A stretch of 41,633 bases of DNA. Source: an uncultured Bacteroidales bacterium. Lineage in GTDB: Bacteria > Bacteroidota > Bacteroidia > Bacteroidales > UBA932. Location: NCBI GenBank assembly GCA_900319975.1, contig ONQP01000014.1, forward strand, positions 1 through 41,633, in the 5' to 3' direction. Below the pieces are notes generated by a model, which saw nothing but the letters and a program-made list of their open reading frames with translations, had not been told where the DNA came from and ran no database searches. Shown piece after piece: positions 1-41,633 of the stretch. The translations under genes and the position numbers were made by a program. Positions within the stretch are counted from its first letter, which is position 1, and each line of letters starts with the position of its first letter.

Positions 1-1
1 C

Positions 2-742
2 AAGAAGATCGAACTCGCGGACGGCCGCGTGATCGAGATCGAGACCGGCAAACTGGCCAAGCAGGCCGCCGGCTCCGCCGTTGTCAAGATGGGAGGCACC
101 ATGGTCCTCGCCACCGTGACCTGTGCCGAAGAAGTCAAGGAAGGCACCGATTTCATGCCTCTCACCGTGGACTACCGTGAGAAGTACTATGCCGCGGGAC
201 GTTTCCCCGGCGGCTTTATGAAGCGCGAGAGCAAACCCTCCGATTACGAGGTGCTCATCGCCCGCCTGGTGGACCGCCCCATCCGCCCGCTGTGGCCGGA
301 TGACTTCCACCTGGAAGTCTTTGTGAACATCAGCCTGATTTCCGCCGAGAAGGACATCCAGCCCGACGCCCTCGCCGGCTTGGCCGCCTCCTGCGCCCTC
401 GCCTCTTCCGACCTGCCGTTCGGCGGCCCGGTCTCCGAAGTGCGCGTGAGCCGCATCAACGGCGAATTCGTCATCAACCCGAACTTCTCCCAGATGAAGG
501 ATTCCGACCTCGAACTGATGGTCGCCGCCACCGAGGAGAACATCATGATGGTCGAAGGTGAGATGAACGAGGTCAGCGAGCACGACATGCTCGAGGCCAT
601 CAAGTTCGCCCACGAAGAGATCAAGAAGCACTGCCGCGTTCAGAAGGAGCTCATGCACGAGCTCGGCACCGACGTCAACAAGCGCGACTATCCGCACGAC
701 GTCGAGGACGAGGACCTCAAGAAGGCCGTCCACGACTTCTGA
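2..742 (+). CDS. pnp: Polynucleotide phosphorylase, N-terminal part (partial, frameshifted)
   Basis: First RNase PH-like domain of PNPase, the phosphorolytic 3'-5' exoribonuclease of RNA turnover. The frame is open from nucleotide 2, so the true start lies upstream of the window. Recognisable family stretches are [53 protein letters not shown] and [11 protein letters not shown]. The frame reaches a TGA at 740-742 just after [11 protein letters not shown], inside the helical linker that joins the two RNase PH domains. The remainder of the protein continues in another frame (next entry). The 29-nt GTG is an internal valine, not a start. Identity is certain; whether the break is biological or an assembly error cannot be told from the sequence. 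Confidence 0.93.
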
Positions 743-745
743 GGA
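737..745 (+). other. Frameshift junction inside pnp
   Basis: The first frame reads His-Asp-Phe then TGA; skipping T740 continues as Glu-Glu-Gly-Phe-Lys. Compared with Bacteroides PNPases as I remember them, the linker between the equivalents of KKAV and FKAI also lacks about 22 residues. The simplest reading is therefore a deletion of about 65-70 nt that is not a multiple of three, rather than a single-base slip. TTC TGA loosely resembles the prfB +1 shift site, but no Shine-Dalgarno-like stimulator is seen upstream. Confidence 0.75.
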
Positions 746-818
746 AGGCTTCAAGGCCATCAAGGAGGAGTTCCTCGCCACCATTCCCGAGGAGCAGCTC
801 GAGGAGAAGACCCCGCTC

Positions 819-2315
819 GTGGAGCGTTACTACCACGCCGAGGAGAAGGAAGCCATGCGCAACATGATCCTCGACGAGGGCATCCGTCTGGACGGCCGCG
901 TCTGCGACCAGGTCCGTCCGATCTGGTGCGAGGTGGACTACCTCCCCTGCGCCCACGGCTCCGCCATCTTCACCCGCGGTGAGACCCAGTCCCTCGCGAC
1001 CGTCACCCTCGGTACCAAGATGGACATGAAGGAGATGGACGAGGTGCTGATCCAGGAGGACCAGCAGTTCGTGCTCCACTACAACTTCCCGCCGTTCGCC
1101 ACCGGCGAGGCCAAGCCGCAGCGCGGCCCCGGCCGTCGCGAGATCGGCCACGGCAACCTGGCGATGCGCGCCCTCAAGCCCGTCATCCCCATGGCTCCCG
1201 AGAACCCGTACGCCGTGCGCGTCGTTTCCGATATCCTCGAGTCCAACGGTTCTTCTTCCATGGCCTCCGTCTGCGGCGGCTGCCTCGCCCTCATGGACGC
1301 CGGCGTGAAGATCAAGAAGCCGGTGGCCGGTGTGGCCATGGGCCTCATCACCGACGAGACCCGTCCGAACGACCGCTACGCGATCCTCACCGATATCCTC
1401 GGCGACGAGGATCACCTCGGTGACATGGACTTCAAGGTCACCGGTACCGCCGACGGTATCACCGCCACCCAGATGGACATCAAGGTGGACGGCCTGTCCT
1501 ACGAAGTCCTCGAGAAAGCCCTCGAGCAGGCCCGTCAGGGTCGTATGCACATCATGGGCGAGATGATGAAGACCATCAGCGAGCCGCGTGCGGACTACAA
1601 GCCGTTCGTGCCCCGCATCGTCCAGATCCGCATCGCCGCCGAGTTCATCGGCGCCGTCATCGGCAAGGGTGGCGAGACCATCCAGAAGATCCAGAAGGAG
1701 ACCGGTTGCGTCATCAACATCGACGAGGAGCCGATCCCTGGCACCAACCTCACCGAGGGTGTCGTGGACATCGCTTCCGACAACGCCGACAACATGCAGA
1801 AGGCACTCGACTGGATCAAGGGCATCTGCGCCGTTCCTGAGGTGGGTACGGTCTACCACGGCCGTGTCGTCTCCATCCTCGAGTTCGGTGCGTTCATCGA
1901 GATCCTGCCGGGCAAGGAAGGCCTGCTGCACGTCTCCGAGATCGCCTGGAACAAGACCGAGAAGGTCGAGGATGTCCTCTCCGTCGGCGACGAAGTCGAC
2001 GTCAAGCTCCTCGAGATCGACGCCAAGACCGGCAAGATGCGCCTCTCCATGCGCGCCCTGACTGAGAAGCCGGAAGGCTACAAGGAGCCGGAGCGCCGTC
2101 CGCGCGGTGAGCGCGGCGAGCGTGGCGGCGAGCGCCGTGAGGGTGGTCGCCGCGAGGGTGGCCGCGGCCGCGACGAGCGTCGTGGCGGCGAGCGCCGCGA
2201 AGGCGGCCGTGACGGCCGTCACAACGACCGCCCGCGCCACAACAACGGTCCCCGCAACGACGCCCCTGCGCCGTCCTTCGACGACTACAAGGAGAATGTC
2301 GAAGAGGTCTTCTAA
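819..2315 (+). CDS. pnp: Polynucleotide phosphorylase, C-terminal part (frameshifted continuation)
   Basis: Continuation of pnp in the +1 frame. Coding resemblance already begins near 741 ([11 protein letters not shown]), so the GTG at 819 is only the first start-like codon and not a real initiation site. It holds the second RNase PH domain ([65 protein letters not shown]), then a KH domain with GKGG (about residues 265-325), an S1 domain (about 340-410, [20 protein letters not shown]) and an Arg/Gly-rich tail (about 425-485) ending APSFDDY. The tail is longer and more RGG-like than in the Bacteroides enzymes I know and may bind RNA. A bidirectional terminator follows at once. Confidence 0.93.
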
Positions 2316-2340
2316 AGATCTCTGACATAGATAAGAAAAA

Positions 2341-2366
2341 CGGGAGCCGTCGGGCTCCCGTTTTTT
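2341..2366. terminator. Bidirectional intrinsic terminator between pnp and the amidase gene
   Basis: An 8-bp GC-rich stem, CGGGAGCC / GGCTCCCG, with loop GTCG is followed by six T on the plus strand and preceded by a run of A (2335-2340) that serves as the U-tract for the opposite strand. It separates convergent genes: pnp stops at 2315 and the minus-strand gene stops at 2365. Confidence 0.93.
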
Positions 2367-3129
2367 ATTTCAGTTCGAAACTGTCGGCGTCCTCCAGGAC
2401 TGGGAACTTGGCGTGATAGGCGGCCAGGTGCTCCAGGTCCACCTCGGCGCAGGCGAAGCCCTCCTGCCCGTCGGGCACGGCGGCGAGCGTCTCGCCGAAG
2501 GGTCCGATGAAGGTGGTGCCGCCGTTGTAGCTGCAGGCGGGGTCCGTGCCGACGCGGTTGACGGCCGCGAGGTAGCAGGCGTTCTCGATGGCGCGGGCGC
2601 GGCTGAGCGTGTCCCACGCGAAGCGCCGCACGTCGGGCCAGCTGGCGACCAGCAGGATGGCGTCGTAGTCGTCGCGGTTGCGCAGCCAGACCGGGAAGCG
2701 GACGTCGTAGCAGACCGCCAGCAGGAAGCGCACGCCGCCGTATTCGACGACCACGCGGCGCTGCCCGCCCTGGAAGCGCTCGCCCTCGCCGCCGTAGCCG
2801 AACAGGTGGCGCTTGTCATAATGCTCATAGCTTCCGTCCGGGCGGACGAAGAAGAAGCGGTTGGCGCATTTGCCCGAGGGTGTCTGCAGGGCGACGCTGC
2901 CGGCCACCGCGGCCTTCAGCTTGGCGGCCTTGCGCTGCATCCAGGCCAGGCCGACGGACGGCTCCTGCTCCACGGTCGCTCCCTCCAGGGTCGCGAATCC
3001 CGTGGTGAACATCTCCGGAAGGACATACAGATCCGCCTTGGGCGCCCCTGCAAGCAGGGTGTCGAGGTGGGCGAAGTTCGCCTGCGGGTCTCCCCAGGCG
3101 ATATCAGATTGGACGAGACAAATTTTCAT
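2365..3129 (-). CDS. Carbon-nitrogen hydrolase (nitrilase superfamily, omega-amidase-like)
   Basis: 254 aa, typical length for the Nit/YafV branch. The Glu-Lys-Cys triad is visible: E39 in VLPEMFTTGF, K106 in YDKRHLF and C140 in LLAVCYDVRFPVW. The family hydrolyses amides such as 2-oxoglutaramate or deaminated glutathione in the cytoplasm; which substrate applies here cannot be read. It is the last gene of a four-gene minus-strand run, starting 2 nt after the MFS gene stop, so it is probably co-transcribed with the KDG genes. Its role in hexuronate use is not obvious, and it may simply ride on the operon. ATG at 3129 gives the canonical MKICLVQSDIAWGDP start. Confidence 0.88.
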   Translation of the reverse strand: MKICLVQSDIAWGDPQANFAHLDTLLAGAPKADLYVLPEMFTTGFATLEGATVEQEPSVGLAWMQRKAAKLKAAVAGSVALQTPSGKCANRFFFVRPDGSYEHYDKRHLFGYGGEGERFQGGQRRVVVEYGGVRFLLAVCYDVRFPVWLRNRDDYDAILLVASWPDVRRFAWDTLSRARAIENACYLAAVNRVGTDPACSYNGGTTFIGPFGETLAAVPDGQEGFACAEVDLEHLAAYHAKFPVLEDADSFELK

Positions 3130-3131
3130 AT

Positions 3132-4598
3132 CTATAGCTCAATGGGCTTGTATTTCGGGACGAGGGACTTCATGATGAACCAGGCGATGAGGTAGGCCAC
3201 GCCGCAGTAGCAGAACATCACGAAATAGCCGGCCGGCTTGCCTTCGAATCCCAGGAACCGGAAGGCGGCGCCCGCCTCTTCCGCGTGCGTGAAGAGGTTG
3301 CCGGCGACCTTCTGGACGATCATCGAACCGATGCCGCCCGCCGTCGTGCCGATGCCGGTGATGGAGGCGATGGTGCTCTTCGGGAACATGTCGCCGATGG
3401 TCGAGTAGAGGTTGGCGCTCCAGGCCTGGTGGCCCGCGCCGGCGAGGCCGATCAGGATGGCCGGCCACCAGGCGGAACCCAGGTTGATGCCCAGCGGCTG
3501 CGCGAAGAGCGCGGCGATGGGGAAGAAGGCGAAGATGAGCATCGCGAGCATGCGGCCCGCGTAGGGGTTCATGCCTTTCTTCTCGACGAAGATCTTGGGC
3601 AGGTAGCCGCCGACGATCGAAATGACGGTCACGATGGCGTAGAGCGTGAAGATCAGTGCCTGGCCCAGGCCGGACGTGGCGGGGGCGTTGAACTGGTTGC
3701 TGAAATAGGAGGGAGCCCAGAACAGGAAGAACCACCAGACGCCGTCGGTGAAGAACTTGCCGGTGATGAAGGCCCAGGTCTGCTTGTAGCGCAGGCACTG
3801 CACGAAGGGGATGGATTTCTCTTTCCCGCCGTCTTCCTTCCTGTCATTCCCGGCCTGACCGGGAATCTCGTCGTCCTGGTGGATGTAGGCCAGCTCGGCT
3901 TCGTTGACCCGCTTGCTCTTCTCGGGCTTCTCGTACATGAAGGTCCAGAAGAACATCCAGATGAAGCCCAGGCCGCCGATGATGATGAAGGCCCACTCCC
4001 AGCCGAATCTGACGGCGAGGGGCGGGATCAGCAGCGGGGCGGCGAGCGCGCCGACGGAGGCGCCGGCGTTGAAGATGGAGGTCGCGAAGGCGCGGTCCTT
4101 CTTCGGGAAATATTCGGCCGTCACCTTGATGGCGGCCGGGAAGTTGCCGGATTCGCCGAGGGCGAGGATGCCGCGGCAGAGCAGGAACAGGTAGACGGAC
4201 GTCGTGGACACGGCGAGCGCCACGTTGCTGCCCGCCTCGACGGCCCGCAGGGCGGCCACGCCGTCCAGGCCCGTGAAGAGGGAAGTGGCCCAGCCGCAGG
4301 CGGCGTGCATGCACGCACCGACGGACCAGACGCAGATGGCGATCAGGTAGCCCTTCTTGGTGCCCATCCAGTCCACGAACTTGCCCGCGAACAGGCAGCA
4401 GATGGCGTAGAAGATGGAGAAGAAAGAAGTGATGGTGCCGTAGTCGGCATCCGTCCAGTGGAATTCGGGCTTGATGAATTCCTCGTAGGTGAGCGAAAGG
4501 ACCTGGCGGTCGAGGTAATTGACGGTCGTCGCCACGAAGAGCAGCGAGCACAGCCACCAGCGCCAGTTGGTCATCAGTTTCTGTTGTGTGGTCGTCAT
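3132..4598 (-). CDS. MFS transporter, hexuronate/anion-cation symporter type
   Basis: 488 aa with about 12 predicted membrane segments. The N-terminus WWLCSLLFVATTVNYLDRQ and the loop GKFVDWMGTKKG between helices 2 and 3 fit the ACS family of the major facilitator superfamily (ExuT/GarP-like). It probably imports hexuronates or related sugar acids across the inner membrane, because the two upstream genes of the same operon metabolise 2-keto-3-deoxygluconate. The substrate itself is inferred from context. The central cytoplasmic loop between helices 6 and 7 contains IPGQAGN (residues 245-251), encoded by a 21-nt perfect-arm palindrome that looks like an inserted repeat. Start codon 1 nt after the aldolase stop. 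Confidence 0.88.
   Translation of the reverse strand: MTTTQQKLMTNWRWWLCSLLFVATTVNYLDRQVLSLTYEEFIKPEFHWTDADYGTITSFFSIFYAICCLFAGKFVDWMGTKKGYLIAICVWSVGACMHAACGWATSLFTGLDGVAALRAVEAGSNVALAVSTTSVYLFLLCRGILALGESGNFPAAIKVTAEYFPKKDRAFATSIFNAGASVGALAAPLLIPPLAVRFGWEWAFIIIGGLGFIWMFFWTFMYEKPEKSKRVNEAELAYIHQDDEIPGQAGNDRKEDGGKEKSIPFVQCLRYKQTWAFITGKFFTDGVWWFFLFWAPSYFSNQFNAPATSGLGQALIFTLYAIVTVISIVGGYLPKIFVEKKGMNPYAGRMLAMLIFAFFPIAALFAQPLGINLGSAWWPAILIGLAGAGHQAWSANLYSTIGDMFPKSTIASITGIGTTAGGIGSMIVQKVAGNLFTHAEEAGAAFRFLGFEGKPAGYFVMFCYCGVAYLIAWFIMKSLVPKYKPIEL
3846..3866. repeat. 21-nt palindrome inserted in the MFS transporter gene
   Basis: ATTCCCGG-CCTGA-CCGGGAAT: perfect 8-nt arms around a 5-nt loop. It is exactly seven codons and encodes IPGQAGN in the loop between the two halves of the carrier, a place that tolerates length change. 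The form recalls short palindromic repeats such as neisserial dRS3 (ATTCCC...GGGAAT). That it is a dispersed repeat in this genome is an inference; only one copy was noticed here. Confidence 0.6.
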
Positions 4599-4599
4599 G

Positions 4600-5265
4600 T
4601 TATCTTACCTCCCGGATGATTTGCAGGGCGTCCTGACAGAGTTTGGTGATCGTGGACCATTCGCCAGCGGCGATGACATCCTTGGGGAAGAGGTTGGAGC
4701 CCATGCCGACGCAGGCCACGCCGGCCTTGAACCAGCCTTCGAGGTTGGCCCGCTCGGGCTTGACGCCGCCCGTGACCATCAGGCGGCTCCACGGCATCGG
4801 GGCGCGGAGGCCCTTGACGAAGGCCGGGCCGAGCACGTCGCCCGGGAAGACCTTGCACAGGTCGCAGCCGGCTTCCTGCGCCGCGCCGACCTCGCTGACC
4901 GTGCCGCAGCCCGGGCAGTAGGGGATGAGGCGGCGGTTGCACACCGGCGCGATGGCGGGATTGAACAGGGGACCGACCACGAAGTTGGCGCCGAGCTGGA
5001 TGTAGAGCGCGGCGGTGGCCGGGTCGATGACGCTGCCCACGCCGACGATCATGCCGGGGAGCTCCTTGTTCGCGTATTTGACGAGTTCTGCGAAGACTTC
5101 CTGCGCGAAATCGCCGCGGTTGGTGAATTCAAACGCCCGCACGCCACCGTCGTAGCATGCCTTGAGGACTTTCTTGGCGACCTCGGCGTCTGCGTGGTAG
5201 AACACCGGCACCATGCCGGTCTCCATCATCGTCGCGAGGACCTGGAGTTTGTCGTATTTTGCCAT
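4600..5265 (-). CDS. eda: KDPG/KHG aldolase (2-dehydro-3-deoxyphosphogluconate aldolase)
   Basis: 221 aa, class I aldolase with a TIM-barrel fold. It cleaves 2-keto-3-deoxy-6-phosphogluconate to pyruvate and glyceraldehyde 3-phosphate, the last step of hexuronate breakdown through KDG. The Schiff-base lysine is K138 in [15 protein letters not shown]46 in FEFTNRG is the expected general acid-base position. [35 protein letters not shown] and VTGGVKPE are typical of the Bacteroidota form. It starts 10 nt after the KDG kinase stop and ends 1 nt before the carrier start, which supports one transcript. Confidence 0.95.
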
Positions 5266-5275
5266 AGTCGTAGGA

Positions 5276-6316
5276 TTATCTTGATACTCGTCCGGAAGCG
5301 TCGCCCTTCATCAGGTTCTCGACCTCCGCGACGGTGACCTGGTTGTAGTCGCCGAAGATGGTATGCTTGAGGCAGGAGGCGGCCACGGCGAAGTTGAGCG
5401 CCTTCTGGTCGTCGCCGGTGTAGGTGAGCAGGCCGTAGATAAGGCCGCCCATGAAGGAGTCGCCGCCGCCGACGCGGTCCACGATGTGCGTGATGTCGTA
5501 GCGCGGGGACTGGTAGAGCGTCCTGCCGTCCCAGAGCACGCCGCCCCACGTGTTGTGGTTGGCGTTGATGGAACCGCGCAGGGTGATGATGACCTTCTTG
5601 GCGCGCGGGAAGCGCTTCATCAGCTGCTCTCCCACGCTCTGGAAGCGCTTCTGGTCGATGGCGCCGCCCGTGGCGGTGACGTCGAAGCCCTCCGGGCGGA
5701 TGCCGAAGACCTTGTCGGCGTCCTCTTCGTTGCCGAGGATGATGTCGCAGCCCTCGACGAGGGCGGGCATGATCTCACCGGCCTTCTTGCCGTATTTCCA
5801 GAGATTCTTGCGGTAGTTGAGGTCGCAGCTGACCGTCACGCCGAGGGCGTTGGCGGCCTTGATGGCCTCCAGGCACACGTCCGCCGCGCCCTGGCTGAGG
5901 GCGGGGGTGATGCCGGTCCAGTGGAACCAGTCGGCTCCTTCGAAGACTTTCTTCCAGTCGATCATACCCGGCTGGATGGTGGCGATGGAGGAGTTGGCGC
6001 GGTCGTAGACGACCTTGCTCGGGCGCGCCACGGCGCCGGTTTCGAGGAAATAGATGCCCACGCGGTCGCCGCCGAAGACGATGCCGGAGGTGTCGACGCC
6101 GTAGGAGCGGAGGTCCTTGATGCAGGACTTGGCTATGTCGTTGTCGGGAAGCCGGGTGATGAACTTGGCGTCGATGCCGTAATTGGCCAGCGAAACAGCA
6201 ACGTTGGCCTCGCCGCCGCCGAAGGTGGCGTCGAATTGCCTGGCTTGTCCGAAACGCAGATAGCCGGGCGTGGAAAGTCGGAGCATGATCTCTCCGAAGG
6301 TGATGACAGTGGGCAT
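5276..6316 (-). CDS. kdgK: 2-keto-3-deoxygluconate kinase (PfkB family)
   Basis: 346 aa ribokinase-fold sugar kinase that phosphorylates KDG to KDPG using ATP. Visible PfkB signatures are the N-terminal [17 protein letters not shown] and the C-terminal [19 protein letters not shown] with the catalytic base D286. A LNYRKNLW segment typical of KDG kinases lies near 167. First gene of the minus-strand operon kdgK-eda-MFS-amidase; the product is the substrate of the next gene's enzyme. The intergenic region to ysxC holds back-to-back -7 boxes. No regulator gene is adjacent. KDG specificity is inferred from the neighbour and family resemblance. Confidence 0.92.
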
Positions 6317-6350
6317 GGTTAATCGAATTTTGATCTAGGTTCGTATCTCG

Positions 6351-6358
6351 CAAATATA
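6351..6358 (-). promoter_or_regulatory. -7 box of the kdgK operon promoter
   Basis: On the minus strand the bases read TATATTTG, matching the Bacteroidota -7 consensus TAnnTTTG. It lies about 35 nt upstream of the kdgK ATG. No TTG at 19-21 nt upstream was found, so the -33 element is weak or absent, as would suit an activated promoter. Confidence 0.6.
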
Positions 6359-6372
6359 ATCTATTTTTTGTG

Positions 6373-6380
6373 TATCTTTG
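6373..6380 (+). promoter_or_regulatory. -7 box upstream of ysxC
   Basis: TATCTTTG, a full match to TAnnTTTG, 25 nt upstream of the ysxC ATG at 6406 and divergent from the kdgK promoter. No clear -33 TTG is seen at the expected spacing. Confidence 0.6.
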
Positions 6381-6405
6381 CAGTGAAATAAGAGTTAGTT
6401 TTTGT

Positions 6406-7002
6406 ATGAAGATTTCCGAGGCCGTGTTTGCAGGCAGCAGCACCCGGATTTCCCAGAAGCCCAAGCGCAAATTGCCGGAGTTCGCCTTCATCGGAAGGTC
6501 CAACGTCGGCAAGTCCTCGCTCATCAATATGCTATGCGGAAAATCCCGGCTTGCCATGACCTCGTCCACCCCCGGCAAGACCAAGGTGGTCAACCACTTC
6601 CTGATCAACGACAGCTGGTACCTGGTAGACCTGCCGGGTTATGGCTATGCCAGGCTGGGTCAGAAGGGCCGGGAGGAGATCGCTTCCGTGATCAAGGATT
6701 ACATCACGGGTTCGCAGGAGATGGCGCTCCTGTTCGTGCTCATCGATTCGCGCCACGACATCGGGCGGATCGACCTTGACTTCCTGGCGGAGCTCGGCGA
6801 GCACGGCATCCCCTTCGCCCTGATCCTGACCAAATGCGACAAGCAGGGCCCCAACGTCCTGGCCGCACAGATGGAGCGGGACCGCGAGATCCTGCTGCAG
6901 CAGTGGGAGGAGCTCCCGCCGGTGTTCTGCAGCTCCTCGCAGTCGGGTCGCGGCAGGGAAGAGATCCTGGACTATATCGGAAACATTCTGGATACAATTT
7001 AG
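6406..7002 (+). CDS. ysxC: Ribosome biogenesis GTPase YsxC/YihA (EngB)
   Basis: 198 aa from ATG 6406 (MKISEAVFAGSSTRI); an upstream GTG at 6370 lies within the promoter and is not used. G1 is GRSNVGKSS (residues 30-38), a threonine-containing switch lies in SSTPGKTKVVN, G3 is DLPGYGYA and G4 is TKCD. The family acts in assembly of the large ribosomal subunit. The gene is divergent from kdgK and 17 nt upstream of prs, so it probably heads a ysxC-prs-(membrane protein)-der transcript. Confidence 0.96.
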   Translation: MKISEAVFAGSSTRISQKPKRKLPEFAFIGRSNVGKSSLINMLCGKSRLAMTSSTPGKTKVVNHFLINDSWYLVDLPGYGYARLGQKGREEIASVIKDYITGSQEMALLFVLIDSRHDIGRIDLDFLAELGEHGIPFALILTKCDKQGPNVLAAQMERDREILLQQWEELPPVFCSSSQSGRGREEILDYIGNILDTI

Positions 7003-7019
7003 CTTTACATATTAATCGT

Positions 7020-7991
7020 ATGATTCACACCCATCGTTTGGAATTGTTCGCCTGCAGAGCCTCTGAGAACTTTGCACGCCAGGTCATCAATCACCTCAAC
7101 CAGCTCAAGTCGCCGGAGGAGCCCGAAGTCCATCTGGGCGAGATGGAAGTCACCCCTTTCAGCGACGGCGAATTCCAGCCGCAGTACTCCGAGAGCGTCC
7201 GCGGCGCCTCCGTCTACATCCTGCAATCCACCATCCACCCTGCAGACAACCTGATGGAGCTCCTGCTCGCGATCGACGCCGCCAAGCGCGCCTCGGCCGA
7301 TGAGGTGGTGGCTGTGATGCCTTATTTCGGCTGGGCCCGCCAGGACCGCAAGGACCGTCCGCGCGTGGCCATCGGCGCCAAGCTCGTCGCCAACCTGCTC
7401 CGCGCCGCCGGTGCGGACCGCGTGATGACGTGCGACCTGCACGCCGGACAGATCCAGGGCTTCTTCGACATCCCCGTGGACCACGTCTACGCCAGCAAGG
7501 TTTTCATTCCCTATATCCGCGACCGCAAGTTCAAGGACCTCGCGATCGCCGCGCCCGACATGGGCGGCGCCAAGCGCGCCAACGTCTATGCCCGTGAGCT
7601 GATGTGCCCCGTGATCATCTGCCACAAGACCCGCGAGCGGGCCAACGTGGTCGGTTCCATCACCGCCATCGGTGAGATCGAGGGCAAGGACATCATCATC
7701 GTGGACGACATGATCGACACCGCCGGCACGCTCTGCAAGGCCGCCGAGGTGCTGATGAACCGCGGCGCCAACAGCGTGCGCGCCTGCGCCACCCACGGCC
7801 TCCTCTCCGGCGGGGCCGTCGAGCGCATCCACGATTCCGCCCTGCAGGAAGTGTTCATCACCGACACCATCCCGCACCCGGAGCTCGCGGACGATCCCAA
7901 GATCCGCATCGTGTCGATGACCGAGGTGTTCGCCTCCATCATCCACAAGGTCTATAACTACGAGGCTATCAGCCCCGATTTCGTCCAGTAG
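7020..7991 (+). CDS. prs: Ribose-phosphate pyrophosphokinase
   Basis: 323 aa from ATG 7020 (MIHTHRLELFACRAS); the frame is open further upstream but that part overlaps ysxC. It makes PRPP from ribose 5-phosphate and ATP, for nucleotide, histidine, tryptophan and NAD synthesis. Visible motifs are the flexible ATP loop PYFGWARQDRKDRPR, DLHAGQIQGFFDIPVDH with the metal-binding histidine, and the PRPP-binding loop IIIVDDMIDTAGTL. Length and motifs are those of a class I enzyme. A small membrane protein gene starts 6 nt after its stop. Confidence 0.96.
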   Translation: MIHTHRLELFACRASENFARQVINHLNQLKSPEEPEVHLGEMEVTPFSDGEFQPQYSESVRGASVYILQSTIHPADNLMELLLAIDAAKRASADEVVAVMPYFGWARQDRKDRPRVAIGAKLVANLLRAAGADRVMTCDLHAGQIQGFFDIPVDHVYASKVFIPYIRDRKFKDLAIAAPDMGGAKRANVYARELMCPVIICHKTRERANVVGSITAIGEIEGKDIIIVDDMIDTAGTLCKAAEVLMNRGANSVRACATHGLLSGGAVERIHDSALQEVFITDTIPHPELADDPKIRIVSMTEVFASIIHKVYNYEAISPDFVQ

Positions 7992-7997
7992 AAGCAT

Positions 7998-8234
7998 ATG
8001 TGGCCGTTTTTCCTCGTTGTACTCGTGCTGGTCGGGCTCTGCGTGCTCGGCCTGGCCGTGAACATCCTCTTCGGGAAGGAGTTCCCGAAGTACGATGTCG
8101 GGTCCAACGAGGAGATGCGCCGCCGGGGCATCCGCTGCTACAAGGATGAGGATGCCGCCCTGCACGGCAGACATTGCAAGGGCGAGCAGTCTGATGCCTG
8201 CAAAGATTGTCAATTATACACCCAACACCCGTAG
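7998..8234 (+). CDS. Small single-pass membrane protein with C-terminal cysteines, unknown function
   Basis: 78 aa. Residues 3-24 form one hydrophobic segment (FFLVVLVLVGLCVLGLAVNILF). The soluble remainder is basic then Cys-rich, with C48, C60, C68 and C71 including CKDC. It is squeezed between prs (6-nt gap) and der (3-nt gap), so it is almost surely a real gene of that operon. Small membrane proteins with a terminal cysteine cluster occur in other Bacteroidota, but I know no function. Metal binding through the cysteines is only a guess. Confidence 0.72.
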   Translation: MWPFFLVVLVLVGLCVLGLAVNILFGKEFPKYDVGSNEEMRRRGIRCYKDEDAALHGRHCKGEQSDACKDCQLYTQHP

Positions 8235-8237
8235 CAA

Positions 8238-9545
8238 ATGAGTCTCGTTGCCATCGTCGGCCGGCCTAACGTCGGCAAATCCACCCTTTTCAACCGCCTC
8301 GTCGGGATGCGGCAGGCCATCGTAGATGACACTGCCGGCGTGACCCGCGACCGCCATTACGGCCGCTGCGAATGGTGCGGCCGGGAGTTCTCCGTCGTCG
8401 ATACCGGCGGCTATACCACCAATTCGGACGACGTCTTCGAATCGGCGATCCGTTCGCAGGTCCAGATCGCCATCGACGAAGCCGACCTCGTCCTCTTCCT
8501 GGTCGAGGCCGCCACGGGCATCACGGACTACGACGCCGAGATCGCGGACATCCTCCGCCGGACCCGCAAGCCGGTCGTCCTCTGTGTCAACAAGGTGGAC
8601 ACGGGCGAAAAGATGTTCGACGCCTACCAGTTCTATTCCCTGGGCCTGGGCGAGCTCTACAGCATCTCCGCCGCCAACGGCAGTGGCACCGGCGACCTGC
8701 TGGACGCCGTGGTGGCCGCGCTGCCGGAGGAGGAAGAGCAGGAAGACCCGCACGCCGGGCTGCCCCGCATCACGATCGTGGGCAAGCCGAACGTGGGCAA
8801 GTCCTCGCTGACCAACGCGCTGCTGGGCCAGGAGCGCAACATCGTGACGCCGGTCGCCGGCACCACGCGCGACGCCATCGAGACCTACTACAACAAGTTC
8901 GGACACGAATTCATGCTGGTCGACACGGCGGGCATCCGCCGCAAGACCAAGGTCCACGAAGACCTGGAGTTCTACTCCGTGATGCGCTCCATCCGCGCCA
9001 TCGAGCACGCCGACATCTGCATCCTGATGATCGACGCCACGACCGGCATGGAGGCGCAGGACATGAACATCTTCAACCTGATCATCAAGAACCGCAAGGG
9101 CTGCGTGGTCGTGGTCAACAAGTGGGACCTCTTCATCAAGGATTCCAACACGATGCGCGACTACACCGAGTCCCTCCGCGCACGCCTCGCCCCGTTCGAC
9201 GACGTGCCCGTCATCTTCACCTCCGTGCTGAAGATGCAGCGCATCCAGGACGTGCTGGACGCCGCCACGCAGGTGTACGCCAACTACTCGCAGAAGATTC
9301 CGACGGCCCGCCTCAACGAGGCGCTGCTGCCCGTGATCGAGGAGACGCCGCCGCCCGCATGGAAGGGCAAGTACGTCAAGGTGAAGTACATCACCCAGCT
9401 GCCGACGGCCTTCCCGGCGTTCGCCTTCTTCTGCAACCTTCCGCAGTACATCAAGGACCCCTACAAGCGCTTCCTGGAGAACCAGCTCCGCAAGCATTTC
9501 AGCCTGACGGGCTGTCCGGTGCAGATCTACTGCCGGCAGAAATAA
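8238..9545 (+). CDS. der: Ribosome-associated double GTPase Der (EngA)
   Basis: 435 aa, normal length. Two tandem GTPase domains: first G1 GRPNVGKST (residues 8-16), G3 DTGG, G4 NKVD; second G1 GKPNVGKSS (182-190), G3 DTAG, G4 NKWD. An acidic linker (LPEEEEQED) lies between them and a KH-like domain closes the protein (about 355-435). It acts in 50S subunit assembly. ATG 8238 gives the canonical [14 protein letters not shown]. It ends the ysxC-prs-der run; the next gene has its own -7 box. Confidence 0.97.
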
Positions 9546-9596
9546 TCCCCCTTTCCGGAGGCTTTTGCAAAAATGCGCGAATTCATAGAATTTGCG

Positions 9597-9604
9597 TATT
9601 TTTG
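9597..9604 (+). promoter_or_regulatory. -7 box upstream of xseA and the glycogen operon
   Basis: TATTTTTG matches TAnnTTTG. It ends only 6 nt before the xseA ATG at 9611, so transcription from it would begin at or next to the start codon, giving an essentially leaderless mRNA. No TTG lies at 19-21 nt upstream. It is the only promoter-like site noticed between der and glgB. Confidence 0.5.
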
Positions 9605-9610
9605 TGATGT

Positions 9611-10693
9611 ATGGAGGAGCGTGATTACATAGACCTGCTCGAATTGCAGGCGCGGCTGCGGGAGGAGATCGAGATGTCCTTCCCGGAGCGCTGCTGGGTG
9701 CGGGCCGAAATCGCTTCCGTACAGGCCAAGGCCAATGGCCACTGCTACCTGGACCTCAGCCAGAGCGAGGAGGGCCGGATCGTGGCCCGAGCCAAGGCCG
9801 TCGTCTGGCGCAGCCGCTATGCAGCGCTGCGCGCCTATTTCCGCGAAGCGACCGGAGGCGACCTTGCCGCCGGGATGGAAGTCCTCCTGCGCGTGCAGGT
9901 GGGCTACAGCGAACTCTACGGACTCACCCTCACGGTCGACGAGATCGAGCCGCGTTTCACGCTCGGCGCCGCCGAGCTGCAGCGCCGCCGCACGCTCGAG
10001 AAGCTGGCGGCGGACGGCCTGCTCGACCGGCAGAAGGAGCTCGCGCCGGCGCTGTTGCCGTACCGCCTGGCCGTGATCTCCGCGCGGGACGCCGCGGGCT
10101 ACGGCGATTTCTGCCGCCACCTGACGGAGAACGCCTACGGCTTCGTGTTCGCGGTCGAGCTCTTCGAGGCCACGATGCAGGGGGAGGACGCCCCCGCGAG
10201 CATCGTGGACGCCTTCGACGCCGTGCTGCTGATGCGCGGCGGCGGGTCGGCGCTCGACCTCGCCTGCTTCGACGACTACGGGCTCTGCTTCGCCATCGCC
10301 AACTGCCCCGTGCCGGTCTACACGGCCATCGGCCACGACCGCGACTTCCACGTCGCGGACCAGGTGGCCTATGACTTCGTCAAGACGCCCACGGCCCTGG
10401 CCGACCGCTTCATCGACGCGTTTGCCGCCGAAGACGAGCGCATCAGCTCCTACGGCAACCGCCTGCGGATGGCTTTCGCCGCGCGCCTGGCCGCGATGGA
10501 GCAGCGCCTCGTCGCGCTGGGCGACCGCATCCGCGGCGCCGACCCGCGCGGCGTGCTCGCCCGCGGCTACGCGCTCGTCACCGACGCGCGCGGCGTGGTG
10601 GTCAAGTCCGCCGGCGCCCTGCCGCCGGGGACGTCCTTCAAGGTCATGTTTGCCGACGGCACCATAGAGGCCGTCACGAAAGAAAAAGAATGA
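9611..10693 (+). CDS. xseA: Exodeoxyribonuclease VII large subunit
   Basis: 360 aa, short for the family (usually 400-450). An N-terminal OB fold (about 8-110, CWVRAEIASVQAKANGHCYLDL) is followed by the catalytic core with LAVISARDAAGYGDF, LLMRGGGSALDL and AIGHDRDFHVADQVA, the last matching the conserved GHE/D-x-D motif. The helical C-terminal part is reduced, which explains the short length. With XseB it degrades single-stranded DNA in repair. Its stop overlaps the xseB start (ATGA). ATG 9611 follows the -7 box closely; no better start is visible. Confidence 0.92.
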   Translation: MEERDYIDLLELQARLREEIEMSFPERCWVRAEIASVQAKANGHCYLDLSQSEEGRIVARAKAVVWRSRYAALRAYFREATGGDLAAGMEVLLRVQVGYSELYGLTLTVDEIEPRFTLGAAELQRRRTLEKLAADGLLDRQKELAPALLPYRLAVISARDAAGYGDFCRHLTENAYGFVFAVELFEATMQGEDAPASIVDAFDAVLLMRGGGSALDLACFDDYGLCFAIANCPVPVYTAIGHDRDFHVADQVAYDFVKTPTALADRFIDAFAAEDERISSYGNRLRMAFAARLAAMEQRLVALGDRIRGADPRGVLARGYALVTDARGVVVKSAGALPPGTSFKVMFADGTIEAVTKEKE

Positions 10694-10875
10694 GTATGGA
10701 GAAGAAATTCGATTACGACGGGGCGGTCGCCGAACTGGAGAAGATCGCCGCCAGGGTGGAGGACCCCGCGACGGGTCTGGACGAAATCGACCGCTGCATC
10801 AGGCGCTCGGACGAACTGATCCGCCAGTGCCGCGAATACCTCCGTACCGTCAGGGACACAATCGATAACCTATGA
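10690..10875 (+). CDS. xseB: Exodeoxyribonuclease VII small subunit
   Basis: 61 aa helical hairpin protein: FDYDGAVAELEKIAARVEDPATGLDEIDRCIRRSDELI, split around the usual LE-xI-xxLE pattern of XseB. It stabilises XseA in the exonuclease VII complex. Both ends overlap neighbours by four bases (ATGA with xseA upstream and with glgB downstream), so translation of xseA, xseB and glgB is probably coupled. Confidence 0.92.
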   Translation: MSMEKKFDYDGAVAELEKIAARVEDPATGLDEIDRCIRRSDELIRQCREYLRTVRDTIDNL

Positions 10876-12839
10876 TACGCAAGATCTACGAGACCGATCC
10901 CTGGCTGGAGCCGCATCGCGGGGCCATCGACGCCCGCCACGAGCGGATCCTCGCCGACCGCCGCAAGCTGGCGGGGGACGGGCCCATCGGCCCGGCGGTC
11001 AACAACCACATCTACTATCCGCTGCACCGCGAGGGCGGCGACTGGGTGATCCGCGAATGGGCGCCCAACGCCACCCGCATCTACCTGGTGGGCGACTGCA
11101 ACAACTGGAAGCGTACCGAGGCCTACGCCTTCAAGCCCGTCGGCGCGGGCAACTGGGAGCTGCGCATCCCGGAGATGTTCCTGCGCCACGGCGAACTCTA
11201 TAAGCTCTGGATCGAATGGCCCGGCGGGGGCGGCGAGCGCCTGCCCGCCTACGTGACCCGCGTGGTCCAGGATCCGGAGTCCAAGGTCTTCTCCGCCCAG
11301 GTCTGGGCGCCCGAGAAACCTTATGTGTGGACGGGCCGCAAGCCCGGCCGCCGCCCGCATCCGCTCATCTACGAGTGCCACATCGGGATGAGTTCGGAGC
11401 AGGAGAAGGTGGCTTCCTTCGAGGACTTCCGCCGCGACGTCCTGCCGCGCGTGGCGAAGCTGGGCTACAACGTGCTGCAGGTCATGGCCCTGCAGGAGCA
11501 TCCCTACTACGGCTCCTTCGGCTACCAGGTCTCCAATTTCTTCGCCCTGAGCTCGCGCTTCGGCACGCCCGAGGAGTTCAAGGCGCTGGTGGACGACGCG
11601 CACCGCCGCGGCATCGCCGTGATCATGGACATCGTCCACTCGCACGCCGTCAGCAACGAGCTCGAGGGGCTCGGCCGCCTGGACGGCCGCGAGGACCTCT
11701 ACTTCTACCAGGGCCCGCAGGGACATCACCCGGCCTGGGGCTCCCGCTGTTTCGACTACGGCAAGGACGAGGTCAAATACTTCCTGCTCGCCAACTGCAA
11801 GTACTGGATGGAGGAATACCACCTCGACGGCTTCCGCTTCGACGGCGTCACGAGCATGATCTACTGGGACCACGGCCTGGGCCGTGATTTCGGCAACTAC
11901 GACTACTACTTCGACCAGGGCGTGGACGAGAACGCCGTCAGCTACCTCGCCCTCGCCAACCAGCTCATCCACGAGATCGACCCCGAGGCGATCACGATCG
12001 CCGAGGACGTCAGCGGCATGGCCGGCCTGGCCGCCCCGTTCGCCGCGGGCGGCGTCGGCTTCGATTTCCGGATGGCGATGGGCATCGCCGACCACTGGAT
12101 CAAGTGGATCAAGGAGCTGTCCGACGACCAGTGGAGCATGGGCGGCATCTGGTGGGAGCTCACCAACAAGCGCGCCGACGAGCGCACGATCTCCTACGCC
12201 GAGTGCCACGACCAGGCGCTCGTGGGCGACAAGACGATCATCTTCCGCCTGATCGACAAGGAGATGTACTGGTCGATGGACAAGGACTCGCAGAACCTGC
12301 TCGTCGACCGTGGCGTGGCGCTGCACAAGATGATCCGCCTGGTGACCCTGGCCACGTGCGGCGGGGGCTATCTCAATTTCATGGGCAACGAGTTCGGCCA
12401 CCCCGAGTGGATCGACTTCCCGCGCGAGGGCAACGGCTGGTCCTACGCGCACGCCCGCCGGCTCTGGTCGATCGCGGACGACCCGAAGCTCCGTTTCGGC
12501 GGCCTGCAGGCCTTCGACGCGGAAATGATCCGCTACGTGAAACGGGAGCGGACCCTGTCCGGCGCCCTGCAGCAGCTGTATGTGGACGAGGGAAGGAAGG
12601 TCTTGATTTTCAGCCGGGGAAGTAGTATATTTGCATTCAACTTCAACCCGACTGCCTCTTTTGAGGATTTCCGGTTCCAGGCACCACATGGAGAATACGC
12701 TATGGCGTTCAATTCCGACGAGTCCAGGTTCGGAGGGTTTTCGAGACTCGGGCAGGACGAGCGCCATGCCACCTGCGACGGGGAGTTGTCGCTGTATCTG
12801 CCGAGCCGGGTAGCCCTGGTGTTGAAGAAGATTAAATGA
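10872..12839 (+). CDS. glgB: 1,4-alpha-glucan branching enzyme (GH13_8 type)
   Basis: 655 aa. An N-terminal CBM48-like region (about 55-140, WVIREWAPNATRIYLVGDCN) precedes the GH13 barrel. The catalytic set is D324 in DGFRFDGVTSM, E378 in ITIAEDVSG and D447 in AECHDQALVG; a beta-sandwich closes the C-terminus. The DGVTSMIYWDHG stretch marks subfamily GH13_8, the eukaryote-like branch shared with Bacteroidota, rather than the GH13_9 enzyme of E. coli. It introduces alpha-1,6 branches into glycogen. It overlaps xseB by 4 nt and is followed 9 nt later by the debranching enzyme gene. Confidence 0.95.
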   Translation: MIRKIYETDPWLEPHRGAIDARHERILADRRKLAGDGPIGPAVNNHIYYPLHREGGDWVIREWAPNATRIYLVGDCNNWKRTEAYAFKPVGAGNWELRIPEMFLRHGELYKLWIEWPGGGGERLPAYVTRVVQDPESKVFSAQVWAPEKPYVWTGRKPGRRPHPLIYECHIGMSSEQEKVASFEDFRRDVLPRVAKLGYNVLQVMALQEHPYYGSFGYQVSNFFALSSRFGTPEEFKALVDDAHRRGIAVIMDIVHSHAVSNELEGLGRLDGREDLYFYQGPQGHHPAWGSRCFDYGKDEVKYFLLANCKYWMEEYHLDGFRFDGVTSMIYWDHGLGRDFGNYDYYFDQGVDENAVSYLALANQLIHEIDPEAITIAEDVSGMAGLAAPFAAGGVGFDFRMAMGIADHWIKWIKELSDDQWSMGGIWWELTNKRADERTISYAECHDQALVGDKTIIFRLIDKEMYWSMDKDSQNLLVDRGVALHKMIRLVTLATCGGGYLNFMGNEFGHPEWIDFPREGNGWSYAHARRLWSIADDPKLRFGGLQAFDAEMIRYVKRERTLSGALQQLYVDEGRKVLIFSRGSSIFAFNFNPTASFEDFRFQAPHGEYAMAFNSDESRFGGFSRLGQDERHATCDGELSLYLPSRVALVLKKIK

Positions 12840-12848
12840 CAATACAAT

Positions 12849-14786
12849 ATGGCATTCCTGAAGTTTAACAAGTCCGAGCTTGTCAACCTCGCGTACTCGC
12901 TGAAGCGGGAGATCTTGTGTGCAAACAAGACCGGTGCCTACTGCAACACCTCAATCATCACCTGCAATACCCGTCGCTACCACGGGTTGCTCGCCGTCAT
13001 GCTGGACCGCTTCGGCGGAGACCGCTTCCTGCTGCTCTCCGGCGTGGACGAGTCCCTGATCGTGGACGGCAAGCAGTTCAACCTGGGTATCCACTGCTAC
13101 GGCGACATCTATGAGCCGCGCGGCCATAAATACGTCGTCGACTTCAGCGCGGATCCCGTGCCCCAGATCACCTGCAAGGTGGGAGAGATCCTCTTCCGCA
13201 AGAGCATCGTGCTGGCCCAGGACCGCGACCAGGTCCTGATCAAATACGAGCTGCTCGAGAGCCCGACTCCCGTCCAGCTGCAGCTGCGGCCGTTCCTGGC
13301 GTTCCGCAACATCCACGACCTGACCCACGAAAACCCCGTGGCCGACCCGACCGGCAAGCCGGTCCCCAACGGCGAGTCGTTCTGCCTGTATCCGCATTTC
13401 CCCGACCTGCACCTGCAGCTCAGCGACAAGCATGCGACCTTCACGGCCGGACCTTACTGGAACAAATCGATCACCTATTCCGACGAATACCGCCGCGGTT
13501 TCGACTGCCGGGAGGACCTGATGGTCCCCGGTTATTTCGAGGCCCGGCTGAAGCCCGGCGAATCGCTGGTCCTCTCCGCGTCCGTCACGCAGGAGGACCC
13601 CGCCGGCTTCAAGACCCGCTTCAGCACCTTCGTGCAGGAGGCGGGCGAGATCACGAGCTACCGTGACCAGCTCCGCCGCTGCGCGGACACGCTGATCACC
13701 AACCACAACAACCGCAGGCGCATCAATGCCGGCTACTCCTGGCTCTACACGGGCCTGCTCCGCGAGACGCTCCAGGCCCTGCCGGGCCTCACGCTCTACG
13801 GACTGAACGACCCGGCCCAGTTCGAGGAGATCCTGGACAACCTCATCTCCGACCAGCAGGAGCGCCTCTTCATGCGTACCACGCAGGTGGAGGCCCCGCT
13901 GTGCCTGGTGACCTGCCTGCAGGACTATATCGAATACGGCGCCGACCCCAGGAAGGTCTGGGATCAATACGGCGTCATCGTGCGCGGCGTCCTGGAGAGC
14001 TATCTCCCGGGCGAGCGCGCCGAGGTGTCCATGCACCCCAACGGCCTGCTGTGGGCCCAGAAGGACGGCGTCGCCCTGAGCTGGATGAACGCCTACATCG
14101 ACGGCCGCGCCGTCACGGAGCGTGCCGGCTACCAGGTCGAGACCAACGCCTTCTGGTACAACGCCGTGTGCTTTGCCTTGGAGATGGAGAAACAGTTCGG
14201 TCCCAGGAAGAATCCTTTCGTGGACAAGTGGACCGGCATCCGCGACCTGATCAAGGCCAACTACCAGCCGACCTTCTGGAACGAGCGGTTCGGCTGCCTG
14301 GCCGACTACGTAGACAACGACGGCCAGCACATGGAGATCCGGCCCAACCAGATCTTCGCCTTTGCGGTGCCTTATTCTCCGGTCGACGAGGCGCTCGCCC
14401 CTTCGGTCCTGCGCATCTTCGACAACGAGCTGGTGACCACCCGCGGCCTGCGGACGCTCTCGCCGCGCGATTCCCGCTACAAGGCGGTGTACGAAGGCAC
14501 GCAGCGCGACCGCGACCTGGCCTACCACCAGGGCAGCACGCGGCCGTTCCTGCTCCGCCCCTATGTGGAGGTGAGCTTCAAGATCAAGGGCCCGGCCTTC
14601 TGGAAGCGGGCCGAATGGCTGATCGAGGGCTTCTATGCCGACCTCGGCAAGCACGGCGTCGGCGCCTTCTCCGAGCTCTATGACGGAGATCCCCCGCACG
14701 AGCCGCACGGCGCCATCTCGTCCGCGCTCAGCACGGCGGCCCTGCTGGCCGTGGAATATATGTTGGAAAAATACAAGGAGGAGTAG
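12849..14786 (+). CDS. Glycogen debranching enzyme (amylo-alpha-1,6-glucosidase, GH133 type)
   Basis: 645 aa. The N-terminal beta domain (about 15-290) contains the family stretch NTRRYHGLLAVML; the C-terminal alpha/alpha toroid (about 300-640) has LSWMNAYIDGRAVTERAG, VETNAFWYNAV and LYDGDPPHEPHGA. It removes branch points so that the phosphorylase can continue. In the first toroid helices the usual acidic DAPLWFF-like stretch reads VEAPLCLVTCLQDYIEYG, a mild departure. It sits between glgB and the GT4 gene with 9- and 3-nt gaps, the usual Bacteroidota glycogen order. Confidence 0.9.
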   Translation: MAFLKFNKSELVNLAYSLKREILCANKTGAYCNTSIITCNTRRYHGLLAVMLDRFGGDRFLLLSGVDESLIVDGKQFNLGIHCYGDIYEPRGHKYVVDFSADPVPQITCKVGEILFRKSIVLAQDRDQVLIKYELLESPTPVQLQLRPFLAFRNIHDLTHENPVADPTGKPVPNGESFCLYPHFPDLHLQLSDKHATFTAGPYWNKSITYSDEYRRGFDCREDLMVPGYFEARLKPGESLVLSASVTQEDPAGFKTRFSTFVQEAGEITSYRDQLRRCADTLITNHNNRRRINAGYSWLYTGLLRETLQALPGLTLYGLNDPAQFEEILDNLISDQQERLFMRTTQVEAPLCLVTCLQDYIEYGADPRKVWDQYGVIVRGVLESYLPGERAEVSMHPNGLLWAQKDGVALSWMNAYIDGRAVTERAGYQVETNAFWYNAVCFALEMEKQFGPRKNPFVDKWTGIRDLIKANYQPTFWNERFGCLADYVDNDGQHMEIRPNQIFAFAVPYSPVDEALAPSVLRIFDNELVTTRGLRTLSPRDSRYKAVYEGTQRDRDLAYHQGSTRPFLLRPYVEVSFKIKGPAFWKRAEWLIEGFYADLGKHGVGAFSELYDGDPPHEPHGAISSALSTAALLAVEYMLEKYKEE

Positions 14787-14789
14787 ACG

Positions 14790-16082
14790 ATGAGAGTTTT
14801 GATGTTCGGGTGGGAATTCCCGCCACACATCGCCGGCGGCCTGGGCACAGCGTGCGAAGGCATCGTCAAGGGCCTGGCGCACAACGGCGTGGAGACGCTG
14901 TTCGTGATGCCCTGCGCCTCGGGCGATGAAGACCAGAGCTGCGCCACCATCCTCAATGCGAGCGACGTCGCCGTCAAGTACGTGAGCGAGACCGTCGAGG
15001 AGTTCCTCGACAAGGTCAAGTTCATCGCCGTCGATTCGAGCATGGTCCCTTACGTGGACCCCGACGAATATTTCGAGGCCATCGAGCAGATGAAGCGCGA
15101 GCACGTCCGCGAGGTGACGGTCGGCTTCGGCCAGAAGTTCAAGTTCTCCGGAAAATACGGCGCCAACCTCCTCGAGGAGGTGTCGCGCTACGCGCAGGTG
15201 GGCGGCACCATCGCGCTGCAGCACGCCGGCGAGTTCGACGTCATCCACGCGCACGACTGGCTGACCTACCTGGCGGGCATCGCCGCCAAGGAGCTGTCCG
15301 GCAAGCCGCTGATCGTGCACGTCCACGCCACTTCCTTCGACCGCGGGACCGACGACATGGTCGACTCGCGCGTCTATGCCATCGAGAAGCGCGGCATGGA
15401 GGCCGCGGACCGCGTCGTGACGGTCAGCGACCTCACGCGCAACATCGTCATCAACAAATACGGCATCGACCCCGCCAAGGTCGTGACCGTGCACAACGCC
15501 GTGGACTTCAGCGGGCGCGAGAACCTGCTGGTCGAGCGCGGCGTCAAGGACAAGGTCGTCACCTTCCTGGGCCGCATCACGTTCCAGAAGGGCCCCGAGT
15601 ACTTCATCGAGGCGGCGGCCAAGGTCCTCAAGCGGACGAAGAACGTCCGCTTCGTGATGGCCGGCAGCGGCGACATGATGCAGCGCGCCATCCGTCAGGT
15701 GGCCCGGCTCGGCATCTCCGACCGCTTCCACTTCACGGGCTTCCTGCGCGGGCAGGAGGTGCAGAAGATGTTCGCCCTGTCGGACGTCTACATCATGCCC
15801 TCGGTGTCCGAGCCTTTCGGCATCTCCCCGCTCGAGGCGATGCGCTCCAACGTCCCTTCCATCATCTCCCGCCAGTCCGGCGCCGCCGAGGTGCTCAAAT
15901 ACGCCCTCAAGGTCGACTTCTGGGATGTGGATGCGATGGCCGACGACATTTACGCCCTGCTGCAGTATCCGGCGCTGTCGGATTTTGCCAACCGCCAGGG
16001 ATTCGACGAAGTCAATGCGCTCAAGTGGAACAACGCCACTGCGAAGCTCAAGAAAGTTTATGAATCTGTAGTCAATCCATAG
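14790..16082 (+). CDS. GT4-family glucosyltransferase, probable glycogen synthase
   Basis: 430 aa with the GT-B fold. Near the N-terminus FPPHIAGGLGTACEG is the glycogen-synthase-like glycine loop; HAHDW (153-157) and the C-terminal E341-x7-E349 pair (EPFGISPLEAM) are GT4 hallmarks. Residues 56-118 form an insertion with DPDEYFEAIEQMKREH. In Bacteroidota glycogen loci this gene type lies between the debranching enzyme and the GH57 enzyme and is taken as the chain-elongating synthase. The donor (UDP- or ADP-glucose) is not readable. GGAGG lies 9 nt before the ATG, one of the few clear Shine-Dalgarno sites in the window. Confidence 0.85.
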   Translation: MRVLMFGWEFPPHIAGGLGTACEGIVKGLAHNGVETLFVMPCASGDEDQSCATILNASDVAVKYVSETVEEFLDKVKFIAVDSSMVPYVDPDEYFEAIEQMKREHVREVTVGFGQKFKFSGKYGANLLEEVSRYAQVGGTIALQHAGEFDVIHAHDWLTYLAGIAAKELSGKPLIVHVHATSFDRGTDDMVDSRVYAIEKRGMEAADRVVTVSDLTRNIVINKYGIDPAKVVTVHNAVDFSGRENLLVERGVKDKVVTFLGRITFQKGPEYFIEAAAKVLKRTKNVRFVMAGSGDMMQRAIRQVARLGISDRFHFTGFLRGQEVQKMFALSDVYIMPSVSEPFGISPLEAMRSNVPSIISRQSGAAEVLKYALKVDFWDVDAMADDIYALLQYPALSDFANRQGFDEVNALKWNNATAKLKKVYESVVNP

Positions 16083-16083
16083 T

Positions 16084-17280
16084 ATGAAGAAGTCCATCTG
16101 CCTGTATTTCCAGGTCCATCAGCCTACCCGCCTGCGTCTTTACAGATTTTTCGATATCGGCAAGGATTCGCACTATTACGATGATTTCGCCAATCGCACG
16201 ATCCTCAAGCGCATCGCGCAGAAGTGCTATCTGCCGATGAACGAACTCCTGCTCGAGGCGGTCACCAAGGGCAAGGGCAAGTTCAAGCTGGCCTTCTCCA
16301 TCTCCGGTTCGGCCCTGGAGCAGTTCGACCGCTACGCCCCCGAGGTCATCGAGAGCTTCCGCAAGCTCGCCGAGACCGGCTGCGTGGAGTTCCTCTGCGA
16401 GACATACAACCACTCCCTGGCCTCCCTGGCCTCCCGGCAGGAATTCGCCCACCAGGTGCAGAAGCACAAGGCGGCCGTGGAGCAGTATTTCGGCGTGGAG
16501 CCGAAGACCTTCCGCAACACCGAGCTGATCTATTCCGACGGCATCGGCGGGATGGTCCGCGAACTCGGTTTCCAGGCGATGCTGACCGAGGGCGCCCGCC
16601 ACATCATGGGCTGGAAGAGCCCGAACTATCTCTATAACAACGAATTCAATCCCGACCTGAAGCTCCTGCTGCGCAACTATTCGCTCAGCGACGACATCGC
16701 GTTCCGCTTCTCCGACCGGGGCTGGGCGGAATGGCCGCTCACCGCGGAGAAATTCGTGGACTGGCTGAAGGCCGCCGAAGGCGAGATCGTCAACCTCTTC
16801 CTGGACTACGAGACCTTCGGGGAGCACCAGGGTGCCGAGTGCGGCATCTTCGAGTTCATGCGCGCCCTGCCCGGCGCCGTGGCCCGGGAGAAGGACCTCG
16901 AATTCGTGACGCCCGCCGACGCCGCCGCGAAGCACAAGTCGGTCGGCGACCTTTCCGTCCCGCAGGCCATCTCCTGGGCGGACGAGGAGCGCGACACGTC
17001 CGCCTGGCTGGGCAACGAACTCCAGCAGGACGCGTTCAAGAAGCTTTACGGCCTGCAGGAGAAGCTTTCCCTGGCCGACGATTCGGCCCTGTGGAAGGAT
17101 TATGGCCATCTCCAGGAGAGCGACCACCTGTACTATATGTGCACGAAGTTCTTCTCCGACGGGGAGGTCCACAAACGTTTCAACCCGTATGATACGCCTT
17201 ACGAGGCATTTATCAATTATATGAATGTGCTTAGCGACTTTATGATAAGAGTCAACAATGCTATAGCAGAAAAACAGTAG
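16084..17280 (+). CDS. GH57 alpha-amylase-type glycoside hydrolase
   Basis: 398 aa. GH57 signatures are the N-terminal YFQVHQPTRLR, the nucleophile E147 in KTFRNTELIYSDGIGG and the acid D241 in LFLDYETFGEH. The family includes alpha-amylases and 4-alpha-glucanotransferases acting on alpha-1,4 glucans. No signal peptide is present, so it works in the cytoplasm on glycogen or maltodextrin. It starts 1 nt after the GT4 stop and ends 6 nt before the phosphorylase. Amylase and glucanotransferase activity cannot be told apart here. Confidence 0.9.
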   Translation: MKKSICLYFQVHQPTRLRLYRFFDIGKDSHYYDDFANRTILKRIAQKCYLPMNELLLEAVTKGKGKFKLAFSISGSALEQFDRYAPEVIESFRKLAETGCVEFLCETYNHSLASLASRQEFAHQVQKHKAAVEQYFGVEPKTFRNTELIYSDGIGGMVRELGFQAMLTEGARHIMGWKSPNYLYNNEFNPDLKLLLRNYSLSDDIAFRFSDRGWAEWPLTAEKFVDWLKAAEGEIVNLFLDYETFGEHQGAECGIFEFMRALPGAVAREKDLEFVTPADAAAKHKSVGDLSVPQAISWADEERDTSAWLGNELQQDAFKKLYGLQEKLSLADDSALWKDYGHLQESDHLYYMCTKFFSDGEVHKRFNPYDTPYEAFINYMNVLSDFMIRVNNAIAEKQ

Positions 17281-17286
17281 TAGTGT

Positions 17287-19848
17287 ATGATCAACAATAT
17301 TGAAAACGCCGCGCCCGTGTGGAAAAGTGTGATGGTGACGCGGCATCTCCCGGAGGAACTCTCGGGTCTGGAGACCTTGTGCAAGAACCTCTGGTGGTGC
17401 TGGAACGACAATGCCAAGGATCTGTTCCGCGCCGTGGATTATGAACTGTGGCACAAATCCGGCCACAACCCGATGGTCATCCTGGACAAGGTCAGCCTCA
17501 AGCGATACAAGGAGCTCGCCAAGGACAAGGAGTTCCTGGCGCTGCTCAACGAGGTGATGACCGACTTCAACAACTATATGGCCGCCAAGTCGGAGCGCAC
17601 CGAGCCCTCCGTCGGGTATTTCTGTATGGAATATGGTCTGGACACCTCCCTGATGGTGTATTCCGGCGGCCTGGGCATCCTGGCCGGCGACTACCTCAAG
17701 GAGACCAGCGACATGAACATCAACCTGGTGGCGGTCGGCCTGCTGTACCGCTACGGCTACTTCACCCAGCGGCTCACGCCGCAGGGCAACCAGGTGGCCG
17801 AGTACAAGCCGCAGGACTTCCTCAAGATCCCGGCGGAGCCGGTGCTCGAGGAGAACGGCACCTGGAAGACCATCCAGATGCGCATGCCGGGCCGTACGCT
17901 GAGCGCCCGCATCTGGAAGGTGGCGGTCGGCCGCACCGACCTCTACCTGCTGGACACCGACTTCGAAGCCAACATCCCTGAGGACCGCGAGATCACGCAC
18001 CAGCTCTATGGTGGCGACTGGGAGAACCGCCTCAAGCAGGAGCTCCTGCTGGGCATCGGCGGCGTGCGCGCCCTGCGCGCGCTGGGCCTCCGTCCCACGA
18101 TCTACCACTACAACGAGGGCCATGCGGCCTTCGCGGGCCTGGAGCGTCTCCGCGAGTGCATCCAGGACGAGCACATGTCCTTCGCCGAAGGCATGGAGCT
18201 CGTGCGCGCTTCCGGCCTCTACACGACGCACACGCCGGTTCCGGCCGGCCACGACGCCTTCACCGAGGAGATGCTGGGCAACTACATCGGCCACTATCCG
18301 TCCCGGATGGGCGTCGACTGGCGCACGATGATGAGCCTGGGCAAGATCGACGCTGACAACCACGACGAGAAGTTCTCGATGAGCCACCTGGCAGCCAACC
18401 TCTCGCAGAACGTCAACGGCGTGTCGATGCTCCACGGCAAGGTGAGCCAGGACATTTTCGCCGACATGTATCCGGGCTATCTGCCCGAGGAGCTCTATAT
18501 CAGCTATGTGACCAACGGCGTCCACTATCCGACCTGGGCTTCCAAGTACTGGAAGGAGCTGCACGCCAAGGTGTTCGGCCACGAGTTCCAGACCCATCAC
18601 TATGACAAGAAGTGCTTCGAGGGCATCTATTCCGTGCCTGACTCCGAGATCTGGAACGTCCGCAAGACGCTCAAGAAGGAGCTGGTGCGCGCGATCCGCG
18701 AGCGCCTGTCCGACCCGGTGGTGAGCGCGCACTACACGCCGCGCCAGGTCGTCACGATCAAGGAGCGCCTGCGTGAGGACGTCCTCACGATCGGCTTCGC
18801 CCGCCGTTTCGCGACCTACAAGCGCGCGACGCTGCTCTTCAGCGACCTCGACCGGCTGGATGCGATCGTCAACGATCCCAAGCGTCCGGTGCAGTTCATC
18901 TTCGCCGGCAAGGCGCACCCCGCCGACGGGATGGGCCAGGACCTGATCATGCAGATCGTCGAGATCTCCAAGCAGGACAGGTTCCTGGGCCGCATCATCT
19001 TCGTGCCGGGCTATGACATCACGCTCGCCAAGCGCCTCGTGCAGGGCGTGGACGTGTGGCTCAACAACCCGACGCGTCCGCTGGAGGCTTCCGGTACGTC
19101 CGGCGAGAAGGCCGCGATGAACGGAGTGATGCATTTCTCCGTGCTGGACGGCTGGTGGGTCGAAGGCTATAAGGAAGGCTGCGGCTGGGCGCTCCCGCTG
19201 GAGAGCACCTACGACGACGTCAACTACCAGAACGACCTCGACGCCGCGACGATCTATACGACCATCGAGAACGAGATCGCCACGACCTACTACGACGTGG
19301 ACGAGCGGCTGAAGTTCTCGCCGGTCTGGGTGGGTTACATCAAGAATACGATCGCGCAGGTGGCGTGCAATTTCACGACCAACCGGATGCTGGCGGACTA
19401 CTGCCGGCAGTATTACGAGCCGCAGTACAAGCGGACGCAGGAGCTGTCCGCCGACGGCGGACGCATGGCGCGCGAGATTGCGGCGTGGAAGCAGATGGTG
19501 CTTGCGGAGTGGAACAATATCCGCATCGTGTCCTGCTCGCAGCCGGACGCTTCCTATGTGCTTTCGCAGAACAACATGCTCAAGAGCGAGGTGGTGCTCG
19601 ACCTGGGCCGGCTGAAGCCGGAGGACGTCGGGGTGGAGATTCTCTTCACGACGCAGGACGCCAAGGGCGAGATGCACATTCAGGAGGTGGAGGAGCTGAA
19701 GATGGTGCGCTACGAGAATGGCGTAGCCACGTATGTGACGGAGGTGCTTCCGGAGCACACCGGTATGTATCAGGTGGCCAAGCGTATCTTCCCGAAGAAT
19801 CCGCTGCTGCCGCATCGTCAGGATTTTCCGCTCGTTAAATGGCTGTAG
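17287..19848 (+). CDS. glgP: Alpha-glucan (glycogen) phosphorylase, GT35
   Basis: 853 aa, the short alpha-glucan phosphorylase type with an N-terminal DUF3417-like region (residues 15-120, LPEELSGLETLCKNLWWCWN). It releases glucose 1-phosphate from glycogen ends. The pyridoxal-phosphate lysine is K608 in EASGTSGEKAAMNG, followed by HFSVLDGWWVEGY. FARRFATYKRATLL and FAGKAHPADGMGQ are further family stretches. It completes the glycogen set and overlaps ribF by 10 nt. Degradation and synthesis enzymes therefore share one transcript, so flux must be set at the enzyme level. Confidence 0.95.
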   Translation: MINNIENAAPVWKSVMVTRHLPEELSGLETLCKNLWWCWNDNAKDLFRAVDYELWHKSGHNPMVILDKVSLKRYKELAKDKEFLALLNEVMTDFNNYMAAKSERTEPSVGYFCMEYGLDTSLMVYSGGLGILAGDYLKETSDMNINLVAVGLLYRYGYFTQRLTPQGNQVAEYKPQDFLKIPAEPVLEENGTWKTIQMRMPGRTLSARIWKVAVGRTDLYLLDTDFEANIPEDREITHQLYGGDWENRLKQELLLGIGGVRALRALGLRPTIYHYNEGHAAFAGLERLRECIQDEHMSFAEGMELVRASGLYTTHTPVPAGHDAFTEEMLGNYIGHYPSRMGVDWRTMMSLGKIDADNHDEKFSMSHLAANLSQNVNGVSMLHGKVSQDIFADMYPGYLPEELYISYVTNGVHYPTWASKYWKELHAKVFGHEFQTHHYDKKCFEGIYSVPDSEIWNVRKTLKKELVRAIRERLSDPVVSAHYTPRQVVTIKERLREDVLTIGFARRFATYKRATLLFSDLDRLDAIVNDPKRPVQFIFAGKAHPADGMGQDLIMQIVEISKQDRFLGRIIFVPGYDITLAKRLVQGVDVWLNNPTRPLEASGTSGEKAAMNGVMHFSVLDGWWVEGYKEGCGWALPLESTYDDVNYQNDLDAATIYTTIENEIATTYYDVDERLKFSPVWVGYIKNTIAQVACNFTTNRMLADYCRQYYEPQYKRTQELSADGGRMAREIAAWKQMVLAEWNNIRIVSCSQPDASYVLSQNNMLKSEVVLDLGRLKPEDVGVEILFTTQDAKGEMHIQEVEELKMVRYENGVATYVTEVLPEHTGMYQVAKRIFPKNPLLPHRQDFPLVKWL

Positions 19849-20834
19849 TCGCTACCGGCTTTTTCGACGGGGTCCATCTGGGGCATCGCCAGGTGATTCA
19901 GGCACTCGTCTCCTGCGCCCGTGAAAGGGGCGAGGAGGCGATTGCCGTTACTTTTGCGCAGCATCCGCGCACCGTGCTGGGGCAGGACGCGCACGCGCTC
20001 CGGCTGCTGAATTCTCCGGAGGAGAAGGAGGCGCTGCTGCGTGCGCTTGGCGTGGACCGGGTGGAGACGTTGCCGTTCGACAAGGCATTTGCCCGGCTCG
20101 GCGCCTGCGAGTACATCCGCGATGTGCTGGTGGCCCGGTTCGGCGCCACGGCGCTCGTCCTCGGCTACGACAACCGCCTCGGTTCCGACTGCCTGACCCC
20201 CGACCGCATCAAACCCCTGGCCGAATATTTCGGCCTGGAGGTCATCATCGTTCCGCAAACTTCTATCTACGAGCAGTCCGGCAGCTCCCCTCTGCAGACG
20301 TCCGACTGCGTCGGACCCCTCCCACTTCCTGCGGAAGCGGGCCCCTCCCTCTTACGGAGCCGAGGGTGGCTACGGTCTGCAGAGGGGACTGCCGGAACTG
20401 CTACGGTTGCGGTAAGTTCGACGAAGATCCGGGAGGCGCTGGAGGGCGGGGACGTCGAGACGGCGCGGGCGATGCTGGGCTACTGGTACGGGCTGCGGGG
20501 CGTGGTCGTGGGCGGCAAGCACCTGGGGCGCGAGATCGGGTATCCGACGGCGAACCTGCGGCTCTGCGATCCGTTGAAGCTGGTCCCGAAGCGGGGCGTC
20601 TACCTGACCGAGATCGAGGTGCTCGGCAAGCGGTATTGGGGAATGACCAACGTGGACGACGTGCTGGAGACGTATATCTTCGATTTCAAGGGGGATGTCT
20701 ATGGCGCGGAGCTTTGCGTGCGGTTCCGCCATTATCTGCGCGACATGCGGGCGCTGGACACGCTGGAGGCGCTCCATACGCAGCTTGCCGCGGACGAGAA
20801 GGCCTGCCGTGCGCTGATCGCCCGGTCGGTCTGA
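19839..20834 (+). CDS. ribF: Bifunctional riboflavin kinase/FAD synthetase with palindromic insertion
   Basis: 331 aa. The N-terminal FMN adenylyltransferase domain (1-140) has GFFDGVHLGHRQVI and LGYDNRLGSD; the C-terminal riboflavin kinase domain (about 207-325) has GREIGYPTANL and KRGVYLTEIE. It makes FMN and FAD from riboflavin. Two oddities: it starts inside the glgP end at a position that trims the usual first 10-15 residues, and residues about 145-188 are an extra Ser/Pro/Leu-rich block between VIIVPQTS and VAVSSTKIREA, encoded by a 131-bp inverted repeat. Both catalytic domains remain in frame, so the protein is probably functional with a longer linker. Confidence 0.93.
   Translation: MAVVATGFFDGVHLGHRQVIQALVSCARERGEEAIAVTFAQHPRTVLGQDAHALRLLNSPEEKEALLRALGVDRVETLPFDKAFARLGACEYIRDVLVARFGATALVLGYDNRLGSDCLTPDRIKPLAEYFGLEVIIVPQTSIYEQSGSSPLQTSDCVGPLPLPAEAGPSLLRSRGWLRSAEGTAGTATVAVSSTKIREALEGGDVETARAMLGYWYGLRGVVVGGKHLGREIGYPTANLRLCDPLKLVPKRGVYLTEIEVLGKRYWGMTNVDDVLETYIFDFKGDVYGAELCVRFRHYLRDMRALDTLEALHTQLAADEKACRALIARSV
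20272..20402. repeat. 131-bp palindromic element inside the ribF coding sequence
   Basis: The arms at 20272-20299 and 20375-20402 are about 28 nt each and pair almost fully, with one extra base per arm: AGCAGT-CCGGCAG-TCCCCTCTGCAGAC on the left against its reverse complement on the right. Inside are smaller hairpins: GTCCGAC-TGC-GTCGGAC (20300-20316) and CTTCC-TGC-GGAAG (20325-20337). The element is translated in one open frame within RibF. It resembles a non-autonomous palindromic repeat, comparable in behaviour to the in-gene Rickettsia palindromic elements. No transposase is present. Confidence 0.8.
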
Positions 20835-20838
20835 CCTG

Positions 20839-20869
20839 TCGGAATTCTCGGTATTTATTCTTATCTTCG
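20839..20869 (+). promoter_or_regulatory. Probable promoter of the fimbrillin locus
   Basis: TATCTTCG (20862-20869) differs from TAnnTTTG at one base and has TCG 20 nt upstream in place of TTG. The same TATCTTCG box with a perfect TTG at the same spacing precedes icd, which supports reading it as a real promoter variant. No inverted repeats flank it, so phase variation by inversion is not indicated. Confidence 0.45.
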
Positions 20870-20899
20870 TCTTCGCTTGTCTTGACCAACAAGAAGAGG

Positions 20900-22192
20900 A
20901 TGAACCGTTCCTGCTTGACGAAAACTTGTCTCCTGCTGGCTGCGGCGCTGGGTGCGCTGCTGCCTTTTTCTTGTTCCAAAGAGCCTGCGGCTCCTTCCGG
21001 CGATCCCATCGAGTTTTCGTTGGACGGACCGTCCACCAAGGGCCAGACGGCGATCACGACCCTGGCGACGCTGGCCGCGCAGGATTTCAGCGTGAGCGCG
21101 TGGTACTCGCCGAAGGGGGCGTCGTTCCACGACGAGGACGGATCGCAGGCCGTCGCCTATATCAGCAATCACCGTTTCGGCTATATCAAGGTTTCCGGCG
21201 AGGACAACAGCTACGCCAATCACGCCTGGCAGGGGGTGAACCGCAGCGGCAACAATCTGTCCGCCCGCCCTGCCTACTGGCCGCTCGACGGCACCCTGAG
21301 CTTCTTCTGCTACGCGCCTTGCCGGGCGGATGCGGCGGCTGCCACGCCGTCCGATCCGGACGTGCGCGACATCGTGCTGGAGCCGGCCGTGACGGATGCC
21401 GGGATCATTTCCCGCCTGCCGGACTATCTGCCCGGCTCGCCGCTGATCCGTGTCTCTCCGAAACTCAGCGCGCTCGACCAGGTCGATTTCCTGGCCGCGC
21501 CGCCCCTGCTCGACAAGCGCCGCACCGACGGCGCGTTCCCGCTGGACTTCAGCGAGCACCGGATGACGCGCGTCGAGTTCTCGTTCAACGAGACGGGTTT
21601 CGTCTATCCCACGGGCACCGTCCCGGAAGGGGAGGAGGTGGCCGTCCGCGTGACCAGCATCTCGCTCAAGAACGTCATCGGCTCGAAATATCTGTATTTC
21701 ACGGAGACGCAGCCCTACCAGACCGGATGCGCCTGGAGCGGGGAAGTCTCTCCGGCGGATCCCGCGACGGTGGCCGCCGGTTTCCCGCGCGCCACCTATC
21801 AGATCACGGGCGCGGACAAGGAGCTGCGGACCATCGCCCAGTTCAATGCGCGCTATGTGAACGTGCCGGAGCGCAACGCAGCCAACGACAACCATCTCGC
21901 GGTCCAGACGGACCGCGGCATCCTTTTCCTGCTCCCGCAGAAGCTCCCGGACGACGCCGAACTGGAAGTCGTCTATGCGCTCGTCGAGCAGCACGGACTC
22001 CCCGTCGTGTCGGAGATCGTGACCTGCAGCCTGCCGCTGACTTCGCTGGACACCTGGCCGGAAGGCAAGGTGGTCCGCTACAAGATCACGCTGAACGTCC
22101 CGTCCCGCGGCGTCTCGGACGTCGTGGCGCAGGTCTATGACTGGGACGATTCCGGCAACGACCACAACGAAGAACTGATGCCCCATGACTAA
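20900..22192 (+). CDS. Fimbrillin-family lipoprotein 1
   Basis: 430 aa from ATG 20900; the upstream open frame overlaps ribF. Lipoprotein signal MNRSCLTKTCLLLAAALGAL ends at FSC with lipidated C25. A T46-K47 motif (PSTKGQ) follows, in the place where type V fimbrillins are cut by a trypsin-like protease to free the donor strand. The beta-rich body with YWPLDGTLSFFCYAP and HRMTRVEFSFNE resembles the Mfa-like/fimbrillin family. It is probably a cell-surface pilus subunit or a related surface lipoprotein. First of five overlapping or abutting genes; overlaps the next by 8 nt. Confidence 0.8.
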   Translation: MNRSCLTKTCLLLAAALGALLPFSCSKEPAAPSGDPIEFSLDGPSTKGQTAITTLATLAAQDFSVSAWYSPKGASFHDEDGSQAVAYISNHRFGYIKVSGEDNSYANHAWQGVNRSGNNLSARPAYWPLDGTLSFFCYAPCRADAAAATPSDPDVRDIVLEPAVTDAGIISRLPDYLPGSPLIRVSPKLSALDQVDFLAAPPLLDKRRTDGAFPLDFSEHRMTRVEFSFNETGFVYPTGTVPEGEEVAVRVTSISLKNVIGSKYLYFTETQPYQTGCAWSGEVSPADPATVAAGFPRATYQITGADKELRTIAQFNARYVNVPERNAANDNHLAVQTDRGILFLLPQKLPDDAELEVVYALVEQHGLPVVSEIVTCSLPLTSLDTWPEGKVVRYKITLNVPSRGVSDVVAQVYDWDDSGNDHNEELMPHD

Positions 22193-23234
22193 GCATAGCC
22201 TGTATCTCATCTTCCCGCTCCTGGTCCTGTCGGCCTGCACCAAGCCGGCCGGGGAGGCGCGCCGCGGATCGGTCGTGGAAATCACCACGGCCATGGAAGG
22301 CGCGTCCGCGACGAAGGGCCCCCTGGTGGACTACGACCAGTCCTACGGCATCTTCGCCTGCCTGCACGAGGACGTGCCCACGGCCTTCGAGCCCTTCAAG
22401 GCCAGCACCTACAACGTGTATGCGCGGGGCGGGTCCTTCAACTATGTGGCCGACCCCGCCGACGGCACGCTGGAAGGCAGCGCCTCCGGCAGGTTCGTGC
22501 TGACATCGCGGGGCGACGAGAACGAGTCGGCCGACCTGTATGCCTATGCCCCCTGGGTGAAGGACGCTTATCTGAACGGCCCGACGCGGATTCCCTTCAC
22601 CGCTGGCGCGGACGTGATGTATGCCGTGCAGAACCTGGCCGACTATGTCCCCGGCCCGGCACCCGACAAGAAGAATACGGGCCTGAATCCCGCGCTGGAT
22701 ACCCCGCCGCTGAAGGCGACCTTCTATTTCCGCCACGCGATGGCGCGGCTGGTCTTCAAGTTCACGCTGAAGAACGAACCGACCCTGTATGACCTCCGGC
22801 GCATCACGGTCCGGGACAACAATCCTGCGGGCGGCACGGCGGCGCTCTACGCTTCCGGCACGTTCAACGCCATCACCGGCACGTTCAATCCGGACCTCGT
22901 GGAGACGACGGCCAATGAGAAGGTGATCACGGATCCTTACAGCGACATCGCATCCGCCACGACGCCGATGACGGTCTCGATGCTGATCGTCCCGACGCCC
23001 GTGTCGGTGGACGACGAGCTGAGCTTCACCTTCACGCTGGCCGGCGGCGAGAGCTTCCTGCCCTTCGTCCTGAAGAAGGAGCACGTGCGGCACGCCGACG
23101 ACACCTACGGCTTCCGGGCCGGTTATACCTATACGTTCAATTTCACCCTGGACAATTACGTGTATTTCAACGGGTTCACCATCGACGAAGACTGGTCGCC
23201 CGCCGACACGGACCTGTCACCGGAAGACATCTGA
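22185..23234 (+). CDS. Fimbrillin-family lipoprotein 2
   Basis: 349 aa. Signal peptide with lipobox LVLSAC (C18), then T43-K44 in ASATKGPLVDY. SADLYAYAPW, YFRHAMARLVFKF and GYTYTFNFTLDNY near the C-terminus are typical fimbrillin (Mfa-like) stretches: the HAMARL segment is a strong family signature. Likely outer-membrane secreted, polymerised by strand exchange. It overlaps the gene before by 8 nt and the gene after by 1 nt (TGATG), so production is probably stoichiometrically coupled. Whether it is the main shaft or an accessory subunit cannot be said. Confidence 0.82.
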   Translation: MTKHSLYLIFPLLVLSACTKPAGEARRGSVVEITTAMEGASATKGPLVDYDQSYGIFACLHEDVPTAFEPFKASTYNVYARGGSFNYVADPADGTLEGSASGRFVLTSRGDENESADLYAYAPWVKDAYLNGPTRIPFTAGADVMYAVQNLADYVPGPAPDKKNTGLNPALDTPPLKATFYFRHAMARLVFKFTLKNEPTLYDLRRITVRDNNPAGGTAALYASGTFNAITGTFNPDLVETTANEKVITDPYSDIASATTPMTVSMLIVPTPVSVDDELSFTFTLAGGESFLPFVLKKEHVRHADDTYGFRAGYTYTFNFTLDNYVYFNGFTIDEDWSPADTDLSPEDI

Positions 23235-24415
23235 TGCCTATGCGGACGAGATTCGCCAAATATCTGCTTGCTCCGGCCGCCGCGCTCCTGCTGGCGGCCT
23301 GTGCCCGCACGCCGCAGCCGGACCCGCGTCCGGAAGGCACCCTGCGGGTCCGGATGGACACCAAGGCCCTGTCCGGCGGCGAGCGGACTTTCCGCGTCGC
23401 CCTCTTCACGGGCGAGCGGAACTACACCGGGCGCGAGGGCGCCTATTGCTCTTCGACTTATACCTATTCCGCCGGCGGCTTTACCTGGCTGCAGCCCTGC
23501 CGGGTCAATGACGCGGGCGAGCCGCTGGACGACGGCGGCGTCGTGGTCTCCGACCTTGCGCTCGCCGACCATGGTAGCGCCTATGGCCTGCGCTGGAACA
23601 CCGGATCGATGATGGAGGAGCCTGCGCGGGCGGTCGAGCTGGTGGCGCTTTCCCCGGCCCTGGCCGTGCACACTTCGGGCGCCAGCGACCAGTACGCCTA
23701 TGTGGACTGGCGCGTCGGCACGGAGCGCGTCGCGGACGCGATGTATGTCAGCGAATCCGTGCCCGGCAGTTTCTCCGGCTCCTGGATCGACCGGGAATAT
23801 GTCTACGACTCCGACGCCTCGCTTTCGGGCAGCATGAAGGACCCGCGCGCGGCCGTCCGGGTCAAGATCGTCTGCGGTCGCCTGGACGAGGGCGACGTGC
23901 GCAGCGTTTCCGTGGCCAACCGGCTCACCGCCGCGCGCTTCTATCTGGAGGGCAAGGACGACATCCCGCGCGGCTTCTATCTGGACGACGAATCGACCTA
24001 TACCACGGATTCCAGGACGCTTTATACCTGCCCTGCGGGCAGCCCGATGCATATCACCACCGACCCTGCGACGGAGTGGACTTCGGAGGAGGTCCTGTTC
24101 CCGGCCCTGGCCTACAGCACCCTTCCGGACACCAGGCGCCCGGTGGTCACGGTGGTCCTGGGCGCGGCCTCCCTGGAGCAGCCCTTCACGGCCCGCGTGG
24201 CCCTGAACCAGGACCTGGAGCCGATGAAGGAATACACCTACACGCTGCGGATTTCCAAGACCTATGTCTATGTCTATTTCGCGCCGACCCTGTCCTGGGA
24301 CGCCAGCGGCAACATCCAGTCCGTCGACGATGCGGAGCCCGTCTACCTGGGCGCCGTGGACTTCTCGGGCGGCTGGGTCGAAGGAGGCGGCGGGAGCGCC
24401 CTGGGCTGGGAATAA
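23234..24415 (+). CDS. Fimbrillin-like / FimB-Mfa2-like lipoprotein
   Basis: 393 aa, lipobox LLLAAC (C23), T43-K44 in MDTKALSG. The rest is beta-rich with many aromatic residues and ends EYTYTLRISKTYVYVYF followed by SWDASGNIQSVDDAEP and a Gly-rich tail. The C-terminal pattern (TYTLRISKTYVYV then W) is that of fimbrillin-like proteins of Bacteroidota. Its position in the operon is where an anchor or accessory subunit (FimB/Mfa2 type) is often found, but the assignment is weak. Starts at the TGATG overlap with the previous gene; the second ATG (codon 3) is an equal start candidate. Confidence 0.65.
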   Translation: MPMRTRFAKYLLAPAAALLLAACARTPQPDPRPEGTLRVRMDTKALSGGERTFRVALFTGERNYTGREGAYCSSTYTYSAGGFTWLQPCRVNDAGEPLDDGGVVVSDLALADHGSAYGLRWNTGSMMEEPARAVELVALSPALAVHTSGASDQYAYVDWRVGTERVADAMYVSESVPGSFSGSWIDREYVYDSDASLSGSMKDPRAAVRVKIVCGRLDEGDVRSVSVANRLTAARFYLEGKDDIPRGFYLDDESTYTTDSRTLYTCPAGSPMHITTDPATEWTSEEVLFPALAYSTLPDTRRPVVTVVLGAASLEQPFTARVALNQDLEPMKEYTYTLRISKTYVYVYFAPTLSWDASGNIQSVDDAEPVYLGAVDFSGGWVEGGGGSALGWE

Positions 24416-26767
24416 ATGAGAACGGAGATGAAGAGACTGCTGCTATATGGTTTGTCCATCCTGGCGCTGGTCGCCTGCAACCCGTCGGAGCTGGCTCCGG
24501 ACGGGCCGCAGGACCGCGCGCTCGTGGCCGTGGACCTCTCGCTGGACATCGCGCCCGCCGAGGCCGGGATGCCCGCCACCAAGACCGACTGGGAGCCGGA
24601 CGACCCGGCCTACGACGCGGCGCAGGCCGTCAAGTCCGTCGCCATCCTGCAGTTCGAGTGGGAGGACGGTACGGCCGCCGGCGCCCGCCTGATCTATCAG
24701 TATTTCACCGCTGACTGGGCTTCCGCCAAGCCGGTGCTGGCCACCTCGGCCCGCAAGAACACCCTCGTGGTCGTCGCCAACATCCAGGGCAGGCTGCCCG
24801 TCGTGGAAGGGACGACCTACGGAGACTTCCTGGACCGGATGAACTACAACCTGCTGGACGCCATCGACGGCCCGGGCAGCAACGGCCTCTGGTATCTGGC
24901 GCCGGACGGCGACCGCTACCTGCGGATGAGCGGCGCCAAGGAGCTCGAGCCGCCGATGACGCCGTCCTCCGTGGGCTCCGTCACGCTGCGGCGCAACTGC
25001 GCCAAGGTGGTCGTCAAGGTCCGCAACGACGCGCCCGAGGCGGACAAGCTTGTGCTCGACGCGGTCCAGATGCGGGACGTCAACCGCAAATACTACTACC
25101 TGGCGGGCGATGCCTGGAAGGATGAATACTCCGCCATCACGCCCTTCCGTTTCGACGACCCGGCGCGCCCTTACGGCGCAGCCCCGTACGAGGCGGACGG
25201 CCAGACGAAGACGTTCACGTTCTTCCTTCCCGCCAACCTGCGGGGCGTCAGCGCCTTCGTCGGGGCGGACGACACCCGCGAGAACCAGTCCCGGAAGAGC
25301 CGGTATCCCAATCCGGGCGCGACGTGCTTCAGCATCTTCGCCCGCTACGGCTGCACGGACCCTTCCGATCCGGAGAACGGCACCCCGATCGTCTATACGT
25401 ATTATCTGGGCGCGAACCTGACCGACGATTTCAACCTGGCGCCCAACCGGAAATACAGCTACGAGTTCTTCCTTCCCGGCAAGGGCGGCGACAGCGACGG
25501 CCGGGTCGACGACATGAAGGCCGTCGTCCTGCCGGACGCCAATGCCTATATGCTCCACCCGCCGAAGGGCGGGGGGCTGGAGCGGAAGTACTCCTTCCCC
25601 GTCCGCCGGGCGGCCGTGTTCTGGAATCAGGAGCCGAATGCTTCCCGGGACATCACGGTGGGATATTATGGCGGCAGCAACGAGGAGGAATACCGCCTGT
25701 CCGAGCATTCGCAGTGGACGGCGGAGATCATCTGGAACGACGTGTTCCGTGACGGCTACCGGGTGGCGGACAGCGAGCTGCTTGAGGTGACGGAAGGCAC
25801 AGGCTTTGACCCCGACCACGCCGGCAGCCAGCCGTACGTGACGGTCAAGGTCTCGAAAGGAATGTACGGCAACGCCCTGGTGGGCATCCGGAAGACCGCC
25901 ACGGCCGGCGACAAGAGCTATGGCGACATCCTCTGGAGCTGGCACCTGTGGGTGACGGACTACGACCCGGACGTGCCGGTCGCGAAGCAGGACGGGACCT
26001 ACATCTACCCGGTGCCCGGCGGGGCACTCCACCGCTACGCCGGGACGGTATGGCAGACGACCTATGAGAATGCGTTCACGATGGACCGGAATCTGGGCGC
26101 CGTGACCACGGTCTGGGGCGTGGCGGATTTCTACAGCCACGGCAACTACTACCAATACGGCCGCAAGGATCCCATGTATGGCAACGGCATAGGGTCCCAC
26201 ATCACCCAGCGGATGGCCACGGCCGGCAACACCCATATCAGCCCGGGAAACATCCGGTATGGCATCCATCACCCGACGGAGTACCTCCGGATGGATCAGG
26301 GCAGAGCCTGGAACGGCCCGGGAGACAGTGACGTGTGCGATCCGAACAAGCCCTGGGCCGACCCCCGGGTCGACGATCCCGCCCGGCCCGCCGTCTGGCT
26401 GGAACCGGGGAAGTCGGTCTACGACCCCTGCCCGCCGGGCTGGCAGATCCCGGTCGGCTCGACTTATAACGATCTCTCGACGGGCGGGACCGGCGAAAAC
26501 CGGCACCGGGCGTGGGATGCGCAGCTCTATGGCTGCTGGTATTATCCGGAAGGATATCCCAACCGGGACGCCACCGGCGCCATCTTTTTCCCGGCCGCCG
26601 GCCACATCATCTGGAACGGAGGCTCGTATCGGTTCAGGCATACCGCCGTGAACCTGTATATGGAGAACACTGCGCTTGATGTTCAGGCGGACAGAAACCC
26701 CTCGAACTCCAGGACGAACATGAACCCCACGGCAGAGCCCGTCCGTTGCGTGAAGAAGAATCAGTAA
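24416..26767 (+). CDS. Large fimbrial-type lipoprotein A, DUF4906-like with C-terminal CPPGW domain
   Basis: 783 aa, lipobox ALVAC (C21), T55-K56. Residues 60-390 resemble DUF4906 surface proteins (KNTLVVVANIQ, RNCAKVVVKV, FFLPANLRGV, ATCFSIFARYG). The middle carries FPVRRAAVFWN and ILWSWHLWVTDYDPDV. The last 250 residues hold MDRNLGA, YDPCPPGWQIP, FPAAGHIIWN and VRCVK, the pattern of the FISUMP (Fibrobacter succinogenes major paralogous) domain found in many surface proteins. Probably a pilus tip or adhesin-like component. It abuts both neighbours with no gap. A second in-frame ATG at 24428 (MKRLLLYG) may be the true start. Confidence 0.75.
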   Translation: MRTEMKRLLLYGLSILALVACNPSELAPDGPQDRALVAVDLSLDIAPAEAGMPATKTDWEPDDPAYDAAQAVKSVAILQFEWEDGTAAGARLIYQYFTADWASAKPVLATSARKNTLVVVANIQGRLPVVEGTTYGDFLDRMNYNLLDAIDGPGSNGLWYLAPDGDRYLRMSGAKELEPPMTPSSVGSVTLRRNCAKVVVKVRNDAPEADKLVLDAVQMRDVNRKYYYLAGDAWKDEYSAITPFRFDDPARPYGAAPYEADGQTKTFTFFLPANLRGVSAFVGADDTRENQSRKSRYPNPGATCFSIFARYGCTDPSDPENGTPIVYTYYLGANLTDDFNLAPNRKYSYEFFLPGKGGDSDGRVDDMKAVVLPDANAYMLHPPKGGGLERKYSFPVRRAAVFWNQEPNASRDITVGYYGGSNEEEYRLSEHSQWTAEIIWNDVFRDGYRVADSELLEVTEGTGFDPDHAGSQPYVTVKVSKGMYGNALVGIRKTATAGDKSYGDILWSWHLWVTDYDPDVPVAKQDGTYIYPVPGGALHRYAGTVWQTTYENAFTMDRNLGAVTTVWGVADFYSHGNYYQYGRKDPMYGNGIGSHITQRMATAGNTHISPGNIRYGIHHPTEYLRMDQGRAWNGPGDSDVCDPNKPWADPRVDDPARPAVWLEPGKSVYDPCPPGWQIPVGSTYNDLSTGGTGENRHRAWDAQLYGCWYYPEGYPNRDATGAIFFPAAGHIIWNGGSYRFRHTAVNLYMENTALDVQADRNPSNSRTNMNPTAEPVRCVKKNQ

Positions 26768-29035
26768 ATGAAAAGAACAAGTATCATAGCATTCCTGCTT
26801 GCGCTGGCTGCCTGCAACCCGGCGGCCCTCCGGCCGGACGGCCCGGAGCGGGGCGAAGGCGAGTCCGTGTCCGTGGCGCTCCACCTGGGCGTCGCGCCGC
26901 TGGACCCCGGCACGCCCGGCACCAAGGTCGACCGGGAGCCGGACCTGGACGGCGGCGCGGACTGGCAGGAGATCCGGAACGTGGCGCTGATGCAGTTCGA
27001 GTGGGTGGACGACGATCCCGACCACGTCCTGCAGGCGCAGCTGGTCGGCCAGAAGCAGTATTTCGACCACTGGAGCTCCACTGGCCTGGAGGTAGGCGAG
27101 AACTTCGCGCTGGTCAAGTCGGATCGGAAGAACACCGTCCTGGCGTTTGCCAATATCGCCAAGGACGACATCTCCTTCCCGGTGGGTACGACGCTGGGCT
27201 CGTTCCTGGAGGGGATGAACGCCAGCACCATCGACGGCCTTGATGATATCTGGTACACCGCCGGCGACGACCGCTATCTGCGGATGAGCGGCTCCGTGGT
27301 GCTGGACGGCGTGGATTTCGGCTCGGAGGTGGGTTCCGCTTCCAGCCCGCTGCAGCTCAAGCGCAACTGCGCGAAGGTGGTCGTCAAGGTAAAGAACGAG
27401 GCCCCGGCCGCGGAGAACCTCATCCTGCGGAACGTCCAGCTCTGCAACGTCAGCCGGAAGCTCTATTTCGCCACCCAGGTGGCCGGTTTCGCCGATTTCG
27501 AGACCTACTCCCCGCGGACGCCGCTCCGCATGGACCTGCCTGTCCAGGAGATCCCGGCCGACGGCACGCTGACCTATTACATCCCGGCCAACCTGCGCGG
27601 GAAGAATTCGAGCGGCTCCCAGTACGACAAGAACCGCCACGCGCCGCTGGGTGCCACCTGCTTCCGCATCTATGCCACCTATGGCGCGGACGACACGCCC
27701 GTCTGCTATACGTATTACCTGGGCGCCGACCTGGTCAGCGACTTCAACGTCGAGCCCAACCGGAAATACACCTACGAGCTTACGCTGACGCGGAAGGGCG
27801 ATCCGAGCCATGACTCCCGGATTGAGGACCTGGCGGAGCAGCGACTGGACATCGACGCCAACTGCTATCTGCTGCACCCGCCCAAGCTGGACTGGCAGAC
27901 CCGCTACTATGCCTTCCCGGTGCGCCGGGCGGCCGTCTTCTGGAATGCGCCCCATACGAACATGGGCGTCTACGACGCGGCCAGGCAGGACACGGCACCG
28001 TTTACCCTGGAAGAGACGACCGCGTGGACGACGGAAATCGTGTGGAACGAACTCTACAAAGACGGCGTCCTGGTGGACGATTTCCTGCTGACCGACAGCG
28101 GCCAGGGCTTCGACCCCGACAACACCGATCCGCCGGCCGGGCACCAGCCCTGGATCCGCGTGAAACTGGACGCCGGCGTGAAGGGCAACGCGCTTGTCGC
28201 AATCAAGTACAACGGCTCCATCCTCTGGAGCTGGCACCTCTGGGTGACGGATTACGATCCGGACGTGGAGATGACGCCGGTGGAGCGGACCTACATCTAC
28301 GCCGTTCCCGGCGGCTCGCTGCACCGCTACAACGGCAATCTCTGGACGACGGGAGCCTACAAGGATGCTTTCATCATGGACAGGAACCTGGGCGCAACGG
28401 CGGCCATCGGGGAGTATGAGAGCCACGGTTTTTATTACGAGCCGGGCCGCAAGGATCCTTTCCGCTATGGCAGCGGGCATAGCTCGCTCAAGGCGACGAA
28501 AGGTGTGATTTACGGCATCAGGAATCCCAAGGTTTTCCTTTACAATGCGGTTGATTCCTGGGCCGCGTACGGCTCTCTGCTCAGCGCGGTGGAAAACTGG
28601 TTCGATCCGCGTTTCCAGCAGCACGGAGGAGACCATTGCGAGGCGGACAAGGCCATCTACGATCCCTGCCCGCCGGGCTGGCGGCTGCCGCTCCGATATA
28701 CCTATCAGGACCTGGCGACGGGCAGCGGCGACGCCCGCCACCGGGAGTGGACCCTCGAGCATCCGGGCCTGAACTATTACCCGGAAGGGTATGAGAACGA
28801 AGCCTTCACCGGGACCATCTATTTCCCGGCGGCCGGGGAGATCTGGGCGCACAACGGCGGTGACAACCGCCACTGGGGGTATCCGTCCCGGGGAATCCAG
28901 CTGCTCCAGGCCGAACAGAGTCACAATTATCTGATCGTGACGGAGGATGCCGACCTGGTGCAGTTCAACGTGGACGCCGGCTACAACAATCCTACCGGTA
29001 CGGGCATGTCCGTCCGCTGCGTCCGCCTGCGCTGA
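26768..29035 (+). CDS. Large fimbrial-type lipoprotein B, paralogue of the preceding gene
   Basis: 755 aa, lipobox LALAAC (C16), T52-K53. It shares with the preceding protein the same domain order and many exact stretches: RNCAKVVVKV, ATCFRIYATYG, FPVRRAAVFWN, ILWSWHLWVTDYDPDV, MDRNLGA, YDPCPPGWRLP, and a C-terminal VRCVR. The two are therefore a tandem duplication that has diverged. ATG follows the previous TAA without a gap. Last gene of the locus; no terminator is visible before the greA promoter 18 nt downstream of the stop. Confidence 0.75.
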   Translation: MKRTSIIAFLLALAACNPAALRPDGPERGEGESVSVALHLGVAPLDPGTPGTKVDREPDLDGGADWQEIRNVALMQFEWVDDDPDHVLQAQLVGQKQYFDHWSSTGLEVGENFALVKSDRKNTVLAFANIAKDDISFPVGTTLGSFLEGMNASTIDGLDDIWYTAGDDRYLRMSGSVVLDGVDFGSEVGSASSPLQLKRNCAKVVVKVKNEAPAAENLILRNVQLCNVSRKLYFATQVAGFADFETYSPRTPLRMDLPVQEIPADGTLTYYIPANLRGKNSSGSQYDKNRHAPLGATCFRIYATYGADDTPVCYTYYLGADLVSDFNVEPNRKYTYELTLTRKGDPSHDSRIEDLAEQRLDIDANCYLLHPPKLDWQTRYYAFPVRRAAVFWNAPHTNMGVYDAARQDTAPFTLEETTAWTTEIVWNELYKDGVLVDDFLLTDSGQGFDPDNTDPPAGHQPWIRVKLDAGVKGNALVAIKYNGSILWSWHLWVTDYDPDVEMTPVERTYIYAVPGGSLHRYNGNLWTTGAYKDAFIMDRNLGATAAIGEYESHGFYYEPGRKDPFRYGSGHSSLKATKGVIYGIRNPKVFLYNAVDSWAAYGSLLSAVENWFDPRFQQHGGDHCEADKAIYDPCPPGWRLPLRYTYQDLATGSGDARHREWTLEHPGLNYYPEGYENEAFTGTIYFPAAGEIWAHNGGDNRHWGYPSRGIQLLQAEQSHNYLIVTEDADLVQFNVDAGYNNPTGTGMSVRCVRLR

Positions 29036-29052
29036 TACGGGCTCCGGGAAGG

Positions 29053-29083
29053 TTGACAGGAATCAAAATATTTCTTATCTTTG
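29053..29083 (+). promoter_or_regulatory. greA promoter
   Basis: TTG (29053-29055), 20-nt spacer, TATCTTTG (29076-29083): a full match to the Bacteroidota -33/-7 consensus. Transcription would begin near 29090, leaving a leader of about 70 nt before greA. Confidence 0.85.
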
Positions 29084-29101
29084 CAAATGATACGAACGAA
29101 C

Positions 29102-29134
29102 AAGGGTTCTGCCTCAAAGGCAGGACTCCTTTTT
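29102..29134 (+). terminator. Attenuator-like hairpin in the greA leader
   Basis: A stem of about 11 bp (29104-29114 with 29118-29128, two G-U pairs, core CTGCCT-CAA-AGGCAG) followed by C and five T. It lies between the greA promoter and its ATG, so it would end transcription early unless bypassed. E. coli greA has a comparable leader that yields short GraL RNAs; similarity in arrangement, not in sequence, is claimed. Confidence 0.7.
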
Positions 29135-29158
29135 AGTTAACCACACCAAAAAGAAGCT

Positions 29159-29629
29159 ATGTCTGAAATACATTACATGAGCCAGGAAGGGCTGGATAAG
29201 CTCAAGAAAGAACTCGCCGAGGCGTTGGCTCAGCGCCCGGTCATTGCCGCGGCCATCGCGGAGGCGCGTGAGAAAGGCGACCTCTCCGAGAACGCGGAAT
29301 ACGAGTCGGCCCGCGAGGCGCAGGGCCTGCTCGAACTCAAGATCGCCAAGCTGCAGAACCAGGTCGTCAACGCCAAGGTGCTGGACAGCTCGCAGCTCAA
29401 CTGCGACCAGGTCCAGATGCTCAATACGGTCAAAGTCGAGAACCTTGCCAACCACCGCGTGATGGAGTTCACCATCGTGGGTGAGAGCGAGGCGGATTTC
29501 TCGAAGGGCAAGCTCGCCGCCACCACCCCGATCGGCAAGGCGCTGATGGGGCACTCCAAGGGCGAGACGGTCGAGGCCAAGGTCCCGTCCGGCACGATGA
29601 AGTTCAAGATTCTCGATATCACTTTCTGA
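29159..29629 (+). CDS. greA: Transcription elongation factor GreA
   Basis: 156 aa, normal length. An N-terminal coiled coil with the acidic tip EKGDLSENAEYESA (the D and E at the tip stimulate RNA polymerase cleavage activity), then a C-terminal FKBP-like domain with HRVMEFTIVGESEADF and SPIGKALMG-like TPIGKALMGHSKGE. It rescues backtracked RNA polymerase. It has its own promoter and a terminator-like leader hairpin. Its stop overlaps the HIT gene start (TGATG). Confidence 0.97.
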   Translation: MSEIHYMSQEGLDKLKKELAEALAQRPVIAAAIAEAREKGDLSENAEYESAREAQGLLELKIAKLQNQVVNAKVLDSSQLNCDQVQMLNTVKVENLANHRVMEFTIVGESEADFSKGKLAATTPIGKALMGHSKGETVEAKVPSGTMKFKILDITF

Positions 29630-30036
29630 TGGCAACGATCTTTACCCGCATCGCCCAAGGCGAGATCCCGTCCTACAAGGTCGCGGAGAGCGAAGACTAC
29701 TACGCCTTCCTGGACATCAGTCCGCTCGCGCTGGGGCACACCCTCGTGATCCCCAAGAAGGTGGAGGACGACTACATCTTCCACCTGGACGAATCCACCT
29801 ACGCCGGCCTCTGGGCCTTCGCGCGCAAGGTGGCACAGGCCCTCAAGGCCGCCGTGCCCTGCAAGCGCGTAGGCGTGGCCGTGCTCGGGATGGAAGTCCC
29901 GCACACCCACATCCACCTCGTGCCGTTGCAGACCGAGGGCGACCTTGACTTCCGCAAGACGCGCCCGACCATCACTCCCGAACAAATGGCGCAGACCGCC
30001 GCAGCAATCCTTTCCGAATATGAAAAAATGCAATAA
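29629..30036 (+). CDS. HIT-family nucleotide hydrolase
   Basis: 135 aa. The histidine triad HTHIHLVP lies near residues 91-98, with the N-terminal IFTRIAQGEIPSYKV and FLDISPLALGHTLVIPKK typical of HinT-like proteins. It hydrolyses purine nucleoside phosphoramidates or related adenylated compounds; the exact substrate is unknown. It overlaps greA by one base and the next lipoprotein gene by 17 nt. The greA-HIT order is common in Bacteroidota. Confidence 0.93.
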   Translation: MATIFTRIAQGEIPSYKVAESEDYYAFLDISPLALGHTLVIPKKVEDDYIFHLDESTYAGLWAFARKVAQALKAAVPCKRVGVAVLGMEVPHTHIHLVPLQTEGDLDFRKTRPTITPEQMAQTAAAILSEYEKMQ

Positions 30037-31120
30037 ACTCGCGGCGCTCGCCCTGGCGGCGCTCGCCCTGTCCGCCTGCTGCGACCAGGCAAGCATCCGC
30101 GGCACCCTGGCCGACGCGCCGGGCCGCACCATTGCCGTGAAGCAGCTGGACATCAACACGTTCCGCAATCTGGACTCCGTCAAGGTCGCTGCCGACGGCT
30201 CCTTCAGCTACAAGGTGAAGGTGGCCAAGGGTCAGCCGGAATTCATCTACCTCTTCTACGGCGACACCCGCATCGCCGCCCTGCTCCTCGAGAAGGGCGA
30301 GCGCGTGACCGTGGAGGCCGATACGCTCGGCCGCTACACGGTGAGCGGCTCCAAGGGCTCCGAGGAGCTCGCCCAGGTGGATCGCGCCTATTCGGATTTC
30401 ATCGCGAAGCTGCAGGCCCACGAGAACGAGCCGACCGCGCAGACCCGCGACTACATCCAGCACTATCGCGACAATATCAGATACGTGATCGAGCACCCGT
30501 TCTCGCTCACTACGGTTCCCGTGTTTTTCGAGCGGCTGGGCACGGCCCCCATCTTCTCCCAGCCCTCCGACGCCCTCCTGTTCCGCAAGGGCGCCGACTC
30601 GCTGCTGACCGTCTATCCGGATTCCCGTTATGTCCAGGCCCTCTCCAAGGAGGCGGACCGCCGGCTCAAGATCCTCCAGATCGACAGCCAGATCCGCGAA
30701 GCCGGCGAGGCTGCCTTCCCCGACATCGTGATGCCGGACATCAAGGGTGAACGCAAGGCGCTCAGCGAGGTGGACGCCAAGGTGGTCCTCGTCCATTTCT
30801 GGGACGCCAGCGACGCCGCGCAGAAGATGCTCAACATCGATTCGCTGCTGCCGGTCTATAAGGAATACCACAACCGCGGCTTCGAGATCTTCTCGGTCTG
30901 CGTGACGCCGGACAAGCCGGAGTGGGCTTCCAGCGTGCTGGCCCAGAAGCTGCCCTGGATCAACGTCAACGACGGTCTGGGCGGCGCTTCTCCGGCCGTG
31001 ATCACGTACAACGTCCAGAAGGTGCCCGACTCCTTCCTGATCATCGACGGCGAACTCAACACCAAACCCATCGACGGTTTCGAGGGTTTCCGCAAGGAAC
31101 TCGCGCGTCTGCTGCGCTAG
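30020..31120 (+). CDS. Redoxin-like lipoprotein with DUF4369-type N-terminus, lacking CxxC
   Basis: 366 aa from ATG 30020; the longer upstream frame lies inside the HIT gene. Lipobox ALSAC gives C20. Residues 25-130 resemble the beta-sandwich DUF4369 (SIRGTLADAPGRTIAVKQL) and about 230-366 are a TlpA/AhpC-like thioredoxin fold (PDIVMPDIKGERKALSEVD, VVLVHFWDASD, KVPDSFLIIDGE). The place of the redox pair, normally W-x-x-W-C-x-x-C, reads FWDASDAAQKM with no cysteine. It can keep the fold but not thiol-disulphide exchange. Probably periplasmic-facing and membrane-anchored. Confidence 0.82.
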   Translation: MKKCNKLAALALAALALSACCDQASIRGTLADAPGRTIAVKQLDINTFRNLDSVKVAADGSFSYKVKVAKGQPEFIYLFYGDTRIAALLLEKGERVTVEADTLGRYTVSGSKGSEELAQVDRAYSDFIAKLQAHENEPTAQTRDYIQHYRDNIRYVIEHPFSLTTVPVFFERLGTAPIFSQPSDALLFRKGADSLLTVYPDSRYVQALSKEADRRLKILQIDSQIREAGEAAFPDIVMPDIKGERKALSEVDAKVVLVHFWDASDAAQKMLNIDSLLPVYKEYHNRGFEIFSVCVTPDKPEWASSVLAQKLPWINVNDGLGGASPAVITYNVQKVPDSFLIIDGELNTKPIDGFEGFRKELARLLR

Positions 31121-31464
31121 TCGTCGAATTTCGGTTTGAGAATTTCGGAATAAAGAATCAGATTCTTCTTGTCGATCCGGAGCTTCGGCTCCGGATTTTC
31201 CGTTTCGGGGACTTCGACCCGCGGCGTCTTGTGGACGGCGCGTTCTCCTTCTTCCGCTGCCCGCGGGGCGTCGGACGGCTCTTCGCGCAGCTCCGCCGCT
31301 TCGGCAGGCGCTTCTTCCTCCTCTTCTTCCAGGACGGATGCGAGGTCTTCGAGGTAGGGCCGGGACTGGACCTGCGGCGTGCCTTTCTTCTTCCGGGTCC
31401 TGGCATCCAGGGCGGAAAGCAGGACCATGAAGGCGACGATGAGGACGGGGAGAATGAAATCCAT
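31117..31464 (-). CDS. Small acidic membrane protein, unknown function
   Basis: 115 aa from ATG 31464 (MDFILPVLIVAFMVLLSALD). One N-terminal membrane segment, a basic patch RTRKKK that predicts a cytoplasmic tail, then a strongly acidic low-complexity stretch around 44-70 (LEEEEEEAPAEAAELREE) and a basic end. The start falls 1 nt after the tsaB stop on the same strand, so it is co-transcribed with cvpA and tsaB. Its TAG overlaps the stop of the convergent lipoprotein gene by four bases. I do not recognise a family. Confidence 0.65.
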   Translation of the reverse strand: MDFILPVLIVAFMVLLSALDARTRKKKGTPQVQSRPYLEDLASVLEEEEEEAPAEAAELREEPSDAPRAAEEGERAVHKTPRVEVPETENPEPKLRIDKKNLILYSEILKPKFDD

Positions 31465-31465
31465 A

Positions 31466-32161
31466 TCAGAAGAGTTTCTTGCGGCTGACCGTGGCGACGA
31501 AATCCTTGAGATAGAACGGCTCGAAGTAAGCCACGTTCTGGAAATGGCCGGCCTGGAACTCCTGCAGCGCGGGGGCGAGCATCGCCGCGGCGCGCGGGCA
31601 GGCCTGCACGAAGTGCGCGTCCGGCCCGGCGAGCGTCTCGCTGCACTTGCCGGCGCCGTCGCCGATGAACAGCACGGGGCCCTCGGAGCGCTCCTGCCGG
31701 AAGCTATCCGCATCGATCACGCGCGGTTCCACTTCCGTGAGCCGCTGCCCGTCGGGCGTGAAGACGGCCGTGTAGACCTCCATCCGCCGCGCGTCGATCA
31801 TCGGGATCACGTAGCGGCAGCCGGCGGGAAGGAGCCCTTCCGCCCGGGCCTGGGCCACGAGGACGTCAAGCGTCCCGACCGACAGGAGCGGTACGCCGGC
31901 GGCGAAACAGATGCCCTTGGCCGTGGAGACGCCCACGCGCAGGCCCGTGTAGGAACCCGGACCTGCGCTGACGCACACGGCGTCCAGGTCGGCGGCGCGC
32001 AGCCCCTTTTCTTGCAGCACCTGCTGCGCGAAGGGGGCGGTCAGCGCGGCATGGGCCCGCGGCTCGACGCTCTCGCGCGAGACCGTGATGCGGCCCTCCT
32101 CGGCAAGTGCTACCGAGCACAGCGAGGTGGAAGTCTCTATGAGCAGGATCCTGTCAGACAT
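31466..32161 (-). CDS. tsaB: tRNA threonylcarbamoyladenosine biosynthesis protein TsaB
   Basis: 231 aa, ASKHA fold partner of TsaD in making the t6A base at position 37 of ANN-reading tRNAs. Visible are the N-terminal ILLIETSTSLCSVAL, the histidine-containing EPRAHAALTAPFAQQVL and SAGPGSYTGLRVGVSTAKG. Length is normal. Its start overlaps the cvpA stop by 8 nt, and the small acidic membrane protein follows directly. Confidence 0.94.
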   Translation of the reverse strand: MSDRILLIETSTSLCSVALAEEGRITVSRESVEPRAHAALTAPFAQQVLQEKGLRAADLDAVCVSAGPGSYTGLRVGVSTAKGICFAAGVPLLSVGTLDVLVAQARAEGLLPAGCRYVIPMIDARRMEVYTAVFTPDGQRLTEVEPRVIDADSFRQERSEGPVLFIGDGAGKCSETLAGPDAHFVQACPRAAAMLAPALQEFQAGHFQNVAYFEPFYLKDFVATVSRKKLF

Positions 32162-32678
32162 TGGCGGAAACGGCGGCGGAATCGGCCGCGCCGGCTATGA
32201 AGGTTTTCAGAATCGGGAAAATATGGTTGGCGAGATCCCGCAGGGTGCAGTACACCACGGAACTCTCCGTCAATTCGGGCTTGAAGATATGCAGGGAGCT
32301 GTTGAGCGTCTCGAGGAGCATGATGAACAGGCCGAGCAGGAAAGCGACCTTGATGATGGAGAACACCATGCCGAGGATGCGGTTGACCAGTCCGAGCGAG
32401 ATGGCCTCCAACGCTTTGGTAATCAGTGCGGATACCAGGTTGAGGAGCAGCGCTACGGCAATGGCGATCACGCAGAAGGCGATCACCTTCAGGACGGCCG
32501 GTTCGAGCGTGATGCCCCGGGCCATCCAGTCGGCTACCGGCGTGGCGAAGTGGAAGGCTGCCCAGGCGGCGATCAGGATCGCGGCCAGGTCGATGACCTC
32601 CTTGACGAAGCCCTTGGAGATACCGCCCACGATTGCCGGAACAAAACAGAGCAGAAGAATGATGTCCAGAATAGCCAT
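32154..32678 (-). CDS. CvpA-family inner-membrane protein
   Basis: 174 aa with four hydrophobic segments (about 3-20, 28-48, 61-85 and 105-125). The opening MAILDIILLLCFVPAIVGGISKGFVKE, given here in outline only, is the CvpA pattern of LD-x-GF-GF/KG near the start. The family is linked to colicin V production in E. coli and to envelope homeostasis. It heads the minus-strand run cvpA-tsaB-acidic protein and is divergent from ileS, with a promoter that overlaps the ileS leader. Confidence 0.85.
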   Translation of the reverse strand: MAILDIILLLCFVPAIVGGISKGFVKEVIDLAAILIAAWAAFHFATPVADWMARGITLEPAVLKVIAFCVIAIAVALLLNLVSALITKALEAISLGLVNRILGMVFSIIKVAFLLGLFIMLLETLNSSLHIFKPELTESSVVYCTLRDLANHIFPILKTFIAGAADSAAVSANV

Positions 32679-32682
32679 ATTT

Positions 32683-32713
32683 TTGTTTAAATGAGCAGAA
32701 ATCGTTAAATTTG
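32683..32713 (+). promoter_or_regulatory. ileS promoter
   Basis: TTG (32683-32685), 20-nt spacer, TAAATTTG (32706-32713), a full consensus match. The ileS ATG lies 36 nt further on. No T-box or other leader structure is seen. Confidence 0.85.
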
Positions 32714-32730
32714 CCGACTAATAGCAGACG

Positions 32731-32761
32731 CAAAATTAGGCAAAAAAATATGACATTCAAA
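32731..32761 (-). promoter_or_regulatory. cvpA-tsaB promoter
   Basis: On the minus strand TTTG (32761-32758), 19-nt spacer, TAATTTTG (32738-32731). The -33 element lies inside the first codons of ileS, so the two divergent transcripts overlap at their 5' ends. Confidence 0.75.
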
Positions 32762-35700
32762 GAATATAACGGTTTGGACTTGGTCTCGGTGGGCAAGGAA
32801 GTGCTTGAGCGCTGGCAGGAGCGCCACGCGTTTGAACGTTCCCTTTCCTTGCGCGAAGGCGCCCCGGAGTTCATTTTCTTCGAGGGCCCTCCTTCCGCCA
32901 ACGGCATGCCGGGTATCCACCACGTGATGGCCCGTTCCATCAAGGACGCAGTCTGCCGCTATAAGACGCAGGCCGGCTTCAAGGTCCGCCGCCGTGCGGG
33001 CTGGGACACCCATGGCCTGCCGGTCGAGCTGGGCGTGGAGAAGAAGCTCGGCATCACCAAGGAGGACATCGGCACCAAGATCTCCGTCGCCGACTACAAC
33101 CGCACCTGCCGCGAGGAGGTGATGAAATACACCGCCGAGTGGCGCAACCTCACCGCGCGCATCGGCTATTGGGTCGACATGGACGACCCCTACATCACCT
33201 ACGACAACCGCTATATCGAGACGCTCTGGTACCTGCTCAAGGACATCTACGGCAAGGGCCTGCTCTACAAGGGCAAGAGCATCCAGCCGTATTCTCCGGC
33301 CGCGGGCACGGGCCTCAGCACGCACGAGCTCAACCAGCCCGGCTGCTACCGCGACGTCAAGGACACCACCTGCACCGTGCAGTTCAAGGTGGTGGGGGAG
33401 GAGGACCTCTACATCCTCGCCTGGACCACGACGCCGTGGACCCTGGCCTCCAACACCGCCCTTTGCGTCGGCCCCAACATCGACTACGTCAAGGTCCGTT
33501 CGACCAACCCTTATACCGGCGCCCCGGCGACGTACATCGTGGCCGCCGCGCGCGTGGACGCCCTCTTCGGGCCGAAGATCCCGTTCGAAGTGCTGCCCGG
33601 CACCTTCAAGGGCAGCGAGCTGGTGGGGCTGCGCTATGAGCAGCTGATCCCCTGGTTCCGTCCCGACGGGGACGCCTTCCGCGTGATCCCGGGCGACTAC
33701 GTCACCACGGAAGACGGTACGGGCATCGTGCACATCGCGCCGACCTTCGGCGCCGACGACGCCAAGGTGGCCCGCGCCGCCGGCATCGTCCCGCTGCAGG
33801 TCGTCGACCGCAACGGCGATCCGCAGGCGCAGGTGGACCTGCAGGGCCGGTTCTTCCGCCTGGAAGACCTCGACCCGCAGTATGTCGCCTCGCACGTGAG
33901 CGCGGACTACGCCGAGTGGGCCGGCCGCTACGTCAAGAACGCCTACGACAGCTCCCTCGCGCCGGACGCCCCGACCCTGGACATCGACCTCTGCGTGATG
34001 CTCAAGGCCGCCGGCAAGGCCTTCAAGATCGAGAAGCACGTCCACTCCTACCCGCATTGCTGGCGCACCGACAAGCCGGTCCTCTACTACCCGCTCGACA
34101 GCTGGTTCATCCGGACCACCGCCGTGCGCGAGCAGATGATGGCGCTCAACGAGCAGATTGCCTGGAAACCCGAGTCCACCGGCACGGGCCGTTTCGGCAA
34201 GTGGCTGGAGAACATCCAGGACTGGAACCTCAGCCGCAGCCGCTACTGGGGCACGCCGCTCCCGGTCTGGCGCAGCGAGGACGGCAAGGAAGAGATCTGC
34301 ATCGGCTCCGTCAAGGAGCTTTATGCCGAGATCGACAAGGCCGTCGCCGCCGGCTTCATGGCCTCCAACCCGTTCCGTGACCGCGGCTTTGACCCGGCGG
34401 ACATGTCCAAGGCCAACTACGACAAGATCGACCTCCACCGTCCCTACGTGGACGAGATATTCCTGGTCAGCCCGACGGGCCGCAAGATGACCCGCGAGAC
34501 CGACCTGATCGACGTGTGGTTCGATTCCGGCGCGATGCCGTACGCCCAGACGGGCCTGCGCGGCATCGACACCCCGGACTTCGGCAGCACGGCCGACTTC
34601 ATCGCCGAAGGCGTCGACCAGACGCGCGGCTGGTTCTACACCCTGCACGCCATCCACACGATGGTCAGCGGCACGCCCGCCTTCAAGCGCGTGATCTCCA
34701 ACGGCCTCGTGCTCGACAAGAAGGGCGAGAAGATGAGCAAGCGCCTCGGCAACGCCGTGGATCCGTTCCAGGCGATGGACAAGTATGGCGCCGACGCCCT
34801 CCGCTGGTACATGATGACCAACGCCCAGCCCTGGGACAACCTCAAGTTCGACGAGGCCGGCGTGGAGGAAGTGCGCCGCAAGTTCTTCGGCACGCTCTAC
34901 AACTCCTACTCGGTGTTCGCGCTCTACGCCAACATCGACAAGTTCGATCCGTCCGCGGCGCCGGTCGCCTATGACCGCCGTCCGATGTTCGACCGCTGGA
35001 TCATCAGCCGGCTCAACACCCTCGTCAAGGGGGTCGTGGCCGCCTACGAAGACTACGACATCACCACGGCGGGCCGCCTGGTGCAGGATTTCGTCTGCGA
35101 CGACCTGTCCAACTGGTACATCCGCCTCAACAAGAAGCGCCTCTGGGGCGCCGGGATGAGCGAGGACAAGCTCTCCGCCTACCAGACCCTCTACGAGGTG
35201 CTCAAGGGCGTCGCCCTGCTGGGCGCTCCGATCGCGCCGTTCTATATGGAGCGGCTGTGGCTCGACCTCGTGCCGGATGCGGACTCCGTCCACTACTGCC
35301 CGATGCCGCGCTACGACGCCACCCTCGTGGACGAGGGCCTGGAGGAGAGCATGGGCTTCGCCCAGAAGGCCTCCTCGATGGTCCTGGCCCTGCGCAAGAA
35401 GGTTGGCATCAATGTCCGCAAGCCGCTCGCCAAGGTCCTCGTGCCCGTCATCGACGACACGGTCAAGGAGCACATCGAGCGCGTGCGCGAGATCTTCCTG
35501 ACGGAGGTCAACGTCAAGCAGATCGAGTTCCTGCACGACACCACGGGCATCATCACCAAGAAAATCAAACCCAACTTCAAGACCCTCGGCAAGGCCTACG
35601 GCAAGCAGATGAAAGAGATTGCCGCCGCCTTCGGGCAGCTCTCCCAGGAGGAGATCGCCGCCATCGAACAGGCCGGGGCGGAATACATCCTGCATCTGCC

Positions 35701-36106
35701 CTCCGGCGACGTCACGCTCGCCAAGGGCGATTACGAGATCCATTCCGAGGACATGCCGGGTTGGCTCGTCGCGACCGAGGGCGCGCTCACGCTCGCGCTG
35801 GACATCGTCCAGACGCCGGAGCTCGTCCGCGAAGGCCACGCCCGTGAACTCATTCATCCGATCCAGACCCTCCGCAAGGACAGCGGTTTCGAGGTCACGG
35901 ACCGGATCGATACCGTCATCTATGCCGACGGCGCTGCGGAGGAGCAGATCCGCGCCGCGCTCTCGGAGTACGCGGATTACGTCGCAGCCCAGACCCTTTC
36001 GCTCTCGCTGGAGCAGCTGCCGCTCGCCGGCGCGCCTGCCGGAGCCGCGGAGGTGGAGTGGGGCGACGGCGCCATCCGGATCCTTGTCAAAAAACACACG
36101 CTCTAA
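32750..36106 (+). CDS. ileS: Isoleucyl-tRNA synthetase
   Basis: 1118 aa, the long eukaryote-like form. ATG 32750 (MTFKEYNGLDLV) is chosen; the frame extends upstream but into the promoter. The HIGH motif appears as the GIHH variant (residues 55-58, SANGMPGIHHVMAR), as I recall from other Bacteroidota, and KMSKR is at 661-665. The editing domain lies at about 185-390 (WTTTPWTLASNTALCV). The C-terminal part (about 690-1118) is the anticodon-binding and extended region. Charges tRNA-Ile. Followed 11 nt later by the DksA-like gene. Confidence 0.97.
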   Translation: MTFKEYNGLDLVSVGKEVLERWQERHAFERSLSLREGAPEFIFFEGPPSANGMPGIHHVMARSIKDAVCRYKTQAGFKVRRRAGWDTHGLPVELGVEKKLGITKEDIGTKISVADYNRTCREEVMKYTAEWRNLTARIGYWVDMDDPYITYDNRYIETLWYLLKDIYGKGLLYKGKSIQPYSPAAGTGLSTHELNQPGCYRDVKDTTCTVQFKVVGEEDLYILAWTTTPWTLASNTALCVGPNIDYVKVRSTNPYTGAPATYIVAAARVDALFGPKIPFEVLPGTFKGSELVGLRYEQLIPWFRPDGDAFRVIPGDYVTTEDGTGIVHIAPTFGADDAKVARAAGIVPLQVVDRNGDPQAQVDLQGRFFRLEDLDPQYVASHVSADYAEWAGRYVKNAYDSSLAPDAPTLDIDLCVMLKAAGKAFKIEKHVHSYPHCWRTDKPVLYYPLDSWFIRTTAVREQMMALNEQIAWKPESTGTGRFGKWLENIQDWNLSRSRYWGTPLPVWRSEDGKEEICIGSVKELYAEIDKAVAAGFMASNPFRDRGFDPADMSKANYDKIDLHRPYVDEIFLVSPTGRKMTRETDLIDVWFDSGAMPYAQTGLRGIDTPDFGSTADFIAEGVDQTRGWFYTLHAIHTMVSGTPAFKRVISNGLVLDKKGEKMSKRLGNAVDPFQAMDKYGADALRWYMMTNAQPWDNLKFDEAGVEEVRRKFFGTLYNSYSVFALYANIDKFDPSAAPVAYDRRPMFDRWIISRLNTLVKGVVAAYEDYDITTAGRLVQDFVCDDLSNWYIRLNKKRLWGAGMSEDKLSAYQTLYEVLKGVALLGAPIAPFYMERLWLDLVPDADSVHYCPMPRYDATLVDEGLEESMGFAQKASSMVLALRKKVGINVRKPLAKVLVPVIDDTVKEHIERVREIFLTEVNVKQIEFLHDTTGIITKKIKPNFKTLGKAYGKQMKEIAAAFGQLSQEEIAAIEQAGAEYILHLPSGDVTLAKGDYEIHSEDMPGWLVATEGALTLALDIVQTPELVREGHARELIHPIQTLRKDSGFEVTDRIDTVIYADGAAEEQIRAALSEYADYVAAQTLSLSLEQLPLAGAPAGAAEVEWGDGAIRILVKKHTL

Positions 36107-36117
36107 CCTTTTATAGT

Positions 36118-36540
36118 ATGGAAAAAATTGACCAAAACGCCCAGACGGGCCAGAGAGTCCGCTATTCGGACGCCGAACTGGCCGAGTTCAAGGAAATTAT
36201 CGAGGAAAAGCTCGCCAAGGCGAAGTCAGAATACAATACGCTGCGCCAGGTGGTGATGCACAACGGTACCAACGACATCGAGGACACGACCCCGTCTTTC
36301 CGTACGGTCGAGGATGACGGCGCCTTCCAGCTCTCCAAAGAGGAGGCGAGCCAGATGGCTCAGCGCCAGTACAAGTTCATCCAGAACCTGGAGGCGGCCC
36401 TGATCCGCATCGAGAACAAGAGCTACGGCGTCTGCCGCGTGACCGGCCAGCTCATTCCCAAGGAGCGCCTGCGCCTGGTCCCGCACGCCACGCTGACGGT
36501 TGAAGCCAAGGAAATGCTCGCCAAGCAGGGCAAGAACTAG
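36118..36540 (+). CDS. TraR/DksA-family protein without zinc-finger cysteines
   Basis: 140 aa from ATG 36118. A coiled-coil N-terminal half (SDAELAEFKEIIEEKLAKAK) and a C-terminal segment YGVCRVTGQLIPKERLRLVP that aligns with the DksA zinc finger. Only one cysteine remains of the usual four, so no zinc site can form in the standard way; such variants are common in Bacteroidota. Probably binds RNA polymerase through the secondary channel. It sits between ileS and lspA (4-nt gap), a conserved order in the phylum. Confidence 0.88.
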   Translation: MEKIDQNAQTGQRVRYSDAELAEFKEIIEEKLAKAKSEYNTLRQVVMHNGTNDIEDTTPSFRTVEDDGAFQLSKEEASQMAQRQYKFIQNLEAALIRIENKSYGVCRVTGQLIPKERLRLVPHATLTVEAKEMLAKQGKN

Positions 36541-36544
36541 GCTT

Positions 36545-37102
36545 ATGAAACTGTCCCAGGGCAAGAAACTTCTGTTGCTCGGCATTGCGCTCGTCGTCAT
36601 TGACCAGGTGATCAAATACCTGGTCAAGACGAATATGGAGCTGGGCGAGCAGATCAACGTGATCGGTCAGTGGTTCCGCCTCTGCTTCGTGGAGAACAAG
36701 GGGATGGCCTTCGGCATGTCCTTCGGCGGACAGGTCGGCAAGTTCCTCCTCTCGCTCTTCCGCATCGTGCTGAGCGGCGTGCTGATCTGGTGGATCCGCT
36801 CGCTGATCAAGAAGGGCACGCCGACCGGCGTGCTGGTCGGCTTGACGATGATCACGGCCGGCGCGGTCGGCAACATCATCGATTCGCTCTTCTATGGCCT
36901 GATCTGGGACTATGCTCCGTTCATGTTCGGCAAGGTGGTCGACATGTTCTTCTTCCCGATCATCCGGGACGGCGAGCGGGTGATATTTTTCAGCCCGGTG
37001 TTCAATTTCGCCGATTCCTGTGTGACGGTGGGCGCTTTCTATCTGCTTCTTTTTCAGTGGCGTTTTTTCGCGAAAGACGAGAAATCCGAGAAAAAGGATT
37101 AA
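36545..37102 (+). CDS. lspA: Lipoprotein signal peptidase (prolipoprotein signal peptidase II)
   Basis: 185 aa with four membrane helices. The catalytic aspartates are D113 in GNIIDSLF and D157 in FNFADSCV. It cleaves the signal peptide of lipidated prolipoproteins, of which this window encodes several. ATG 36545 gives MKLSQGKKLLLLG; the upstream frame overlaps the DksA-like gene. The stop codon TAA is also the first half of the -7 box of the tRNA-Ser(UGA) promoter. Confidence 0.95.
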   Translation: MKLSQGKKLLLLGIALVVIDQVIKYLVKTNMELGEQINVIGQWFRLCFVENKGMAFGMSFGGQVGKFLLSLFRIVLSGVLIWWIRSLIKKGTPTGVLVGLTMITAGAVGNIIDSLFYGLIWDYAPFMFGKVVDMFFFPIIRDGERVIFFSPVFNFADSCVTVGAFYLLLFQWRFFAKDEKSEKKD

Positions 37103-37107
37103 ATTTG
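37100..37107 (+). promoter_or_regulatory. -7 box of the tRNA-Ser(UGA) promoter, overlapping the lspA stop
   Basis: TAAATTTG; its TAA is the lspA stop codon. It lies 13 nt before the first base of the tRNA, so transcription would begin about 7 nt upstream of the mature 5' end. No -33 TTG at 19-21 nt. Confidence 0.6.
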
Positions 37108-37120
37108 CAGCCCCTTTTCC

Positions 37121-37205
37121 GGAGGTGTGGCCGAGTGGTCGATGGCGGCAGTCTTGAAAACTGTTGAACGGCAACGTTCCGGGGGTTCGAATCCCTCCGC
37201 CTCCG
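37121..37205 (+). tRNA. tRNA-Ser (anticodon UGA)
   Basis: 85 nt with a 7-bp acceptor stem GGAGGTG / CGCCTCC (one G-T pair), discriminator G at 37205, anticodon loop CTTGAAA reading UGA, a long variable arm with GAACGGCAACGTTC, and T loop TTCGAAT. The long variable arm and G73 confirm serine. CCA is not encoded. Downstream comes a terminator and one copy of the tRNA-Ser-linked palindrome. Confidence 0.96.
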
Positions 37206-37357
37206 CGCAATGCATTGCAGACGAAGGAGCTGCGCAAACGCGCAGCTTTTTTGATGGATGGGGTACCCGTTGAGAGCTTGCTCTCATAAGGGCGCCCCGT
37301 CCGGCAAAAAGAGCCGGAGGCTCACCTTCGGCTGCACTGCTCCCGGAGAACAAGGGA
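37193..37357 (+). repeat. tRNA-Ser-linked palindromic unit, copy A
   Basis: From the T-arm 3' strand of tRNA-Ser(UGA): tRNA trailer, terminator (37228-37252), core hairpin TGAGAGC-TT-GCTCTCA (37271-37286) inside the 28-nt shared core 37267-37294, a reverse-facing terminator (A-run then GAGCC-GGA-GGCTC, 37306-37323), and at 37324-37356 an inverted degenerate copy of the tRNA end and trailer: reverse-complemented it has GCAGTGCAGCCGAAGG against GCATTGCAGACGAAGG at 37212-37227. The centre of symmetry is close to the core hairpin. Copy B at 39954-40120 has the same plan. No protein gene lies in this interval. Confidence 0.75.
37228..37252 (+). terminator. Terminator of tRNA-Ser(UGA)
   Basis: Eight-bp stem AGCTGCGC / GCGCAGCT with loop AAAC and a run of six T, 22 nt after the tRNA. 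Confidence 0.92.
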
Positions 37358-37370
37358 AAAGGCCCGCGCA

Positions 37371-37393
37371 GCGGGACTAATCCCGCTTTTTTT
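37371..37393 (+). terminator. Intrinsic terminator abutting the araC-type start codon
   Basis: GCGGGA-CTAA-TCCCGC followed by seven T (37387-37393), which run straight into the ATG at 37394. It would stop any read-through from the tRNA-Ser(UGA) side, and leaves no room for a leader or ribosome site for that ATG. Confidence 0.8.
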
Positions 37394-38197
37394 ATGAATA
37401 TGATGCGACCCCACGGGAGTTCCGCTGCGGACTTCTCCTCCCTCCGTTTCTTCATCCGCAGGATGGATACCTCGGGCTATGTCAAGCCCGCGGAGGTCCC
37501 CGTGTCGCGTTTCCCGCTCATCGCGTTCATTTATGTCACGTCCGGCGAAGTGCTGGTCGAGTCCGACGGCGCGCCGTTCCTCTGCCAGCCCGGCCATCTG
37601 CTGCTGGTCCCGCCGATGTGCCCCTTCGCCACCCGCTACTACCGCGACGCGGTGGGCTATATGGGCGGTTTCCAGCCGTCGGCGCTGCCCGACAGCGCGC
37701 CGCTGCGCTTCCTGACCGCGCCGCATCACCAGGCGTTCTGGTTCGACGAGGGCGCGTTCGTGAGCGAACTCTTCAACATGCTCGCCGAGTCGTTCGCCAA
37801 GCACGACGAGGTGTTCATCGAGAAGGGCCTCGACCTGCTGCTTTCGCGCGTTAAGTGGGGCGACGTCCAGTCTTTCCCGCCGGCCGTCAGCGCGTTCCTG
37901 GAGTCGGTCTTCGCCGAAGACCGGACGCCGGGCACCATCGCTTCCTATGCGGAGGAGGCCGGCATCAGCGAGAACTACCTCAGCCGCCTGGTCAAGAAGG
38001 CCACGGGCCGCAGCGTCGGGTCGTGGATCGACATCGTGCGCATCTCGCGCGCCAAGCGCCTGCTGGCAGGGACCGACACGCCGGTCATCGACGTCGCTGC
38101 CGCCGTGGGCCTGGAAGATCAGTCCTACTTTGCCCGCCTGTTCAAGAAAGAGACGGGTATGACGCCTTCTGCGTTCCGCAAGAAGATGCAAGGATAA
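37394..38197 (+). CDS. AraC-family transcriptional regulator
   Basis: 267 aa if started at 37394. The N-terminal two thirds are a cupin-like sensor (FPLIAFIYVTSGEVLVE, FLCQPGHLLLVPP); the C-terminal 95 residues are the double helix-turn-helix (IASYAEEAGISENYLSRLVK and IDVAAAVGLEDQSYFARLFK, then KETGMTPSAFRK). It binds DNA; effector and targets are unknown. Because a terminator ends at the first ATG, the true start may be 37403 (MMRPHGSS) or 37463 (MDTSGYVKPAEV). It stands alone between tRNA-Ser and DUF4491. Confidence 0.88.
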   Translation: MNMMRPHGSSAADFSSLRFFIRRMDTSGYVKPAEVPVSRFPLIAFIYVTSGEVLVESDGAPFLCQPGHLLLVPPMCPFATRYYRDAVGYMGGFQPSALPDSAPLRFLTAPHHQAFWFDEGAFVSELFNMLAESFAKHDEVFIEKGLDLLLSRVKWGDVQSFPPAVSAFLESVFAEDRTPGTIASYAEEAGISENYLSRLVKKATGRSVGSWIDIVRISRAKRLLAGTDTPVIDVAAAVGLEDQSYFARLFKKETGMTPSAFRKKMQG

Positions 38198-38272
38198 TCC
38201 TAATTCCGTGTTTCCCCGGACTAAAAACTCCGATCCTTTTTGCCGAACTTTGCACATTAATCCGGAATTGCT

Positions 38273-38599
38273 ATGAATTTCAATGGTATCATCGTCGGCG
38301 CGGCCGTGTTCTTCTCGATCGGCATCTGCCATCCCGCCGTCATCAAGATGGAATATCACCTGGGCAGGAAATGCTGGTGGATGTGGCTCGTCGCCGGCCT
38401 GCTCTTCTGCGGCCTTTCACTGCTGATCGAGAACGACACGCTCTCCACGATCGTCGGCGGCTTCGCCTTCTCCTGCCTGTGGGGCATCGGCGAGGTGCTG
38501 ATGCAGGAAAAGCGCGTGCTGCGCGGCTGGTTCCCGGAGAATCCCAAGCGCCACGATTATTACGAGAAACGGCGCAAAGAATTGCAGGGGAAATTTTAA
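38273..38599 (+). CDS. DUF4491 family membrane protein
   Basis: 108 aa with three hydrophobic segments (about 3-22, 35-53 and 59-75) and a basic C-terminus (KRVLRGWFPENPKRHDYYEK). MNFNGIIVGAAVFFSIG and FSCLWGIGEV fit DUF4491, a Bacteroidota inner-membrane family of unknown function. The intergenic region before it has GAACTTTG at 38245-38252, a poor -7 candidate. The end of the gene contains the -33 element of the icd promoter. Confidence 0.82.
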   Translation: MNFNGIIVGAAVFFSIGICHPAVIKMEYHLGRKCWWMWLVAGLLFCGLSLLIENDTLSTIVGGFAFSCLWGIGEVLMQEKRVLRGWFPENPKRHDYYEKRRKELQGKF

Positions 38600-38612
38600 T
38601 TCCTTATCTTCG
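38582..38612 (+). promoter_or_regulatory. icd promoter
   Basis: TTG (38582-38584), 20-nt spacer, TATCTTCG (38605-38612). The -33 part lies within the last codons of the DUF4491 gene. The TTCG variant of the -7 box is the same as at the fimbrillin locus. Confidence 0.65.
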
Positions 38613-38645
38613 TAAGACTTAGTTGTATTACGTATAGATAAGGTT

Positions 38646-39854
38646 ATGACAAAGATTCAGATGACCACCCCGCTGGTGGAGATGGACGGGGACGAAATGA
38701 CCCGGATCCTCTGGAAGATGATCAAGGACGAGCTGATCCTGCCGTTCGTAGACCTCAAGACAGAATATTACGACCTGGGCCTCGAGAACCGGGACCGCAC
38801 CGCCGACCGCGTCACGGTCGAGGCGGCCGAGGCCTGCCGCAAATACGGCGTCGGCGTGAAGTGCGCCACCATCACCCCCAACGCGCAGCGGATGACGGAA
38901 TACAATCTCCATCAGATGTGGAAGAGCCCCAACGGCACCATCCGTTCCATCCTGGACGGTACGGTGTTCCGCGCGCCCATCACCATCCCTTCCATCCGCC
39001 CGGTCGTCCGGAACTGGGAGAAACCCATCACGATCGCCCGCCACGCCTATGGCGACGTCTACAAGAGCGTGGAGCTGAAGGCCGACGGCCCGGGCACGGC
39101 CCGGCTGGTCTTCGACGGCGCCGACGGCAGCCACAGCGAAGCCGTGATCCAGGAGTTCAAGGGTGCGGGCGTGATCCAGGGCATGCACAACACCGACAAG
39201 TCCATCCGCTCCTTCGCGCACGCCTGCTTCAAGTATGCCGTGGACACCCGCCAGGACCTCTGGTTCTCCACCAAGGACACGATCTCCAAGACCTACGACG
39301 CGCGTTTCCGCGAGATCTTCGACGAGGTCTATGCCGGATACAAGGCGCAGTTCGAGGAGCTGGGCATCACCTATTTCTATACCCTGATCGACGACGCGGT
39401 CGCCCGTGTCATCCGCAGCCGCGGCGGCTTTATCTGGGCCTGCAAGAACTACGACGGCGACGTGATGAGCGACATGGTGTCGACGGCGTTCGGCTCGCTC
39501 GCGATGATGACCAGCGTGCTGGTCAGCCCCGACGGCAACTATGAGTACGAAGCCGCGCACGGCACGGTCACGCGCCATTACTACCGCTATCTGCAGGGTG
39601 AGGAGACTTCCACCAACCCGATGGCCACCATCTTCGCCTGGAGCGGCGCGCTGCGCCAGCGGGGCGTGAAGGACGGCCTGGACGCGCTCACGCAGTTCGC
39701 CGACGCGCTGGAGGCGGCCTGCTTCGACACCCTCGGCGAAGGGATTGCCACCAAGGACCTCGTGAACCTGATGGAAGGCGTCACTCCGAAGTCCGTCAAC
39801 TCCGCGCAGTTCATCGCCGCCATCCGCGAGCGCCTGGAGAAGCGGCTCTCCTAG
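38646..39854 (+). CDS. icd: NADP-dependent isocitrate dehydrogenase
   Basis: 402 aa homodimeric, eukaryote-like type. Visible are the N-terminal PLVEMDGDEMTRILW, substrate-binding SPNGTIRSILDGTVFR, IDDAVARVIRSRGGFIWACKNYDGDV with metal-binding aspartates, and NADP-binding EAAHGTVTRHY. It oxidises isocitrate to 2-oxoglutarate in the TCA cycle. It is preceded by its own promoter. Downstream the reverse-facing terminator of palindrome copy B (39989-40006) lies in the right orientation to end its transcript. Confidence 0.97.
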   Translation: MTKIQMTTPLVEMDGDEMTRILWKMIKDELILPFVDLKTEYYDLGLENRDRTADRVTVEAAEACRKYGVGVKCATITPNAQRMTEYNLHQMWKSPNGTIRSILDGTVFRAPITIPSIRPVVRNWEKPITIARHAYGDVYKSVELKADGPGTARLVFDGADGSHSEAVIQEFKGAGVIQGMHNTDKSIRSFAHACFKYAVDTRQDLWFSTKDTISKTYDARFREIFDEVYAGYKAQFEELGITYFYTLIDDAVARVIRSRGGFIWACKNYDGDVMSDMVSTAFGSLAMMTSVLVSPDGNYEYEAAHGTVTRHYYRYLQGEETSTNPMATIFAWSGALRQRGVKDGLDALTQFADALEAACFDTLGEGIATKDLVNLMEGVTPKSVNSAQFIAAIRERLEKRLS

Positions 39855-39988
39855 AGCCGGATTCCCGCGCGGCAGTTCTGAGGCGCGAAGCGGCGGGGGA
39901 TAAGGGGATGGAATCCATCATGTTCGGGATTTGGTCGCACTGCGTGCGCCCACATCCCTCGGTCACCGCGAGCAAAGCAAACAGGGAC

Positions 39989-40006
39989 GAGACTTCGTCT
40001 CTTTTT
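39989..40006 (+). terminator. Plus-strand terminator in palindrome copy B, serving icd
   Basis: GAGAC-TTC-GTCTC followed by five T. The stem is short at 5 bp. The equivalent in copy A (GAGCC / GGCTC with T-run on the opposite strand) differs by a compensated C-G to A-T change. Confidence 0.6.
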
Positions 40007-40055
40007 GCATATTGGAACGCCCTTACAAGAGCAAGCTCTTGACGGCCGCTCCAAT

Positions 40056-40084
40056 ACACAAAAACGCCGCACAATGTGCGGCGT
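40056..40084 (-). terminator. Terminator of tRNA-Ser(CGA)
   Basis: Perfect 9-bp stem ACGCCGCAC / GTGCGGCGT with loop of three, with the T-run on the minus strand (TTTTTGTGT), 22 nt after the tRNA end. Confidence 0.9.
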
Positions 40085-40105
40085 CCCTATTTGCTTTGCA
40101 TAGCG

Positions 40106-40190
40106 CGGTGAGTGAGGGATTCGAACCCCCGGTACGTTGCCGTACACCTGTTTTCGAGGCAGGCTCCTTCAACCACTCGGACAACTCACC
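40106..40190 (-). tRNA. tRNA-Ser (anticodon CGA)
   Basis: 85 nt. Acceptor stem GGTGAGT / ACTCACC, discriminator G (complement of 40106), anticodon loop CTCGAAA, long variable arm with GTACGGCAACGTAC, T loop TTCGAAT. The last pair of the anticodon stem is a C-A mismatch. CCA is not encoded. Together with the UGA gene, two of the serine isoacceptors lie within 3 kb, on opposite strands. Confidence 0.95.
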
Positions 40191-40202
40191 AGGTTGGGAT
40201 TG

Positions 40203-40234
40203 CAAAGGTATGAAAAAATTTGCGATTTTCGCAA
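40203..40234 (-). promoter_or_regulatory. tRNA-Ser(CGA) promoter
   Basis: Minus strand: TTG (40234-40232), 21-nt spacer, TACCTTTG (40210-40203), 13 nt before the tRNA. It interleaves with the divergent tRNA-Val promoter. Confidence 0.8.
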
Positions 40235-40250
40235 AAAAGGTCTATTTTTG
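40220..40250 (+). promoter_or_regulatory. tRNA-Val promoter
   Basis: TTG (40220-40222), 20-nt spacer, TATTTTTG (40243-40250), a full consensus match 18 nt before the tRNA. The two divergent tRNA promoters share about 15 bp, so they may compete for polymerase. Confidence 0.85.
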
Positions 40251-40267
40251 CATTCCCTTTTGAAAAC

Positions 40268-40342
40268 AGGGGCGTAGCTCAGTTGGTTCAGAGCGCTTGA
40301 GTCACATTCAAGAGGTCATCGGTTCGACCCCGATCGTCCCTA
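40268..40342 (+). tRNA. tRNA-Val (anticodon CAC)
   Basis: 75 nt. Acceptor stem AGGGGCG / CGTCCCT with one G-T pair, positions 8-9 TA, D arm GCTC...GAGC, anticodon loop GTCACAT reading CAC (Val GUG codon), T loop TTCGACC, discriminator A342. CCA is encoded at 40343-40345, unlike in the two serine tRNAs. The first base A is unusual for position 1, but pairs with T. Confidence 0.9.
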
Positions 40343-40347
40343 CCAGA

Positions 40348-40378
40348 AGCCGTCAGCAGTCCGCTGGCGGCTTTTTTT
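40348..40378 (+). terminator. Terminator of tRNA-Val
   Basis: Ten-bp stem AGCCGTCAGC / GCTGGCGGCT (one T-G pair), loop AGTCC, then seven T. It starts 2 nt after the encoded CCA. Confidence 0.93.
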
Positions 40379-40446
40379 GTTTTTCGGATGAAACACAAAT
40401 GATGAGATATATGAGCTCCCTGAGGATATTTATTAAATAATTACTG

Positions 40447-41553
40447 ATGCGTCGTTGCAGCCACTTTTTTAGCAGAATCTTGATTCTCTGTGTCTTGTTG
40501 CCGGTCGCTTGCACGCAAGGCAGGCAGCCGGGAGACAATGTCGTGTCGGTGAATCTTCTGGATATAGAGGAACCATCTTGGAAAGATTTCTTCCGAGAGA
40601 TTGAGGTAATTCCTTTGGAGAACAGGGATTCGGCCTATTTAAATAATTCCTGTGGCTTTACGTATTCGAAGGTTGAGGACAAGTTCTATATAATGGACAT
40701 GGCGAACAAGTCCATCATCATTTTCAATGCGGATGGGGAATGGCTGGAGACATTTAACAGATATGGCCGTGGCCCGGAGGAGTACGTCATGCTTATGGAT
40801 ATGGCCTATAATGAGGTATTGCACAGTCTGGACGTTCTGGAGGCAACGGGGTCCATCATTTCCTATGACCTTGAACCTCCCCATCGAATGATAAGGAGAA
40901 TCAAGATTCCCACTGTTCGGGCAACCCATTATCTCTTTCCGGATGGATCGGGCTATTATCTCCTCTCGCAATTCGAAGATCACGCGCTGAACTATCTGGA
41001 TGCGGAGACGGGCGAGTTGACTACAGTGACTGGAGCGCCAGAAGTCGGGCGTGCTGTGCGAGCTGGGTATCATGCTTCCAGGAGTCCCTTCTATCGTCTT
41101 TCAGGACAAGTTTATTATGTGGATGGCGCAAGCGGGGCCGTTTTCCGTCTAGAAGGGAATAGAGCGGTGCCTTGCCGGAGCTGGGATTTCGGGCGCTATA
41201 CATTTAATCTGGACAAGGTTCCCGGGGGTGAATCTGATCGGCCGTATGAGCAGGTTGAGATGTCTTCTTCTTCTATGGCCGGTCCGTTTGTCAATACTCA
41301 AGAGACAGCCCGTTTTGTCTTCGCGCAGGTCCTGTTCATGAAAAGGGACTTGAATGTTGTGCTGGATAAGGAGATAGGAAGAGTCTCCGTGTTTACAAAG
41401 TGGAAGGAGGGGCCTTTTTTCTTCCCCGGCCTTTTCTTGGAGGATGCCTTGTATGTCTTGTGTCCGCCTGAACATGCGGACAAGTTATTGCCTCTTAATA
41501 ATCCTGTTTATAGCGAGGATTCTAACTTTCTAATCGTTAAGTATCTGCTATAA
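40447..41553 (+). CDS. Six-bladed beta-propeller lipoprotein
   Basis: 368 aa. Signal sequence with C22 in LLPVACTQGRQ. The body has the blades of the Bacteroidota 6-bladed propeller family: DKFYIMDMANKSIIIFNADG, FNRYGRGPEEYVMLMDMAYN and GSGYYLLSQFEDHALNYLD. A typical family trait is an early IPLEN-type strand (EVIPLENRDSAYLNNS). Function in the family is unknown, often in repeated surface lipoprotein clusters. Base use differs from the rest: sampled stretches are about 40-50% GC with many AT-ending codons, suggesting later acquisition. Another exported protein begins 22 nt downstream. Confidence 0.85.
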   Translation: MRRCSHFFSRILILCVLLPVACTQGRQPGDNVVSVNLLDIEEPSWKDFFREIEVIPLENRDSAYLNNSCGFTYSKVEDKFYIMDMANKSIIIFNADGEWLETFNRYGRGPEEYVMLMDMAYNEVLHSLDVLEATGSIISYDLEPPHRMIRRIKIPTVRATHYLFPDGSGYYLLSQFEDHALNYLDAETGELTTVTGAPEVGRAVRAGYHASRSPFYRLSGQVYYVDGASGAVFRLEGNRAVPCRSWDFGRYTFNLDKVPGGESDRPYEQVEMSSSSMAGPFVNTQETARFVFAQVLFMKRDLNVVLDKEIGRVSVFTKWKEGPFFFPGLFLEDALYVLCPPEHADKLLPLNNPVYSEDSNFLIVKYLL

Positions 41554-41575
41554 GCTTTTCTTAACTAATAACTCT

Positions 41576-41633
41576 ATGAAAGGAAAAATGAAACTGTTGG
41601 CGGGCGCTCTGCTCGCGACGCTTGCCCTTGGTG
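41576..41633 (+). CDS. Start of an exported protein (cut by the window end)
   Basis: Only the first 19 residues are present: MKGKMKLLAGALLATLALG, a signal-peptide start (basic then hydrophobic). The bases return to GC-rich use. ATG 41576 is chosen because it is the first in the frame; codon 5 (ATG 41588) is an alternative. The family cannot be named. Confidence 0.6.
   Translation, partial: MKGKMKLLAGALLATLALG

Follow-up and report, generated by a model that had tools for sequence, protein, structure and literature searches.

The 3′ ends of tRNA genes are classic landing sites of large islands, and in many tRNA-integrating islands a repeat covers the tRNA from its T-loop onward to its end. 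The order guide, hairpin and cleavage site is found in IS608, and IS200/IS605-like elements are not known to leave a target duplication. The window analysed here (positions 1–41,633 of contig ONQP01000014.1, from an uncultured Bacteroidales bacterium) contains two tRNA-Ser genes, each followed by a strongly structured sequence (copies A and B, Table 1). Rather probably, both belong to a family of mobile elements that carry no gene, measure 150–220 bp for the most part and insert at a fixed point of tRNA genes.

Table 1. Host tRNA genes and parts of copies A and B in the window.
Feature	Positions	Strand	Basis
tRNA-Ser(tga), host gene of copy A, last base C74	37121..37206	+	ARAGORN; Rfam RF00005
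Copy A, P1 5′ strand	37212..37227	+	fold; covariation
Copy A, P2, terminator-like hairpin, then T-run forming the lower 5′ strand of P3	37228..37247	+	fold; GU 15 vs AC 0 in 83 rows
Copy A, P3 long arm, tip with 28-nt core (37267-37294), CUUG loop	37248..37310	+	fold; covariation
Copy A, P4 hairpin, loop C-GGA-G	37311..37323	+	fold; covariation; wobble counts
Copy A, P1 3′ strand	37325..37340	+	fold; covariation
Copy A, P5 hairpin, 3′ strand AATCCC as in the T-loop/T-stem 3′ strand of the tRNA	37354..37384	+	sequence; fold; T-stem comparison
tRNA-Ser(cga), host gene of copy B	40105..40190	-	ARAGORN
Copy B, P1 5′ strand	40083..40099	-	fold
Copy B, P2, terminator-like hairpin	40066..40082	-	fold
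Copy B, P3 arm with core (40018-40045)	40002..40064	-	fold
Copy B, P4 hairpin, loop C-GAA-G	39989..40001	-	fold
Copy B, P1 3′ strand	39972..39988	-	fold
Copy B, P5 hairpin, AATCCC at its end	39926..39958	-	fold; T-stem comparison

A sequence-only reading of the window had placed a 28-nt core ca. 60 nt past each tRNA-Ser gene, with paired exchanges between the copies and a resemblance running through trailer and terminator. Both cores lie where it placed them; the exchanged NN/NN pairs are at the tip of P3, and the change from GAGCC/GGCTC to GAGAC/GTCTC is in P4. The structured sequence behind both genes is real, and its extent had been understated: it is a branched element of ca. 180 nt, composed of an outer stem P1, P2, a long arm P3 with the core at its tip, P4 and then P5. 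What had been taken for the terminator is one of the arms of this fold (P2), and P1 begins just behind the tRNA. The tip of P3 is the most conserved part of the element, and P5 is, in an alignment of 84 rows, an inverted repeat around a spacer that contains its own hairpin. The element encodes no integrase, being too short at ca. 180 bp for such a gene; in a mechanical list of open reading frames, those crossing it, such as one of 118 aa (37099-37455, minus strand), extend into the tRNA or the flank.

Both copies outfolded 200 of 200 dinucleotide shuffles, with z of -7.45 for A and -10.06 for B. Doubly changed cells numbered 133, versus 52 after shuffling, in a MAFFT alignment of 10 sequences, and 1750 versus 507 when 84 rows were aligned to the model, with double changes in 66 of the 67 pairs. 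Copy A, to which this comparison was confined, was also set against its orthologue in genome G193, the best lspA match among 200 genomes apart from its own: of 63 pairs, 56 were the same, four had changed on both sides and two on one side, and one was broken. A chance palindrome is excluded by the shuffles, by the covariation and by the chance expectation of the core in the window, which is 0. A plain terminator was also discarded, because only P2 would fit it and P1, P3, P4 and P5 covary as well.

A covariance-model search, as proposed in the sequence-only reading, returned many matches in relatives but no third copy in the genome of origin (132 contigs totalling 2.19 Mb; completeness 88%). 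There, a search for further cores with up to three mismatches found none beyond the two, and model R2, taken to an E-value of 10, found these two loci and otherwise just their reverse-strand echoes. Model R1, built from copies A and B and eight copies of relatives, matched 91 of 151 genomes in the genus and 13 of 198 in the order, and R2 matched 18 of 345 genomes of the phylum, so the spread over order and phylum is patchy. A family-wide core search matched 11 of 99 genomes, own genome included; under R2, three of the ten other loci were clear (L051, L054, L056), two weak (L048, L049) and five unconvincing. Viral contigs gave 0 matches to one exact core pattern, a narrow test of phage cargo. 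The sequence-only reading knew no described element with this plan and, in agreement, no Rfam 15 family exceeded its gathering score on the element, either in the window or, in E-value mode, in the window piece and 10 loci; above that score there were tRNA genes only, and matches on the element itself were all below it. Within the words searched, open PMC papers held nothing on such an element. The family is apparently undescribed, and is found just behind tRNA genes across the phylum.

Among the loci fetched, the annotated tRNA end coincided with the start of the element in 105 of 114 distinct elements. A second copy of the tRNA 3′ end (T60 to C74) follows the element in 18 of 130 loci, matching at 13 or more of the 15 bases. 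As these loci were picked by identity within T60–C74, their borders alone are independent evidence: identity falls to 0.39 directly past C74 and the repeat is 15–17 nt long, the AA before T60 being also P5 consensus. Four loci (L063, L079, L080, L121) display the order tRNA, element, second tRNA 3′ end and hairpin with a T-run. The insertion history rests on these 18 clear cases because in most loci, both copies in the window included, all that is present of the second tRNA end is its P5 part (AATCCC in the window). The sequence-only reading did not see that P5 ends in a copy of this T-stem strand, nor did it recognise the insertion-like behaviour of the element.

P5 carries the T-stem strand of its own tRNA in 66 of 107 loci, versus 2.7 expected by swapping. 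The T-stem strand makes up the 3′ strand of P5, and the 5′ strand is Watson-Crick complementary to it. An origin of P5 as a copy of the 5′ strand of the T-arm was rejected: the base facing T60 is A in 82 of 84 rows, and a U at the outermost pair is faced by A in 26 rows and never by G. In eight of 107 loci the tRNA end is inverted behind the element, which a simple duplication leaves unexplained. The most similar pair within one genome (71%, in G176) has right-hand copies that each match their own local tRNA; judging mainly from this pair, the right-hand repeat is apparently derived from the target. These data bear on a mini-island moved in trans by a tyrosine recombinase, with the T-arm as attachment site and P5 as a displaced half site. 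Such an origin would agree with a repeat spanning the T-loop to the tRNA end and with P5 being an inverted repeat with a spacer, but a carried attachment site would import the 3′ end of the former tRNA, contrary to the G176 copies, the P5 spacer holds a hairpin of its own, and there is no room for an integrase gene; we consider it unlikely.

Selection for an RNA or cruciform structure had also been proposed from the sequence; selection is supported by the strong covariation, and each of the two forms may be partly right. In 83 rows, wobble (GU/AC) was RNA-like in P2 (15/0) and in the shaft (168/22) and tip (9/1) of P3, although the T-run may account for part of it in lower P3; P1 (22/18) and P5 (outer 4/5, inner 11/6) showed no such bias, and P4 had 9/3. 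The missing RNA bias of P1 and P5 speaks against a purely RNA role. The inner loop of P5 was C(GNA)G in 47 of 83 rows and the loop of P4 in 33 of 83, and P2 often had GNNA loops. PMC4686876 describes the C(GNA)G loop as a motif of very stable DNA mini-hairpins, among which GNNA loops are also counted. The element might be a passenger of the REP or IS200/IS605 kind, which a Y1 (HUH) transposase would move in the form of folded single-stranded DNA, the 5′ strand of P5 serving as a guide for the target strand. Although the arrangement of P5, resembling that of IS608, the unbiased P1 and P5, and the loops of P5 and P4 are all in line with this, the 15–17-nt repeat and the RNA-like P2 and P3 are not, and the contrast between loops is weakened by those of P2, which count as DNA mini-hairpins in that same source. 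This origin appears rather unlikely.

Related loci differ in the presence of the element at one and the same tRNA. Of nine tRNA-Ser(gga) loci read, four have it (L260, L262, L265, L267; 71–95 bits with R2), three have a plain terminator without an R2 match (L256, L257, L266), one combines a plain terminator with a weak match of 21 bits farther on (L252), and one has a reduced hairpin scoring 25 bits (L263). Among the lspA/tRNA-Ser(tga) loci, the element fills two (L178, L179) and is missing from two (L182, L193), while L180 is empty with a weak 20-bit match ca. 160 nt behind the tRNA. This absence in relatives, the patchy occurrence, the sharp borders of the second tRNA 3′ end and the tandem arrays described below argue against a resident, non-mobile host element inherited in place, be it an elaborate tRNA terminator, a trailer-processing signal or a small RNA. 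Such residence is nevertheless favoured by genome G193, where elements follow these same two types of tRNA-Ser gene, ca. 3 kb apart as in the window, copy A having compensatory changes there; by the terminator-like P2 and the RNA-like wobble of P2 and P3; and by nearest neighbours, which had the same tRNA type in 21 of 63 cases, above the shuffle mean (9.3 by chance, with a maximum of 24 in 2000 shuffles). From this common tRNA type, part of the family may have been inherited in place, but residence as a general explanation is improbable, to the same degree as the tyrosine-recombinase origin.

Tandem arrays of elements were present in genomes G543, G272 and G283, that of G543 containing decayed tRNA ends. 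No recombinase was recognised by eye in the first 50 residues of frames of at least 120 aa beside arrays at three loci (L268, L269, L271). One unit of the G543 array holds a GIY-YIG frame (Pfam E-value 4.2e-17), with the shared P1/P2 start on one side and a tRNA 3′ end on the other, and small GIY-YIG genes adjoin tRNA genes in 24 of the best 30 loci of that family, as might be expected if the element descended from a GIY-YIG homing endonuclease element of tRNA genes and had lost the gene. The gene-bearing unit, however, lacks P3 and P5, and this derivation is very unlikely. As a driver in the genus of the window, the endonuclease is unsupported: 17 loci with short frames had 0 tRNA genes within ca. 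1.5 kb on each side, where the contig allows, and the sole match in the own genome is a 626-aa frame.

On our preferred reading, the gene-less element would insert directly after C74, just past the mature tRNA 3′ end, leaving a second copy of T60–C74 behind it. P2 would supply a terminator-like hairpin of its own and, therefore, the tRNA would still terminate properly. The element is probably transcribed from the tRNA promoter, together with the tRNA and as far as read-through permits, and moved in trans by a putative enzyme, to which the tip of P3 may bind; P5 would be the end contacting the target. Repeated insertions at one tRNA would give rise to tandem arrays, whose tRNA-distal copies would decay. 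The route that we favour, at well below an even chance, is SINE-like: target-primed reverse transcription would write an RNA starting at the tRNA processing site into the target, which would yield a target-derived repeat. A folded single-stranded DNA route comes slightly behind and is nearly as likely. Likewise well below an even chance is a full bacterial counterpart of SINEs, in which tRNA genes would provide a promoterless structured RNA with its promoter and also with its landing site; this RNA would be freed at the tRNA 3′ processing site and be copied back at T60/C74, so that P5 would be rebuilt to match each new tRNA.

A gene-less, strongly structured family occupying one spot in many families across a phylum, and not found in Rfam or in the literature searched, offers a clean system (fixed site, short repeat, presence and absence among relatives) for studying how gene-less DNA spreads in bacteria, and lets one ask whether mobile RNAs are fed by transcription that reads through tRNA genes. 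The decayed tRNA ends within arrays also make the family relevant to the annotation of tRNAs.

As in tyrosine-recombinase tRNA islands, the presumed insertion is at the tRNA 3′ end, the tRNA stays intact, a repeat of its 3′ end flanks the insert and tandems are possible; the element differs in its small size, too short for an integrase, its conserved branched fold and its apparently target-derived right-hand repeat, and the repeat at both borders is limited to the 18 of 130 loci, the window copies keeping just AATCCC. With REP/RAYT and IS200/IS605 elements it shares being short, palindromic, dispersed, gene-less and, probably, moved in trans, with a foot that may pair with the target, but it has a far larger branched fold, a fixed tRNA position and a target repeat. 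It does not fit a DDE-type MITE, as terminal inverted repeats at both ends are missing: the strands of P1 pair, yet the right end is P5 and not the 3′ strand of P1. An internal frame, as in GIY-YIG homing elements, occurs in a single unit of a single array. Structured bacterial RNAs in Rfam have a similarly conserved, covarying structure, but none matches in Rfam 15. The likeness to eukaryotic SINEs and tRNA-targeting retroelements lies in a short, structured, gene-less element fixed at tRNA genes with a target duplication, the present element being bacterial and one that would use the promoter of its target tRNA.

In both copies of the window, the element begins, read in tRNA direction, immediately past tRNA position C74, and its outer stem (P1) encloses three helices: a GC hairpin that leads into a T-run (P2); a long arm (P3), whose lower 5′ strand is formed by the T-run behind P2 and whose tip holds the 28-nt core, with an internal loop GU/UAA, six pairs and a CUUG loop; and a short hairpin (P4). 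The 3′ strand of P1 is followed by a linker and a further hairpin, P5, with AATCCC as its 3′ strand. The core positions given for both copies by the sequence-only reading were exactly right; these are the sole core matches in the genome (88% complete, 34 tRNA genes found), none being expected by chance within the window. A covariance-model search of the same genome returned both loci and reverse-strand echoes of them, and nothing else. The fold energies of the two copies were −98.4 and −108.3 kcal/mol, against shuffle means of −66.6 and −64.5 kcal/mol.

The structure of the element is under selection. Double-sided pair changes occupied 133 cells in a MAFFT alignment of ten elements, versus 52 after shuffling and 25–32 with the structure slid, and 1750 cells, versus 507 shuffled, in an 84-row alignment fitted to the model, where 93.3% of cells were paired and 66 of 67 pairs were doubly changed. 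Copy A was also compared with its orthologue in genome G193: four pairs differ on both sides, two on one side, and one is broken. Differing sites amounted to 20/144 in the element body and 1/53 in the linker plus P5, with 32/603 and 47/1209 in two genes that from their frames we take to be lspA and icd, respectively.

The sequence-only reading had proposed a covariance-model search of relatives, and further copies proved widespread in the genus, occurring also in the order and the phylum. A pattern search across 61 genomes of the genus found 15 matches, spread over 13 of them; ten of the matches are genuine elements, each behind a tRNA; model R1 was built from these ten, including the window's two. 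R1 matched 91 of 151 genus genomes (E up to 0.01) and 13 of 198 order genomes, of which 11 lie outside the genus and span nine families. Of 345 phylum genomes, 18 were matched (E up to 0.001) by model R2, whose 84 rows include one reverse-strand match; apart from the window's own genome these are 17, from six families. A few of these genome matches are weak, and divergent copies may be missed because filters are strict in many-genome searches. The element is also present in other genera of the window's family (L051, L054 and L056). Among named contigs, the exact core occurred in 13 stretches. Twelve belong to assemblies with Bacteroidales, Bacteroidia or Bacteroides in the title, and R1 recovered the complete element in each of these. 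In the thirteenth, titled Clostridia, R1 gave only a 31-nt tip match, the P3 tip standing alone as a small hairpin.

Coordinates of the features discussed
Feature	Sequence	Position	Strand
tRNA-Ser(tga), copy A	window	37121–37206	+
Core, copy A	window	37267–37294	+
Core, copy B	window	40045–40018	−
tRNA-Ser(cga), copy B	window	40105–40190	−
P3 tip alone	L092	2530–2560	
Array unit with GIY-YIG frame	L268 (G543:C30)	9619–9991	
Inverted tRNA-end copies just behind P5	L067, L072, L085, L140, L157, L170, L173, L176		

Position was counted, with tRNA sequence excluded from the covariance model, in 114 distinct elements, leaving aside three weak or tip-only loci; the elements fetched were the best-scoring part of hits, from 30 loci and 60 stretches among the genus matches listed. 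On these best-scoring hits, 105 of the 114 begin −12 to +20 nt from an annotated tRNA end, the hosts being tRNAs for Ser in 84 cases, Arg in 10, Ala in four and Val in two, with Gly, Cys, Gln, Pro and Met as the label of one each. As for the other nine, two lie at a contig start with a visible tRNA end in front (L085, L168), four have, by eye, tRNA-end remnants before them or nearby (L165, L171, L102, L056), the L111 array supplies two as later units, and the last, in L144, is a second copy that lies ca. 0.3 kb behind the first with no tRNA end ahead of it. Phylum-level matches were also found behind Glu, Leu, Pro, Arg, Met, Asp, Phe and Val tRNAs.

These sites can be occupied or empty. Nine tRNA-Ser(gga) loci were read from other genomes (L239 has no such tRNA in reach): four are occupied (R2, 71–95 bits), three show a plain terminator without any R2 match, L252 has a plain terminator with a weak 21-bit R2 match further on, and L263 carries a reduced form (25 bits), one long hairpin with an AAGCTTGCTT tip replacing the branched element. 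At L257, a short P1-like remnant lies, by eye, past the terminator. At lspA/tRNA-Ser(tga), both the window and G193 carry the element; L182 and L193 are empty, and so is L180, where a weak match of 20 bits follows at some distance. Tandem arrays occur in genomes G543 (unit spacing 177–178 nt, one of 373), G272 (158 nt apart) and G283. One unit of a G543 array behind tRNA-Ser(tga) has an 87-aa GIY-YIG nuclease frame in place of P3–P5.

Repeats of the tRNA 3′ end were sought in 107 elements whose T-loop could be read (from 119 entries, after dropping 11 without T-loop and one repeat). The T-stem strand of the element's own tRNA lies within the P5 region in 66, versus 2.7 expected by tRNA swapping, and 23 carry a tRNA 3′-end copy (13 or more of 15 bases), with about one expected from the swap rate. 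Anchored at T60–C74, this copy occurs in 18 of 130 loci (from 136 entries, including 17 of 28 phylum loci). Identity between the two copies is 0.83–1.0 across T60–C74, the very stretch on which the loci were selected, 0.89–0.94 at the two bases before T60 and 0.17 at the third, and 0.39 just past C74, with downstream values raised by three tandem loci. In L063, L079, L080 and L121, the second tRNA-end copy is followed by a hairpin and T-run, like empty tRNA genes. At L105 (G365:C13), tRNA-Ser(cga) is followed by a first element and then by degenerate repeats with the linker, P5 and tRNA-end part only. The possibility that P5 is a copy of the 5′ strand of the T-arm was ruled out: 82 of the 84 rows place an A opposite T60 and, at the outermost pair, the U faces an A in 26 rows and a G in none. 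This outermost pair is unpaired in 34 rows.

The helices were also compared, in 83 rows, for GU wobbles against their opposite-strand equivalent, AC. GU/AC counts were 15/0 in P2, 168/22 in the P3 shaft, 9/1 in the P3 tip and 9/3 in P4, versus 22/18 in P1, 4/5 in outer P5 and 11/6 in inner P5; since the model-fitted alignment leans to GU everywhere, the contrast between helices weighs more than the GU level (total of 38/17 in the unfitted alignment of ten). A C(GNA)G loop occurs in inner P5 in 47 of 83 rows, in P4 in 33, and in P2 and the P3 tip in none. GNA and GNNA loops are described as yielding unusually stable DNA mini-hairpins (PMC4686876); the loop argument is only suggestive, because GNNA loops are frequent in P2 as well (12 rows have C(GAAA)G). 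These patterns hint that P2 and P3 may act as RNA, and P5, perhaps also P1, as single-strand DNA.

The repeat seems to originate from the target rather than to travel with the element, judging from one pair in genome G176. The Ser(cga) and Ser(tga) elements of this genome show 71% similarity across P1–P4, more than any other same-genome pair, yet each right-hand copy is that of the local tRNA (13/15 each), a match that conversion could alternatively have produced. The nearest relative is at the same tRNA type for 21 of 63 labelled elements (9.3 by chance; maximum of 2000 shuffles, 24) and within the same genome for one of 63. Site-specific insertion with a target-derived repeat is the best supported reading. 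Against it count the restriction of clear repeats to a minority of the loci and the inverted tRNA-end copies in 8/107 elements, where the swap rate predicts about 0.5 and which simple duplication leaves unexplained. Insertion might proceed through reverse transcription, which would account for the target repeat, for the RNA-like P2/P3 and for the start point of the element, which is the tRNA processing site; a folded-DNA route, also a candidate, fits P1/P5 better. A tyrosine recombinase, the other candidate, would explain the insertion site but not the target-derived repeat. Judged by sequence comparison, the element is probably mobile.

Small GIY-YIG genes adjoin tRNA genes in family f124, to which G543 belongs (L276–L305). 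Of the 30 loci, 14 have a same-strand tRNA upstream, a further ten have a tRNA within ca. 115 nt downstream, and six have none in reach. Several are arranged in tandem and include degenerate copies of a tRNA, such as L285 with its 349-bp units and tRNA-Pro; these genes appear to form a tRNA-homing system of their own. No Rfam family matches the element, viral contigs gave no match to the exact core, and searches of open papers turned up nothing on such an element. The combination is absent from the literature that we could find, and its two components, gene-less mobile elements and landing sites at tRNA genes, are both of known kinds.
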